Below are positions 1 to 59,128 of a stretch of DNA of 59,128 bases, piece after piece. This DNA is from Chitinophaga pinensis. GTDB taxonomy: Bacteria; Bacteroidota; Bacteroidia; NS11-12g; UBA9320. The first letter of the stretch is position 1. Each line of letters begins with the position of its first letter. Made by a program: the position numbers and the translations under genes. Below the pieces are notes generated by a model. That model worked only from the letters and a program-made list of their open reading frames with translations, made no database searches and was not told where the DNA came from. The stretch spans positions 1 through 59,128 of the forward strand of contig CAMDGU010000013.1 of NCBI GenBank assembly GCA_945897885.1, read 5' to 3'.

Positions 1-719
1 GGCGAATGGATATAACCCTTATCACTTTCATCTTCCAAAAAATTGGTGTGAAACCGCTGCACATTTATTGATTCGTGAATAAAATCAAGTTCCTTAGTGA
101 TACTTTCTTCAAAATTTCGAACCAAACCTACCGGGTCAAAACTTTTTAAAGAAGGGATTCGTTTACTGAAAATTTCAGCAACATAAATCATAACCTTAAT
201 ATCAGATTCAATAATATCCTTTATTCCCGGGCGCTGAATTTTTAAAACTATTTTTTCGCCGGTTTTAAGTGTAGCCCGGTGAACTTGCGCCATGGATGCC
301 GAAGCAAAGGCTTCCTGCTCAAAATATTCAAAAAGCTCAGAGGTTTTTTGCTTTAGTTCTTCCTCCAGCAATTTTTCGGTAATGGTACCGGCTACTGGAG
401 GTACACCATCTTGCAATTTTTCGAGTTCCTTTATTAAATCTGCCGGGAGCAAATCGTTGCGGTTGCTAAGCAGTTGACCAAATTTTACAAATGTGGGGCC
501 CAGTTCTTCGCAAACCAAGCGCATCTTTTCCCATTTCGTTAAATGAATGGACTGTTCTAAGGTTCGTTTGGGTATTAACTTCTTTAAAAAAGAAAATCGC
601 TTTTTTTCCTCCATATAGGCCACCATATCTTCAAAGCCATACTTAAGCATGACCTGCATTATTTGATTATAGCGCATTATATAATGGTATTTACCATCTA
701 GGTAGGAAAGTAAGCCCAT
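1..719 (-). CDS. UbiB/AarF (ABC1) family atypical kinase, C-terminus beyond window
   Basis: This open frame runs from an ATG at 719 to the window edge, so only the first 239 residues are visible (intact relatives are usually 430-560). What is seen: KFGQ at residues 79-82 (the family's KxGQ motif), the Ala-rich nucleotide loop ASASMAQVH at 139-147, the lysine strand VLKIQRPG around K160, and ELDFIHE at 210-216. Known for the family: UbiB/ADCK proteins are atypical kinase/ATPases linked to isoprenoid-lipid and quinone metabolism. Inference: a membrane-associated ATPase of that type. The ATG lies two bases after the stop of the small coiled-coil gene at 722-1096, so the two are probably co-transcribed, with the small gene first. 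Family call is secure; substrate is unknown. Confidence 0.93.
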   Translation of the reverse strand, partial: MGLLSYLDGKYHYIMRYNQIMQVMLKYGFEDMVAYMEEKKRFSFLKKLIPKRTLEQSIHLTKWEKMRLVCEELGPTFVKFGQLLSNRNDLLPADLIKELEKLQDGVPPVAGTITEKLLEEELKQKTSELFEYFEQEAFASASMAQVHRATLKTGEKIVLKIQRPGIKDIIESDIKVMIYVAEIFSKRIPSLKSFDPVGLVRNFEESITKELDFIHESINVQRFHTNFLEDESDKGYIHS

Positions 720-721
720 TC

Positions 722-1096
722 TTATTTTTTATTTTCTAGAGTTTCAAGTTTGCTTTCAAGTATGTCAATTTTATTTTCAAGCAATTCTATTTTGGTTGCC
801 AAATTATTTAAATCTTCCGCATGGGCAATGTTCATTTTTTTGTAAACGGTAACGGCCAATTCCTCCATCTTTTTTTCAAACTCTACCTTGGCCTCATTGG
901 CTTTATGCATCACCTTCTGAACAAGTGTTTCTTCATCAAACTCAACCGTTTCTGAAAAATCATCCATAAAATCATCCAGCTTCATTTTTCCTTTTTTGGC
1001 CATTTCTTCCACATTTTTCATAAACGCTTCATCCTTAGAAATCATGTAAAGATTGGTAGATAAGGTTAACAATTCTACTAATGTTTTTGCTCTCAT
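722..1096 (-). CDS. Phasin-like small coiled-coil protein
   Basis: A 124-residue, acidic and lysine-rich, all-helical protein without signal peptide or membrane segment. The last 35 residues form clear heptads (TKIELLENKIDILESKLETL), a coiled coil probably used for oligomerisation. Length, helical content and C-terminal coiled coil resemble phasin or polyhydroxyalkanoate granule-associated proteins, but no catalytic motif exists to fix the family. It is the first gene of a two-gene unit with the UbiB-like kinase, separated by two bases. In other bacteria small coiled-coil partners stabilise UbiB proteins (UbiJ/UbiK-type accessory factors); a similar role here is inference only. The start is the only ATG near the 5' end of the frame. 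Confidence 0.75.
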   Translation of the reverse strand: MRAKTLVELLTLSTNLYMISKDEAFMKNVEEMAKKGKMKLDDFMDDFSETVEFDEETLVQKVMHKANEAKVEFEKKMEELAVTVYKKMNIAHAEDLNNLATKIELLENKIDILESKLETLENKK

Positions 1097-1176
1097 TTTG
1101 CCGTTAATATTTAAGCAAATATCTGTAAAAAAACGTTTTAACTACATGATACAAATCACCGCATAAATAAAAAAAA

Positions 1177-1190
1177 GTGATCCTTATCAT
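1177..1190. promoter_or_regulatory. Candidate Crp/Fnr-type dyad between the divergent phasin-like and CBS genes
   Basis: GTGAT-CCTT-ATCAT is a 5-N4-5 inverted repeat with one mismatch, the geometry of Crp/Fnr-family operators. It lies 36 bases before the CBS start and 81 bases before the divergent phasin-like start. A REC-Crp/Fnr regulator is encoded 1.2 kb away. A possible -7 box TAGCTTTG (1213-1220) follows, only five bases before the CBS ATG, so that mRNA could be nearly leaderless. Confidence 0.4.
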
Positions 1191-1225
1191 TTTAGGAATC
1201 GATAAACAGAAATAGCTTTGTATCT

Positions 1226-1627
1226 ATGAATATCAATAGTCCTGTTTCAGATATAATGACCAAAAATGTGGTAACCGTAAGTTCATCACAAAAGTTGGTA
1301 GATGTAAAACATATTTTTGAAAAAAAAGAGTTTCATCACCACATTCCGGTGGTTGATAATGAAATACTTACAGGAATAATCAGTTTAATTGATTTTATGT
1401 ATGCCATGAAAAACGCCTCACTGGATGATGATGAAGAAGTGTATACAAAACAGCGGGTAAAAGATATAATGCACGCCAACCCTATTACAAAATCATCGCT
1501 TTCAAGTATAAAAGATGTGGCCGAAGAATTAGCTAAAGGCGAAGTTCACGCCATAGTAATTGCCGATGATGGCATGCTCAAAGGAATTATATCTACAGCC
1601 GATGTAATTCGTTACTTCTTAAAATAA
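1226..1627 (+). CDS. Tandem CBS-domain protein
   Basis: 133 residues made almost entirely of two CBS domains, about residues 7-62 and 74-132. Both begin with the usual pattern: VSDIMTKNVVTVSSSQKL in the first and VKDIMHANPITKSS in the second. Both carry the GIIS strand (TGIISLIDF, KGIISTADV). Known for the family: paired CBS domains form a Bateman module that binds adenine nucleotides or related ligands. No catalytic domain is attached, so a stand-alone energy or redox sensor is likely, but the partner is unknown. It is monocistronic, with a Crp/Fnr-type dyad 36 bases upstream of the start. Confidence 0.9.
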   Translation: MNINSPVSDIMTKNVVTVSSSQKLVDVKHIFEKKEFHHHIPVVDNEILTGIISLIDFMYAMKNASLDDDEEVYTKQRVKDIMHANPITKSSLSSIKDVAEELAKGEVHAIVIADDGMLKGIISTADVIRYFLK

Positions 1628-1637
1628 CTCTTTAAAT

Positions 1638-2053
1638 TTATTTTGATGCAATAGGTTTTGGCGCTTGCTTTACATTCTCAGCAACTGTGCCGGTAAGTGA
1701 ACCTAAAAAAGCTACAATACCATCAATCTCTGCACCTGTAAGGTCTTTATTTAACTGAGCATTACCCATTATGGCAACGGCTTGTAAATGTTTTTTCCGG
1801 TCATACTTAATCTGGTATCAAAATATAGCAGTTTGCCCAACTTAATTTTTTCAGCAGTGGTTTTATTTTTAGCACTTTCAGCAGATAGAGGAAGTGCTTC
1901 AAAAATCCTTTGAGCCCGTGTCATTAAATCCGTATCTTCCTTACTAAAATTAGCTTCTGCTGCCAGTTCGGTTGAATAATTCTTCCTAGGGTTTTGGTTA
2001 CCTAAAACATTTAGCATAATTGCCATTGATACCACTGCTATTATATTTTTCAT
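1638..2053 (-). pseudogene. Di-haem cytochrome c peroxidase remnant with large internal deletion
   Basis: The N-terminal part starts at an ATG at 2053 with signal-like MKNIIAVVSMAIMLNVLG, then shows the peroxidase signature AEKIKLGKLLYFDTRLSMTGKN before stopping at 1769. Reading on in another frame from about 1790, the sequence is the end of the same family (QAVAIMGNAQLNKDLTGAEI and VAFLGSLTG), stopping at 1638. Everything between, including both CXXCH haem sites, is missing. Intact bacterial cytochrome c peroxidases are about 330-360 residues, so roughly 600-700 bases are gone and the junction near 1785-1795 is out of frame. No functional enzyme can be made. A longer upstream reading to 2101 exists but the signal peptide supports 2053. 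Confidence 0.85.
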
Positions 2054-2314
2054 ATTCTGTTCGTTTTTTAAAAAAAAAATCAAACCTCTACAAAAACTCA
2101 TACCTTAACCTACCAAAGCCAAATGATGCCTTATTTCAATTTGGTTATGCGAAGTTAATATTCCTTTGGGCTACACAATGTTGGATTGCGGTTATGAATG
2201 GTACTATTCATTTTGAAAGCGAACTATGAAGGAACAACCTTTTCCGTCGTTTTGAAACACATTAAACTAAAACGTTTCAAACCTAATAAAAGTCATGGTA
2301 ACCCCTAACTTTTA

Positions 2315-2328
2315 ATGACTTGGGTCAT
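2315..2328. promoter_or_regulatory. Crp/Fnr-type palindrome upstream of the REC-Crp/Fnr regulator
   Basis: ATGAC-TTGG-GTCAT is a perfect 5-N4-5 palindrome, 82 bases before the regulator start at 2411. The spacing and TGAC/GTCA half-sites fit Crp/Fnr-family operators (Hcp/Dnr-type variants use TTGAC-N4-GTCAA). Autoregulation is inference. The rest of the 2102-2410 gap shows no gene I can support. Confidence 0.45.
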
Positions 2329-2410
2329 TTCTTAAAATAACTTCTAATATTAATGTTGTACTATAATTAACCTTAACTATTCCTTTGTTATTTTATCCTT
2401 AAAAACACCC

Positions 2411-3472
2411 ATGAAAAAGGCAATATTGATAATTGAAGACAATGCCGATGTGAGAGATAACACGGCTGAAATCCTTGAGTTGGCAGGTTATCAAACTACC
2501 ACCGCCAGCAATGGCAAAGAAGGGTTAGAATCGGTAAAAAAGAAAATTCCCGATTTGGTTTTATGTGATATTATGATGCCCGATTTGGATGGCTATGGGG
2601 TGTTGAGGGCATTTGATAATATACCCGAAATGGCAGGCAAACCTTTTATATTTATGACTGCAAAATCTGAAACATCAGATATTCGCAGAGGAATGGATTT
2701 GGGAGCCGATGATTACCTTACCAAACCCTTTACTGGCAATGATTTAATAAAGATTATTGGAGCCCGGTTAAAAAAAGCAGAACTTATGCAAAAGACTTTT
2801 GAAAATTCCATTCATGGAATAAATGAGTTTATGCATCCTGCCAAGGATGAAATTGGTATCTCTATTTTTCCTGAAAGCAAAACCCGAAAAAAGCTTCGAA
2901 AAAAAGATATGCTTTTTATGGAAGGTGACACTCCCAGCCATTTATACTATTTAGTCGAAGGAAAAATAAAGATTTTCAAATCCAACGAAACAGGGAAAGA
3001 ATTGATAGTTGATATATACAAAGAAGGTGATTTTTTTGGTTTTGAAGAACTAATAGAAGGTTGCAAACACAAGGAGTTTGCCATGGCCATTGAAAATTCA
3101 GAAGTTGCTCTTATTCCTAAGGAAGACTTTTTTAAACTCCTCTATTCTGACCACGATATTGCTTTAATTTTTATTAATCTTTTAGTCAAAAGTTATTCGG
3201 ATACTAAAGAAAAACTAATCCATTTGGCATACAATTCAGCCCGTAAACGGGTAGCCGAAGCCATAATATTTGTTTATGAAAAATACCAAAAAGAAGGGGA
3301 ATCAAAATTAATGTTTAACTTGATGCGTGAAAATATTTCATCGTTATCAGGTACTTCGCCCGAATCGGTAAGTCGTAATATAAGTGATTTCAGAGATCAA
3401 GGGCTTATTGAAACGTATAACGGAAGTCTTAGAATTCTAGATTTGGAAAAGCTTAAAAAAATGAAAAATTAA
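2411..3472 (+). CDS. Response regulator with Crp/Fnr-type cyclic-nucleotide fold and HTH
   Basis: 353 residues with three domains. A receiver domain (about 1-120) has acidic pocket E9-D10, phospho-acceptor D53 in LCDIMMPDLDGY, T83 and K105 (YLTKPF). A cNMP-binding-like beta-roll (about 150-250) contains FMEGDTPSHLYYLVEGKIKI. A C-terminal Crp-type winged helix (about 285-345) has recognition region LSGTSPESVSRNISDF. Known: this REC-Crp/Fnr fusion is common in Bacteroidota, where a sensor kinase controls a Crp-like output. No kinase lies next to it here. The effector is not predictable, since the residues that would bind cAMP are not evident. Monocistronic, with a Crp-type palindrome 82 bases upstream, so it may regulate itself and the nearby CBS and phasin-like genes. 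Confidence 0.92.
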   Translation: MKKAILIIEDNADVRDNTAEILELAGYQTTTASNGKEGLESVKKKIPDLVLCDIMMPDLDGYGVLRAFDNIPEMAGKPFIFMTAKSETSDIRRGMDLGADDYLTKPFTGNDLIKIIGARLKKAELMQKTFENSIHGINEFMHPAKDEIGISIFPESKTRKKLRKKDMLFMEGDTPSHLYYLVEGKIKIFKSNETGKELIVDIYKEGDFFGFEELIEGCKHKEFAMAIENSEVALIPKEDFFKLLYSDHDIALIFINLLVKSYSDTKEKLIHLAYNSARKRVAEAIIFVYEKYQKEGESKLMFNLMRENISSLSGTSPESVSRNISDFRDQGLIETYNGSLRILDLEKLKKMKN

Positions 3473-3534
3473 CACCTCTTTTTATTTGCCCTTTTATTTT
3501 AAATAACCATTAATTTCTATAAAAATATCAAATT

Positions 3535-3947
3535 ATGAAAAAGACACTATTTACAGGAATAATAGCAGGGGCAGCAATGCTCGTTCTGGGTTTGGCCATC
3601 GGACAAGTATTTGCAAAGTTTGCTCCTTCACTAAAAATGGAATATGAAAATCCAAACCTCTTTCGCCCCTGGACTGACCCATTAATGTCACTCTATTTTA
3701 TTCAACCTTTTTTACTGGGTATTTTACTTGCTTGGGTTTGGAACATGACAAAAAGAGTAATAAAGGGTGATTCTCTTCTTCAAAAAGGCTTCTATTTTGG
3801 ATTGGTTTTCTAGACATTTCATTTCCGGGTATGATTATGTCCTACAGCAGTTTTCCATTATCGCTAATTATTGTTTTAAGCTGGAGTGTAACAGGATTAT
3901 TCCAATCCATATGTGTGGGAGTTCTGTTTTCCAAAATGTTGAAATAA
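3535..3947 (+). pseudogene. Small multi-helix membrane protein, frameshifted near residue 90
   Basis: Frame one gives 92 residues with two membrane helices (TGIIAGAAMLVLGLAIGQVF and LYFIQPFLLGILLAWVW), ending at a stop right after GFYFGLVF. The reading then continues in the neighbouring frame as DISFPGMIMSYSSFPLSLII and TGLFQSICVGVLFSKMLK, ending at 3947, with two more hydrophobic helices. Adding one base in the TTTT run near 3807 would give one protein of about 138 residues. This is either a real one-base loss or a sequencing error in the homopolymer. I do not recognise the family. It follows the REC-Crp/Fnr gene by 62 bases and may depend on it. Confidence 0.7.
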
Positions 3948-4047
3948 TTGCAGTCTCTGCTCAAATCCTATTGCTTCTAATTTCTTCATAAGATTAAAAA
4001 CTATCCTTAGTTTTCGTTTTTTCTTTTAACGATTTTTGCAGAGGGAA

Positions 4048-5421
4048 ATGTTTGCCATTATCGATATAGAAACCTGTGGAGGAAAATTTGAGTTTAGAAA
4101 AGGCCGAATTATTGATATCTGCGTGGTTATTCATGATGGCTTAACTGTAGTAGATAAATTTAGCTCACTTATCAATCCTGAATGCAACATTGGGTATTTT
4201 TATACTAAACTATCAGGCATTACCAATGAAATGGTAGCCGATGCACCAAAATTTCATGAAGTAGCCAAAAAAATACTGGAAATGACCGAGGGCAAAGTTT
4301 TTATAGCCCACAATGTGCAGTTTGATTATGGCTTTATAAAAGATGAATTTGCCTCCCTGGGCTATGTTTATAAGCGTGATACCCTTTGCACCGTGCGATT
4401 GAGCAGAAAATTATTACCCGGAAAAGCCTCCTATAGTTTAGGCAATCTTTGCGAATCGCTGGGAATACCAAACGAAGCCCGACACCGTGCTGAAGGGGAT
4501 GCGGTGGCTACCGCCAAATTATTCGACCATTTGCTCCAGGTAAAAAGCAATAATCCGATTTATAAAAACAAGGGCGTGGATGACCTGATGGTGAGGCGGA
4601 TTGATAAAATAAAACAATACATTATTAATAAACTGCCCGAATCCTGCGGCGTATATTACTTTTTGGATAAGGAAGGAAATATTATCTACATTGGCAAAAG
4701 CGTAAATATGTATAACCGCGCCTTAAGTCATTTTAATACAAAAGAAAAGAAAGGCAAAAAAATGCTTAACGATTTATACAATGTAGATTTTTTAGAAACC
4801 GGCAGCGAATTAATAGCCCTACTGCATGAATCGGAAGAACTGAAAAAACATAAACCGCCCTACAACCGAATGCGAAAATCCGATAGTTTTACCCATAGCA
4901 TTGATACCTTTATGGATGAAACCGGGATTTTGAATCTTAAAATTGTGGAAGCCGAAAAGTCAAAAAACACGCTGCTATCGTTTGTCAATTATTCATCAGC
5001 CCGCGAACGGCTCGACCAATGGATAGAAGAACATACCTTATGTTTAAGGTACTGCAACCTTACAAGTTATGACTCGGTATGCGACCACCACCAGCTAAAA
5101 AAATGCAATGGAATATGTGCCAACAAGGAAGAACCGGAAACCTACAACAAGCGGGTTGCTAAAATTTTTAACCAATTTAAGTTTCCTCACGCCAGTTTTA
5201 TGGTGATAGACCGGGGCCGAAATTTTGAAGAACGCTCTATTATACTTGTAGAAAACAGTAAATACAGCGGCTATGGTTACATTGACAACAATAGTCAGTT
5301 TGGCTCTCCTGATGAAATAAGGGACATCATAAAACAAACCCCGTGGTATCCGGATGCCAATGATTTGATACGAAGTTTTATAAAACTGAACAGCGGCAAA
5401 GTTAAAGTAGTGCCATTGTAG
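4048..5421 (+). CDS. DEDDh 3'-5' exonuclease fused to a GIY-YIG (UvrC-like) nuclease
   Basis: 457 residues from the ATG at 4048, chosen because the exonuclease core begins at once (MFAIIDIETCGG). The first 170 residues are a DnaQ-like DEDDh exonuclease: D6 and E8 in DIET, HNVQFDYGF, and HRAEGDAVAT with the catalytic His and last Asp. From about 190 comes a GIY-YIG domain (CGVYYFLDKEGNIIYIGKS with the arginine of NRALSHF). The C-terminal part has a UvrC-like cysteine cluster (CLRYC, SVCDHH, KKCNGICANKE) but not the UvrC RNase H/HhH end. Known: this fusion recurs in Bacteroidota and other phyla and resembles the Cho/UvrC incision module with an added trimming nuclease. Inference: a DNA-repair endo/exonuclease. 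Monocistronic. Confidence 0.9.
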   Translation: MFAIIDIETCGGKFEFRKGRIIDICVVIHDGLTVVDKFSSLINPECNIGYFYTKLSGITNEMVADAPKFHEVAKKILEMTEGKVFIAHNVQFDYGFIKDEFASLGYVYKRDTLCTVRLSRKLLPGKASYSLGNLCESLGIPNEARHRAEGDAVATAKLFDHLLQVKSNNPIYKNKGVDDLMVRRIDKIKQYIINKLPESCGVYYFLDKEGNIIYIGKSVNMYNRALSHFNTKEKKGKKMLNDLYNVDFLETGSELIALLHESEELKKHKPPYNRMRKSDSFTHSIDTFMDETGILNLKIVEAEKSKNTLLSFVNYSSARERLDQWIEEHTLCLRYCNLTSYDSVCDHHQLKKCNGICANKEEPETYNKRVAKIFNQFKFPHASFMVIDRGRNFEERSIILVENSKYSGYGYIDNNSQFGSPDEIRDIIKQTPWYPDANDLIRSFIKLNSGKVKVVPL

Positions 5422-5621
5422 GCCGCTAGTTTTAAAAGCAGAAAGCCTTACTTTTGAAAAAAGAATAAACGCTTTAAAATAGCGCAAAGCCAACCTAAAT
5501 ATGTTGGATATGCTCTAGAATTTAGCGCATATAATACACCTTAGGTAACAGCATAACCGACGATACAGCCGACAAAATAATTGGGTTTGACAGAGACAAT
5601 AAACTAATTAATAAATAGTCA

Positions 5622-6143
5622 ATGAATTCATTCTACATTCAAATTATTGAAAGCCTAATAATATTAGGTTGCTATATCATTTTGTATTTTATATTTAAAA
5701 CAGGTATCAATAATTTTCTCAAAAAAACTCGATTAGAAAGAAGTAGGAGAAAAATGGCAATCAGGGCAATTCAGTTATTTACTACATTGACTGCAATTAT
5801 CCTTCTGACAGGCGTTTGGGGGTTCAAACAAAATGAAATTGCATTATTTGCAAGTTCAATCTTGACCGCTTTAGGTATAGCATTTTTTGCTCAATGGTCA
5901 TTACTTTCAAATATCACTTCGAGCATTTTGATATTCTTTAATCATCCCCTAAAATTAGGAGATTATGTAAAAGTATTACACAAAGACTACCATTATGAAG
6001 GAGAAGTAACAGAAATGAACTACTTTTTTGTTCACATTAAAACAAACGATAACGAAATAATTACAATACCTAATTCTCATTTTTTTGAGAAATCATTTTC
6101 TGTTACTGAAAACAAAGAAAAACCCAAGGAGACTATTAAATGA
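5622..6143 (+). CDS. Small MscS-type mechanosensitive channel
   Basis: 173 residues with hydrophobic helices near 8-28, 48-66 and 75-100, followed by the MscS beta-domain: ALGIAFFAQWSLLSNITSSI is the pore-lining and post-pore segment, then HPLKLGDYVKV and GEVTEMNYFFVHIKTNDNEI, and IPNSHFFEK. It is shorter than E. coli MscS (286) because the C-terminal cage is lacking. Inference: inner-membrane osmotic release channel. Its stop overlaps the start of the downstream DUF2490 gene (ATGA at 6140-6143), so translation is coupled. Confidence 0.88.
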   Translation: MNSFYIQIIESLIILGCYIILYFIFKTGINNFLKKTRLERSRRKMAIRAIQLFTTLTAIILLTGVWGFKQNEIALFASSILTALGIAFFAQWSLLSNITSSILIFFNHPLKLGDYVKVLHKDYHYEGEVTEMNYFFVHIKTNDNEIITIPNSHFFEKSFSVTENKEKPKETIK

Positions 6144-6862
6144 AGATATTATTTCTAATTACAATTGCGTTTTATTTTTCAATTAATACAATATCTGCAC
6201 AGACTTTTGACCTTGGCAGTTGGAATATTGTTAATATTAAATATAACTTTAATCAAAAATGGAGCACATTTGGGGAGGCACAACTGCGTTCATTAAAATT
6301 TTACAACCATTATCATTATTACGAATATAAGGGCGGAATTAACTACAAGGTTCATAAAAATGTAAAGCTGACTTTAGGTGCGGGCAGTTACCAAACTTAC
6401 AAAGAAGGCGGAGATTTTGTTTTGCCAAAAAATAATGATGAATTTAGAATTTGGCCTCAGGTTATTCTTTTTCAATCAATCGGGAAACTAAAAATAGAAC
6501 AACGTTATCGTTCAGAATTTAGATTTACAAGTAATGGCTACCGCAACCGTTTTCGTTACAGACTTGGTGTTTCCTATCCTTTTGGAAAAGAACGAAATGA
6601 ATACAAACCCTTTCAAGTTAGTGCAAGTAATGAAATATTTTTTACGGACAAAGAACCTTATTTTGAACGAAACAGAATGTTATTTGCATTTAACTACAAA
6701 CCATCAAAAGCAACAACTATGCAAATAGGTTATTTACATCAGTTTGACTATAAGATAAATGATGAAACTGGTAAAGATTTTCTTCAATTTGGCATTTATA
6801 TTGAGTTGCATAAAAAATCATCGAAAAGTACATCAAACGAAAATGAACTAAAAGACAATTAG
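6140..6862 (+). CDS. DUF2490 outer-membrane beta-barrel protein
   Basis: 240 residues with signal peptide (MKILFLITIAFYFSINTISA before QTFDLG) and alternating beta strands rich in aromatic residues, such as FGEAQLRSLKFYNHYHYYEY, RFRYRLGVSYPFG and MQIGYLHQFDYKI. This matches the DUF2490 family, predicted outer-membrane barrels common in Bacteroidota with no firm function. The C-terminus loses the final barrel pattern in a polar tail (KSSKSTSNENELKDN). Start overlaps the MscS stop by four bases; the pair may act together in envelope stress, which is inference. Confidence 0.85.
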   Translation: MKILFLITIAFYFSINTISAQTFDLGSWNIVNIKYNFNQKWSTFGEAQLRSLKFYNHYHYYEYKGGINYKVHKNVKLTLGAGSYQTYKEGGDFVLPKNNDEFRIWPQVILFQSIGKLKIEQRYRSEFRFTSNGYRNRFRYRLGVSYPFGKERNEYKPFQVSASNEIFFTDKEPYFERNRMLFAFNYKPSKATTMQIGYLHQFDYKINDETGKDFLQFGIYIELHKKSSKSTSNENELKDN

Positions 6863-6913
6863 AACTAAGATTAGTTTTTAGTTAAAATTATAGATGATTT
6901 AATATCATCTTAT

Positions 6914-7495
6914 TTATCTAATTACAATAGATTGATAAAAAAGAAATACCAATACCGATAAAATAACTCCAATTAAAAAGATGCTATAGGAATAGGTTAA
7001 TAAGAGGTATTTTCTTTTGAGAACTTTTCCTTGTCCATAAAAATCCGCAAGAATGCTGCGATAAAGGTATTCATCATCTTTTAAAATGGTAAGCATAGAA
7101 TCTTCAAAATCCTAAAGTGATAAACTTGTAAAATTACCAAAAAAGAAAAGCGTTGATTTTTTATTATCTAAATCATTTTGCGTTACTATTCCTTTCACAA
7201 AATTGGGACGTGTAGCCAAAACTGCAAAAACGATAGTTAAAAGTGAAGTTAGCAAGAACATAATAATAGGAACAAACAAATTTTGCCAATACTCCATATT
7301 TCTTGCTGATGAACCGATAACAAGTGAAAGAACAACTGTATTAATAGAAATCATAATATTAGCCTTATTATCTGCTAAAATATTTTGTTGATTGAGATTG
7401 TTAGACAAAACTCTGAAAAAGGCACTAATACCAGTGTCATGGAATTCTTGTAATGGAATTTTTGAAAAATCTTCGTAATGGTTGTGCTTTGGCAT
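6914..7495 (-). pseudogene. Pycsar-effector-like (PycTM, DUF5706) membrane protein with in-frame amber stop
   Basis: Reading from the ATG at 7495, the frame is interrupted by a single TAG at 7112-7114 and otherwise runs to 6914, 193 codons in all. Family features: the conserved start of the first helix, QQNILADNKANIMISINTVV; a second helix VPIIMFLLTSLLTIVFAVLA followed by TRPNF; and a third after the stop, SIFLIGVILSVLVFLFY. Known: DUF5706 proteins are the membrane effectors of Pycsar anti-phage systems, though many are found outside complete systems. The stop replaces a residue in the context LSL-stop-DFEDSM, so a GAG or CAG to TAG change is plausible. No nucleotide cyclase is adjacent. It is a decayed or orphan effector; the first 127 residues could still be made. 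Confidence 0.7.
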
Positions 7496-7845
7496 TGAGT
7501 AATACTTTTTAAAACCTTCAATAATAATTACAAAAGGCTTTTAAACATAGTAAAAACCTAGAGTTAACAATTTCATAACTTTGCCAAAAATGCTCTCATC
7601 TTGGTTTCAGATAAAAATTAAAATTATTTTATATATAACTGACAAAGTCAGCTTCTCACCCCGCCCTTGTCACTTCCCCCAACTACCTTTCCAGCCAATC
7701 TTGCCCAAGTGAGTTTGCCAAGTGTTTGGCTGCCGTGGCGGTTTTCTAAACTAAACTAAACTTTTTTCTTGCCCTTACCCAAACAACCAAAAACCCAATA
7801 CTTTTGAGGTTTAGTTAACTAACCCACCTCACAATTTATTTGTTT
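7496..7845. other. 350-base divergent gap with C-rich stretch
   Basis: Separates the PycTM-like gene (minus) from the unknown gene at 7846 (plus). Between about 7650 and 7800 the plus strand is markedly rich in C (CTCACCCCGCCCTTGTCAC, CACTTCCCCCAACTACC) against the AT-rich surroundings. It holds a small inverted repeat GCCAAGTGTTTGGC and a tandem AAACTA run. No open frame or RNA family is recognised. Confidence 0.4.
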
Positions 7846-8454
7846 ATGAATTTTAGTGTAAAACTTACCGATATTTTTGAAATTGAAGCACAGCCTTCGC
7901 TCAATGAAGACATTTTTATTTCGCAAGACAGCCAAAACGAAGGCTATGTTATTCATTCGTTAAACATACTTGGAAAAGGGCAGTTATTGCTTGGAGATAT
8001 TGACCAATCACGTTTTGAAAACGTGTTTATGCATATTAGTTTAAAATTGCAAAGTCATCTGGAATTGAGGCCTCTAAGCATTGAATTTATTAATCAGCCA
8101 AACCAAAATTCAGATTTTGCTTTTGCTTATTTTCAGGCAAGAAATGCCAAAATAATAAATAATATTAATTTATGGTCGGGATATGCTGTGAGCATGATAC
8201 AAAATCCCGGACAATTCAATTTTAATATTGAAAATCTTGGAAATTATAACCAGCTTGATGGCTCAGATGATATTGAAATCATAAAATCAAACATTGCTAA
8301 AGCACAAATAGATATTTATGATGCAATTCGATTAAAAAACGCGAATACAGGAGATGAACCTGAGGTTACTTTTTTCAATAAGCATGAATATAAATCTAGA
8401 AGAAAACCGAAATTTTCAGATTATTCAGGAAAAATTTCAACAGAAAATATTTAA
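7846..8454 (+). CDS. Unknown cytoplasmic protein
   Basis: 202 residues from the ATG at 7846; a TTG two codons earlier is also possible. There is no signal peptide and no membrane helix. The composition is acidic, with many Asn and Gln, and mixed alpha/beta predicted by eye. The C-terminus is basic (NKHEYKSRRKPKF). I do not recognise the family and see no catalytic motif. It precedes the MDR reductase by 21 bases on the same strand, so the two may share a transcript, although the reductase is an ordinary stand-alone enzyme. Its divergent neighbour is the PycTM-like gene, which makes it worth testing for a defence link, but nothing in the sequence shows one. Confidence 0.7.
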   Translation: MNFSVKLTDIFEIEAQPSLNEDIFISQDSQNEGYVIHSLNILGKGQLLLGDIDQSRFENVFMHISLKLQSHLELRPLSIEFINQPNQNSDFAFAYFQARNAKIINNINLWSGYAVSMIQNPGQFNFNIENLGNYNQLDGSDDIEIIKSNIAKAQIDIYDAIRLKNANTGDEPEVTFFNKHEYKSRRKPKFSDYSGKISTENI

Positions 8455-8475
8455 TCCATAACCTTATAGTCTATC

Positions 8476-9435
8476 ATGAAAGCTAGTGTATATACCCAAT
8501 ATGGCCCTCCGGAGGTTTTACAAATAAAGGATTTAGAAAAACCAACGCCTAAAGACAATGAGGTTCTTATAAAAATTAATGCCACCACGGTAAACCGCAC
8601 CGATTGCGGGTTTCGCAAACCCGAATATTTAATTGTTAGAATTATCAGCGGTTTATTAAAACCCAAGCGAACCATACTAGGAAGTGAGCTGGCCGGAGAG
8701 ATAGAAGCCATAGGAAAAGATGTAAAAAAATTTAAAGTCGGTGATTCGGTTTTTGGCCTAAGTACCTATAATTTTGGAACCCATGCCCAATACATTTGCC
8801 TTGCTGAAACCAAGTCGATAGGGGCTAAACCTGTCAATATGAGTTACGAGGAAGCAGCGGCCGTTTGTGATGGACTAATGCTAGGAATGAACCTTATCCG
8901 AAAAATAGATTTTACCAATCGCCCCAATATACTTATCAATGGAGCCACAGGGTCAATTGTTTCGGCATGTGTTCAACTTGCAAAGCATTACGGTGCAACC
9001 ATTACGGCGGTGTGCACCTCCCCAAACTTTGAATTAATAAAATCCTTGGGAGCTAATGAGGTGATAGATTATGCCAAAGAGGATTTTACAAAATGTGGGC
9101 AAAGCTTAGACGTGGTATTGGATTGCGTGGGAAAAAGCTCTTTTTTTAAATGCAAAAAAATACTTAAACCGGGTGGCGTTTATTTTTCAACGGAATTGGG
9201 CTATTTGTCGCAAAATATTTTTTTAGCACTCCTCACTCCCATTTTTGGTGGTAAAAAAGTAAAATTTCCTATACCTACCGATAGCCAAAAGGATATTGAA
9301 TTTTTTAAAGACTTAATAGAAGCAGGGAATTACAAGGCTGTAATAGACCAAACTTACCCTTTGGAAGAAATAGTAGAAGCCACCAAATATGTGGAATTGG
9401 CCCAGAAAATAGGTAATGTGGTGATTACAGTTTAA
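8476..9435 (+). CDS. MDR-superfamily NAD(P)-dependent quinone oxidoreductase-type protein
   Basis: 319 residues of the zinc-free medium-chain reductase type. The N-terminal GroES-like domain has MKASVYTQYGPPEVL, NATTVNRTDCGFR and GSELAGEIEAIGKDVKKF, with GDSVFGL. The Rossmann part shows NILINGATGSIVSACVQLAK, where the usual GAxGxVG loop is slightly altered, and SLGANEVIDYAKEDF. The catalytic zinc ligands of alcohol dehydrogenases are absent, which fits quinone-oxidoreductase or enoyl-reductase relatives. Substrate is not predictable. It ends only two bases before the end of the convergent crotonase gene, leaving no room for separate terminators. Confidence 0.9.
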   Translation: MKASVYTQYGPPEVLQIKDLEKPTPKDNEVLIKINATTVNRTDCGFRKPEYLIVRIISGLLKPKRTILGSELAGEIEAIGKDVKKFKVGDSVFGLSTYNFGTHAQYICLAETKSIGAKPVNMSYEEAAAVCDGLMLGMNLIRKIDFTNRPNILINGATGSIVSACVQLAKHYGATITAVCTSPNFELIKSLGANEVIDYAKEDFTKCGQSLDVVLDCVGKSSFFKCKKILKPGGVYFSTELGYLSQNIFLALLTPIFGGKKVKFPIPTDSQKDIEFFKDLIEAGNYKAVIDQTYPLEEIVEATKYVELAQKIGNVVITV

Positions 9436-9437
9436 AA

Positions 9438-10193
9438 CTACTTACTCAAAAACGCTTTCATTTTTTCCTTTTGCTCAGGTGTATCAAAGCAAGCCATGTA
9501 ATTTCGGCGTTCAAAAGCAAGGCCATCATTCAGGCTCATTTCAAACGATTTAAGAATACTTTCCTTAGCCATTTGCACCGCAATGGTAGATTGGGATGCA
9601 ATGAGGTTGGCCGTGGTTTCAGCTTCCAATATCAGCATTTCAGTAGGCACTACTTTATTTACCAAGCCAATTCTATACGCCTCATCGGCTGATATAAAAT
9701 TACCGGTTAAAACCATTTCCATAGCTTTATTTTTTCCCACTAATTTAGGCAATCGTTGGGTTCCACCGGCACCCGGCATTATACCTAGTTTAATTTCAGG
9801 CTGCCCAAATTGTGCATTTTCAGCGGCTATTATCATATCGCAAATCATGGCCAGTTCACATCCTCCGCCAATTGCAAAACCGGCTACTGCTGCTATTATC
9901 GGCTTTTTTAATTGTTTAAGACTTTGCCAAAGTCCATACATATCCATCTTCCAAATACCAATAGGGCTTTGCTCGGCTAATGCCTTTATATCGGCTCCCG
10001 CAGCAAATGCCTTGGTAGAACCGGTAAGTATTATACAATTTACAGAATCATTTTTGTCAAGGGTATGCAAGGCAACGTTTAGTTCATTTAGAAAGTCATA
10101 ACTTAAAGCATTTAACTCTTTAGGTCTGTTAAGTGTAACAATCGCTGTTTTCTTGGTCTCGTTTATGCTTACAAGTATATTTGCTGCTTCCAT
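9438..10193 (-). CDS. Enoyl-CoA hydratase / crotonase family protein
   Basis: 251 residues, full length for the family. The oxyanion-hole segments are FAAGADIKAL and AIGGGCELAMICD. Both catalytic glutamates of true hydratases are present, in GGGCELAM and in QPEIKLGIMPGAGGTQRL. Known: enoyl-CoA hydratases add water to trans-2-enoyl-CoA in fatty-acid beta-oxidation; the intact pair favours that over isomerase or synthase relatives. Cytoplasmic. It is transcribed away from the DUF1573 gene with a 12-base gap between start codons, so the two promoters must lie within each other's coding regions. Confidence 0.92.
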   Translation of the reverse strand: MEAANILVSINETKKTAIVTLNRPKELNALSYDFLNELNVALHTLDKNDSVNCIILTGSTKAFAAGADIKALAEQSPIGIWKMDMYGLWQSLKQLKKPIIAAVAGFAIGGGCELAMICDMIIAAENAQFGQPEIKLGIMPGAGGTQRLPKLVGKNKAMEMVLTGNFISADEAYRIGLVNKVVPTEMLILEAETTANLIASQSTIAVQMAKESILKSFEMSLNDGLAFERRNYMACFDTPEQKEKMKAFLSK

Positions 10194-10205
10194 TCAACAA
10201 AAGTA

Positions 10206-10901
10206 ATGATAAGAAAAATTATATACACCCTTTGCATTCCATTAAACGCTATTAGCAGTTTTGCGCAACCCAACGTAGAGTTTGACACTAAAAAAATAGA
10301 CTTTGGAACCATTTTGGAAGGAACCATAAATCCATTCAGGTTTCATTATAAAAATATTGGGAATCAACCCTTCAGTATTTCTAATGTTTCGGTTACCTGT
10401 GGATGCACGGCTCCGGTTTGGTCAAAAAAAGAATTGCTGCCGGGCGACACGGCTTCTATATACATTGAGTTTAACTCGGCTAATAAATTGGGCCCTGTAA
10501 GTAAAGGAGTAAACTTAATGACCAATTGCCCTTCACCATTAATAGGGTTATTAATTTATGCCAACATTATTCCCGATTCCAATTTTATACCAACTTTTGA
10601 TTCTTTAAGTTACAAACCATTAAAAACCACCCATTATAAAAGCTACAATCAGGTGATAGTTTCCTTTAAAACTTTGCAAAAAAAAGGGTTTAATGGAACT
10701 TTGTCTGAGGCTGAAGAATTGATACCGAAAATTATCAAATCTAATAATCAACCGCTTTATGAAATTGTGTGGGTTACTTCCGAAAACGGCTTACTCATGA
10801 TAAACATGCTTGACAAAAAATTTGAAAAAGAGATAATATCTATTGTTAAAAAAGAAATATTAAATAAAAAGAGATTAAGATTTTGGGTTAAGAAAATTTA
10901 A
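10206..10901 (+). CDS. DUF1573 secreted protein
   Basis: 231 residues with signal peptide (MIRKIIYTLCIPLNAISSFA before QPNVEFD). Residues about 22-120 match DUF1573, an Ig-like ASPM/SPD-2-Hydin-type fold: IDFGTILEGTINPFRFHYKN, SISNVSVTCGCTAPVW with the hallmark CGCT, and LPGDTASIYIEFNS. The last 100 residues (SYKPLKTTHYKSYNQVIV and onward) have no recognised domain. Known: DUF1573 proteins are abundant, mostly uncharacterised exported proteins of Bacteroidota. A weak hairpin (AAAAAGCC paired with GGCACTTTT, 10905-10937) follows and may terminate it. Confidence 0.85.
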   Translation: MIRKIIYTLCIPLNAISSFAQPNVEFDTKKIDFGTILEGTINPFRFHYKNIGNQPFSISNVSVTCGCTAPVWSKKELLPGDTASIYIEFNSANKLGPVSKGVNLMTNCPSPLIGLLIYANIIPDSNFIPTFDSLSYKPLKTTHYKSYNQVIVSFKTLQKKGFNGTLSEAEELIPKIIKSNNQPLYEIVWVTSENGLLMINMLDKKFEKEIISIVKKEILNKKRLRFWVKKI

Positions 10902-10973
10902 ATAAAAAAAGCCGCTCCAATTAGAAAGGCACTTTTATATTTTTAATTTTTTTTAGCAAATAAGTTTACCTTT

Positions 10974-11505
10974 TTAATCAACGGTAAAATAGCTACCATA
11001 ATTTAAAACATCACCAACAAAACTACCGCTTGCATTTTTATATTTACCTGTTCCCCCTGAAAAGTTAAACTTGCATTGGCCAACGGCCACACCTGATTGG
11101 TTAGAATACAAATCATACCCATCTGTAGTTAATGTAATCTCATCACCATTTGGGGCAATAAAATTACAACACTGATTATAACTATGAATACCGATAGGTG
11201 CATGGCCCGACATAATATAACTTGCACATGCTTTTGTTTGCGGACCAACTTTTCCAGGGTGTTCTAATTCAACTGTTCCATAATAGTTTCCTTTAAAAGA
11301 ACCATCATTGCAAGTATAGCAATTCATATCAAAGGCTGTTGTGGCTTTATCTGTTAACACGTCTTCTATTTCTTTGTATCCACTCTTTTTGTTTAAAACT
11401 TCGGATTTATTTTGTTCCGAAGTTGCAGGTGATAACTGGTCATCTGTTTTGCTGCACGAACCACAACTAGTGCGAAAACCATATCTAAAAATAATTTTTT
11501 CTCAT
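10974..11505 (-). pseudogene. Small secreted or lipoprotein-like protein with disrupted 5' end
   Basis: The body (from about 11457) reads SCSKTDDQLSPATSEQNKSE and then a Cys-containing beta-rich domain with FDMNCYTCNDGSFKGNYYG, HSYNQCCNFIAPNGDEITL and FNFSGGTGKYKNASGSFVGD, stopping at 10974. The last stretch recalls allene-oxide-cyclase/dirigent-type barrels, weakly. Upstream, no ATG opens this frame before a TGA. An ATG at 11505 begins a signal-like reading (hydrophobic FLDMVFALVVV in a shifted frame), which would join SCSK only with one base added in the A run and one in the TT before CGTGC. Two one-base losses in a lipoprotein signal peptide would explain this; an internal GTG at 11360 is a poorer start. 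Family unknown. Confidence 0.55.
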
Positions 11506-11607
11506 GTTATCTTAGTATTTTAAATTTAAAATTAGGGACTAAATTAAAACGAATAGTTTTAATTGGCACTAGATGTTCCGAACCGCTGCAAAAAGATATT
11601 TCGAATC

Positions 11608-12639
11608 TTAAAAATTTAAATCCTTAGTATAAGTTGAACCTCTAAGTACGCCTTGCATAGCATTACTTATGGGTATTTTTCGCATAGCGGTAATATACCT
11701 GGATGAAAAAATGCCTAAACCATTGGTAATATTGCTATACTCAGGTTTTTTTTGAATAATGCCCAGTGAAGGTTGATTTACTTGTACAAAAGTGTATAAA
11801 TCTTCTCCAACCCCATAATACTCCACGTCGCAATAAAGGGCTTTCCTGCTAATATTTGGATTTGGTAGGATTGTGGCATTCAGTATTTCATAAAAAATAT
11901 TGCCCGACACGGCAAACAATTGTTGCTCTGAACCCCGCAAACCCTTGGTAGGTTTGTTTTTAAAAATTACCCAGTCAAAGGATTTTGTACTTTTAATATT
12001 TGTATCGCTCTTTTGAGTTTCCAAATACCAAAACCTTATAATCATATCATAAGCCTTCACATTTCTTCCCTCACGGTAAAAAACAGACAGAAACGAATTG
12101 GTTCTATCATTAATCGTAATATCCTTGGCTCCCGGACTCACAGGCGATAAGGATTCTAAGAATCCGTTGCTCAAAGTTTTAGAAGAACATTCGTAACCTG
12201 TAGATTTGTTTTTAACTTTAAGTTCATATTCATAATCTTCAAATCCACCGGTAATAAGTCTTGATTCAAATATTCGGTCAGTAATTTTGTAAAGGTAATT
12301 GGGGCTATTAGCAAAAAGTCCCGAATCCTTTTTAATCCCTTCCAAATCGCCATCAATCAGTTGTGGGAAAATGGTATCTATTAAAAATCCGTTTTTTCTA
12401 ACGTATAATTTAACCTCCAAATTAGTTGGGTAAATAGAATCGGACATATTAACAAACTGAAAAGCATTGCCATCAGGGTCTAAAAAAGCCTTTTGAATGC
12501 GGATATAATTTTCAGGAGCAGCAGGATCCAACAAGCCATATACTACAATAGTTTCTTTCCAGGGAGCTGTAATTTTTATTTCATTACTGCATGACCAAAA
12601 GCCTAAGGTAATAATTAGCAGTTTGTATATATTTGACAT
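11608..12639 (-). CDS. DUF4249-like lipoprotein
   Basis: 343 residues starting with a lipoprotein signal (MSNIYKLLIITLGFWSC, Cys at 17). The mature part begins APWKETIVVYGLLDPAAPEN, close to the VVxGxL opening of DUF4249 proteins, and continues with beta-rich sequence such as EVKLYVRKNGFLIDTIFPQL and YEYELKVKNKSTGYECSSKT. Known: DUF4249 lipoproteins are common in Bacteroidota and are often encoded next to TonB receptors; none is adjacent here. Inference: surface or periplasmic outer-membrane lipoprotein. Monocistronic, with a 195-base gap before panB on the other strand. Confidence 0.72.
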   Translation of the reverse strand: MSNIYKLLIITLGFWSCSNEIKITAPWKETIVVYGLLDPAAPENYIRIQKAFLDPDGNAFQFVNMSDSIYPTNLEVKLYVRKNGFLIDTIFPQLIDGDLEGIKKDSGLFANSPNYLYKITDRIFESRLITGGFEDYEYELKVKNKSTGYECSSKTLSNGFLESLSPVSPGAKDITINDRTNSFLSVFYREGRNVKAYDMIIRFWYLETQKSDTNIKSTKSFDWVIFKNKPTKGLRGSEQQLFAVSGNIFYEILNATILPNPNISRKALYCDVEYYGVGEDLYTFVQVNQPSLGIIQKKPEYSNITNGLGIFSSRYITAMRKIPISNAMQGVLRGSTYTKDLNF

Positions 12640-12834
12640 TTATGTATTAAAATAAACTTAGTTTTGCCACGATTAAGGATACAAAAGTCAGGTTAATTTT
12701 ACGATTAATCCTTACCGTTCGACATATATTTGGAATCGTTTGTAAATTATTTAGCAAGTTTTACAAAAGTGTGTCGCTAAAACTCCTTTTTTCAAAGCTT
12801 TAAAAAAATTTAACCTTTTTAGAAAAAGTAGATT

Positions 12835-13650
12835 ATGAGCCATTACAAAGAACTAAAGAAAGTAACCACCAACTCGCTTATTGAAATGAAAGAAGCAGGG
12901 GTTAAAATTTCAATGCTTACAGCCTATGATTACACCTTTGCACTAATTGTAGATGGAGCAGGAATAGACGTAATACTGGTTGGAGATTCAGCATCCAATG
13001 TAATGGCAGGCCATGTTTCTACCTTACCCATTACGCTCGATCAAATGATTTATCATGCGCAATCGGTGGTAAGAGCCACCAACAGAGCCTTAGTAGTTTG
13101 CGATTTGCCGTTTGGTTCCTATCAGGGTAATAGCAAAAATGCCTTGGAATCATCTATACGAATTATGAAAGAGGCCGAAGCCCATGCTATAAAACTGGAA
13201 GGTGGTGAAGAGGTTGTAGAATCTGTAAAACGAATATTAACCGCAGGAATACCGGTAATGGGCCATTTGGGGCTAACACCACAATCCATTTTTAAATTTG
13301 GGACTTACAATGTAAGAGCCAAAGAGGAAAAAGAAGCTGAAAAACTATTGCATGATGCCGAATTACTAGAAGAGGCTGGTTGCTTTGCTTTAGTACTGGA
13401 AAAAATTCCGGCTAAGTTGGCTGAACAGGTAGCCAAAAACTTAAAAATTCCTGTAATAGGAATTGGAGCCGGTGGCGGTGTGGATGGGCAAGTGCTTGTA
13501 CTGCATGACATGCTGGGTATGACCAAAGAATTTAATCCCCGCTTTTTAAGACGCTACCTAAACCTACACGATGAGATAACCAATGCCGTTGGAAAATACA
13601 TTGACGATGTAAAATCGAAAGATTTTCCGAACGCTTCAGAGCAGTATTAA
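12835..13650 (+). CDS. panB: 3-methyl-2-oxobutanoate hydroxymethyltransferase
   Basis: 271 residues, normal length. PanB transfers a hydroxymethyl group from 5,10-methylenetetrahydrofolate to 2-oxoisovalerate to make ketopantoate in pantothenate/CoA synthesis. Key segments: [35 protein letters not shown] (metal-ligand Asp), [11 protein letters not shown] (second Asp), AIKLEGGEE (catalytic-site Glu), [12 protein letters not shown] and [20 protein letters not shown]. All expected ligands are present. No other pan gene is in the window. The Asp-box protein follows after 29 bases on the same strand and may be read through from this promoter, without evident functional relation. Confidence 0.96.
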
Positions 13651-13679
13651 GTTTCCCTTTTTTTAAAAAAATAAATCAA

Positions 13680-16493
13680 ATGTTAAAACTAGTTTCATCG
13701 TTTGCGGTAATTCTATTTGCCGTTAATTCATTTGCTCAGCCGTTTACCCCTGCAAAAACACGTTTAGAATCTTTTAAACCCACTGCCGAAAGCCGCTTTT
13801 CCAATCTCAAAACAGAATCCATCGGGCCTACTATCATGAGCGGACGGATAACAGATATTGAGGTAAATCCTGCCAACCCTATTGAAATGGTAGTGGCTTA
13901 TGCCTCAGGTGGTGTTTGGTATACCAATACCAATGGACAAGCGTTCAAACCTATTTTTGACAACCAACATACCATCACAGTTGGCGATATAGCCGTGGAT
14001 TGGAAAACATTTACCATTTGGGTGGGAACGGGCGAAAGCAACAGCAGCCGTTCCAGCTATGCCGGTACCGGAATTTACAAAACCAGTGATACCGGAAGAA
14101 CCTGGAAACATTTGGGCTTGGAAGAAACCCACCACACCGGCCGAGTGCTTCTTCATCCTACCAATAGCAATGTTGCGTATGTGGCTGCCATGGGGCATTT
14201 GTATTCATTAAACGATGAACGGGGCGTTTATAAAACCACAGATGGCGGAGCAACCTGGCAAAAAGTTTTGTTTGTAGATAATAAAACTGGAGCCATTGAT
14301 TTGGCATTTGACCCCACAAATAATGAAACCCTTATAGCCGCTATGTGGGATAGACAAAGAACAGCATGGAATTTTAAAGGTTCAGGAGCGGGCTCAGGAA
14401 TTTATATTTCAAAAAATGGGGGGAGCAATTGGAATAAAATTTATTCGGCAACTAATTTGGGACGAATTGGTTTGGCGCCGTATTCAAAAAATGGTCAATC
14501 GGGAGTTTATGCCATTATTGACGACCAAAATCCTTTGCCTGCCGAAGCCAAAGATACTTCAAAATTTACGTTAGAAGATTTAATGAAACTTGAAAAACAG
14601 CCGGTTGATGAATTTTTAAAGCTTTCGGATACTAAGTTAAACGCTTTTTTAAGAGAAAATGATTTCCCGCAAAAGCTGGATGCTAAAGCTGTTAAACAAC
14701 TTATCCAATTCAAAAAACACAGCGTAACCGACCTAATAAAATATACAGGAAACGCCAACAGCAATTTGTTTAATGTAAACTACAAAGGTTCGGTTATTAT
14801 TAAAACGAATTCACTGGAAACTATCGACTGGCAAACGGTAAACGATTCCATCAAAGACCTTTTTTATACCTACGGCTATTACTTTGGGCAAATGCGGGTG
14901 AACCCTGCCAATGCTGATGATATCTATATCTTAGGTGTTGTAATGGCCCGCTCTACCGATGGTGGAAAAAGCTTTAAAAAACTAAACGACGATAATGTTC
15001 ATGGCGACCACCATGTGCTTTGGATTAATCCCGCAAATGCATCCCATATTATTAATGGAAACGATGGCGGACTCAATATATCCTATGACAACGGGCAAAA
15101 CTGGGTAAAATGCAACAGCCCGGCGGTTGGACAGTTTTACTCGGTTGCCGTGGATGAAGCTGAACCTTACAATGTATACGGGGGCTTGCAGGACAACGGT
15201 GTTTGGAAAGGTTCACGCTATTCAGCCGTTAGTAACGACTGGCATCAAAGCGGTCAATACCCTTTTAAATTTATAATGGGTGGCGATGGTATGCAGGTGG
15301 CAGCGGATACAAAACAAAATTTGGTGTATACCGGCTATCAATTTGGTAACTATTACCGCCTGGATATGAACACCGAGCAATCAAGTTATATAACACCGAA
15401 ACATGAATTGGGCGAATATCCCTATCGGTATAATTGGCAAACGCCTATTCAGTTGTCCAAGCATGCTCATAACATGGTTTATTTTGGGGGCAATTATTTG
15501 TTTCGCTCCTTTGATAAAGGCGAAAGCTGGAAAAAAATATCGCCTGATTTAACAGCGGGAGGAAAAGAAGGAAATGTACCTTATGGAACCCTAACTACTA
15601 TTGACGAAAGTGCTTTAAAATTTGGATTGATTTATACAGGAAGTGATGACGGGGTGATTAGTGTAACAAAAGATGGCGGCAATACATGGACTAATATTTC
15701 CATTCCGGCCTATAAAGGCTATTGGGTATCAAGAGTTCAGGCATCCAACCATGTTGAATCCAGAGTATATGCCACGCTTAACGGTTACCGTAAGGATATT
15801 TTTACAGCATTGGTTTTTAGGTCGGATGATTATGGAAAAACCTGGAAATCCATTAGCTCTAATCTTGGGTTGGAACCTGTAAATGTAATTCGTGAAGATG
15901 TTGTAAATCCTAATCTACTGTATGTAGGTACCGATAATGGTTTGTATATTTCCTATTCAAAAGGCACTGCTTGGGAAAAGTTGGGTGGCCTGCCACGGGT
16001 AGCTGTGCATGATTTGGCCATACAACCCAAAGCCAACGAATTGGTGGTAGGTACTCATGGAAGGTCGCTATTTGTGATGCCTCTAAATGAAATAAACAGC
16101 CTTGATAGTACCAAGCTTTCAAAAGCATTGTATGTGTATGATTTGCCAAAATACAAAGCGTCAAAAAACTGGGGAACCTCCTATTATTACTGGAACCCAC
16201 CACATCAATCAAAAATCACAATTCCGTTTAATACCATAAAAAATCATGCCATTGAGTTGAGCATTACAGACTCAGCAGGAATTGTGATATTTGAAGAAAA
16301 ACTAAACGGCACCAAAGGAATCAATTACTTTAGCTATACATTTATAGCCAACGAAAATCTAACGACTTCCAAATTTTTAAGAAAAGGAAAGGATGGTAAC
16401 TACTACCTGCTAAAGGGAACTTACAAACTGGAACTAAAAGTCGGTAGTTTAATGGAGGAAAAGGCATTAGTATTGGAAGCAGAAAAGGAATAG
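13680..16493 (+). CDS. Large secreted Asp-box (BNR/sortilin-type) beta-propeller protein
   Basis: 937 residues with signal peptide (MLKLVSSFAVILFAVNSFA before QPFTPAK). At least nine Asp-box/BNR motifs (S/T-x-D-x-G-x-T-W type) mark beta-propeller blades: KTSDTGRTW, KTTDGGATW, ISKNGGSNW, RSTDGGKSF, ISYDNGQNW, RSFDKGESW, VTKDGGNTW, RSDDYGKTW and ISYSKGTAW. Their arrangement over about 750 residues resembles the tandem propellers of VPS10/sortilin-like and GH74-like proteins. A 160-residue helical insert (about residues 285-365) interrupts blades. No T9SS sorting domain is visible at the C-terminus (VLEAEKE), unlike other secreted proteins here. No catalytic acid pair is evident, so a binding or peptidase-associated role is as likely as hydrolysis. 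Confidence 0.85.
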   Translation: MLKLVSSFAVILFAVNSFAQPFTPAKTRLESFKPTAESRFSNLKTESIGPTIMSGRITDIEVNPANPIEMVVAYASGGVWYTNTNGQAFKPIFDNQHTITVGDIAVDWKTFTIWVGTGESNSSRSSYAGTGIYKTSDTGRTWKHLGLEETHHTGRVLLHPTNSNVAYVAAMGHLYSLNDERGVYKTTDGGATWQKVLFVDNKTGAIDLAFDPTNNETLIAAMWDRQRTAWNFKGSGAGSGIYISKNGGSNWNKIYSATNLGRIGLAPYSKNGQSGVYAIIDDQNPLPAEAKDTSKFTLEDLMKLEKQPVDEFLKLSDTKLNAFLRENDFPQKLDAKAVKQLIQFKKHSVTDLIKYTGNANSNLFNVNYKGSVIIKTNSLETIDWQTVNDSIKDLFYTYGYYFGQMRVNPANADDIYILGVVMARSTDGGKSFKKLNDDNVHGDHHVLWINPANASHIINGNDGGLNISYDNGQNWVKCNSPAVGQFYSVAVDEAEPYNVYGGLQDNGVWKGSRYSAVSNDWHQSGQYPFKFIMGGDGMQVAADTKQNLVYTGYQFGNYYRLDMNTEQSSYITPKHELGEYPYRYNWQTPIQLSKHAHNMVYFGGNYLFRSFDKGESWKKISPDLTAGGKEGNVPYGTLTTIDESALKFGLIYTGSDDGVISVTKDGGNTWTNISIPAYKGYWVSRVQASNHVESRVYATLNGYRKDIFTALVFRSDDYGKTWKSISSNLGLEPVNVIREDVVNPNLLYVGTDNGLYISYSKGTAWEKLGGLPRVAVHDLAIQPKANELVVGTHGRSLFVMPLNEINSLDSTKLSKALYVYDLPKYKASKNWGTSYYYWNPPHQSKITIPFNTIKNHAIELSITDSAGIVIFEEKLNGTKGINYFSYTFIANENLTTSKFLRKGKDGNYYLLKGTYKLELKVGSLMEEKALVLEAEKE

Positions 16494-16921
16494 GATAATA
16501 AAAATACTTAAAGCGAATGTAATAGAAAGTACTTATTCAACCCAAAGTCTCATGCCCTCAAAATATTTAAAAGCAACATCAGATAAAAAACCCCTGGTAA
16601 AAAATCACCCCTTTAAATCATAAACCATTCCTTCGGCACACATTCCTACTTCAAACGGTAATTATTTATCTAACAGAGATTCATCAATAATATTTTTAAT
16701 TTATTAGCAGTTAGCTATTTGTAGGCTAAGGATGAGTTCAATTTGGCTATTGGACATGGTTTAATTATATTCTATAGTTATACAATTAGAAAAAAGGTCT
16801 CTACAAGAGCGAATATAAAAAATAAGTCGACCAATTAAAATTAGTCAATTTACAAAAAATATTAAAAATAGTTTTATCAGTTTTAATACTGATGGGTGTT
16901 TCAAAAAATAACTTTTTGAGT
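16494..16921. other. 428-base gap with possible short gene remnant
   Basis: Very AT-rich space between two convergent genes. On the minus strand around 16540-16605 a short frame reads FLSDVAFKYFEGMRLWVE then stop, which looks like a protein end, but a stop lies a few codons before it and nothing upstream extends it. It may be a gene remnant. No RNA or strong hairpin recognised. Confidence 0.35.
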
Positions 16922-17455
16922 TTAGCTCATTTTACGACTGGTAATAGCCGTTTTAGTAACCCCTTTTGAAGGTTTAGCTTTAGCTTCAACCTTTTTAACG
17001 GGTTTAATCGTTTTAGATTTTTTTTCAGCTTTATCTGATTTTTCAGTTTCTTCACTTTCAGGTTTTGTGTTAAAATCTACTTTTCCTTTAAGTAAATTAA
17101 ACCAGTTACTCATTTTTTGAATATCAGAATTATAAACTCTTTCCTTATCAAAATTAGAAACGATGGCTTCAAACCATTTTTTAATAGCATCTCCGTTGGC
17201 ATCTTTAGTAAGTAAAACAAAGTTACCTGCCTTATCCGCTTCATCCATTTTAATAAATACTTCTGATAGCTTCACATCACCATCAATGGTATAAACAGAA
17301 ATATCTTCTAAAATTGAAACCTTTTGTGATAAAGGTGTAATGGTACGTTTTGCCGTTCCATCCAATGACTCTAAAACTAAACCTGAAGCGCCTTTTCCAA
17401 TAATTTTGTGCAACCCCGGTTTACCTGCTACTGATACCACGTCTTTTAATTCCAT
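16922..17455 (-). CDS. DUF5606-like protein
   Basis: 177 residues from the ATG at 17455 (an upstream ATG at 17470 adds five residues). The N-terminal 65 residues (MELKDVVSVAGKPGLHKIIG, then GLVLESLDG and SQKVSILEDISVY) match DUF5606, a compact domain conserved in Bacteroidota. A helical middle (about 80-130) is followed by a long Lys/Ser/Glu-rich disordered tail ending TAITSRKMS. No signal peptide. Function is unknown; the basic tail suggests nucleic-acid or ribosome contact, which is inference. Monocistronic and divergent from the T9SS gene at 17603. Confidence 0.8.
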   Translation of the reverse strand: MELKDVVSVAGKPGLHKIIGKGASGLVLESLDGTAKRTITPLSQKVSILEDISVYTIDGDVKLSEVFIKMDEADKAGNFVLLTKDANGDAIKKWFEAIVSNFDKERVYNSDIQKMSNWFNLLKGKVDFNTKPESEETEKSDKAEKKSKTIKPVKKVEAKAKPSKGVTKTAITSRKMS

Positions 17456-17602
17456 TTTGCAAAGAAACACGGTTTTAACAAATCCGTCTTCACTTTTTTG
17501 TAAATATTTTTAACAAAGCTTTTTTAACAACACACTTTGGTAAATTATATCGTACTTTTAATAAAAAAATAGTTTTATTTGCCGACCTTTATTTATTTAA
17601 AC

Positions 17603-19549
17603 ATGAAAAAAAATTTACTAATAGTATTAAGTATTCTTCCGGCATATTTATTTGCCCAAAGCAACACGAAGGTAGTTAACCCAAATGTTAATGTACATCA
17701 TTCAAGTTCGCCTGTTAATTCAGCAACAGATCAAACCTATTTTCCCTACACCGCAGGGTCTGTAATCAAACCTGATTTGTATAAAAAACACCCCGGTTAT
17801 TCGGCAGTTGTAATAGGAAAAACTTTTTATGATTTGCAAACAAATGCCTCGATAGGTCGAAGAGTTATCTTACATGATGAGAGCCAGGTATCCGCAGTTT
17901 GGACCACTTCACCAATAGGTGAAGCAAACTGGCCAACACGTGGAATAGGATACAATCACAAAAAAACATCTTGGCCTGACCCAGTAAACAACCGTTTAGA
18001 AAGTCAAAGAACAGGATGGCCAAGTATTGGAATTCTAGAAAATGCCGGCAATAAGTATGAATTTGTGATGGGTCACGTTTCTTCTACCGGTGGATGGATT
18101 TTAAGCAAAAACACAGCCATTGGAAATCCAACTTTTGGAAGTGAAACGACCGTATTACAGCAACTAAATAACAAAGTATCAATTTGGGGCAGGGCAGCCA
18201 CTAATAATAAAAATATAATTCATGTGGTTTCTAATTATTATGCAAGCACAGCTGAGGGAATCCCTGTTGTAAAAATAAACGGTGTAAGCAGTCCTACAAC
18301 TTATTGTCGCTCTACCAATAGCGGTTTAACATGGGATAAACAATTTATTGCCATGCCGGGTTACGATTCAACCAGAACTTTAGCAGGTGGCGGTGACAAT
18401 TATGCCATTGATGTTAAAGATTCAATAGTTGCTATAGTTATTGGCGGAACAGGTGAAGATGTTGTTCTATACAAATCAACAAATAATGGAAATAGCTTTA
18501 ATAAGATAGTAGTTGAAGAATTTGAATTTGCACCTTTCAGTAAAAAGTTCATACCAAATGCTACACCTGCAAAAACAGCAGATGGTTCGTTCGATGTAAT
18601 TATTGGAAATGATAATAAAGCTCACGTATTCTTTGGAAGAATGTTTGTATCTGATGAAGACACAACAGATGATAGCTACAGTTTTTACCCCGGAACTGCA
18701 CAATTAGTGCATTGGTCAGAAGGATGGGATAGTGTAAACATTTGTGGATTAGCTAAGGACTATGATCAAAACGGAACTTTAGACGTAACCAGAGAAACAA
18801 CATCTTTTCTTGATGCTAACGGAGGATTACCAGCCGGTGTAACTTCAGCCACTCGTTATGGCTCTACGGCCTTGGTTTCTTTCCCTTCTTCATCGATGGA
18901 TGATAATGGTAACTTATATGTAATATACAGTGCACCACATGAATTGGCTATTAGTCCATTTAACGCTAATTACCGTGATATTTATGTTTCTTATTCAAAA
19001 AATGGTGGCCAAACTTGGACCATTGGTCAAAACATTACGGCAACAGCATTTGGTTTAATTACCAATAAAGAAAATGTTTTTGCATCAGCTGCTAAACGTT
19101 GTGATAACTTCTTACATTTAATTTACCAAGAAGATGAATTGCCTGGAACCAATCTTCAAAACAATGGTAATAGCAACACTCACCCTAATGATGAGCAACG
19201 TATAATGTATAGAGCTGTGCCTGTTGCTGATATATTATCTAATACTGTTGGAGATCCTGTTTCTGTTAAAAAAGTAACTGCAGATCCAAAGATTTTCTTT
19301 GTTAGCCAAAACCAACCAAACCCATTCAACTCAGAAACCAATGCAATGATATATATGCGTGATGGAAGCGATTTAACTCTTACCGTTTCTGACATTACCG
19401 GAAAAGTAGTAAGAACCGAAGGTTTGGGATATCACGGTGCAGGTAATCACTCAATTACTATAAATGCTGATGGTTTAAATTCAGGCTTATATCTTTATAC
19501 CCTTACCAACAAACAATACGGTATTACTAAAAAAATGCAGGTTAAATAA
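17603..19549 (+). CDS. T9SS-exported Asp-box protein
   Basis: 648 residues from the ATG at 17603, which opens the signal peptide MKKNLLIVLSILPAYLFA before QSNTK; the longer upstream reading adds nothing. The body contains Asp-box type motifs (RSTNSGLTWDKQF, KSTNNGNSFNKI, SYSKNGGQTWT), so a beta-propeller is likely. The last 80 residues are a type A T9SS sorting domain: NQPNPFNSETNAMIYM, LTVSDITGKVVRTE and SGLYLYTLTNKQYG, with a terminal MQVK. Inference: outer-surface or released protein of unknown ligand. A strong terminator follows at 19573. Confidence 0.88.
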   Translation: MKKNLLIVLSILPAYLFAQSNTKVVNPNVNVHHSSSPVNSATDQTYFPYTAGSVIKPDLYKKHPGYSAVVIGKTFYDLQTNASIGRRVILHDESQVSAVWTTSPIGEANWPTRGIGYNHKKTSWPDPVNNRLESQRTGWPSIGILENAGNKYEFVMGHVSSTGGWILSKNTAIGNPTFGSETTVLQQLNNKVSIWGRAATNNKNIIHVVSNYYASTAEGIPVVKINGVSSPTTYCRSTNSGLTWDKQFIAMPGYDSTRTLAGGGDNYAIDVKDSIVAIVIGGTGEDVVLYKSTNNGNSFNKIVVEEFEFAPFSKKFIPNATPAKTADGSFDVIIGNDNKAHVFFGRMFVSDEDTTDDSYSFYPGTAQLVHWSEGWDSVNICGLAKDYDQNGTLDVTRETTSFLDANGGLPAGVTSATRYGSTALVSFPSSSMDDNGNLYVIYSAPHELAISPFNANYRDIYVSYSKNGGQTWTIGQNITATAFGLITNKENVFASAAKRCDNFLHLIYQEDELPGTNLQNNGNSNTHPNDEQRIMYRAVPVADILSNTVGDPVSVKKVTADPKIFFVSQNQPNPFNSETNAMIYMRDGSDLTLTVSDITGKVVRTEGLGYHGAGNHSITINADGLNSGLYLYTLTNKQYGITKKMQVK

Positions 19550-19572
19550 TAAACCAAAAACATACTTTTACC

Positions 19573-19606
19573 AAAAGCCGGAACCTGAAAATTCCGGCTT
19601 TTTTTT
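19573..19606 (+). terminator. Rho-independent terminator after the T9SS Asp-box gene
   Basis: Eleven-base stem AAAAGCCGGAA / TTCCGGCTTTT with an eight-base loop, followed by an unbroken T run. It begins 24 bases after the stop at 19549. Confidence 0.9.
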
Positions 19607-19607
19607 G

Positions 19608-19638
19608 TTTGATACTTTTAAAAATAATTATACTTTTG
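19608..19638 (+). promoter_or_regulatory. Bacteroidota sigma-type promoter of tRNA-Leu
   Basis: TTTG (19608-19611), 19-base spacer, then TACTTTTG (19631-19638), fitting TTTG-N19-TAnnTTTG. It lies about 50 bases before the tRNA and directly after the preceding terminator. Confidence 0.65.
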
Positions 19639-19688
19639 CACCACTATCAAAAAACAAAAAAATTAAACTTTGTTGATTGATAAGAGCT

Positions 19689-19773
19689 GCGGATGTGATG
19701 TAATTGGTAGCCATGCCAGACTTAGGATCTGGTGCTTTGCGGCGTGTAGGTTCGAGTCCTATCATCCGCACCA
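19689..19773 (+). tRNA. tRNA-Leu (UAG anticodon)
   Basis: Class II cloverleaf: acceptor GCGGATG pairs with CATCCGC at 19763-19769, anticodon stem CCAGA/TCTGG encloses loop CTTAGGA with anticodon TAG at 19723-19725, then a long variable arm typical of Leu. T loop TTCGAGT is present, and discriminator A plus encoded CCA (19771-19773). Confidence 0.95.
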
Positions 19774-19814
19774 AACAAAAGAGGACAAAATGAAAATTTT
19801 GTCCTCTTTTGTTT
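19774..19814. terminator. Long bidirectional terminator between tRNA-Leu and the convergent transferase gene
   Basis: An 18-19 base-pair stem (AACAAAAGAGGACAAAAT / ATTTTGTCCTCTTTTGTT) with a four-base loop starts at the CCA end of the tRNA. T runs on both strands suit termination of the tRNA and of the minus-strand gene ending at 19821. Confidence 0.85.
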
Positions 19815-19820
19815 TTATAT

Positions 19821-21674
19821 CTATTTCATTATTTGATAATCTTCCTTCATTTGAGCAGAAGATTGCATTATAAATTTACCAAGCTTCAATAAACTGTCTG
19901 ATTTATTTTTGGTTCGGATTACATCTTTTAAATTTATATCATATACCACATCATTTTTTTTTGTCAAAACCCCTACCCCATGATCATAGGTAAAATAGGC
20001 AAATGAATTTTCGCTAAAAATATTAGATGATAGTTTGAATTTTTGAGGACTCAGATTTAACTCATTGCATACTAAAGACGGGATATTTAAATGTCCACAG
20101 TAGTTGGAATTGACAGCTCCTTTAAACACTTCTTTTAATGCACCTCCAGTAATCATCATAGGAATATGGTAGCGTTCAGGATCGTTCATCCTCCGGTTTA
20201 GAGGATAATTACAAGCATGATCGGCCATTATTACAATAAGTGTGTTCTTATACCATTTTTGCTTTTTTGCTTTGCCTATAAAATCCAGCAAGCAGCTATC
20301 GGTATAATGCACCGTGTTTTTATAATTGGTGGCTACAATATCCTTTTCGGTAAAAATTTTTGTTACCGGTGCTTCAAACCACTCGTGTGAGGTAAGTGTA
20401 ACCATTGTGCTGAAAAACGGTACTGGTTGATTTGTTAAACTATTTAACACCCAGTCAAATGTTTCCTCATCCAAAGCACCCCAAGCAGATTTTCGTTTTG
20501 CCTTGGCTAACAATTCCATATTAATTTTGTCTATTCCTGCTGATTGAAGATACACATCAGTATTGGCAAACTGTGGATTACCTCCGGTAAAATAGGATGT
20601 GTAAAACCCTGCTGAACTTAAATCTCGAATAAGATTCGGATAATTTTCAAAACGATCCATATCTTCCATAGGATAAGCCTGAGCCTGAGCCGGGAAACCG
20701 CTTAATGAAGCCATTAATCCTTGTTCGGTGCGAAAACCTGTGCTATAAAAATTTTTAAACAATAACCCATCAACTGATAGGGCATCAAAACCTGGAGTAA
20801 CATTAGGTTGACCACCCAAACAGCCCACCACATCGGCTCCCCAACTTTCCAAATACACAAAAAGCAGGTTAGGTCTTTCAACTGAAGAAATTTTTAAAGC
20901 ATTTTTAAAATACGTTTGTGAAAATTCACTTTGAAATGTTTCACTTTGAACTTTGGTAAAAAATTTATAAGGATTTCCCTGTGATTTATAATGACTCACG
21001 ATGTCAAAAAAATTCCAAAACCCATTAATAGCAGCATAATTCAGAACCGGATATTTTGAGTAATAACTTTGTCCTTTACCTATTGGACGGCCTGAAATCC
21101 CTCCCCTAAGCGAAATAAACAAGAAACTTATGATGATCAAAAAGGAAATTGAAAGATTAAAGGGTCGTTTTTTAACGAATGGGGTTCTATTAAAATATCG
21201 TTTATAACAAACCCAAAAAAGAATGGAAACAAGTAAAACAGTGATTATAAATTTAAGATGTCCTATACTTCCAGCTGAGGCTGAAACCGTTCCAGGAAAT
21301 TGCAAATACCATAAAGCCTTCCCATTAATACGGGTTCCCCAATTATGATATAAAGCTAAATCGATTGAATATATTAAGAAACAACAACATAATAAAAACG
21401 TAGTTACCCATAGCGTTAGTTTTGAAGCATTTGATTTTACGATACTGCTTGCAAAAACCAATAATACAGGAATTATAGTACAATAGGTGCCGGCCGATAA
21501 GTTAAGACCCAAACCTGACCTAAAAGCATAGAGAATATGGCTTAATGGAACGTCCTTTACTTCACCATAAGAAAACAGAATAAATGCGGCCTGCAATACC
21601 AAAAAGTAAAGCATCCAAAATAACAATTGCTTGAGAGTGTAAATAAAATAGTGACGTATTTTCAAGAGTAGCAA
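19821..21674 (-). CDS. LTA-synthase-like membrane phosphotransferase (sulfatase/AlkP fold)
   Basis: 617 residues. About five membrane helices occupy residues 10-200 (LLFWMLYFLVLQAAFILFSY, IIPVLLVFASSIV, LTLWVTTFLLCCCFLIYSID, FIITVLLVSILFW, LSISFLIIISFLFISL). The extracytoplasmic sulfatase-type domain follows: LLFVYLESWGADVVG (metal Glu), FYSTGFRTEQGLMASLSG with the nucleophile Thr, TLIVIMADHACNYPLN with the DH metal ligands, and a His in TLTSHEW. Known: relatives (LtaS, OpgB, EptA-like) transfer phosphoglycerol or phosphoethanolamine groups to envelope glycans and lipids. A Gram-negative has no lipoteichoic acid, so a lipid or glycan decoration role is inferred. Confidence 0.88.
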   Translation of the reverse strand: MLLLKIRHYFIYTLKQLLFWMLYFLVLQAAFILFSYGEVKDVPLSHILYAFRSGLGLNLSAGTYCTIIPVLLVFASSIVKSNASKLTLWVTTFLLCCCFLIYSIDLALYHNWGTRINGKALWYLQFPGTVSASAGSIGHLKFIITVLLVSILFWVCYKRYFNRTPFVKKRPFNLSISFLIIISFLFISLRGGISGRPIGKGQSYYSKYPVLNYAAINGFWNFFDIVSHYKSQGNPYKFFTKVQSETFQSEFSQTYFKNALKISSVERPNLLFVYLESWGADVVGCLGGQPNVTPGFDALSVDGLLFKNFYSTGFRTEQGLMASLSGFPAQAQAYPMEDMDRFENYPNLIRDLSSAGFYTSYFTGGNPQFANTDVYLQSAGIDKINMELLAKAKRKSAWGALDEETFDWVLNSLTNQPVPFFSTMVTLTSHEWFEAPVTKIFTEKDIVATNYKNTVHYTDSCLLDFIGKAKKQKWYKNTLIVIMADHACNYPLNRRMNDPERYHIPMMITGGALKEVFKGAVNSNYCGHLNIPSLVCNELNLSPQKFKLSSNIFSENSFAYFTYDHGVGVLTKKNDVVYDINLKDVIRTKNKSDSLLKLGKFIMQSSAQMKEDYQIMK

Positions 21675-21813
21675 ATCTAATTGTTTAAAATGATTTGATT
21701 TTAGAATTGCTTCTCAAAGAAATGGGGTAATGTAAGATTCCCAAAAAATATTACAATCTAAACTTTCTATTTAATAAATAATGACAGCATTTCAAACAGA
21801 TTATCAGAAGCAT

Positions 21814-21853
21814 TACCAAATGAGCGGGATAAATTTATCCTGCTCATTTGGTA
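21814..21853. terminator. Perfectly paired long hairpin after the SulP-CA gene
   Basis: A 20-pair stem with almost no loop (TACCAAATGAGCGGGATAA and its complement, one G-U pair) lies 10 bases beyond the stop of the SulP-carbonic anhydrase gene. Probably its transcription end, although the T run is on the plus-strand side. Confidence 0.7.
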
Positions 21854-21862
21854 TAAAAATTT

Positions 21863-24013
21863 TTAATCGTAAAAATCAACTATTCCCGATTCAATATTAT
21901 ACATTGCCCCTACAATTTTTATTTGATTGGTTTCCAATAATTCGGTAAGGTTGCTGTCTTTTTTTATCTCAGCTATCGAATTAAAAATATTCTCTTCAGC
22001 CAAAGCAGAAATCTTTTCATCCTTTGTTGAAAGATGTTCACACACATGTTTCGATTTTTTAATCTTATCAATTAATGGCCCTATGTTTCCATCAGGTGTA
22101 TCACTAAATGCAGCTTTCACAGCGCCACAATTAGTATGTCCTAATACTACGATAAGTTTAGCTCCTAATACCTGACAAGCGAATTCAATACTGCCCAAAA
22201 TATCTTCATTTACCACATTTCCTGCAATACGAATGCTTACTATATCACCAAATCCTTGATCAAAAATTAATTCAGTTGCCGAACGCGAATCTATACATCC
22301 TAAAATAACACTCATAGGGTGCTGCGCTGATGAAGATTCTCTAACTTGTCTTAAAAGATCCTTTTTCTGACTATTTCCATTAACAAATCTGGAATTCCCT
22401 TTCTTCAAAATATCAAGCATATCGTCAGGAGTAAGTTCATCTAATAACTCCCTTGTTAGTACATAGGGAAACTTTATCTCATCCTTAATACGGTGTTTTT
22501 TGTCAAAACCCGTTACACTAATTTTAACGTCCTTCTCTGAAATTCCGTGTTGCATATAATTAAGTATGGTATCCCTTACATCACTATCCAAAAAATCAGT
22601 TCGTGTTCCATCAATCAAAATATTTGAATTATCAGCAACTCTATCCAGCGTATTTTCCAAAGCTGCTTTATGAAAAAAAGATACTTGCTGAGATAATTCA
22701 AGTTTTAATATCTTTCTATTTTGGTACTCTTCCCTTAAAAATATAAATGGATTCTTAAAATTACTTCTTAAGATAAAGAAAATGGCAGATACCAATCCAA
22801 CCGTTACCCCTAGCAATAAATCAGTAAATACTATAGCAACTACCGTAATAATAAACGGTAAAAACTGATCCATTCCTTTTGTATAAAACAGTTTAAAATC
22901 TTTAAAAGAAACAAGTTTAAAACCTGTAACTATTAAAATGGCCGCAAGTGCTGATAGGGGTATTTTAGATAATAGTGAGGGAAAGAGTAAAATAAACACT
23001 AATAAATAAACGCCATGAAATATGGCAGAAAATTTGGATTTTGCACCCGAGTTAATATTCACACTGCTTCGCACAATTACTGAGGTAAGTGGCAAGCCTC
23101 CCAATAACCCTGAAACCACATTACCAACTCCTTGTGCCAATAATTCTCTATTTACCGGGGTTTTATGTCCATTCTCATCCAGTTTATCAGTTGCCTCAAT
23201 ATTTAATAGAGTTTCTAACGAGGCAACAATTGCCAATGTTAAGCCAACCTTCCAAATATTTATTTGGCTAATTGCAGAAAAATTAGGCTTAGTAAAAAGC
23301 TTGTCAGCGTTAGCCAAGGAAATACCATCAGGTAATTGAACTCGATGCGAGTTTTCAATAAACAAATTTGCAAATTGAGAATTAAAAAGCTCATTCATTG
23401 CAATTCCTAAAATTACCACTACAAGTGAAGCAGGCACAAAGTCATTTATCTTTTTAGGAAGAATTTTGTTCCAATAAATCATAACCAAAATTCCGGTTAT
23501 TGCTATTATAATAGCACCCATTTGTAAATGAGCCAATCCTTGCAAAAGTTCGGTAAATGTATTTTCATGATCTGCCTGACTAAATACAAAATCACCTTCA
23601 GCATCTTTGTCATAGCCAAAGGCATGGGGTATTTGTTTAAAAACAAGTATTATTCCTATGGAAGTTAATAATCCCTTAATTACCGATGTTGGGAAAAAAC
23701 TTGCTATATCACCAGCTTTTATAATACCTAAAATAAGTTGTAGAAAACCGGCAATTATTAAAGCCACCAAAAACGATTCAAAACTACCCAATTCTGTAAT
23801 TGCCACCAATACTATTGCAGTAAGACCTGCTGCCGGGCCACTTACGCTAAAATGAGAACCACTAATGGAACCGATAATTAACCCTCCTATTATCCCTCCC
23901 AATAAACCGGCGGCCATTGGTGCTCCAGAAGCTAAAGCAATACCAAGACAAAGGGGAATAGCAACTAAAAATACTGCCATACCCGAAATCAAATCTTTAT
24001 AAATAGTTTTCAT
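21863..24013 (-). CDS. SulP-family anion transporter fused to beta-carbonic anhydrase
   Basis: 716 residues. Residues 1 to about 420 are a SulP transporter: YKDLISGMAVFLVAIPLCLG, GSISGSHFSVSGPAAGLTAI, many membrane helices and LLAQGVGNVVSGLLGGLPLT. A linker of about 95 residues (SQQVSFFHKAALENTLDRVA, IDGTRTDFLDSDVRD) looks like a reduced STAS domain. The last 200 residues are a beta-carbonic anhydrase with GCIDSRSATELIFDQ (Cys and Asp-Arg dyad) and LGHTNCGAVKAAF (His and Cys), so all zinc ligands are present. Known: such fusions occur in marine and other bacteria and are thought to couple HCO3- transport with CO2 interconversion. Inference: inner-membrane bicarbonate uptake. Monocistronic with its own hairpin. 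Confidence 0.95.
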   Translation of the reverse strand: MKTIYKDLISGMAVFLVAIPLCLGIALASGAPMAAGLLGGIIGGLIIGSISGSHFSVSGPAAGLTAIVLVAITELGSFESFLVALIIAGFLQLILGIIKAGDIASFFPTSVIKGLLTSIGIILVFKQIPHAFGYDKDAEGDFVFSQADHENTFTELLQGLAHLQMGAIIIAITGILVMIYWNKILPKKINDFVPASLVVVILGIAMNELFNSQFANLFIENSHRVQLPDGISLANADKLFTKPNFSAISQINIWKVGLTLAIVASLETLLNIEATDKLDENGHKTPVNRELLAQGVGNVVSGLLGGLPLTSVIVRSSVNINSGAKSKFSAIFHGVYLLVFILLFPSLLSKIPLSALAAILIVTGFKLVSFKDFKLFYTKGMDQFLPFIITVVAIVFTDLLLGVTVGLVSAIFFILRSNFKNPFIFLREEYQNRKILKLELSQQVSFFHKAALENTLDRVADNSNILIDGTRTDFLDSDVRDTILNYMQHGISEKDVKISVTGFDKKHRIKDEIKFPYVLTRELLDELTPDDMLDILKKGNSRFVNGNSQKKDLLRQVRESSSAQHPMSVILGCIDSRSATELIFDQGFGDIVSIRIAGNVVNEDILGSIEFACQVLGAKLIVVLGHTNCGAVKAAFSDTPDGNIGPLIDKIKKSKHVCEHLSTKDEKISALAEENIFNSIAEIKKDSNLTELLETNQIKIVGAMYNIESGIVDFYD

Positions 24014-24131
24014 TTTTTTATTATTATACTAATTTTTAGGGTGTAATTTATTTCAAATGAGAAATAGGTCTGAATCTAAATTCAAGCCAAATATTATAAG
24101 TAATCAGCTGACATTAAAAAAATCAGTCTGC

Positions 24132-24428
24132 CTAACTTAAAATTTCAGGAGGAGGACAAATAATCTCTCTAAAGCAAGCTCTTGGCTTTAAAAAGATGAA
24201 ATTATTTGCATCGTTAATTGATGTAAGAATTGTAAAAATAGAATCAGAATAGGTTTCGGATTCTTTGTCTTCTTCAAAAAGCTTAATTGTTTTTTCTTCT
24301 AACGAAATTACATTTGAAATGCTATCGTCCGAATCTAAAATTAGTTTAAGACTAGAAGGTGGAAATGCAAGTGAGAACACGAATAAGCTTATTAGAATTA
24401 TAACTATGCTTACCTTTCCTAGTTTCAT
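24132..24428 (-). CDS. Small secreted hypothetical protein
   Basis: 98 residues with a hydrophobic N-terminal signal or anchor (KVSIVIILISLFVFSLAF). The rest is acidic and polar, and the end has two cysteines (PRACFREIICPPPEIL). No family is recognised. It sits between the T9SS esterase-like gene and the SulP-CA gene, on the same strand, with a terminator (24481-24513) upstream, so it should have its own promoter or lead into the SulP-CA gene (118-base gap). Confidence 0.55.
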   Translation of the reverse strand: MKLGKVSIVIILISLFVFSLAFPPSSLKLILDSDDSISNVISLEEKTIKLFEEDKESETYSDSIFTILTSINDANNFIFLKPRACFREIICPPPEILS

Positions 24429-24480
24429 CGTGACAAAAATACTACAATACGGGTTAAGTTGGTGTAAAGATTAATCACAA

Positions 24481-24513
24481 AAAAAAACCTTTGCTTTTAG
24501 CAAAGGTTTTTTT
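24481..24513 (-). terminator. Terminator of the T9SS esterase-like gene
   Basis: Fourteen-pair stem AAACCTTTGC / GCAAAGGTTT extended by A/T runs, five-base loop, 24 bases past the stop at 24538. A and T runs on both sides make it bidirectional in form. Confidence 0.88.
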
Positions 24514-24537
24514 TAAAATATTTATTCTTTTAAAAGT

Positions 24538-26232
24538 TTACTTGATGATAAGTTTTTCAACAGCATTACCTTGACTGGTTGCAACATTTACAACATACAA
24601 ACCAGATTTAAGATTTAAAGTTGGTAGTGTAAAATTGTTAGTATTTACTTCTGATTGAAAAACAACTTTACCTGTGATATCGGTAACTGAAACAAAATTA
24701 ATAACTTCTTTGTAAGAAATAGTAATGTTATTGGATGCCGGATTTGGATAAATCTTTACTCCTGTTACTTTTGGAGATTTCACTCCTAATTGATTAGCTG
24801 TAAGCAGTCCCATAGCTAAGGCTATACGAGGAGTCATATAACCATGAATGGTATCCTGATACAATTTAGATTTAGACTTGCTCATGTCGGTATTACTGGT
24901 GATTGAATTCATATGGCAAGTGTATCCTGCAGGTGCTCCGGCAACTTGTGAGGTTGCTTCTTTTGAAGTAGGATCCCACCATTGGTATGGTGAAGCTTGA
25001 TTATCAAATTCCTTTGCAGCTACTGGCAGTAAAAATGGATACATTCCTTCCCCACTTCGAATCTTTATTTGATCAGTTGGAAGAGGAATATGAGCTACAG
25101 TTTTATTGTACAATGAACGAGCTTTATTTGTATAAGGATCAGAACTTGGCACAGTTGCAAAAATGGAATTATTTCCAAGTCTTTGAGCTCTCATTATGGT
25201 ATTATTAGCACCATCAACATCAACAACCGTTTGCAACGATGAAGGCACAGTTACTATACCATATCCAAATGGTGCAAATGGATCACGTACACATTGCATA
25301 GAAACAATTGGTGCATCACCAGCTTCAAGCCAAGATGTATCGGCCAATGCTCCACCTAAAGTTCCTATAACTTTTATTTTAGTACTTACTTTACTATTAG
25401 CATATAAATTAAACAATCCACGAGTACCGTCAATGTAGCCTACTTTTGATGTATCAATGTAACCAACAAATTTTGGCAATGTCATAAATTCAGGGTATTT
25501 ATCTAATGTATTGTAAGCATGAGCAATATAGGCCCCTGTACCTTCACCTACCAGAGCTATATTAGCTGTATCCATATTATAGTTAGCGCCAATTGCTTTA
25601 ATAACTCTAACACATTCTTTAACATCTTGAATAGATCTATAAACTGCGTTCAATAATGTACCACGACGACCATCAAGTGTAGTGGCTATTGGGTTCCATC
25701 CTAAACGATAATCAATGGCAATGGCAACATATCCTCTACGAGCGAAACCTTTGCATAAATCAACAACAATGCTATCGGATTTATCACCACAAGGACTTCC
25801 ATTAACTACAGGAGGTAAAAAATTACCAGTGTGTAAATAAATAATCACAGGTCTTTTTACCCCAACATCGGCTGTAAGACTTGGCATATAAGCATCCATT
25901 GTTAATGTTGTTACCTTTAAAATAGTAGAATCTCCAGGAGGAGTTGACTTAGGATAGCGATACTTTAAAGGAATTGTACCAGCCTGTCCGGTTAATACTT
26001 TTGTTTTAAGATAAGCTAATTCAGAACCTATTTTTGGCATGTTACCAGGCGTGGCTAGGTCTGTTTGATTGATAATTAGCCAATTTAGATTGGTTGCGAA
26101 TGGAATACCTTTCATAATACTTAACTGAGAGTTTGTAAAAACCTCATTCTTGTAACGAAGCGGTGTTTGTGCACTCGCATGATAAGCCATGCTGCACACA
26201 AGTAAGATTAAAGATAGAGTAACTTTTTTCAT
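24538..26232 (-). CDS. T9SS-exported esterase-like alpha/beta-hydrolase lacking the Ser nucleophile
   Basis: 564 residues with signal peptide (MKKVTLSLILLVCSMAYHAS then AQTPLRY). Alpha/beta-hydrolase core: PVIIYLHTGNFLPPVV (oxyanion strand, HTGNF in place of HGGG/HGGxF), GFARRGYVAIAIDYRLGWNP and SIQDVKECVRVIKAIGANYN. The nucleophile elbow, normally GESAG, reads GEGTGA (229-234), with glycine at 231 encoded GGT, one transition from AGT serine. The C-terminus is a type A sorting domain (VKIYPNPASNNITISYKE, LNLKSGLYVVNVAT, KLIIK). Inference: surface protein of carboxylesterase fold, possibly non-catalytic. Terminator directly downstream. Confidence 0.85.
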   Translation of the reverse strand: MKKVTLSLILLVCSMAYHASAQTPLRYKNEVFTNSQLSIMKGIPFATNLNWLIINQTDLATPGNMPKIGSELAYLKTKVLTGQAGTIPLKYRYPKSTPPGDSTILKVTTLTMDAYMPSLTADVGVKRPVIIYLHTGNFLPPVVNGSPCGDKSDSIVVDLCKGFARRGYVAIAIDYRLGWNPIATTLDGRRGTLLNAVYRSIQDVKECVRVIKAIGANYNMDTANIALVGEGTGAYIAHAYNTLDKYPEFMTLPKFVGYIDTSKVGYIDGTRGLFNLYANSKVSTKIKVIGTLGGALADTSWLEAGDAPIVSMQCVRDPFAPFGYGIVTVPSSLQTVVDVDGANNTIMRAQRLGNNSIFATVPSSDPYTNKARSLYNKTVAHIPLPTDQIKIRSGEGMYPFLLPVAAKEFDNQASPYQWWDPTSKEATSQVAGAPAGYTCHMNSITSNTDMSKSKSKLYQDTIHGYMTPRIALAMGLLTANQLGVKSPKVTGVKIYPNPASNNITISYKEVINFVSVTDITGKVVFQSEVNTNNFTLPTLNLKSGLYVVNVATSQGNAVEKLIIK

Positions 26233-26570
26233 GTTTATTTTTTAATTTGGTTTCAAAAATAGTTTTTAAATTAATATTTAATAGTTTTTTTTAAATTAGA
26301 ATAATCTGTTATACCTTGTATTGATAAAGTTTAAATCTTAATTTCATTTTTCAGTATTTGTAGTTTTTTTGTGGCAAACTTTAAAATTTTTATTAATTAT
26401 CAATAATTGATTTTAAAATTTTCTGATCAGGTTTTGATTTTTATTCAATAATTCTATCCTAATCAAAAATAAAGTTGCATTAATTACTACTAAATTAATT
26501 CAGAGAATTTGGCATTAGTAAATTTTGCGATAATTAGTTTACTCATTTTGCACAATTGGCAAATTAAAAA
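26233..26570. other. 338-base AT-rich gap
   Basis: Lies between two minus-strand genes, so it holds the promoter of the esterase-like gene and the end region of the TonB receptor gene. Over 75 percent A/T by eye. No open frame or convincing hairpin is seen. Confidence 0.4.
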
Positions 26571-29375
26571 TTATTTACTTGGCACCTCAAATAACAATGA
26601 AATATAAGCCAACCTGCCTACACTTGGGCCACCATAGACCTGCGAATTGCGGTTATCAAACATGGTTTTTAATTTTTGTTCACCTTCATTTCTGAACAAA
26701 GGGGCAAATCCCATCAAATTTGACCCACCAATTTTAACGGTCAAATATTGTTTTGGAAAAACATAATTAATCTGTGCATCCAGCATATCATAACTTCTTA
26801 TAAAACCGGTAAACTGAGGTGAGCCTGTGAATTGAAAACGTTCAATCCACTTGTAACTAATTCCAAATCCAAACCTTTTTTTATCGCTCCATGGTAATTT
26901 GCACTCTCTCCCCGAAAACCCTAAATTAAATTTGTGTTTAGGAGTATTAAAAGCCGGAACGATAGGATCATCGGTATCTCTTAGATTAATTGTATTAAAC
27001 GAATAATTGCCTGTAAAACTATATTTTTTGAAAAAATAACTATATCCCGCATTTATGCCTGTTGTATTCACTTTATCTCTTGAATTGGCTGCCAGCCTAT
27101 AGGCTTGAATTGGTCCCTTTGGAAATCCAAATTCATCAAAACGTCCAAAAACTCCAACATTATAACCAATAAAACTTTGATAAATGCTGTAGTAGCATCC
27201 AAAATCCAGAAATAGCGATTTATTAATTTCTGCTTTATAACCGGCATCAATAGTTAATACTTTTTCAGGCTCTATGGGCGCTACCTTCTGATATACAAGC
27301 ATTCCTGGGTCTAAAGAATTACGATACTTTTCAAATGATTCAAGTGTTATGAGAGAATCAAAACCCTCTAAATTACCAACTAGTATTGCTCTTCCAATAT
27401 TGTAATATAGATATTGATCGGCTAAAGTTGGATTTCGGATAGCCCTTGAAACCGTTAATCTGAAAGTATGCTCTTTACTTGGCAAGTAAAGAACCGATGC
27501 TGCAGGTGATAAAAGAAAATTAAAATTTTGATTTTTATCTAAACGTGCTGTAAAATTAAACTTCCAATGATTATCCTTTGATTTTTTATCATATCCGGCA
27601 TATAATCCAAATTCATAATTTTTAATTACAACACCTCCCGTATCTTTAAAAATAGTACCACGGGTTTCAGGCCTATAAAGCCTGCCGCTAGCACCTGTTA
27701 TAATATCTCCCCATGAATTGGTAAATTTATATTCAGCCTGAAAATTATATAATGCTGATTTATCATAAAAGCGGGTACCTTCATCCGTGAAATTTCGTGA
27801 TGTAATATCATTCTTTAAAGAATCAAAGCGATTAGTACCTACTTCATAGGCGCCATAAGTATACCTATTTACATTAATCAAATTTTGTTCGTGCCATCGG
27901 GTTAGTGAGTCATTATAAAAATCAAGAAAATAATCCAAACTGTCTTTTACCCAAGTAGTGTCATTTCCTTTATAACCCGGAAGATTCATAGCCTTACCTT
28001 TAAAATTACGAATCCATTTGGAGGAGTAGGATTTATACCATAACCCTTCTTCTACGGATGCCTTATTTATTCGCATTGCAGTAAATACAGCATCGTAGGA
28101 ATCGCCGGCATCTTCTTTTGTAGAATATACCCTTACAAAAAATTTATCCTTTTGACGCCATTCTAATTTATTTTGCCAAAAACGAATATTTTTTAAACTA
28201 TAGCGATTATCCCCCTGATAAACAGTGGAACCTCCTCCCATATTAAAACCATAAATCAACTCTGTTTTTGGTGTTATTTTATAATGAACCGCGGCATTAA
28301 ATTTATTATTGTTGGTATTATAATCCACAATATCCTTTTCCTTATAACCGCTTCTGTAAAAATCACCTAAACCTAAGTACTCTGTCTTTAATTTTCCAAC
28401 TGCATATTGGTCATTTCCGGGAGCCAATACTTCATCACCATATATGTTGATAGCATCAAACCTTCCGGGGTTACCTGATCCTTTTTTCGAATCACTGGAG
28501 GGATTATAGTTTGTAGCTTCCCAATCATATGCACTCATCGAAAAAAGACAAACTTTATAAGCCAACTTATCCTCACCCTTCTTATTTTTTATTATCTGAG
28601 CCAGCCTAAAACTAACTTCACGTAATTGTCGTTCGCCAACTTTAGTAGAAAAAGTTAGTCCAGGAGTTTCAAAAGGGTTTTTTGATTCCATACTTATTAC
28701 TCCATTAAATGCGTTGGGACCAAAAAATGCAGAACTTGCCCCTGAAACAATATCTACCTTTTTCAAATCTAATTCACTGGCACCTAAAAAATTACCTAAA
28801 GAAAAGTTTAAACCGGGAGATTGGTTATCTACACCATCAATTAATTGCAGGCTTCTAACCGGACTTGTGCTATTAAATCCTCTGGTATTTATAACCCTAA
28901 AACCTAAACTTGCTGCAGTAATGTCAACTCCCTTCATATTCCCCAAGCCTTCATAAAATGTACTCTGGGCAGATTCTTTAATTTGTTTCACTCCCATAGA
29001 TTCTACAGTAATAGGCGATTCTTTTTCCTTTTCACTAATTCGGCTCGATATAATCTCTACTTCTGTAACATCCATCTCCTTTTCTTTTAGCTCAATTTTT
29101 AAAAGACTTTCAGGCAACTTGATTAATCGAATATCCTTCTTTTCATATCCTATATAAACTATTTGAAGCGTTAATGGAAATGCAGTAACACCCAAGGTAA
29201 AATTACCTTCACCATCACAGGATGTTGCTAAATTTGTTCCTTTGATTTTTATAGTAGCTCCTGATAAGCCTTCACCTGTGGCTATATCACTAATTTTTCC
29301 CGTAATGGTTTGTGAAAAGCCGGAATAAGCGCATGAAATTAGAAATATATAAGTGAAAAGTATTTTCATCAGCAT
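26571..29375 (-). CDS. TonB-dependent outer-membrane receptor
   Basis: 934 residues (start at 29375 or at the second ATG, 29369). Signal peptide ends near FSQ. A carboxypeptidase-regulatory-like domain follows (ITGKISDIATGEGLSGATIK, about 22-105), as is usual in Bacteroidota receptors. The plug domain (about 115-230) has VESMGVKQIKESAQSTFYEG, INTRGFN and DIVSGASSAFFGPNAFNGVI. The rest is a 22-strand-type barrel ending with a short strand (GRLAYISLLFEVPSK). Known: TonB receptors import large or scarce ligands. No SusD-like partner is adjacent, so it is not a standard polysaccharide locus; ligand unknown. The divergent T9SS gene at 29626 shares the 250-base promoter region. Confidence 0.93.
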   Translation of the reverse strand: MLMKILFTYIFLISCAYSGFSQTITGKISDIATGEGLSGATIKIKGTNLATSCDGEGNFTLGVTAFPLTLQIVYIGYEKKDIRLIKLPESLLKIELKEKEMDVTEVEIISSRISEKEKESPITVESMGVKQIKESAQSTFYEGLGNMKGVDITAASLGFRVINTRGFNSTSPVRSLQLIDGVDNQSPGLNFSLGNFLGASELDLKKVDIVSGASSAFFGPNAFNGVISMESKNPFETPGLTFSTKVGERQLREVSFRLAQIIKNKKGEDKLAYKVCLFSMSAYDWEATNYNPSSDSKKGSGNPGRFDAINIYGDEVLAPGNDQYAVGKLKTEYLGLGDFYRSGYKEKDIVDYNTNNNKFNAAVHYKITPKTELIYGFNMGGGSTVYQGDNRYSLKNIRFWQNKLEWRQKDKFFVRVYSTKEDAGDSYDAVFTAMRINKASVEEGLWYKSYSSKWIRNFKGKAMNLPGYKGNDTTWVKDSLDYFLDFYNDSLTRWHEQNLINVNRYTYGAYEVGTNRFDSLKNDITSRNFTDEGTRFYDKSALYNFQAEYKFTNSWGDIITGASGRLYRPETRGTIFKDTGGVVIKNYEFGLYAGYDKKSKDNHWKFNFTARLDKNQNFNFLLSPAASVLYLPSKEHTFRLTVSRAIRNPTLADQYLYYNIGRAILVGNLEGFDSLITLESFEKYRNSLDPGMLVYQKVAPIEPEKVLTIDAGYKAEINKSLFLDFGCYYSIYQSFIGYNVGVFGRFDEFGFPKGPIQAYRLAANSRDKVNTTGINAGYSYFFKKYSFTGNYSFNTINLRDTDDPIVPAFNTPKHKFNLGFSGRECKLPWSDKKRFGFGISYKWIERFQFTGSPQFTGFIRSYDMLDAQINYVFPKQYLTVKIGGSNLMGFAPLFRNEGEQKLKTMFDNRNSQVYGGPSVGRLAYISLLFEVPSK

Positions 29376-29625
29376 AAATTAATTTCCAAACCTATGGTAT
29401 AAAATTTTAAAAGGCAATATTTAAGACTTTAAAATTTTAAGAATAATTCGTTTTATCTCTTATTAAACCTAATTAAAAGCCAATTAGCTTAATTTACAAG
29501 TAACTGAATTACCAATCTTTTTATTCCAATTTTTTGAAGTTATGTTTGAACCATCAAATTATTGAATGATTTATCTTAATAGACTGGAATTAAATTTTAA
29601 ATTTTACAAAGGACATTAATTACAT

Positions 29626-31500
29626 ATGCATAAAAATTTACTACTTATTTTTTTAATATTAATTGGGTTTTGTGAATCAATTGCCCAAGACAAATTTACA
29701 TACCAAACAAAATCTTTCCAAATACCATTATTACAAAGTGGAGCCTATGGAGAAAATGTATCTGAAATCATTCAATTTAACGATGGTTGGAAGGCTCCTG
29801 AACCGGGAGGAAATTATGAAGCAGCTAAAAGTAAAGTGAACAAATTGCGCGAAAATTATTACCTAAAGCTTCACAAATCGGATGGGTATATAAGTACCCC
29901 AAAAGAAATTTCACCAAGTATTGATACAACATTTAATGGCCAGGCCACAGGTGGAAGCGGTATTCCTTGCGATAATCATATTGCTATATCTAATGGAGGA
30001 AAAATAGTTAGCGTTCAAAACTCGAGCTTGAGGGTGCTGGATGAAAACGGAAAGTCCCTTTTGTTCAAAACACTGTATTCATTTACTAATGGTAAAATTG
30101 CAGGACTTACCAATTATTGCTATGACCCTAAAGTAGTTTATGATCCGATAGCAGATCGATTCATTTTATTCTTTTTGCACGAAAGTAAGGTGGCTACCAA
30201 TTTTGGTATTCTTGCGTTTTCAAAAACCAATGACCCGGCTGGTGAATGGAATTTTTATAAAATACCCGGCAATGCTTTAAAAAATGATAAATGGAGCGAT
30301 TATCCAATAATGGCCATCTCTAAAGACGATGTTTTCATTACACTTAATTTATTGACGGAAAATACAGATTGGCGGGTTGGGTTTAATCAAAGTATAATAT
30401 GGCAGATAAACAAAAGTTCAGGTTATATGGGCGATTCATTAAAACAGAAAGTATACTTTGATATACGTTATAAAACTAAGGCCATTTGGAGTATTTGCCC
30501 GGTGCCAGGCGGCTTTGTTCCTACCCATCCCAATATGTATTTTCTTTCAGTAAGACCGGGAGATTTAGAAAATGATACACTTTTCGTTCATGAAATATCA
30601 AATACACTAGAAAGTGGCGTTGCGCAATTATCCCTAAAGATTTTACAGACCAATAAAACTTATGGCGTTCCACCTGTAGCACCTCAACCCAAGGGAGGCG
30701 ATACCTTGCAAACGAATGATACCAGAGTTTTGGGTGGTATTTACCATAATGGCAAAATACAATATGTGCAAACTACGGTAATCAAGCCTTATTATAGATC
30801 AGGAGTATTTCATGGAATGTTTAAGGTTAATTCTACAAATAAAGTTTCAGTAAACCACATCACTTCTGATTCGGTAGATTATGCCTATCCATCCATTGCC
30901 TATGCAGGTAAAGGAAGTCCTTCAGACCAATCCTCCGTAATAACGTTTTCACATGTTTCTTCAAAATCATTTCCAGGCACATCGGCTATTTTTCATACCC
31001 AAGTTGCCAATCTCCCTTCATTATTTTCAGAAGTGGTAAGGGTTAAAAATGGGTTAAAAACTATTGAACGTTTGCCCGTTCAACAAGTTGCACATGAACG
31101 TTGGGGTGATTATACAGGAATTCAATATAAATATAACGAACCGGGTACAATTTGGTTGGTAGGAACCTATGGCAATGATAATCGCATAAATGGAACTTGG
31201 ATAGGAAAACTTAAAGTAACCGACAAGATTGAAATAGCGAATGATATTCCTTTAAAAATTTTCCCTAACCCAATAAAAACTCAAACATCAATTGGTATTA
31301 ACTTAACTAATACCGAGGAAATAACAATTGAACTATGCAATGAGGCAGGACAAATAATAAAAGAAATATTAAAAAAAGAAATGCCTGAAGGATACAATGA
31401 AATAAACTTTAGCAGCGACGATTTAGCACATGGCATTTATTACATTTATGTAAAAGGCCCAAATAACAAAATTAAATTTACAAGTAAACTTATAAAATGA
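29626..31500 (+). CDS. Large T9SS-exported protein of unknown function
   Basis: 624 residues with signal peptide (MHKNLLLIFLILIGFCESIA before QDKFTYQ). The central region is beta-rich with propeller-like repeats (ISNGGKIVSVQNSSLRVLDE, YDPKVVYDPIADRFILFFLH, YPIMAISKDDVFITLNLLT); a family is recalled but cannot be named. The C-terminal 80 residues are a type A sorting domain: PLKIFPNPIKTQTSIGINL, IELCNEAGQIIKEIL and LAHGIYYIYVKG, ending FTSKLIK. Followed by truB after 11 bases, so it may share a transcript with a housekeeping gene, which is odd for an exported protein. Confidence 0.83.
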   Translation: MHKNLLLIFLILIGFCESIAQDKFTYQTKSFQIPLLQSGAYGENVSEIIQFNDGWKAPEPGGNYEAAKSKVNKLRENYYLKLHKSDGYISTPKEISPSIDTTFNGQATGGSGIPCDNHIAISNGGKIVSVQNSSLRVLDENGKSLLFKTLYSFTNGKIAGLTNYCYDPKVVYDPIADRFILFFLHESKVATNFGILAFSKTNDPAGEWNFYKIPGNALKNDKWSDYPIMAISKDDVFITLNLLTENTDWRVGFNQSIIWQINKSSGYMGDSLKQKVYFDIRYKTKAIWSICPVPGGFVPTHPNMYFLSVRPGDLENDTLFVHEISNTLESGVAQLSLKILQTNKTYGVPPVAPQPKGGDTLQTNDTRVLGGIYHNGKIQYVQTTVIKPYYRSGVFHGMFKVNSTNKVSVNHITSDSVDYAYPSIAYAGKGSPSDQSSVITFSHVSSKSFPGTSAIFHTQVANLPSLFSEVVRVKNGLKTIERLPVQQVAHERWGDYTGIQYKYNEPGTIWLVGTYGNDNRINGTWIGKLKVTDKIEIANDIPLKIFPNPIKTQTSIGINLTNTEEITIELCNEAGQIIKEILKKEMPEGYNEINFSSDDLAHGIYYIYVKGPNNKIKFTSKLIK

Positions 31501-31511
31501 CCTTAATATAA

Positions 31512-32183
31512 ATGATTGATTATAACGAAGGTCAGCTGATACTGATTGATAAACCCTATGGAAAAACGTCTTTCCAAGCGGTAAAACATGTAAAGTATAA
31601 TGCCAAAGTTAAAAAAGTAGGTCATGCCGGAACTTTAGATCCCCTGGCAACAGGACTTTTAATCATTTGTACCGGCAAATGGACTAAAAAGATAACCGAC
31701 CTACAGCTTCAAGAAAAAGAATATACTGGAACTTTTGTTCTTGGGGCTACTCGTCCATCGTTTGATATGGAAACAGAAATTGACCAAACCTTTGATTTTT
31801 CCGGCATCACAGAAACTGAGATCAAAAATGCAACGGACCAATTTACAGGTATTATCACACAAACACCTCCTATTTATTCTGCTGTAAAAGTAGATGGAAA
31901 ACGTGCCTATGAAAGTGCCAGAGCCGGAGAAGAAATCGTTATAAAATCCAAACAAGTTGAAGTTTCAATTTTTGAAATTACTGATGTTAGACTACCCGAA
32001 ATTGATTTTAGAATTGTGTGTAGTAAAGGAACCTATATTCGCTCCATAGCCAATGATTTTGGCAAGGCACTTAATAATGGAGCATACCTTTCAGCCTTGC
32101 GGCGGACACGAATTGGAGAGTATAAAGTAGAAGATGCTTTGGATTTTGATAGGTTTAAAAATTCGGTAATTCAAGCTATTTAG
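31512..32183 (+). CDS. truB: tRNA pseudouridine(55) synthase
   Basis: 223 residues, the short Bacteroidota form without the long C-terminal PUA region. The catalytic Asp is in HAGTLDPLATGLLIICTG. Other family segments: LILIDKPYGKTSFQAV, QTPPIYSAVKVDGKRAYESA and CSKGTYIRSIANDFGKAL. TruB makes pseudouridine 55 in the T loop of tRNAs. Followed by ribF (78-base gap with its own promoter); the truB-ribF order is widely conserved. Confidence 0.96.
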   Translation: MIDYNEGQLILIDKPYGKTSFQAVKHVKYNAKVKKVGHAGTLDPLATGLLIICTGKWTKKITDLQLQEKEYTGTFVLGATRPSFDMETEIDQTFDFSGITETEIKNATDQFTGIITQTPPIYSAVKVDGKRAYESARAGEEIVIKSKQVEVSIFEITDVRLPEIDFRIVCSKGTYIRSIANDFGKALNNGAYLSALRRTRIGEYKVEDALDFDRFKNSVIQAI

Positions 32184-32216
32184 GTGCTTTGAATTACAAT
32201 GTTCTTAGTCGGCACC

Positions 32217-32246
32217 TTGAATTAAAGGCATAATTATCTACCTTTG
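32217..32246 (+). promoter_or_regulatory. Promoter in front of ribF
   Basis: TTG (32217-32219), 19-base spacer, TACCTTTG (32239-32246), matching the Bacteroidota consensus exactly. Transcription would start only about 10 bases before the ATG at 32261. Confidence 0.65.
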
Positions 32247-32260
32247 CACCACCCCAACCA

Positions 32261-33202
32261 ATGCAGGTAGTTACCAATCTTGATTTATTTATTAAGCCTG
32301 AAAATGCTATAGTTACTCAAGGAACTTTTGATGGTGTGCATGCCGGTCACCGGCAAATTTTGGGAAATATTGTCCAATTGGCAAAGCAGCAGAATGGCAA
32401 ATCAATTTTAGTTACGTTTAATCCACACCCACGTAAAGTATTATTTGATGATGAAAGTACGATTAAACTTCTTTCAACATTAAAAGAAAAGGTTGCATTA
32501 TTTACTGAAATAGGATTAGACTATCTCATTATTTTACCTTTTGACGAAACACTTTCAAAAATGTCTGCCGTAAATTTTGTGAGAGATATTTTGGTTGAAA
32601 AAATTGGGGTACAAACCATGGTGGTTGGTCATGATCATCGCTTTGGCAGGAACCGTGAAGGCTCGTTTGATGATTTAAAAGAATATGCAGACATTTATGG
32701 GTTTGAGGTAAAAGAAATTGCAGCACATGATATTAATGAAGCCGTTGTTAGTTCTACTAAAATTAGAACAAGTTTAAGAAATGGTGATATTGCCACCGCC
32801 TCATTATTTTTAGACCGTAATTATTCTATTACAGGAAAAGTAGTTCATGGAAAAAAATTAGGCAAAGAAATAGGTTATCCTACTGCCAATATAGAGGTAG
32901 ATGATATAGACAAACTTATTCCTGCAAACGGAATATATGCCGTAAATGTTCAGTACTTAGATACCATTTACGATGGTATGTTAAGTATTGGAAATAATCC
33001 AACAATAGAAAATGCAAAATGGAGTATTGAAGTCAATATTTTTGAATTCAACAAAACAATATATGGAGATGAATTAACCATTTACTTTATAGCCCGAATG
33101 AGAGATGAAGTGAAGTTTAATGACTTAAATGATTTAAAATTACAATTAAAAACAGATGAGTCGGAAGCAAGAGGAATTTTAAGAAAAAATGAAATTAATT
33201 AA
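32261..33202 (+). CDS. ribF: Bifunctional riboflavin kinase / FAD synthetase
   Basis: 313 residues, full length. The N-terminal adenylyltransferase domain has TQGTFDGVHAGHRQILGNIV (HxGH-type nucleotide site), LVTFNPHPRKVLF and VVGHDHRFGRNREGSF. The riboflavin kinase part (about 185-305) has GKVVHGKKLGKEIGYPTANI and GIYAVNV, plus the catalytic Glu in WSIEVNIFEFN. Makes FMN from riboflavin and FAD from FMN. Own promoter upstream; the end overlaps the M23 peptidase start by 14 bases. Confidence 0.96.
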   Translation: MQVVTNLDLFIKPENAIVTQGTFDGVHAGHRQILGNIVQLAKQQNGKSILVTFNPHPRKVLFDDESTIKLLSTLKEKVALFTEIGLDYLIILPFDETLSKMSAVNFVRDILVEKIGVQTMVVGHDHRFGRNREGSFDDLKEYADIYGFEVKEIAAHDINEAVVSSTKIRTSLRNGDIATASLFLDRNYSITGKVVHGKKLGKEIGYPTANIEVDDIDKLIPANGIYAVNVQYLDTIYDGMLSIGNNPTIENAKWSIEVNIFEFNKTIYGDELTIYFIARMRDEVKFNDLNDLKLQLKTDESEARGILRKNEIN

Positions 33203-34214
33203 AGTAAGCAAACCTTTTTTATTAAATAGTTTACTATTACTGGCTGCGTTCTTTTGTTCTGCTTATTCCGCGCAATCACAAATTATTACACCCGATTCAA
33301 CTGAGGTAGATTCTGGAGAATACGATGAATTAACCTATGACCATTCCATTAGTGAAATAAGAAAATTATGGGATACCTCAAAAATAGGAATTATAGCGTT
33401 ACCAGGCTCTGAAAGACAAACTCTCTGCTTATATTTAACCGACGATGTTCATTGCTGTTTTGAGGCCCCATGTCGGGGAAAAGTAACCAGTAATTTTGGT
33501 TGGAGAGGTGGACGAATACATGCAGGAATTGATATTGATTTAGAGACAGGAGACCCCGTTTTTGCAGCATTTGATGGTATTGTGAGGCAAGCCGGATGGA
33601 ACAGAGGGTATGGATACTTTGTAATTGTAAGTCATTTTAATGGGTTAGAAACTTTATACGGTCATTTATCTTCCTTAAAAATTTCGGCACTGCAACCTGT
33701 AAAATATGGACAGTTAATAGGCTTAGGCGGAAACACAGGAAGAAGCAGAGGGTCACATCTTCATTTTGAAGTAAGGTATTTTGGTAAACCGGTAAACCCC
33801 AAACTGCTTATAAATTTTGATGACTATAGCTTACACACCGATAGTTTAATAGTTGGGAATGCATCTACTTTTTCCAAATCCAACTATATCAATGAACTAT
33901 CAAGCATGTTGGAAGTGATGAATGATTCGGTATATGCAAAGAAAGAAGCCGATTACGAAGCCAACCGATTAAAATCACAAAAAGAAAAAGAAAAGAAACG
34001 CCGCGAAATCGAAAAAAAGAAAAAAGAAAAAGCGGATAAATTAGAAAAAGAACGCATAAAACGTTCAAAAACATTAACCCATGCAATCAAACGAGGAGAT
34101 ACGCTTTACTCAATAGCGAAAAAATATGGAACAACGGTAGACAAACTATGTAAACTCAATAAAATGCGGCCAACCGATATATTGGATTTAGGCAGAAAAC
34201 TTAAAGTAAAATAG
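33189..34214 (+). CDS. M23 peptidase with C-terminal LysM domain
   Basis: 341 residues with a signal peptide (about 1-31, ending SAYSAQSQ). The M23 metallopeptidase (about 100-205) is complete: GRIHAGIDIDLETGDPVFAA (H and D ligands), GYFVIVSHFNGLETLYGHLS (active-site H) and RSRGSHLHFEVRYFGKPVNP (HxH). A charged Lys/Arg/Glu coiled coil (about 250-290) leads to a single LysM (HAIKRGDTLYSIAKKYGTTV to LGRKLKV). Inference: periplasmic murein endopeptidase or divisome/EnvC-like activator; an intact zinc site favours an active enzyme. Starts inside ribF (14-base overlap). Confidence 0.92.
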   Translation: MKLIKVSKPFLLNSLLLLAAFFCSAYSAQSQIITPDSTEVDSGEYDELTYDHSISEIRKLWDTSKIGIIALPGSERQTLCLYLTDDVHCCFEAPCRGKVTSNFGWRGGRIHAGIDIDLETGDPVFAAFDGIVRQAGWNRGYGYFVIVSHFNGLETLYGHLSSLKISALQPVKYGQLIGLGGNTGRSRGSHLHFEVRYFGKPVNPKLLINFDDYSLHTDSLIVGNASTFSKSNYINELSSMLEVMNDSVYAKKEADYEANRLKSQKEKEKKRREIEKKKKEKADKLEKERIKRSKTLTHAIKRGDTLYSIAKKYGTTVDKLCKLNKMRPTDILDLGRKLKVK

Positions 34215-34262
34215 TGGTTTTGTTTTTTGCTTTTTAATAGTATTTTCGCATCCCGCAAAAAA

Positions 34263-34336
<74 letters not shown>

Positions 34337-34349
34337 CACCAATCACAGT

Positions 34350-34375
34350 AAGGGTTTCCAATGAAGGAGGCCCTT
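34350..34375 (+). terminator. Terminator after tRNA-Ala
   Basis: AAGGGTTTCC pairs with GGAGGCCCTT (two G-U pairs) around a six-base loop, followed by CTTTATTT. The rest of the gap to 34459 contains no repeat of the tRNA end. Confidence 0.6.
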
Positions 34376-34459
34376 CTTTATTTAAGGTCAGCTCCGATAT
34401 AGCTCCGACAAAGGTGAATTAATAACATGTATTCTCCAAGCAGTTGGCCCATACTGATT

Positions 34460-36307
34460 TTATGCATATGTTTTATTTGTGAAATTATTTTGATCATTAC
34501 CAAGTTTATTATGTAAAGTAATCCAGAATCTTGAAGGGGCAAATGTTTTCCGCCAAATACCTCGTCTTGTTGGAAAAGAAAATATTTTAGATCGAATTAA
34601 AATACAGGTTTTTTTTGCTCTACTTATACATACATAACACAAACGTTGATCTTCTGCCAAAGCTATAGGATTATTTAAATGCCTGAAGTTAGGAAAGCGT
34701 TCTTCTTCCATACCAAGTAAGATAACTGCTTCAAACTCCAATCCTTTTGAACTATGACGTGTGCTTATTGTAACCTCATTGTCTGGTGTACCTAAATATG
34801 CGAACCTTTTAATACTTGCATTTTTAAGATTTCGTAATTTGGCTTCGTTTATTACGCTTTTAATATTTTCTATTTCATTTGGATAAATTTCAGATTCGAG
34901 GAGGGTTCTGTTTAAATCTATTTCTTTAGTTACAAACTCTAACCATTTATAAACATTTTCCTTTTCTTTGCTTTTGGAGAGAATATAATAAAACATCGTT
35001 TTCAATTGGATTTTATCCCAATTTTTTCGAGAATCATGATGAACATTCAATAGTCTTAACCAAAATTTAAAAAGCACGTCAAAACTTTGCATTTCTGAAT
35101 TGGTACACCATAATGCACACTCTTGTAACCACACAACCACAGCACTATTTTCAAAGTCCCATTTTGCAATAAAAAAAGGAATGTTGGTAGCTTGGAGATG
35201 CTGGGCCATCATTTGAATTTCGGGATTAGAGTTGCTTATAATACCAATTTCATTTATAGGTATGTTTTGTGAAAGTAACTTCGGTATTACTTTTTTGGCT
35301 ACAACCTCATATTGCTCTTCCATTTCTTCATCACAAGTAATAAAAGTGAAATCAGCAATATCTTCTTTTCTTTTTTCTGCTGTATATTTTGGAAATGGTG
35401 GAGTAGGCTGTAAAGCTTCAATAGAAGCATCTATTATGTGTTGAGAACTCCTATAATTGGCAGCTAAATAAATTGGTTTAATATCATCGTATCCAGTTAG
35501 TTCTTGCAAAAAATCAGGATAACCACCGTTAAAACCATAGATGGACTGATTTACATCGCCAACAGCATAAAGTTTCATTCCGGCATTAAAAACTAATTCA
35601 AGAACCATTTCATGAAGCGCCTTACCCAAATCCTGATATTCATCAACTAAAAGCCATGGGAATTGGCTTTGCAATGATTTTCTTACAAATTCTTGCTCAT
35701 GAATTATCTGTGCAGAAATATTAATAATGCTTGTAAAGTCAAGATATTCTGTTTTATAAAGTTGTCTTTCATAAATCTTCGCCGCTTTTACAATAAGTGC
35801 AGAGGAAGGTATTTGAACATTGCTTCTACCTACCAATGAGAGTGATCTATATTTATTAATTTCAACTAATTGTAAATCACGGTTATCCTCGATATTTAAC
35901 TCTTCAAGAACAGTTTGATAAATTTTATTGCTTATCTCTTTTGGAAGAATTTTGATAGGATACTTTATATTATATTGGGGATACAAATGTGCAAAGGGTT
36001 CAATCACGTGTAGTAGACTAAAACTATGGACAGTACCAACAAAATCTTTTTCGCTTGGGATATAGCCATAAAGCCTCAATCTTTTTTTAAGTTCTCTGAC
36101 AGATTCTCTGCTGAAACTAATACAGGCAAGCCCACAAGGACTTTTGATGTGACTCCTTGAAAGGGAAATTGCCTTTAAAGTTAACACTCTGGTTTTTCCG
36201 CTACCTGGACCTGCAATTACTGCAGTATTCTCCATTGAATTAAAAGCTGACTTTTGGTGCTCGTCATTCTGAATCAGTTTAAGGTCTTTATAAAACAATT
36301 CATTCAT
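34460..36307 (-). CDS. UvrD/PcrA-like SF1 helicase, GajB-like
   Basis: 615 residues. Superfamily 1A motifs in order: Walker A AGPGSGKTR (32-40), ACISFSRESVRELKKRL, VGTVHSFSL, Walker B LLVDEYQDL (220-227), GDVNQSIYGFNGG (250-262), AANYRSS, then STRHSSKGLEFEAVILLGME and LCYVCISRAKKTC. Its start lies inside the end of the upstream OLD nuclease (8-base overlap, ATGAATGA), so the pair is translationally coupled. Known: Gabija consists of an OLD-type nuclease GajA with a UvrD-like helicase GajB, in this order. GajB is typically about 500 residues, slightly shorter. Gabija membership is inference from domain pairing; a repair role is the alternative. Last gene of the sbcD operon. Confidence 0.88.
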   Translation of the reverse strand: MNELFYKDLKLIQNDEHQKSAFNSMENTAVIAGPGSGKTRVLTLKAISLSRSHIKSPCGLACISFSRESVRELKKRLRLYGYIPSEKDFVGTVHSFSLLHVIEPFAHLYPQYNIKYPIKILPKEISNKIYQTVLEELNIEDNRDLQLVEINKYRSLSLVGRSNVQIPSSALIVKAAKIYERQLYKTEYLDFTSIINISAQIIHEQEFVRKSLQSQFPWLLVDEYQDLGKALHEMVLELVFNAGMKLYAVGDVNQSIYGFNGGYPDFLQELTGYDDIKPIYLAANYRSSQHIIDASIEALQPTPPFPKYTAEKRKEDIADFTFITCDEEMEEQYEVVAKKVIPKLLSQNIPINEIGIISNSNPEIQMMAQHLQATNIPFFIAKWDFENSAVVVWLQECALWCTNSEMQSFDVLFKFWLRLLNVHHDSRKNWDKIQLKTMFYYILSKSKEKENVYKWLEFVTKEIDLNRTLLESEIYPNEIENIKSVINEAKLRNLKNASIKRFAYLGTPDNEVTISTRHSSKGLEFEAVILLGMEEERFPNFRHLNNPIALAEDQRLCYVCISRAKKTCILIRSKIFSFPTRRGIWRKTFAPSRFWITLHNKLGNDQNNFTNKTYA

Positions 36308-38309
36308 AAGTCTTCTTAACTTTTTCTATTATTGATATAATTCCCTCATTAATGTAATCAGGAACTAAGTTTGGAATTAATTCACTAGCTAACCTTTGTG
36401 CAAAACGGCCCTTGCTGATATTTCCTTCAATTTTTTTCAGGGCAGCCCAAAAATCTTTATTATCAAGTGCTTTCTCAAAATTCTTTTGCATTTCTTCACT
36501 TCCTGGTTTCAACTCATTATAAATAGTTTTTAATATATCAGTTCCTTCTTTATCTGCTTTGCCCATCATATCAACTTCTAAAGTATATTCCCCTATGAAA
36601 CAGCCATATTTCTTGAAAAGAGTTTTTTGTTCTTCTAAAGTTTTCGGAATATCTTCTTCATCAAGCAGATTTAAATCAGTAAGTAGTTTCTTAATACCCT
36701 CATTACCCCTGTAATGTGGAACATCTCCAGTCGCTAAAATATGGTAAACTCTTTTGTCCTTTTGTTCTCCCGTATCTTTATCCTTAACTTTTATAATCTC
36801 ATAATAATCTCCGTCTGAAAGCAATACCCAAGGAATACTGAGAGCATTAAGCAATTGAGCATAAGGTTTAAAATTAGTTGAATTAATATTGCAAGCAACT
36901 ATTCCATAGTTATCTAGAGACATTCTCAATAAATCTGACGCTACAGAGATGAAATATTCTTCAGTAATCCCTTCAACTAAAATTATACCTTTGCCAAAAT
37001 ATATTTCCCCTCGTTTAGCATCGATATACCTTTCAATATCTCTTTTTTCCTTTTTTTCAATAGTCAGATTCGCCGTTGAAAAAACTTTGCTAGAATTTTC
37101 AACCTTTCTTACGTGGACTATCGAATTTATTGGAGTTACTGATGCAATAAATGTAGAGTGGGAGGTAAATATAACTGAAGTATTACTATTATGAAGGACT
37201 TCACGGTAGATAAGTCTTTGTAATATGGGATGTAAATGTGCTTCCGGTTCTTCAACAGCTAGAATTGTAAAAGCTTGGTGTCGATAGTTATGTTCGTCCA
37301 TGAAACCGTATAACGCATCTGCGTCTTCTTGGTCAATTTCTTTTTTAAGAATATAATTTCCTTTAGCACTACCTTCATATAATTTTTTAAGCAGACCACT
37401 ACCGTCAAGTAGCGCTAATTCTTGGAATCGTTCTTCCTTTATAATTGGCATTACTGTTTTATCCTTTAACAAAATAAGCATCAAAGAAACATATAAGATA
37501 TTTGCCAAACCTAGGCTTAATTCTGAGACTGGACGTTGCTTAATTCCCATATAAACTTGCAAAGTGTAAAGTAATCTTTCGGTATCAATATCGAATGTTC
37601 TTAAGGAAATTTCGTTATCCGCTTGAAGACCTGATAAAGAAGCAAATCGATCTGTAAGGGTATTTTTAATATGGACAATCTCATCTAATTCCAAGATTCC
37701 ATTAGCAGCTTCCTTTAGGCCTTCTGAAATATCTTCTAAACTATCGGGTGTGATTTCGTATTGCTTTACCAACTTATAAAGTGGTGAGTTTTTGTTAGCT
37801 TTTAGTTCACGCTCAACATCTCTTAAAGCTCTGATTACAAAAATATTGATATAGCTTCGGTCTTCGTTAGTGAATTTTCGTTCTTCAGCGTTTCCCTTGA
37901 ATATTTCATATTTATAGTTAATGATATTTCCTATCTCATCTTGATTAGGAAAGTATCGGTATGTAAATTGAAGAAGCGGTGGATCTACTGATATGATAGC
38001 ATCTGAAAATTGAGCTACAAGTTTTCTATTGTGCTCGTATCCTTTTATTTCTAAAATAATTTCAATTTCTTCCCCATTTACTAACGGATCTTTTATGCTA
38101 TCATGAAAATCATCTGCTGTTAACTGGCGATCATTATCGGAAAAATCTTTATCTAATATCAATTGGATGGCTCTCAGAAAATTTGTTTTCCCGATGTTGT
38201 TTTCTCCTATGATAACCTGCTTATGATCAAGGATAACATCTACATCTAAGAAATTTCTAAAATTCTTAATTCGGACTCTTGATATATAGGGATTTTTATA
38301 CTCTGCCAT
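36300..38309 (-). CDS. OLD-family ATPase/TOPRIM nuclease, GajA-like
   Basis: 669 residues from the ATG at 38309, which starts right before the family opening YISRVRIKNFRNF; a GTG at 38387 inside sbcC would add 26 unlike residues. ABC-type ATPase: Walker A IIGENNIGKTN (34-43), signature ELSLGLANILYVS (263-275), Walker B ILAVEEPEAHLHP (349-361), H-loop FTSHST (381-386). TOPRIM nuclease: E446 in ILVEGITEE and D499/D501 in LLSDGDYYE; conserved KGRFAQRLA (633-641). All are intact. Known: class 2 OLD proteins next to UvrD-like helicases form Gabija, a nucleotide-sensing DNA nickase complex active against phages. Follows sbcC by 46 bases. Confidence 0.92.
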   Translation of the reverse strand: MAEYKNPYISRVRIKNFRNFLDVDVILDHKQVIIGENNIGKTNFLRAIQLILDKDFSDNDRQLTADDFHDSIKDPLVNGEEIEIILEIKGYEHNRKLVAQFSDAIISVDPPLLQFTYRYFPNQDEIGNIINYKYEIFKGNAEERKFTNEDRSYINIFVIRALRDVERELKANKNSPLYKLVKQYEITPDSLEDISEGLKEAANGILELDEIVHIKNTLTDRFASLSGLQADNEISLRTFDIDTERLLYTLQVYMGIKQRPVSELSLGLANILYVSLMLILLKDKTVMPIIKEERFQELALLDGSGLLKKLYEGSAKGNYILKKEIDQEDADALYGFMDEHNYRHQAFTILAVEEPEAHLHPILQRLIYREVLHNSNTSVIFTSHSTFIASVTPINSIVHVRKVENSSKVFSTANLTIEKKEKRDIERYIDAKRGEIYFGKGIILVEGITEEYFISVASDLLRMSLDNYGIVACNINSTNFKPYAQLLNALSIPWVLLSDGDYYEIIKVKDKDTGEQKDKRVYHILATGDVPHYRGNEGIKKLLTDLNLLDEEDIPKTLEEQKTLFKKYGCFIGEYTLEVDMMGKADKEGTDILKTIYNELKPGSEEMQKNFEKALDNKDFWAALKKIEGNISKGRFAQRLASELIPNLVPDYINEGIISIIEKVKKTYE

Positions 38310-38355
38310 AAAATTTGTTTTTATATTTTGCTGTAAAAAATTGTCTAAAAAATTA

Positions 38356-41300
38356 TTATCCCAATACTTCCACCTTACTCTTCCCACTAGCCATTTTACT
38401 TACCTTAATCTGTGTTGGAATGCGTTCAGTCATTTCCTGCACATGAGAAATCACACCCACTTTTCTTCCCTGGTTATGTAATCTCTCCAATGCGTCCATA
38501 GCAATGTTGAGTGTGGTAGGATCTAACGAACCGAAGCCTTCGTCAATAAACAGGGATTCTACCTTCATCCGGCTGGAAGAAAGAGAGGCAAGGCCCAATG
38601 CCAATGCAAGGGATACCAAAAAAGATTCACCACCGGAAAGCGAATAAACGGTGCGTACTTCATCGCCCATATCCTGATCTACAACTTGTAATCCCAAGGA
38701 ATCAGGGATACGTTGTATCCTGTAACGATTGCTTAACCCTTCCAAATGAATATTGGCATAACCCAGCAAAACATCCAATGTGTATTCCTGTGCAATCTGG
38801 CGAAACTTCTTGCCATCAGCGGAGCCAATAATTTCATTCAACTTGCTCCAGTTTTCGGTAATGGAAGCTTGTTTGTCAATACTATTCAGGAGGTCGCCTA
38901 TTCTGGTTTTATTGTTTTCATCTTGTTGCAACTTGAAGCTAATTTCATTTTTGGTTTGTTTGTTTTGTTCTAAATCTAATTTAGCCGTATTGTTCAATTC
39001 TGTTACTTCCTCCAATGACCTTTCAGACAAAAACTTTTGTTTATGCTGCTCGAGAAGTTGGGTTCTTTCCTTTAGGACTGAATTTGCTTTCGTAACTTCA
39101 TCATCAATGGCTTTGAGAGCTGTTTGTTCAGCCTCTATCCATTCGTTCGTAAGTAAAAGCAAGGTTAAAAGTTCTTCCTTGTTTAATTGAGCAGTAAACT
39201 TTTGATTATAACTATTGAGCCAATCCTGTATTTTTTGAGCATTAGTTTCTACTCTTAAGTCAAGATCAATAATATCCTTCTGTAATTGTTTTTTTTGAGT
39301 TATTGCTGTGGCACTGTCTAAGTTGAGTTTTTGTTGAATGGTTTTATTGCCATCGACTTGTAACTGGGCCTCTGCAATTGACTCTTTTAGCTTTACCTCA
39401 ATATGTTGAACAGATTGCCCCTCGAAAATTGTGTTGCGTTTTTCGATTAATGCCTGAATTTTTTTTTCCTGGTTAGAATGTATATCTCTTTTTTGGTTAG
39501 CATCTTCTAAAAAGCTTTTGGATTGGGTTTCCAATTCTTTTAGGGTGGCGATTAGGATACTTTGTTGGCGGCTGTCATCCTCAATTTTTTTAATATTTTC
39601 ATTCCATTTTTGAGTAAAGGATTTTATCTGTTCAAGGAAAGGCTCAGGCGAGTTTGTCCAGTTAGACATCCATGTCGAAACGCTAAAATATGGGTTGAGG
39701 TTTTGTACTATCTCGTCAAGTAAAATTGTAGCTTTTTCCTGATCCTGAAGTATCCCTTTTTGCTGCTCATGGAGTGAATCCAGGTCTCTTTTATTGTCTT
39801 TTATTTGGTTGTTAAGGCTGTCACCTGTTTCTTTAAGTTGATCGAGCTTACTTTTATCTGTTTCAAGTTGTTGTTTTTGGGTGGCATGTGCAAGAATTTG
39901 AGTTTGGAGACTCGTTTGCTTCATTTTAAAGGCTTTTAGTCTTTCTTCTATCCAGCTTGCCTTTTGCTCGTTTGGTAAAGTATGGCATTCCTTTGCTATG
40001 GAAAACTTATCCCAATTATCTTGTCTTGCACTTAGTGCTATTTTTTTAGTAACGATGTTTTCTTCCTGACTTGCAATGGTAAGATTCAGTGTTTGGCATT
40101 CCTGCTCCAAACTACTTTGCTGGCGCAAGGTTGAGAGGTAGGTGCTTTCATTTTTCGTATGTGCTTTTTCAAGTTCTACCAGTACGTTTTCCAACTGCAC
40201 GCTGTGTAAGGCATAAGGATGGTTTTCACTCCCACAGACCGGGCAGGGTTCATTATCAACCAGGCTCTCCCTTAATTTTTCAACATTTTCTGTTGCAGCC
40301 AGACGAGCTTTTTGTAGCAACTGTTCGGATGTTTCTTTCTTTATATTTTCATTGATCAAACGTTGGTTGAGCTGTTTTAAGGTTTCTTCATTGGTTTTTT
40401 GCGTTGCGACATCCTTTAGCTGTTTCTGGCGTAAGGCATCGAAATCAACCAGCAAACTGTAGAACAGTTGCCATTGTGCCTGTGCCTTTATGGTATTTTC
40501 TAAAGCAATATCCACCTCGTTTTTTTCTAAATTGATCGTTTCAATCGGGATAAGCAGGAGTTCTTTCGATTGGGTTTCGTAATTTTTTTTCAGCGATTCC
40601 CATTCTTTTTGCTTAATTTCTAAATTGGTTTCAAGTCCTGATTTTTCAATTTTTTTTGCCTTAATTTTATTCTGTACTTCGCTAAGATCTTTTGCCGAAG
40701 ATTGCAAAGCCTCCAATAGTTTTTGGGCATCTTGTAGTTTGGAAAGAATAATATCTATATTTTCGGCTATGGGTTTACGGTCAATGTTTGCCGTTTTCCA
40801 CTTTTCAAGGTTTTCTATCTCTGTAAGCAGATTATCTGATTCGGTCCTTTTATTTTGCAATATAACTCGATGTTCCTTGTTTTTTTCTGTAGCTTTTTCG
40901 GCCTCTTCTTTGGCTTTTAGCAGTTGTTCCTTTTTTTCGAAAATTATGGTGTCTAACCTTTTCGCTTCTTCCAATATAGGCGCAGCTTCAGCAAAGGATT
41001 TGTTTTTCTCTGCCAAGTTTTTTTCCGACTCCTGAAGTTTTTTCTCCTGTTCTTCTTTTTGTTTTTGGAGATCAACGATGGCTTCTTCTAGTTTTTTTAA
41101 TGTTGCATTTTTTTGCTCTTGTTGCTGTTGGTCAAGTTGAAGAGCATCTACCCAGGTTCTGGTTTTTTGCGCCTGTTCTGCTTGTTGCAGCTTTTGGTCC
41201 CGACTGACAGCATTTGTCTTAACTTCAATAGCATTGACTCTTGAAGTTTCTGCCAAAACTTGGTTTGTTTTTAGTTGGGCCAATTGTTCATGCCAGGAAA

Positions 41301-42087
41301 TTTCTTTGCTTAACCCATCAATTTGTTTTTCAAGAATCTCGATCTGGGAGTTAATTGTTATTTGATTTTCAGTTAAGGTTTTCAGTTCTTCCTCAGTCAG
41401 AGTAATGATGCCTTCTTTTCTTAGATTAAGATCCCGAAGTTGCATTTCTTCGTTTTTATATTTTTCATACACCTTTTTCGAAATTTCGGAATAGATGTGT
41501 GTACCTGTCAATTTTTCGAGCAAGGATGCCTTTTCATCCTTATTGGCTTTTAAGAATGCCGTAAAATCACCCTGAGCCAATAATACAGAACGTGTAAATT
41601 GCTCAAAATTTAGCCCTACCAGGCGTTCTATTTCCTTGTAGGTTTCTACCTTTTTGCCGGGGATAATAATATTGGATGAGATGTTCCTGAGTTCAATATT
41701 GTCAGCCTGCATACTACCTTCTGCTTTGTCTCTTGCTCGCCTCACACTCCATTTAGCCCTGTAGTTCTGTCCATCAACCCCTACAAAGTCAACTTCCGCA
41801 AATCCATCGGCTGTACCGTCTCTCAAGATACCCCGAACATCCCCTTGGCTAATGGTACTCCCTTGTACGTCATAAATTTCTATTCCGATTTCTTTTGCCT
41901 GAAGATATCGTGGTGTTTTCCCATATAAAGCAAGACAGAGAGCATCCAGTATCGTAGATTTACCAGCGCCTGTTGCCCCTGTAATGGCAAAAATTCCAGC
42001 TGAAGATAGCGGATCCTGCGTGAAATTAATTTCTGTATTACCCTCTAAAGAGGCAAGGTTTTTTATGCGTATAGCTTGTATCTTCAT
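38356..42087 (-). CDS. sbcC: SbcC (Rad50-type) nuclease subunit
   Basis: 1243 residues. N-terminal ATPase half: IRIKNLASLEGNTEINF and Walker A AITGATGAGKSTILDALCLA. Two long coiled-coil arms flank a zinc hook CPVCGSENHPY near residues 614-624. C-terminal half: signature VYSLSGGESFLVSLALALGL and Walker B SLFIDEGFGSLDP. With SbcD it forms the ATP-driven nuclease that opens hairpins and blocked DNA ends. The start is one base after the sbcD stop. Somewhat longer than E. coli SbcC (1048) through the coils. Unusually, the next genes in the operon are the OLD nuclease and UvrD-like helicase. Confidence 0.96.
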   Translation of the reverse strand: MKIQAIRIKNLASLEGNTEINFTQDPLSSAGIFAITGATGAGKSTILDALCLALYGKTPRYLQAKEIGIEIYDVQGSTISQGDVRGILRDGTADGFAEVDFVGVDGQNYRAKWSVRRARDKAEGSMQADNIELRNISSNIIIPGKKVETYKEIERLVGLNFEQFTRSVLLAQGDFTAFLKANKDEKASLLEKLTGTHIYSEISKKVYEKYKNEEMQLRDLNLRKEGIITLTEEELKTLTENQITINSQIEILEKQIDGLSKEISWHEQLAQLKTNQVLAETSRVNAIEVKTNAVSRDQKLQQAEQAQKTRTWVDALQLDQQQQEQKNATLKKLEEAIVDLQKQKEEQEKKLQESEKNLAEKNKSFAEAAPILEEAKRLDTIIFEKKEQLLKAKEEAEKATEKNKEHRVILQNKRTESDNLLTEIENLEKWKTANIDRKPIAENIDIILSKLQDAQKLLEALQSSAKDLSEVQNKIKAKKIEKSGLETNLEIKQKEWESLKKNYETQSKELLLIPIETINLEKNEVDIALENTIKAQAQWQLFYSLLVDFDALRQKQLKDVATQKTNEETLKQLNQRLINENIKKETSEQLLQKARLAATENVEKLRESLVDNEPCPVCGSENHPYALHSVQLENVLVELEKAHTKNESTYLSTLRQQSSLEQECQTLNLTIASQEENIVTKKIALSARQDNWDKFSIAKECHTLPNEQKASWIEERLKAFKMKQTSLQTQILAHATQKQQLETDKSKLDQLKETGDSLNNQIKDNKRDLDSLHEQQKGILQDQEKATILLDEIVQNLNPYFSVSTWMSNWTNSPEPFLEQIKSFTQKWNENIKKIEDDSRQQSILIATLKELETQSKSFLEDANQKRDIHSNQEKKIQALIEKRNTIFEGQSVQHIEVKLKESIAEAQLQVDGNKTIQQKLNLDSATAITQKKQLQKDIIDLDLRVETNAQKIQDWLNSYNQKFTAQLNKEELLTLLLLTNEWIEAEQTALKAIDDEVTKANSVLKERTQLLEQHKQKFLSERSLEEVTELNNTAKLDLEQNKQTKNEISFKLQQDENNKTRIGDLLNSIDKQASITENWSKLNEIIGSADGKKFRQIAQEYTLDVLLGYANIHLEGLSNRYRIQRIPDSLGLQVVDQDMGDEVRTVYSLSGGESFLVSLALALGLASLSSSRMKVESLFIDEGFGSLDPTTLNIAMDALERLHNQGRKVGVISHVQEMTERIPTQIKVSKMASGKSKVEVLG

Positions 42088-42088
42088 T

Positions 42089-43324
42089 CTAGTCCTCTTT
42101 TTGGTTTACTTCCTGCGATACCTGAGTGAAAAGTTGAATCATATTTTCCGGAAGAGGCGTATTATATTTTGATTGATAAATCTTTGAAAAAATATCTAGC
42201 GGTTGAAGTTCATTAAGCTTGTCCTGGCTTAACAATTCTGACGAGTTGGTCAAAGCCGGATATTTGGGATCAATTTTAGCCAGCCTTACTTTTTTGCCCG
42301 TCAAAGCGGTCTCTATTCTGTGCCTCAATGCTGGCTCGGGACCTTCCAATAAGACCCGTACTTCTAAATAAGGATATAATTCATTTTCCTTATCTCCATC
42401 TGGTAATTGTGCCAGTAAAGAAAGTACTTCTTGTAAAGGTTGGTGTGTTCCAGGTATTCTTTCAAGTGATACTGATAGAGGAATTTCAATTGAACGTATT
42501 TCCTTGATATTTTCTCCTTCCAATTCAAAAACAATGACCTGATGGCTGTAGTTTAACTCTGAAAAAGACATAGGAAGTGGACTGCCACAATATCTTATAT
42601 GATCTTTCGCTCCAATTTTTTGTGCTTTATGAATATGCCCTAAAGCTACATATTTGATATCATCATGAAAAGCGGCTGCCGAAATACATTCTACACCACC
42701 CATGATTAATCTTTCTGTTTTATCCAGATCTGTTATTTCTGCATTGTTTGTATGAAGGTGTCCCATGGCAATAATAGCCTGGCCATCTTGTTTTTTCTTT
42801 AGAGTATATTCAAAAGCTTCTTTATATAATGCGGCAACACCTTCTGAATAGGAATTTGAGCTATCCGCTATTAAAGGATAATCACCCATGCGTAAAAATG
42901 GTATGGCGAGACACCAGACTTTAATTATACCCTCAGCATTCTTTATTGGAATGATGAGTTTTTCGTAATCGATGTTACCTTCTGAATCTCTTTCAACTAA
43001 TCCTACTATATGAATATTTGATGATTCTAAAAGTGGCTTGGGAGATTCTAACCTTGTGGCAGAATCGTGATTACCAGCAGTAATAATTATTTGTAGATCG
43101 GGGTTTGTTTTTGTGGCTTCATTTAAAAAGGTATAAAACATTCTCACAGATACAGAAGCTGGATTGGAAAGGTCGAACACATCTCCACTGATAAGTAAAG
43201 CATTAATTTGTTCTTCTTTCAAAGTATGCACCAACCAGTTTAGGAATTGCTGATGCTCATAAGTTCGATCATATTCGTGAAATAATTGGCCAATATGCCA
43301 GTCTGCTGTATGGAGGATTTTCAT
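42089..43324 (-). CDS. sbcD: SbcD (Mre11-type) nuclease subunit
   Basis: 411 residues. Calcineurin-like phosphoesterase motifs: MKILHTADWHIGQLF (DxH), LLISGDVFDLSNP, ITAGNHDSATRLE, MGHLHTNNAE and VALGHIHKAQKI, all metal ligands present. The C-terminal part (about 290-411) is the SbcD capping and SbcC-contact region. First gene of the operon; upstream is a 566-base gap. A -7-like TAAATTTG in minus-strand orientation (43347-43340) lies 16 bases before the start, without a clear -33 box. Confidence 0.96.
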   Translation of the reverse strand: MKILHTADWHIGQLFHEYDRTYEHQQFLNWLVHTLKEEQINALLISGDVFDLSNPASVSVRMFYTFLNEATKTNPDLQIIITAGNHDSATRLESPKPLLESSNIHIVGLVERDSEGNIDYEKLIIPIKNAEGIIKVWCLAIPFLRMGDYPLIADSSNSYSEGVAALYKEAFEYTLKKKQDGQAIIAMGHLHTNNAEITDLDKTERLIMGGVECISAAAFHDDIKYVALGHIHKAQKIGAKDHIRYCGSPLPMSFSELNYSHQVIVFELEGENIKEIRSIEIPLSVSLERIPGTHQPLQEVLSLLAQLPDGDKENELYPYLEVRVLLEGPEPALRHRIETALTGKKVRLAKIDPKYPALTNSSELLSQDKLNELQPLDIFSKIYQSKYNTPLPENMIQLFTQVSQEVNQKED

Positions 43325-43620
43325 TATTTGTTATAATTTCAAATTTAATCCTGTTTTTTACTGGTTTTGGTAATTATTTCCTATTTAATTATTTATAACA
43401 ATTCAAAATATTATACTTTTAACGTGTCAATAATATTAATAAAAATATATTGTTCAGGCTTTATTTTCATTGCTTGACAAAAGTATTTCAATTGTATAAT
43501 TTTCAGTTACAATAATTATTGAAGATGCTTTTTTATGATTCGTAACTTTTTGGGTTGAACTAGTTTTAGCAAGGAAATTAGAAAAAAATATTCTTATATT
43601 TAATTCTAAACCGGCAAAAA

Positions 43621-43776
43621 TTACCGACCTATCAATAAGGTATTGGTCATTGCATTATGTAACCATTTAAGCAAAAAGCTATCTATTGATAAAAGTTTCT
43701 TTAAACCTTTAAGAACATTCTTTAATAAGTAGATGTATTTTTTCAGTTTCAATTCTTCTAAAGACTTGAACGACAT
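43621..43776 (-). CDS. Possible 51-residue small protein upstream of sbcD
   Basis: ATG at 43776, stop at 43621. The peptide begins MSFKSLEELKLKKYIYLLKN and is Lys/Leu-rich and helical, ending HNAMTNTLLIGR. No family is recognised. It sits in the 566-base gap 43325-43890 ahead of the sbcD operon, which otherwise shows only AT-rich sequence. Could be a real small gene or chance. Confidence 0.3.
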   Translation of the reverse strand: MSFKSLEELKLKKYIYLLKNVLKGLKKLLSIDSFLLKWLHNAMTNTLLIGR

Positions 43777-43890
43777 TTTTAAATATCAAATCGTCAACTT
43801 AAACATGCTTAGCCCAGTTATAAGTAATAGATGATAAAGAAAGTAAAAGAATTGGAAGATTTATTTAATTCTTGCTTTGCCCAACAGTAA

Positions 43891-44124
43891 TTAAACCTTA
43901 CCTATACTATCTTTTACACAATTCAAAAATGTTAATCTTGGTCTCGGGGCTCTAATTGTTTTGCAACAATGGTCAACTGCTCTTTCCACACTTTGCCTGT
44001 TAAAATATGGAAATGCTTCCATTATAGTATCTATAATGTATTTGCGTTCATAAGGTTCATCACATGCTACAAAATCACGATCATACTTTTTCTTGTGTTT
44101 GTCATCGACATTAATCCAACTCAT
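43891..44124 (-). CDS. Unknown 77-residue protein
   Basis: Compact and charged (MSWINVDDKHKKKYDRDFVA, then CDEPYERKYIIDTIMEAFPY and QSVERAVDHCCKTIRAPRPR), with no signal peptide or membrane helix and three cysteines. Predicted mainly helical. The family is not recognised. It lies downstream of the response regulator on the same strand (100-base gap). The gap carries the 17-base motif 77 bases before this start, the same distance class as at the two copies of the MASPLST gene, so it is a likely member of that regulon. Confidence 0.7.
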   Translation of the reverse strand: MSWINVDDKHKKKYDRDFVACDEPYERKYIIDTIMEAFPYFNRQSVERAVDHCCKTIRAPRPRLTFLNCVKDSIGKV

Positions 44125-44200
44125 AATTAAAATTTATTTTAAAACAAAGATGAGATTTAATAAAACCCTTCGATATCCGTATTTTTCACAGAATCCATAA

Positions 44201-44217
44201 GTATTTTTACTTAAGTA
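44201..44217. promoter_or_regulatory. Shared 17-base motif, copy 1 (upstream of the 77-residue gene)
   Basis: GTATTTTTACTTAAGTA, containing the perfect palindrome TACTTAAGTA. Another shared piece, ATATCCGTATTTTT, is at 44173-44186. The other copies are at 47150-47166 and 55141-55157 (GG in place of AG). Palindromes of TACTT/AAGTA type suit NarL/VraR-like regulators. Confidence 0.6.
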
Positions 44218-44224
44218 CTTGGTG

Positions 44225-44932
44225 TTATTTATAAGAGTCTTGTTCAACTACCTTTTTAGTAAAAATTTTATTCTCAATCGCGAATATTACCAATGCTATC
44301 CTTGATTTCAATTTTAGTTTATAAAATACAGATACTCTATGACTATCGACAGTCCTTGGTGAAATATGCATTCTGTCAGCTATTTCTTTGTAAGTTAAAT
44401 CAGAACAAGCAATTGAAATAAATTCTAATTCTCTTTCGGTTAACTTATTAACTAAAGCTTTATCTTTTAAATTTTCATCAGAATGTACTTCAATACTTGC
44501 ATGTTGGTATTCAATTAAACTATTAGTAACAAAACTATCGTAGTATGAACCTTTTAAATAAACTTGCTGAATTGTTTCTAAAAGTTCTTCAGTTGTACAT
44601 CCCTTTTTTAAATATGCTTTTGCCCCATTTTCAATCATTCTAAAGACAGAATGAAAATCATCATTCACAGACAAGGCAATACTTTTTAATTTAGGATGGT
44701 TTTTGGTTAAATACTCCATAGTTTCATAGCCATCCATAACCGGCATTCTAATATCTATCAATAAAATTGCTGGTACTTCTGCCCCCGATTCAATTTTTTC
44801 AATTAATTCTTTGCCGTTATCTGCTTCCATTATTACCTTAAATTGAGTATTTCTGTCAATTAAAGATTTGATACTTTGTCGAATCATTTGATAGTCATCT
44901 GCCATCCCTATTGTTATTAATTGCTCATTCAT
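44225..44932 (-). CDS. NarL/LuxR-type response regulator
   Basis: 235 residues. Receiver domain (about 5-125): GMADDYQMIRQSI acidic pocket, phospho-acceptor Asp in AILLIDIRMPVMDGYE, Thr/Ser position in IALSVND and Lys in AKAYLKKG. C-terminal LuxR HTH (about 168-228): LTERELEFISIACSDLTYKE and ISPRTVDSHRVSVFYKLKLK. Its start overlaps the kinase stop by eight bases, so the two are coupled. Probable targets are the three nearby copies of GTATTTTTACTTARGTA (inference). Confidence 0.94.
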   Translation of the reverse strand: MNEQLITIGMADDYQMIRQSIKSLIDRNTQFKVIMEADNGKELIEKIESGAEVPAILLIDIRMPVMDGYETMEYLTKNHPKLKSIALSVNDDFHSVFRMIENGAKAYLKKGCTTEELLETIQQVYLKGSYYDSFVTNSLIEYQHASIEVHSDENLKDKALVNKLTERELEFISIACSDLTYKEIADRMHISPRTVDSHRVSVFYKLKLKSRIALVIFAIENKIFTKKVVEQDSYK

Positions 44933-45719
44933 TCGATAATGTTATTGGAATTGTTGATACAAACCGAAAGCCTTTTTGATTTTCTGAATTTATTTGCCAT
45001 TCTGCCTTTAATAATTTCATCCTTTGTTTTATTGAAATCATTCCTAATCCCTTTCCATTAGTAATAGTGTTTAGATTAAAACCTATTCCATTATCGTTAT
45101 AAATCAAATGAATACCACCACTTTCAAGTGTTAATGATACCTCAATAAGTGAAGCTTGACTGTGCTTTAAAGAATTGTTTATTAGCTCTTGCAGAACTCG
45201 GATTACAATAATTTCATCATCTTTTGAATTAAAATGAATGTCCGGGCTAATATTAAAGTTTGTCTTTATTCTATTAGTATTGTTAAGTTTATCATTTAAT
45301 CTTTTTAAAGAAGTATTTATATCAAAATTTTTCCAGTAATCTCTACTTAATGTGTGTGATATGTTTTTTATATCGTCTCTTGCTTGCAGAATTGAATCGC
45401 GTGAATTTGAAATATATTGATCTATCGGGCCATTGAAGTCTTCGGACTGCCTAATCTGAACAACAGCCAATGACAAGGTTTGACAAATATCATCATGTAG
45501 TTCAAATGCTATATCATTAAATACTTGTTCGGTTACTTCATTTTTAATGGTAAGTATCTCATTCTCATATTTCGAATTTAAGGCCAACACCTCATTTTGG
45601 TGTTTTAATTGTTTGTTTTTGTAGCTTAAAAAAATATCTATAATTAGAAACAACATTAACATCACCGCTCCTGCTGAAGCTATAATCATAAAAACTATGT
45701 AGTTGCCTGTCGTTTCCAT
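44925..45719 (-). CDS. HisKA_3-type sensor histidine kinase
   Basis: 264 residues from the ATG at 45719; a start at 45749 adds ten polar residues. One membrane helix (FMIIASAGAVMLMLFLIIDI) then a coiled linker. HisKA_3 phospho-acceptor His in FELHDDICQTLSLAVVQ; ATPase part with LQELINNSLKHS (N box), YNDNGIGFNL (G1) and GKGLGMISIKQRMKLL (G2). There is no periplasmic or PAS sensor domain, so the signal may come through the overlapping membrane gene upstream (45695-46333). Confidence 0.93.
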   Translation of the reverse strand: METTGNYIVFMIIASAGAVMLMLFLIIDIFLSYKNKQLKHQNEVLALNSKYENEILTIKNEVTEQVFNDIAFELHDDICQTLSLAVVQIRQSEDFNGPIDQYISNSRDSILQARDDIKNISHTLSRDYWKNFDINTSLKRLNDKLNNTNRIKTNFNISPDIHFNSKDDEIIVIRVLQELINNSLKHSQASLIEVSLTLESGGIHLIYNDNGIGFNLNTITNGKGLGMISIKQRMKLLKAEWQINSENQKGFRFVSTIPITLSNE

Positions 45720-46333
45720 ATAAAACCAATTCCGATTATTATTGCCCAAATTCCATACATTACCTTATTTAAGGTATAAATTGGGAAAGCCATACCTTTT
45801 AAATTTACTGATAGCCAATTATGAGCACTCATTATTGGTATAGTAGAAGCATAGTAAACAAAATTTGCAGCGGCAAACCATAAAATAATATTATTCCTAG
45901 AAATAATGTTATTTTTAATATCGTTTTTCCAAACCATATAAGAGAAAAAACTAACTAAAATACCACCTAAAAAAAATGAATAGTTAGCAAATTCTTTAAA
46001 GAAATCCTGAAAATAAATAACGTTGACAGCTGAGAATATTGGAAATGCAATAACGCAACCCGCTAATAATGTTTTAAATTTTCCACTCGAAAGATACTTG
46101 TAATAAACAACTAATGTCAAAATAATCTCTATTGGATTTAAAAGATTATAAAGGTAATTAGTATTTTTATGGTGCATTCGAAGTTTTATTGAAACCAAGT
46201 CAGTAATTAAATTTAAAAAGAAAATCAATAGGACTAACTTTTCCACTTTTCCTAAATACTTAAATCTATATGTCCCTATTATGGTTACACAACCTATCAA
46301 GATAATAGGGATAAGATTTAAGTAAAATTTCAC
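45695..46333 (-). CDS. Six-to-seven-helix membrane protein, probable sensor partner of the kinase
   Basis: 212 residues, mostly membrane helices: LNLIPIILIGCVTIIGTY, LVLLIFFLNLITDLVSI, IEIILTLVVYYKYL, LLAGCVIAFPIFSAV, FFLGGILVSFFSYMVW, IILWFAAANFVYYAS and YGIWAIIIGIGFIW. It ends inside the kinase gene (25-base overlap), so the stoichiometry is linked. I do not recognise a named domain; similar small membrane proteins precede HisKA_3 kinases in Bacteroidota. Inference: it senses the membrane or envelope signal that the domain-poor kinase transmits. Confidence 0.78.
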   Translation of the reverse strand: MKFYLNLIPIILIGCVTIIGTYRFKYLGKVEKLVLLIFFLNLITDLVSIKLRMHHKNTNYLYNLLNPIEIILTLVVYYKYLSSGKFKTLLAGCVIAFPIFSAVNVIYFQDFFKEFANYSFFLGGILVSFFSYMVWKNDIKNNIISRNNIILWFAAANFVYYASTIPIMSAHNWLSVNLKGMAFPIYTLNKVMYGIWAIIIGIGFIWKRQATT

Positions 46334-46349
46334 TCAGCAAATAAACAAA

Positions 46350-47081
46350 TTAAATGTTACAGTCAGGTGGGCATAAATATCCAACATCCATAGCCTTACA
46401 TTCAAATGGTTTGTTTAAGTAATTAACCCCGTCAAGTCTTAGTCCTGAAACATCTTTGGTTATAACTAAGGCTGTCTCAACTTTATAATCAGAATCAACA
46501 CCAGAATATAGTGTTGCTCCCATTTGGAATACTAACTTCAAGGTATTCAAATCCATAGTTGGGGAAGACATGTTGTCTAAAATAAAATTTCTAAAATCCT
46601 CTTTTGGAAAAGAGCACATTAATGGGTGGTTAGTGAACGTGTCAATTACTGTTACAGTGTTTATGTATGGGCTATATATTAATTCATCTTCGTACAAACC
46701 TTTATAAGTTCCATACTGAGTAGTACTTATAGCTGAATGACTTGGGCCTTCCTCTAGCAAAAGAAACTCTGTAGGATAATCAATAATGCCTAAATTTTCC
46801 ATTACACCTAGTCCATTAATCTCGGAATTTGCAAGCATATAGGTAAAGTATTTTATACTCGAATCTAAAGCCTTAGTGTTTAATCCATAATGGAGCGTTA
46901 CCAAATCATTTGATGAGTAAGGAGTTGTTCCAAATAAATTAATATCTATATATTCTAAAAACTGTTCAACGGTTAACTCTAAATTTATTAATTCAAAGTT
47001 CGATTCATCTTGTGAAATGTAAGACCAGTAAAAATTCTGTTTTAGATCTTCAACAACTTGGGTGGATAAGGGTGAGGCCAT
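46350..47081 (-). CDS. Unknown soluble protein (parent of a partial duplicate)
   Basis: 243 residues from the ATG at 47081 (MASPLSTQVVEDLKQNF); the earlier reading from 47135 lies in the promoter repeat. No signal peptide or membrane helix; acidic, mixed fold. The C-terminus has three cysteines (ECKAMDVGYLCPPDCNI). Family not recognised. It is transcribed toward the membrane-kinase-regulator genes, 16 bases before the first, so it may lead their operon. The 17-base motif lies 69 bases before the start. Its first 66 codons and the promoter are duplicated at 54871-55168, about 8 kb away. Confidence 0.75.
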   Translation of the reverse strand: MASPLSTQVVEDLKQNFYWSYISQDESNFELINLELTVEQFLEYIDINLFGTTPYSSNDLVTLHYGLNTKALDSSIKYFTYMLANSEINGLGVMENLGIIDYPTEFLLLEEGPSHSAISTTQYGTYKGLYEDELIYSPYINTVTVIDTFTNHPLMCSFPKEDFRNFILDNMSSPTMDLNTLKLVFQMGATLYSGVDSDYKVETALVITKDVSGLRLDGVNYLNKPFECKAMDVGYLCPPDCNI

Positions 47082-47177
47082 ATTTTTGGTTTTTATATTA
47101 GCCGCAAATAAAAATAATTCTAATGCACTAATCACCTATGGTCATATCCGTATTTTTACTTAGGTATAAATACGGAT
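46901..47177. repeat. 277-base direct repeat, copy A (5' end and promoter of the MASPLST gene)
   Basis: Matches 54891-55168 in the same orientation with about 14 substitutions and one inserted base by eye. It covers 60 codons, the start and the intergenic operator region. The most conserved part is the promoter-proximal coding DNA. Confidence 0.9.
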
Positions 47178-47179
47178 AT
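47144..47179. promoter_or_regulatory. Shared 17-base motif, copy 2, inside a 12-base-arm palindrome
   Basis: GTATTTTTACTTAGGTA spans 47150-47166. It is enclosed by arms ATATCCGTATTT (47144-47155) and AAATACGGATAT (47168-47179), a perfect inverted repeat around a 12-base centre. Lies between the MASPLST gene (69 bases to its start) and the divergent 1416-residue T9SS gene (97 bases to its start). Confidence 0.65.
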
Positions 47180-47262
47180 TATTTATTAAAAACACCTATA
47201 GTTTTAGACTGAAAAGTAAATCACTTTTGATTAACAATTAAAAACTTTAAATTAATTATATT

Positions 47263-50200
47263 ATGAAAAACCTCATTCTAAAAACATTATTTTTTCTTTT
47301 ATGTGCCATGTTCATTAGCAACCTAAGTTTTGGTCAATTAATTCAAAATGGGTCTTTTGAAAATGGGAATATTCCTGAGTATGACCTTACCGCTGATCCT
47401 ATTGTTGATGAACATCCTATGCCTGATGATTGGAATATAGGTCCATTAAATTTTAATTGCACCGGCACAGCAGGGGCAGGAATTAGGCCTCTTGTTTTTG
47501 ATACCAGATTTGTGGATCATGACATTTATTTTGGAAATCAATATGGAACTGGTCATAATATTTATCAAATATATAAAGGTTTTTCTGGTAATCAAGTACC
47601 TGTGCGTTCAACGGGAAATAGGTATATAGGGTTTTATGGAGGCAGGTTTGATGCAAGAAACAATCGTTTACCCACAGGCTCTGAACCCTATTATGGAGGC
47701 AATATTGTTTCCGAATTAACAGAGCCACTAGTAGCAGGATGTACCTACAAAATTAGTTTCTGGACAATTCCAATTCAGTCATTTACTTTTTTTTATGGTA
47801 TGGGGCAGATCAATCATTCAAATAATAAAATTCAAGTTGTTTTCTATAAAAACGGTGTAACAACACCCTGTGATGGTTGGATTGCGTATACCACAAAATC
47901 AATAGATGTAAATCCTAAAAATCAAGATGATAGTAAATCAACTATTACATGGGAATACTGTGAAGCACTTTTTACAGTCCCTACAGCCTTTGCAGGAGCA
48001 GATTTTATACAATTTAGAATGCAGCCAATCATTATTGGAGATAATACAAATAATGTGGACGCGCGACCTACAGGAGTTTTTATAGATGATGTTTCCTTAA
48101 CAAATGAAAGTAACGCTACTGCGTTTACCCCTACCACGGGTTTTGCGTTTACGAATGATAATGTCACTGGGTGTGGCCAAGCAAGCCCTTGGTCAGGGAG
48201 AAATATTGAAATCAATGGTACATTTACGGTTAATAACGATTTAACGATTAATAACAGTTCACATATTCGTTTTGGCCCTAGTGCAGTCATTACTGTGCAG
48301 TCAGGGATAACCTTAACTATTAACAGCTCTCTCCTAGACGGCAGTTGTGATATGTGGCAAGGTATTGTTGTTCAATCCGGAGGCAAAATTGTTTTTACTT
48401 CAAATACGCTTCATGATGCAGTCACTGGTATAAAGGTTACTGGAACAACTTCTGAATTTACTATTCATTCAAATACTTTTGAAGCATCCCATACCCATAT
48501 TGAATTAAATGATTGCAAGACACAAGGTACGAGTAATATTATTCATGGCAATAATTTCATTCATAATATACCGTTAAAAGACCCTTCATTATCAGCAGCT
48601 ACGGGGAAAGGTGTTTTTGGAATAAAAGTAGGCAGCATTCAAAGTACAAATGAGATTACCATTGGAAAATCTGAGGCATCTGGAGGAGGCAAGAATATTT
48701 TTGAAAATGGCTATATAGGAATCCTTATTTATAAATCGAATGTAAATATAAAATTTAGTGAATTTAAATCCACTTCATCAACTGAAATATCATTTGGAAT
48801 AAAGTCTTTGGGAAATAGGTATACTAAAAAGGTTAATCCTAGTGAAGTTCGGCCATACGGATATTCCTTAAAGTTTTCGGATGAAGTTGTTTTTTCAAGA
48901 TGCAATACAGGAATCATTGCAGAAGATAATTATAATTTAGAAATTTTTAAAAGTACTTTCATTTCAAATACTATCGGAATAAGTTGTACAAGAAGTAATG
49001 ATAGAAAATTAATTATTGGGTCTGATGATGGCAGTACTCGCAATACCTTTATCGATTGTAAAACTGGTATATTATTATTTGATAACCACACGCTTGAATC
49101 TTGCTGCCCAGCATCAATGTCCTCTGAAATCCGGGTTTCAAATTGTGATTTTTTAAATAGGCCGTTTGGTATTGGAGTAGTAATTGCCGAACCATTTAGA
49201 AGTACAGAAACTCGAATCTATACAAAATTAGATATCCGTGATAACACATTTTTAAATATAGGCTTAGGGATTAAACTTTCAAATATAACAGGTGTTGAAA
49301 AAACTGACAATGCAAAATATCTTCCAGATTTAATGCCTCCTAGTTTCTTGAACAAAACTTATGCAGAACTTGAAGTCGAAAGAGTTGTTTCAAATACATT
49401 TACCTTCACTAACAAGTTAAATCCTGAATATATAGGCATAAAAGTAGAAAATACGCGTGGATTTCGATTTTTAGATAATACATTTAGCCATATAGATCCA
49501 CGAAATTGGCAAAACAAGGGTATTTGGTTAGATAATAGCGAATATTCAAATATTAGGAATAATACTTTCGTGTCGGGTACTGGTATTCTTGCTGCAGGTA
49601 CTATGTTCCATTCTAACATTCTATGCAATTCCTTCAACGAGGGTGTTACAGGAATTCAACTAGCCTGGGAATATTTACGACCAGCCTCAAAAACTAATAC
49701 ATTCAGTTATATTCATGGAAAAAATCATGTTTCAGCAAGAAATAATTTTTTTAATGACATGCAATCATTTGGTCAGGATATGGAACTTTGGAATACCGAA
49801 CCTCAGCCCCATAATAGGTGGGTATGGGCAGAAGGTGAGGATCTCCCTAAAGTTATTCAATTTTTGAGTAAAGATAATTCACATACCGATGTGGCTGCGA
49901 ATATGGGAACTAGTTTTTGGACCGACCCTCCAGCTCCACTAGAGGCACCATTTGATTGTGACCCAAATTTAATGGTGGATGATGAGGACGAAGATGATGA
50001 TTTTGAGGATGAAGATACAGCTTATTCATTCCCCCGACATGTATCTTGGTGGAATAATACTTATTACTGGGAGAGGAGGTATTCAGCTATGGATTCATTG
50101 ATTGGTGCTAGGGATACTACCATTGCCAAAATAATAAATATCGAAAAAAATATAGACACAGGTAATTACAATAATGCGACAACCTTATTAGGAGCCTTCT

Positions 50201-51513
50201 CTCCTCGAAACAATATAGAAACCACTTACGCTTACCTGCTCGGACTTATAATAGAAATGAAAGATTCAACATTTGATGGTCTGGATTCAACACAGGCATC
50301 AAATGTGAATATTATTGCTTCACAGCAAACAATCGCAGGAGGAATTCCAGTTTTTATAGCACGAGCTATACTTTTCTATGATTTAGGAATAGATTATAGT
50401 ACAATTGATGATGATTATTATCCTACGTTAAAAGGAAAATTAATTGATACAATAGGATGCGTATATGATTCTTTGCAAAACAAATCAGGCATCGCTTTAG
50501 TGGATGAAAATTTAAATAGAGTATCAGATTTTCCGATTGTTTATCCAAACAGTTCAGGTGAATTTACTTTTAATCCCCATTTATTGAGAACTATTGATTC
50601 CAATACGGTTGTTGGTTTTATTACCTGGCCTTCAAAAGATATTACAACTCTCAATCCGGAATTCAAATCTATTGAGGACTGGATGGATACCACTTTTAAT
50701 GAAATATATACTACTGGTATAACTGTTAGTGTAATAGACCCAGGCGATAGCATTATAGTATTTATTAATGATACAATAATAAATCCTGATGCAAGTACTT
50801 ACAGTGTTGAGAATATGCATAGTGGTAGTGACAACTTTTTAGTTAGTAAGCTAGGGGGATTTGTTTCTTGGTTGAGAGAATTGAATGGTTATATGAACAC
50901 TAATGACAAGGCAATAGGGATTAAGAAACATGACAACGGTAATTTATATATTGTATCTAATTTAATTATTGATGATTGGAAGGGTTTCGAGGTATGGTGC
51001 CTTGATACTTTTGGTAATTTAGTTTGGAAGCATACTCATTATGATACACTTATGGAATACGAAGCACTTGGATTTGATACAACAGCATGGGGAGGTGTGA
51101 AGGTTGCAGTTTCATCAAATGACGGGCTAGGTGGAGGAGATATATTGCAAGTATTAGAAATAAATACTTGCCAAACGTATCAAGATATTTTTGACACTTT
51201 TTTTGAAGAACAAGAGGAAGAAGGTGGTGGCGAAGGATTAGTAGCATCCTCAACTAAAATAAACAATCCTTTCTCCATTAAAGTAATGCCGAATCCCAAC
51301 CATGGCAATTTTATTGTTGAAATAGAAAATTCGAATAATAGGAATATCTTTGAATTATATAACCTACAGGGTGTTAAAGTTTATGAAAGAGATGTAAAGG
51401 AAGGTACTAATAAAATACAATTATTCTCGACCCTCTCTAAAGGAATTTATATTGGAAAAGTAACCGATCTAAAAACAAAGCATCAAACAATAATAAGAAT
51501 AGCTATTGATTAA
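47263..51513 (+). CDS. Large T9SS-exported beta-helix surface protein
   Basis: 1416 residues with signal peptide (about 1-24, ending LSFG before QLIQNGSFE). Residues about 26-280 form a jelly-roll or CBM-like domain (LIQNGSFENGNIPEYD, GVFIDDVSLTNES). About 310-840 are right-handed parallel beta-helix turns (HIRFGPSAVITVQSGITL, GIKVTGTTSEFTIHSNTFEA, FRFLDNTFSHIDPRN, NIRNNTFVSGTGI). An acidic Asp/Glu stretch (about 905-922) may bind calcium. The end is a type A sorting domain (SIKVMPNPNHGNFIVEIENS, LSKGIYIGKV). Inference: adhesin or glycan-binding surface protein. The following gene starts inside its last codons. Confidence 0.87.
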   Translation: MKNLILKTLFFLLCAMFISNLSFGQLIQNGSFENGNIPEYDLTADPIVDEHPMPDDWNIGPLNFNCTGTAGAGIRPLVFDTRFVDHDIYFGNQYGTGHNIYQIYKGFSGNQVPVRSTGNRYIGFYGGRFDARNNRLPTGSEPYYGGNIVSELTEPLVAGCTYKISFWTIPIQSFTFFYGMGQINHSNNKIQVVFYKNGVTTPCDGWIAYTTKSIDVNPKNQDDSKSTITWEYCEALFTVPTAFAGADFIQFRMQPIIIGDNTNNVDARPTGVFIDDVSLTNESNATAFTPTTGFAFTNDNVTGCGQASPWSGRNIEINGTFTVNNDLTINNSSHIRFGPSAVITVQSGITLTINSSLLDGSCDMWQGIVVQSGGKIVFTSNTLHDAVTGIKVTGTTSEFTIHSNTFEASHTHIELNDCKTQGTSNIIHGNNFIHNIPLKDPSLSAATGKGVFGIKVGSIQSTNEITIGKSEASGGGKNIFENGYIGILIYKSNVNIKFSEFKSTSSTEISFGIKSLGNRYTKKVNPSEVRPYGYSLKFSDEVVFSRCNTGIIAEDNYNLEIFKSTFISNTIGISCTRSNDRKLIIGSDDGSTRNTFIDCKTGILLFDNHTLESCCPASMSSEIRVSNCDFLNRPFGIGVVIAEPFRSTETRIYTKLDIRDNTFLNIGLGIKLSNITGVEKTDNAKYLPDLMPPSFLNKTYAELEVERVVSNTFTFTNKLNPEYIGIKVENTRGFRFLDNTFSHIDPRNWQNKGIWLDNSEYSNIRNNTFVSGTGILAAGTMFHSNILCNSFNEGVTGIQLAWEYLRPASKTNTFSYIHGKNHVSARNNFFNDMQSFGQDMELWNTEPQPHNRWVWAEGEDLPKVIQFLSKDNSHTDVAANMGTSFWTDPPAPLEAPFDCDPNLMVDDEDEDDDFEDEDTAYSFPRHVSWWNNTYYWERRYSAMDSLIGARDTTIAKIINIEKNIDTGNYNNATTLLGAFSPRNNIETTYAYLLGLIIEMKDSTFDGLDSTQASNVNIIASQQTIAGGIPVFIARAILFYDLGIDYSTIDDDYYPTLKGKLIDTIGCVYDSLQNKSGIALVDENLNRVSDFPIVYPNSSGEFTFNPHLLRTIDSNTVVGFITWPSKDITTLNPEFKSIEDWMDTTFNEIYTTGITVSVIDPGDSIIVFINDTIINPDASTYSVENMHSGSDNFLVSKLGGFVSWLRELNGYMNTNDKAIGIKKHDNGNLYIVSNLIIDDWKGFEVWCLDTFGNLVWKHTHYDTLMEYEALGFDTTAWGGVKVAVSSNDGLGGGDILQVLEINTCQTYQDIFDTFFEEQEEEGGGEGLVASSTKINNPFSIKVMPNPNHGNFIVEIENSNNRNIFELYNLQGVKVYERDVKEGTNKIQLFSTLSKGIYIGKVTDLKTKHQTIIRIAID

Positions 51514-52957
51514 AAATAAGAATTTAAATAGTAAAATTAGAGCACAACAAAAAATTATCCTGTTGTGCTTTGTTACTTTAGTATCTGCGATCCATTCATT
51601 AGGACAAATACGATTTATCAAGCCCATTGCTCAACCAGAATACAACCTTGAGTTTTCATACCATCCTGCAGAAATAAAGAATTTCTATTTTATACCCATT
51701 TTTACTAATAGTTTGGTGAGTGAGCCGTATAGATTTTCAATTCTAAAATTGGATAAATCCGGAAGTATAGTTGATCGTTTGTATTTTGATGATGGAGTAA
51801 ATGAAAGAGGATCCCTTTATAATGCAGGAGATGAAATATTCTGGAAGTATTCCGTTGGCTTCGATTCCTTGTATTTCTCTAGCTTTAAATTATTTGATTC
51901 TGAATTCCGGGTTTTGAAAAACATAAAGGTTCCTTGCGCTATTCGCAAGGGTATTCCAACCGGAAATACTTTATACTATCAAAAACTGTCTAATGGCGAT
52001 TTCATCTTTATGCTAGATGTCGAAATAGGATTTTCAGGCAGTTATATAGTGAACTATATTTACATTACAAAAGAGGGGGAACTCAAAGTAAATAAAGCCA
52101 TTCCTTCAATTTCTTTAGGTAATTATGTTATTAATAGTTATAATGAGAATATGTTATGGCAATTAAATGATACGAGTATAATTACAATTGCAAGCGAAAA
52201 TAAATGTTTGATGAATTGTATCACAGTAAGAAAAATGAACTTGATTGGAAACGAATTTTTCAGTAAAAAAATTTCTAATATCAGCCTTCGTACTTTTAAA
52301 AAGTGTGGAGATAGATTTTATGGCTTAAGAAAAAGACCTAGCAATGGCAAAGATACCCTAGTCTGTTTTAATGAAAACTTTGATGTAATGTATCTGAAAG
52401 AAATTCCTGACAGTTTTGGAGTATATCAGTTTTGGGATAATAATGATAATAGCGATTTTACAATAAGGGGCGGATATGCAAACTCAACAGACTATTATGA
52501 AACGATAATTGATACTTCCTTTACTTGGAAAAAGGCAAAATTATTTTCATATGCTGATAGCAAGTTGAATTATATAAATGGAGAAATTCGTTTTTGGGCT
52601 ACATCTGACGGAGGAGCCTTATATCTATGCGACAGATACAAAGAATTGAATTACGATCTACAGGTAGTGTTAATCAAATATGACACTGGTTCTTATTGCT
52701 ATAATGACAATTGTAAAAATTTGAAGGAGAATGTTACCTATCCAAATCCCAATAATGGGGACAAGTTATACTTTACTAATGATAGTTGGGAAACGGTTAG
52801 TATTTATGATAATGTAGGCAGGTTAATTTTTTTTTATGAGAATCAGCCCTTTAATATCCTCAACAATATAAATGTCGAAAGTTTACAGCCGGGTAATTAT
52901 TATTTAAGGATAAAATTTCCCGACAAAACAGTCAACAGTAAGTTAATCAAGTATTAG
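51506..52957 (+). CDS. T9SS-exported protein of unknown function, TTG start
   Basis: 483 residues. The frame starts with TTG at 51506, overlapping the stop of the previous gene. No ATG precedes the signal peptide (hydrophobic KIILLCFVTLVSAIHSLG before QIRFIKP), so TTG or a nearby codon is used. The middle is beta-rich without named domain. The C-terminal 75 residues are a sorting domain: NVTYPNPNNGDKLYFTND, VSIYDNVGRLIFFY, LQPGNYYLRIKFPDK, ending NSKLIKY. Coupled to the beta-helix gene, likely one operon with 52985. Confidence 0.8.
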   Translation: MIKNKNLNSKIRAQQKIILLCFVTLVSAIHSLGQIRFIKPIAQPEYNLEFSYHPAEIKNFYFIPIFTNSLVSEPYRFSILKLDKSGSIVDRLYFDDGVNERGSLYNAGDEIFWKYSVGFDSLYFSSFKLFDSEFRVLKNIKVPCAIRKGIPTGNTLYYQKLSNGDFIFMLDVEIGFSGSYIVNYIYITKEGELKVNKAIPSISLGNYVINSYNENMLWQLNDTSIITIASENKCLMNCITVRKMNLIGNEFFSKKISNISLRTFKKCGDRFYGLRKRPSNGKDTLVCFNENFDVMYLKEIPDSFGVYQFWDNNDNSDFTIRGGYANSTDYYETIIDTSFTWKKAKLFSYADSKLNYINGEIRFWATSDGGALYLCDRYKELNYDLQVVLIKYDTGSYCYNDNCKNLKENVTYPNPNNGDKLYFTNDSWETVSIYDNVGRLIFFYENQPFNILNNINVESLQPGNYYLRIKFPDKTVNSKLIKY

Positions 52958-52984
52958 CATTAAAAGGGTTATTAAAATTGAAAC

Positions 52985-53980
52985 ATGAAACAACTTTTGA
53001 TTTTATTGGTTATAACAGGCTATTTTAAGGTTTATTCACAACAATCAATTTTTGTTAGCAAAGATTCTAAACTTTATACTTTGGATTTGAATAATTGTGA
53101 ATCACATTATGTAGGTTCTGATGGACTTTATGATGGTGATATTGCATTTACTCCCGATAGACAACTTTGGGGAATTGTAAATAATGGCAATTTATATAAA
53201 ATTGATAAATCTAGTGGAAATTCTGTGTTTATTGGTAACACGGGATTTCGAGCTAGGTCTCTAGAAGGATTAAATGATTCAACCCTTTTGGTAGAATTTG
53301 ATAAGAAACTTTACGGAATTAGAACTAAGGATGCGACAAGTTATTATATTGATAGTATAGGCTATTCAGCTTCAGGTGATCTCACATGGTATGATAATGC
53401 ACTTTACATAACAACAACTGCTTCAAGACTAATTAAGATAGTGTTGAATAACTCAAATTCAGCAATACTTTCAGTTTCTGAAATTAAAAATCTAATTCCA
53501 AGTTTCTGGGCTGTCTCCAATGTGGATTTTTTGGATAGTTTTTATTCTCTTGTTGGTTTTACTGGGTCAGCTGCATATAAAATTTGTCATATTGATGGAA
53601 CCTATATTCAGATATGTCCCAATATAGGTGGTTTTGATGGCGCAGCCACTATTAGATTACCTATTCAAAAACCAGAACCAACTTTTTGTCAGCTAACAAC
53701 TAAAATAGATAAGTTAAACTCGAAAAAATCGAGAATTAAAATTTACCCCAATCCTAATAATAGTGAATTTACAATTGAATTGCATACAAAAATTGGTGAG
53801 CCAGTTCATGTAGATGTTTATGATTGTTTAGGGCAACAAATATTTTTCACCAACGAAAAAGCTGATGATTCTGCCTTTATTAAAAATATATCATTAATCA
53901 ATAATCCAACAGGTATTTATTACATTAAAGTTATTACTTTATCGGAAACTTATAATGAAAGACTATTAATTTCAAAGTAA
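52985..53980 (+). CDS. Small T9SS-exported propeller-like protein
   Basis: 331 residues with signal peptide (MKQLLILLVITGYFKVYS before QQSIFV). The mature part has repeats of about 40 residues typical of propeller folds: YTLDLNNCESHYVGSDG, LYKIDKSSGNSVFIGNTG and LYGIRTKDATSYYIDSIG, suggesting four to five blades. Type A sorting domain at the end: RIKIYPNPNNSEFTIELHT, VDVYDCLGQQIFF, NPTGIYYIKVITLS, terminal LLISK. Third gene of the surface operon that starts at 47263 (27-base gap). Confidence 0.83.
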   Translation: MKQLLILLVITGYFKVYSQQSIFVSKDSKLYTLDLNNCESHYVGSDGLYDGDIAFTPDRQLWGIVNNGNLYKIDKSSGNSVFIGNTGFRARSLEGLNDSTLLVEFDKKLYGIRTKDATSYYIDSIGYSASGDLTWYDNALYITTTASRLIKIVLNNSNSAILSVSEIKNLIPSFWAVSNVDFLDSFYSLVGFTGSAAYKICHIDGTYIQICPNIGGFDGAATIRLPIQKPEPTFCQLTTKIDKLNSKKSRIKIYPNPNNSEFTIELHTKIGEPVHVDVYDCLGQQIFFTNEKADDSAFIKNISLINNPTGIYYIKVITLSETYNERLLISK

Positions 53981-54085
53981 AACCCAACCCTCCCACACAA
54001 AATGCCGTCATTTTATTCAGTCGTAATTTTTTTTCTAAATTGACTGCCTGTTCATTAAATTAAGTGGAGATTCATAAATAAAAAA

Positions 54086-54835
54086 ATGAAAAATATTAAA
54101 AGAAGTATATTTAATAGGAATATCCTTATATTAATATTTGTATTTACTTTGACAAGTGTTCCTTCATTAAGTCAAGGTCAAAGAAATAATCAACTATTTA
54201 TTGATTACGGTATGGGTATGCAGATTATTTCCGGAAAAATAAAAAATGCTACATAAAGTGGATTAAATGGTTTCGCAGGTCCTCGTTTTTTAGTAGGATT
54301 TGGTGTTGAACATAAGATAACTCCAAAAGTTAAATTATGTTTAAATTTAAATGCTAATACGTCAAAAGTAGAAACATTTTTTCAATATACTAATGACAGT
54401 GACCAAGCCTCCTATTCAGAAAATAATTGGCATAAGGATATTAATTATGGAATAGGTTTAGGTTTAAAATATACTCCCCGGTTTAGGCATTCTAAGTTAA
54501 AGGTTGTCGCGGGTTTTAATTTTCAAAAACTAGACCCATTTTCAATTGGGGGAGAGACTTCTGCCTATACTCAAAAGGATACTTTTAGCTTAAAACATGT
54601 GTATGATTTTAATAATTTTTCCAAGACTTATAATTCATTTATATTCTATTTAAATTTAGGTTGTAATTATGGAAGGGTAAAAAAATCTGAAATATTTTTG
54701 GAGTTTAATACTACTTTAAATAAACCAGTTTATGGTTCAGACCAATATTTCTATAATGATAAATTAATAGAAAATTTACATTATAGAGTAAATACAATGT
54801 TCATATTAGTAAAAATTCACAGAAAGTTCAAATAA
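54086..54835 (+). pseudogene. Outer-membrane barrel-like protein with in-frame stop
   Basis: The frame from the ATG at 54086 has signal peptide (NILILIFVFTLTSVPSLS before QGQRNN). It meets TAA at 54254-54256 (codon 57) and then reads on without a break to 54835, 249 codons in all. The second part is beta-rich with alternating aromatic residues (PRFLVGFGVEHKITPKVKLC, INYGIGLGLKYTPRF, FIFYLNLGCNYGRVKK), like a small outer-membrane barrel. A single base change would restore it. Either a recent pseudogene or a sequencing error. Family not named. Confidence 0.72.
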
Positions 54836-54870
54836 TACTAGTATGAGTTATTTTTGAATAAAATCGCTAT

Positions 54871-55071
54871 TTATTTAGCTGCAAAAGTCCCCAAATCATT
54901 TGATGAGTAAGGAGTTGTTCCAAATAAATCAATATCGATATACTCTAAAAACTGTTCAATGGTTAACTCTAAATTGATTAATTCAAAGTTCGATTTATCT
55001 TGTGAAATGTAAGACCAGTAAAAATTCTGTTTTAGATCTTCAACAACTTGGGTGGATAAGGGTGAGGCCAT
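54871..55071 (-). pseudogene. 5' fragment copy of the MASPLST gene
   Basis: 66 codons starting MASPLSTQVVEDLKQNFYWS, nearly identical to the gene at 46350-47081. The match ends at SSNDL, after which come GTFAAK and a stop. The rest of the gene is missing. The coding changes are conservative (E to K, V to I, N to D). Confidence 0.85.
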
Positions 55072-55168
55072 ATTTTTGGTTTTTATATTAGGCCGCAAAT
55101 AAAAATAATTCTAACGCTCCAATCACCTATAGCCATATTCGTATTTTTACTTAGGTAACAATACGGAT
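54891..55168. repeat. 278-base direct repeat, copy B
   Basis: Second copy of the segment at 46901-47177, including the promoter, operator motif and the first 60 codons. One extra G is inserted upstream of the start. The repeat break lies inside the coding region (CCAAATCATT), pointing to duplication of a promoter-containing piece. Confidence 0.9.
55141..55157. promoter_or_regulatory. Shared 17-base motif, copy 3
   Basis: GTATTTTTACTTAGGTA, identical to copy 2, 70 bases before the fragment start at 55071 and 54 bases before the divergent T9SS gene at 55211. Flanking arms (ATTCGTATT, AATACGGAT) are partly preserved. A -7 box TATTTTTG (55191-55198) lies between it and the 55211 start. Confidence 0.6.
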
Positions 55169-55210
55169 GAAATCAAAAAATAATTGTTTATATTTTTGAA
55201 AAAAAACATT

Positions 55211-57403
55211 ATGAAAAAAATTAACCGGATCATTCATCAGATTTTAAAATTTAAGCTATTTCTTATGATTTCATTCATGGTCATTTGCACCGAATTTGCT
55301 TGGGGACAAGATCATCAACTAATGAACAACGGCACTTGGACTCCTACCACCACTAATTTTTTACAATCCTTTCCTTTTCCTGCTACCACATCAACAGCAA
55401 CACAAAGTATAGTTGGTAAAGGGTATGATTTTATTGATACCCGTGGAATTTTTTTTGGTGGCAATTTAGGAGTATCCCAACATACTTTTAATTACGAACA
55501 CTATCGTGGCAAATGGAGTTTTAAGGGTGCTTGGATGAAACCTACAACACTAACTCCAGGGTGGGGATCAATTTCTGGCATAAATTACTTAATTGATTAT
55601 CATCGATGGGATGATTATTCAGCGCATTTTGGTCTAAAAGAAAGAAATACATTTGAATTGGTGCCTGAAACTCCAACATATGATGATGTAAGGGATGCTG
55701 TAATATCATGGGGCTACGAAGCCGGAGGAGGAATTACACCGAACAGGCTAATATTTCAATCTATAGAAGGCACAGATGTAAGCGTAAGTACTAATCACAT
55801 TGCAACTGAATGGGCAACCATACTAAGTAACGGAAATATTGGAAGTGGTATTTCCAATCCATTTGCTCAGTTTGAAATTAATCCGATTGCAGACCCTTCA
55901 GGTTTAAATCCATTATCAATGCAAATATTTGATGACAATGGGTTTTCTACTTTTAGGTATTATAAAGCAGGAAAATTGGCATTAGGTACTACTAGTTCCA
56001 TTACAACCATTCCAAGTGCCTTATTGGATGTAAATGGAGATATAAATGTCGTTGGTACTCAGGTTATTAAATCGCCTTCATTTGCTACAGGAACCGATAA
56101 AGTATTTCATTTAAAAGACAATACGGTAACCCCTGGCCCTAAAGATTTATTCTATATACAAAATAATGGAAATGCAACTTTAGCTTTGGCAGATTTATTT
56201 ATACCATCGATTAGTGGAGGGTTGCCAACTTCAACCACTATTCCTAAAAATTTAGCTATTGATTACACTGGAAAAATTGTTAGTACCTCAACCCCATTTC
56301 CACCTAATACAGTGTGGCAAGTGGGAGGTAATTCATTTGCAGGGGGGTCTGTGTATGAAATTGGAACCTCCACATATGACGATGTTAATTTATGGGCTGG
56401 AGGTGTTACTTCATTTAGTATTAGTGGGGCTTTGGCTACAAGAGGGCAAATGAAAATCATAAAAGCCACTAGTATCGGTGGAAATACAACCATTGGATAT
56501 GCTACACCTAATCCTGACTGGGCATTAACTATGAAACCAATTGCAACTGGCACAGGACAAGGAAGTCTCAGAATATTAAATTCTTCTAATGTCGAAATTT
56601 TTGGAGCATTTGATACTTATTTAGGGTTTCATGGTAATGCCTTCAGGGTTTTTGATACTGAAATTCAAACAAGGATTTCCATTAGACCAGAATTTGGTTA
56701 TTCAAATTGTGATTTAGGTTATTCTGTTGGTGGTTCCTCAAATGGAGCATTCAGAGATATATGGTATCATGGTGATGCTACTGATGTTTCTGACAGAAGA
56801 GTAAAGGAAAATATTAAAAATTTAGATTATGGACTAGCTGAAATTCTAAAATTGAATCCTACATCTTATTTTCAAATTATCTCGAAAAGAGTTGAGTTGG
56901 GATTTATTGCGCAAGAATTGGCAGAAGTTTTACCAGAATGTGTCTATATTCCAGAAAATGATTCAAATTTATATGGTGTCCGTTATATGCAGATAATACC
57001 AGTTCTTGCCAATGCAATTAAAGAACAGAATGCTATAATTGATTCATTGAAACAAAAATTAGATTTAGTTTTTTCTTCAAGTAAAATAAATGATGTTCAA
57101 GATATAGGCAACCAAAAGGAAGTACTAAATGAAGTTCCCTTATTATTTCAAAATCATCCAAATCCCTTCAATGGAATAACTTTTATAGATTATTTTTTAC
57201 CTAAGAATGCAACAAACGCTTTTTTACGTGTAATAGATAATAATGGAAAACTAGTCAAAGCTTTTACCATATATCAAACAGGATTTGGGCAAGTAGAGTT
57301 GGATTGCAGTAATTTGTCGGAAGGACAATATCATTATAGCTTGCTGGTAAATTCAAAACTAATAGATACTAAAACCATGATTATTTCTGCCGGAAATAAT
57401 TAG
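55211..57403 (+). CDS. T9SS-exported protein with S74 intramolecular chaperone domain
   Basis: 730 residues from the ATG at 55211; its signal peptide is hydrophobic FKLFLMISFMVICTEFAWG before QDHQLM. The central 450 residues are beta-rich with an irregular repeat pattern. An S74 peptidase/chaperone domain (about 530-620) shows TDVSDRRVKENIKNLDYGLA, with the Ser and Lys of the self-cleavage dyad, and LGFIAQELAEVLPECVY. A type A sorting domain follows (FQNHPNPFNGITFIDYFL, LSEGQYHYSLLVN). Known: S74 domains trimerise phage tail spikes and then cut themselves off. Inference: a trimeric surface fibre of the host. Here the domain precedes the sorting signal, so its cleavage would release the fibre from it. 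Confidence 0.87.
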   Translation: MKKINRIIHQILKFKLFLMISFMVICTEFAWGQDHQLMNNGTWTPTTTNFLQSFPFPATTSTATQSIVGKGYDFIDTRGIFFGGNLGVSQHTFNYEHYRGKWSFKGAWMKPTTLTPGWGSISGINYLIDYHRWDDYSAHFGLKERNTFELVPETPTYDDVRDAVISWGYEAGGGITPNRLIFQSIEGTDVSVSTNHIATEWATILSNGNIGSGISNPFAQFEINPIADPSGLNPLSMQIFDDNGFSTFRYYKAGKLALGTTSSITTIPSALLDVNGDINVVGTQVIKSPSFATGTDKVFHLKDNTVTPGPKDLFYIQNNGNATLALADLFIPSISGGLPTSTTIPKNLAIDYTGKIVSTSTPFPPNTVWQVGGNSFAGGSVYEIGTSTYDDVNLWAGGVTSFSISGALATRGQMKIIKATSIGGNTTIGYATPNPDWALTMKPIATGTGQGSLRILNSSNVEIFGAFDTYLGFHGNAFRVFDTEIQTRISIRPEFGYSNCDLGYSVGGSSNGAFRDIWYHGDATDVSDRRVKENIKNLDYGLAEILKLNPTSYFQIISKRVELGFIAQELAEVLPECVYIPENDSNLYGVRYMQIIPVLANAIKEQNAIIDSLKQKLDLVFSSSKINDVQDIGNQKEVLNEVPLLFQNHPNPFNGITFIDYFLPKNATNAFLRVIDNNGKLVKAFTIYQTGFGQVELDCSNLSEGQYHYSLLVNSKLIDTKTMIISAGNN

Positions 57404-57416
57404 TTATTTTTGTATT

Positions 57417-59128
57417 GTGCTGGGGAGGATTCTACTATTTTCTTTATTATTTTTGGGAATGGCTATTAATAGCCATTCCCAAAAATTTGAATGGGTTAAA
57501 AGTTTTGGTGGAAGCGGGGGCGAAAACAATCCTTTATGTGTCCAAACAAAAAATGGGTCATACCTTACTTGGATTGGTACAAATATTACATCTTTAGGTT
57601 CTTTTAGTAAAAAACAAAAGTATCCTACTATTGCATGTGTTGGCAAATTGGATAACAATGGCAAACCTTTGTGGCTTTGGGGTTCCGATAGTGTTTTTGG
57701 ACCAATTCAGTTCAGTTCGATTATTAGTGATTCTATTTCTGAGAACATTTATATCACGGGTTCTTTAGAAGGTATAGTATATTATGGCAATGAAAGCTAC
57801 CATTCGTATTATAGTCAAAATAAACAGAAATACTCAAGAAATGGTTTTGTTATGAAAATGAATAAAGATGGCATCCCAATAAAATTTTTAGTAATACAAG
57901 ACAGTAATTACAATAGGATATACGACGTAAAAATTTATGATAATAAGTTATTAATACCTGTTGGGTTTGGTGCTTCTTCAAATCAAAAATTTTGCGGTTT
58001 AAAATCTAAATGTTATACAAATGGGGGATTTGTAGTTTGTATTTTGGACACTAATTTAAATATTATAAATAACTCGAAACTTATTAATATACCTGACTAC
58101 AATTTTCTGAATGAACAATTAAATATCAATAATGATAAAATTATTCTGACTACCTACGCTACTAAAATTTCATACCGAGATTCTTTAATAGATTATAAAG
58201 ATTCTTCTAACGGTGGATATTTTTCAATTAGTTTAGATAAAAGTTTAGCGGTAAAAAGGATTGATAAATTATTTTCGGGTACAAATTTAAAAGCATCTTC
58301 TACTGTTACAGAAAAGGGGGAAATTATAGTAGGTACAGCATTTTTCGATTCAATAATTTTTCGAAATAAAACCATCACATCTAATCAAAACGGAAAGCCC
58401 ATCGTATTGATTTTTAATACTAATTATGAAATAGAATATGCCACATATCCAAGAACCAGTGTTTCTAGCTCTAGTTCTCAGATTTTAACATTAGAATACC
58501 ACAATGGATACATTTATATAGGTGGCAGAATTCAGGGAGATTTTGAATTTGGGGATATTATTACTTATGAAAGAGAAGGAAGGGTGTTTCTTGCCAAATT
58601 AGATTTGTTTGGAAGTTTTCTTTGGGCGAAACGTTTTTCAACAAGCAAGAAGTATAATTCTTTGGATGATATTTCTGCATTTAACAAAAAAATTTTGGCG
58701 GTTGGCGTATTTAATGATACCACAAATTTAAATTCTGAACAATTTATTTCTAATGGAAGTCTTGACTTGATTGTCGCCAAAATTCATGATATCGATATTA
58801 CCCGTGGCTATGTAAAACAAGGCCCTTATTGTGCAGGAGATACGATTAAAATCCCTTATACCAAAAACGGATTATTTAATAAAGGTAATCAATTTATTGC
58901 CCAACTTAGCGATGAAAATGGAAACTTTGAAGGAACAGAAAGAGAACTAGGACGGATAACAAGCGATACCAATGGAATCATAAAAGGATTGCTACCCTTA
59001 TTTGATGTAGAAAGTAGCCCAAGCTACAGGATACGGATACTTAGCACCAGCCCTGTGGTACAAAGCTATTATAAGTACGATACCTTGCGCTTATTGATAT
59101 ACAGTAAAGACACAGCCAACGCAGGCAA
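57417..59128 (+). CDS. Exported surface protein, GTG start, cut by the window edge
   Basis: Open from GTG at 57417 to the window end, 570 codons without a stop. No ATG precedes the signal peptide (about ILLFSLLFLGMAINSHS before QKFEWVKSFGG). The body has propeller-like repeats (VGKLDNNGKPLWLWGSDS, ITGSLEGIVYYGNE, FVMKMNKDGIPIKFLV, YIYIGGRIQGDFEFGD). The last visible part, GNQFIAQLSDENGNFEG to YRIRILSTSPVV, is an Ig-like domain frequent in T9SS cargo. A sorting domain is expected beyond the window (inference). A -7 box TATTTTTG at 57405-57412 lies just before the start. Codons 12-23 form a perfect 38-base palindrome. Confidence 0.82.
   Translation, partial: MLGRILLFSLLFLGMAINSHSQKFEWVKSFGGSGGENNPLCVQTKNGSYLTWIGTNITSLGSFSKKQKYPTIACVGKLDNNGKPLWLWGSDSVFGPIQFSSIISDSISENIYITGSLEGIVYYGNESYHSYYSQNKQKYSRNGFVMKMNKDGIPIKFLVIQDSNYNRIYDVKIYDNKLLIPVGFGASSNQKFCGLKSKCYTNGGFVVCILDTNLNIINNSKLINIPDYNFLNEQLNINNDKIILTTYATKISYRDSLIDYKDSSNGGYFSISLDKSLAVKRIDKLFSGTNLKASSTVTEKGEIIVGTAFFDSIIFRNKTITSNQNGKPIVLIFNTNYEIEYATYPRTSVSSSSSQILTLEYHNGYIYIGGRIQGDFEFGDIITYEREGRVFLAKLDLFGSFLWAKRFSTSKKYNSLDDISAFNKKILAVGVFNDTTNLNSEQFISNGSLDLIVAKIHDIDITRGYVKQGPYCAGDTIKIPYTKNGLFNKGNQFIAQLSDENGNFEGTERELGRITSDTNGIIKGLLPLFDVESSPSYRIRILSTSPVVQSYYKYDTLRLLIYSKDTANAG
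57449..57486. repeat. Perfect 38-base palindrome inside the signal-peptide codons
   Basis: ATTTTTGGGAATGGCTATT followed directly by its reverse complement, with no spacer. It lies 46 bases after the stop of the S74 gene and 32 bases into the next open frame, encoding part of LGMAINSHSQK. It could serve as terminator of the first gene, attenuator of the second, or a dimer protein site. Confidence 0.9.

Follow-up and report, generated by a model that had tools for sequence, protein, structure and literature searches.

The window, the whole 59,128-nucleotide stretch of DNA that was analysed, carries four genes, sbcD, sbcC, gajA and gajB, all on the minus strand within 34460–43324 (Table 1). The coordinates agree with the earlier note, which had described four minus-strand genes with a 1-base gap, a 46-base gap and an 8-base overlap. 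Gene names obtained from Pfam, NCBIfam and PADLOC do not conflict for any of the four, and a motif check agreed with the statement that their catalytic motifs are all intact. For gajA, the ATG at 38309 was taken as the start; the resulting 669-residue protein begins with MAEYKNPY, matching the start of its Flavobacterium shii relative. An alternative ORF of 695 residues with a GTG start overlaps sbcC.

Table 1. Features of the sbcDC–gajAB operon and its borders
Feature	Position	Strand	Description
tRNA-Ala(ggc)	34263–34337	+	ARAGORN; 3′ end is the border between genus-shared sequence and the variable region with the operon
terminator-like hairpin	34350–34375	+	between tRNA-Ala(ggc) and the end of gajB; consensus scan alone
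gajB	34460–36307	-	615 aa; UvrD-like helicase; 8-bp overlap with gajA (ATGAATGA, 36300–36307)
gajA	36300–38309	-	669 aa; OLD-family ATPase-TOPRIM nuclease; 46 bp past sbcC (gap 38310–38355)
sbcC	38356–42087	-	1243 aa; ATPase of the Rad50 type, zinc hook CPVCG; 1 bp past sbcD (gap at 42088)
sbcD	42089–43324	-	411 aa; nuclease of the Mre11 type; leads the operon
upstream region of sbcD	43325–44224		~900 bp, low GC, without an ORF of 80 aa

The two downstream genes match the PADLOC models for GajA (PDLC00070, 652 bits) and GajB (PDLC00117, 632 bits). These scores lie far above those of the next-best models (~220 bits), so the pair belongs to a defined Gabija subfamily. GajA also matches PF13175 and PF20469 and combines an OLD ATPase with a TOPRIM nuclease, in which Walker A (GENNIGKT), the signature (LSLG), VEEPEAH, the TOPRIM elements VEGITEEY and SDGD, and the lysine in ISKGRFA are all preserved. 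GajB, encoded directly downstream, matches PF00580 and PF13361 and retains the UvrD-like motifs GPGSGKT, VDEYQD and QSIYGF. A structure model of GajA based on nine aligned sequences (mean pLDDT 74.6) has solved Gabija GajA structures (8u7i, 8x5i and 8sm3) as its top matches. The earlier note had recognized the Gabija architecture in this OLD nuclease and UvrD helicase; by the family models the pair is an ordinary Gabija and not merely Gabija-like. The GajA subfamily of the window contains ~45 additional residues between the signature and Walker B. This insertion was considered as a contact specific to SbcCD, and the idea was dropped since the same insertion is present in a Flavobacterium GajA (G1021) that is not accompanied by sbcDC. 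The genome that holds the window has a second N-terminal match of AAA_15/OLD type, located where a contig ends (G000:C66:63-524).

SbcD scores 195 bits against TIGR00619 (cut-off 77.65), matches PF00149 and the SbcD C-terminal domain PF12320, and has solved SbcD relatives (4lty and 6s6v). Its phosphoesterase motifs DWHIG, GDVFD, GNHDS, GHLH and GHIH are intact. SbcC matches PF13476 and PF13558 and has an ABC head (Walker A GATGAGKST, signature LSGGES, Walker B FIDEGFGSLD), a long middle region and a CxxC zinc hook; it scores 438 bits against NF007600 and 270 bits against TIGR00618, both of which are below the cut-offs of these NCBI equivalog models.

The interval upstream of sbcD is probably the promoter region of the operon; the sequence TAAATTTG, located ~20 bp 5′ of the sbcD ATG, resembles the Bacteroidota −7 box. 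A short minus-strand ORF of ~77 codons ends within this interval near 43900. A consensus scan found no terminator-like sites on the minus strand in the junctions among the four genes; across the region the number of such sites is not above that in shuffled sequences.

The end of gajB lies next to a boundary in the genome. Synteny with five genus relatives, as traced by blastn, ends at 34332–34338, at the 3′ end of tRNA-Ala(ggc), and sbcDC lies beyond the break. The same tRNA end is a variable site in the genus, followed by DUF4350-type genes in one relative (G004) and first by a HigBA-like pair in another (G006; both named from their sequences). A search for repeats resembling attachment sites gave none that was convincing. 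A search of 57 relatives, of which 6 belong to the genus, 28 to the family and 23 to the order, detected no SbcC apart from a single 28% partial match (G026); a very divergent SbcC could escape such a search, although one of this type still finds the distant ~1013-aa SbcC of Flavobacterium. Likewise, no A2-type GajA occurred among the relatives listed at these three levels. Because SbcC is undetected in these relatives and synteny breaks at the tRNA, the operon is most likely an acquisition, with sbcCD having arrived as part of it or alongside it. The earlier note had allowed for another history, in which a chance insertion placed Gabija downstream of a housekeeping sbcCD native to the lineage. 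SbcC and SbcD are indeed each found as a single copy in this genome, but a housekeeping pair would be expected at a conserved place in close relatives, whereas here sbcDC is itself past the synteny break, SbcC is undetected at all three taxonomic levels searched, and the linkage recurs in Flavobacterium in another gene order. A chance insertion is thus very improbable.

The closest named relative is Flavobacterium shii (L034), in which gajA, gajB, sbcD and sbcC lie on one strand. Identities to the window proteins are 65% for GajA, 60% for GajB, 73% for SbcD and 60% for SbcC, and SbcD (411 aa) and SbcC (1243 aa) have exactly the same lengths. The gene order differs: gajAB comes first, followed after 367 bp by sbcDC and, 39 bp further on, by a gene for a 1418-aa ATPase. 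This AAA/repeat protein (L120 10472–14728) has a weak AAA match in Pfam and none in PADLOC, and its gene is a candidate for an undescribed STAND-like defence gene. PRTRC-type genes (Prok-E2_D, ThiF and DUF932) and a transposase are located in the vicinity. The GajA clade of the window occurs in 3 of 349 Flavobacterium genomes, F. shii, G848 and G1021. In G848, a recombinase gene, sbcD-sbcC, an OLD gene 24 bp on, and gajA-gajB follow one another, so that OLD stands between sbcDC and gajAB (G848:C4, L184 7471–18825); directly downstream is an MksE/SMC-type (Wadjet-like) set that is unmatched by PADLOC models. With F. shii and G848 both carrying gajAB and sbcDC together on a single strand, the linkage goes beyond chance, and the possibility raised in the earlier note that sbcCD is always apart from the OLD–helicase pair in relatives can be set aside.

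The linkage is not obligatory. In G1021 gajAB stands alone and SbcC was not found in the genome, and an IMG/VR scan with GajA recovered a gajAB pair of the window subfamily (GajA 44% identical) without sbcDC on an ICE-like contig with an integrase (L232 9995–13786). The corresponding IMG/VR scan with SbcD gave nothing useful, with relatives of at most 27–40% identity over parts of the protein. Plasmid and phage searches with GajA returned only relatives below 60% identity, and the three best-placed matches of a plasmid search with SbcD (two Bacteroidales and one Hydrogenimonas) had no Gabija, OLD or Lamassu gene beside sbcDC. A wider survey, covering the phylum with PDLC00070 and the class with A2, yielded ~27 further Gabija loci of other subfamilies, of which only one (G228) contained a recognizable Mre11-Rad50-like pair. 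There, gajAB is followed by genes for Mre11/YhaO-like (433 aa) and Rad50/YhaN-like (1156 aa) proteins with gaps of 13 and 9 bp (G228:C49, L115 8112–16768), behind GmrSD and ResIII helicase genes and in another class. This is apparently a second, independent pairing of Gabija with an Mre11-Rad50-like module, unrelated to that in the window. As some close and nearly all of the more distant Gabija loci are without sbcDC, Gabija does not need it.

SbcC was also searched for in the 349 Flavobacterium genomes, which revealed a clade of long SbcC proteins from F. shii, G1066, G817, G848 and G797. Window SbcC is ~60% identical to all five, and the G1066 copy is 84% identical to that of F. shii. Together with the window, these form a six-member cassette clade supported at 99/99 in the SbcD tree and by an SH-aLRT value of 99 in the SbcC tree. 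The clade is apart from the ~1013-aa SbcC of Flavobacterium, and G1066 carries such a shorter SbcC separately elsewhere (L228); the earlier note had proposed a phylogeny to see whether the SbcC and SbcD of the window stand apart from housekeeping SbcCD. The nearest sbcDC genes outside the clade (G832 and G1018) lie among chromosomal genes.

The partners of the cassette vary. In G1066 (L214), sbcC is followed after 41 bp by a Lamassu/ABC-3C trio composed of CTD1, MComp1 and an LmuB-type ATPase. In G797, a MobA relaxase gene lies upstream of sbcDC and an OLD gene 18 bp past sbcC, followed by an ABC-3C-like trio that was read from its similarity to G1066. In G817, no defence gene follows sbcDC, and the contig starts 300 bp before sbcD. 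Overall, five of the six cassettes have a same-strand gene 18–46 bp downstream: gajA, OLD (twice), the LmuA-type CTD1 and the 1418-aa ATPase of F. shii. Outside the clade, no Gabija, OLD or Lamassu gene was recognized downstream of sbcDC at any of 27 control loci (Bacteroidota and Flavobacterium, one listing comprising 25 of 37 families). On the upstream side, a type I methyltransferase (L226) and a PDC-S06 ATPase (L100) each occurred once as a neighbour at such loci. The difference between 5/6 and 0/27 corresponds to a Fisher p of 2.5e-5, and leaving out the F. shii ATPase, whose role is unproven, gives 4/6 versus 0/27 (hypergeometric 15/40920, ~4e-4); both values are optimistic given the shared ancestry of the cassettes.

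The histories of the parts do not coincide. In the GajA tree the window groups with G848 (97/97), whereas in the SbcD and SbcC trees it lies outside all Flavobacterium copies, and the SbcC of F. shii, linked to Gabija, groups with that of G1066, linked to Lamassu. The parts must therefore have been joined more than once or exchanged, a pattern that argues against a single inherited accident and equally against a fixed four-gene system. The proposal in the earlier note of a system with exactly this composition could consequently not be upheld: gajAB of the same subfamily occurs without sbcCD, the cassette clade precedes OLD or Lamassu elsewhere, and the trees conflict.

The swapping of partners can also be read as a sign that sbcDC is independent cargo, a mobile pair serving repair, or defence on its own, that shares islands and a promoter with Gabija, OLD and Lamassu and does no joint work with them. 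The existence of Gabija without sbcDC, the presence of several systems per island in G848 and G797, and the recombinase and relaxase genes beside sbcDC in these two genomes fit such an arrangement. It is less easily reconciled with a next gene that lies 18–46 bp away in five of six cases and is every time an ATPase or defence gene, with identified partners each of which is an ATPase-based system presumed to target DNA, or with the second Mre11-Rad50-like pair joined to Gabija in G228. We regard independent cargo as possible but rather doubtful.

The reading we prefer, with a probability of about 0.48, is that of a defence operon obtained by horizontal transfer, in which a Gabija pair stands behind a mobile SbcD-SbcC leader cassette that would cut DNA ends for GajAB. 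Escherichia coli SbcCD opens hairpins and, where protein blocks an end, introduces a double-strand break 20–25 bp away from it; MRN takes Ku off ends (PMC6265447). In a Pseudomonas system, Gabija is licensed by the phage Mu Ku homologue Gam and by Exo-Erf, which hold RecBCD away from ends, and licensed Gabija then stops circularization (PMC12407980, preprint). In the proposed mechanism, SbcCD would recognize the ends of phage DNA when end-binding proteins cap them or when they form closed hairpins, and cut some 20–25 bp inward, exposing ends not yet loaded by RecBCD/AddAB-type enzymes. GajAB could then engage these ends, so that circularization and replication would be blocked. The two modules would thus share one substrate, the capped linear phage end, with SbcCD either making the substrate of GajAB or stopping caps from shielding it. 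Several observations count against such cooperation. Gabija loci without sbcDC include close relatives of the window pair (G1021 and L232) and nearly all of the ~27 distant loci; defence genes cluster anyway, and G848 and G797 contain multi-system islands; the gap between gajB and sbcD in F. shii is 367 bp; and G817 has no downstream defence gene.

The exchange of partners suggests that SbcCD is an accessory for end processing in general and not a subunit of Gabija. Lamassu has been suggested to respond to hairpin-forming DNA (PMC10586767), and P2 OLD has been linked to RecBCD loss and lambda red (literature quoted in PMC12407980). The proposed sensing of hairpin or end structures by Lamassu and the link of OLD to loss of RecBCD make an end-processing helper shared by Gabija, OLD and Lamassu reasonable. 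More tentatively, the mobile SbcCD clade may represent a portable front end for DNA-end processing before Gabija, OLD and Lamassu/ABC-3C, which would defeat phage end-capping proteins and let one nuclease pair serve several effectors. The same properties could in principle protect the host: SbcCD would trim or clear host ends and hairpins and so spare the chromosome from Gabija, OLD and Lamassu, much as reported for RecBCD, which shields DNA from Gabija. SbcCD does cleave the hairpins to which Lamassu may respond (PMC6265447; PMC10586767), and with sbcDC ahead of the nuclease genes the guard would be made before them; however, most Gabija loci manage without sbcDC, and SbcCD makes ends rather than hiding them, which renders self-protection unlikely.

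Recent studies indicate that the state of DNA ends may be what lets Gabija and OLD distinguish phage DNA from self. With a mobile Mre11-Rad50 nuclease placed in an operon with Gabija, and elsewhere with OLD and Lamassu, it can be tested directly whether clearing capped or hairpin ends widens or restrains these systems. If the preferred reading of a leader cassette is true, a repair complex has been recruited as a shared accessory of immunity. Further operons of this kind could be sought as cassette-clade sbcDC followed by an ATPase gene within 50 bp. Searches of open-access full texts turned up no account of SbcCD being linked to Gabija or of an SbcCD cassette used by several systems.

When the locus is compared with known systems, it shares with Gabija the two-gene core, its order and overlap, the motifs, the best PADLOC models and the predicted GajA fold; it differs in the sbcDC genes that precede gajAB in the operon and in the longer segment of GajA before Walker B. 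The SbcD-SbcC pair has the domain make-up, motifs, zinc hook and gene order of SbcCD/Mre11-Rad50, but it belongs to a mobile clade attached to defence genes, with a 411-aa SbcD and a ~1243-aa SbcC, unlike the ~1013-aa SbcC common in Flavobacterium. Class 1 OLD genes resemble gajA in following cassette sbcDC (in G848 and G797), whereas the window gene is paired with gajB and is therefore class 2 (GajA). Lamassu/ABC-3C likewise combines a Rad50-like ATPase with an effector and is preceded by cassette sbcDC, directly in G1066 and with OLD in between in G797. The adjacent LmuA effector, middle component and LmuB that characterize it are present in L214 and lacking in the window operon, in which SbcC comes with an SbcD of its own and carries a zinc hook. 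In summary, all of the proteins belong to known families, and it is their combination and the swapping of partners that appear to be new.
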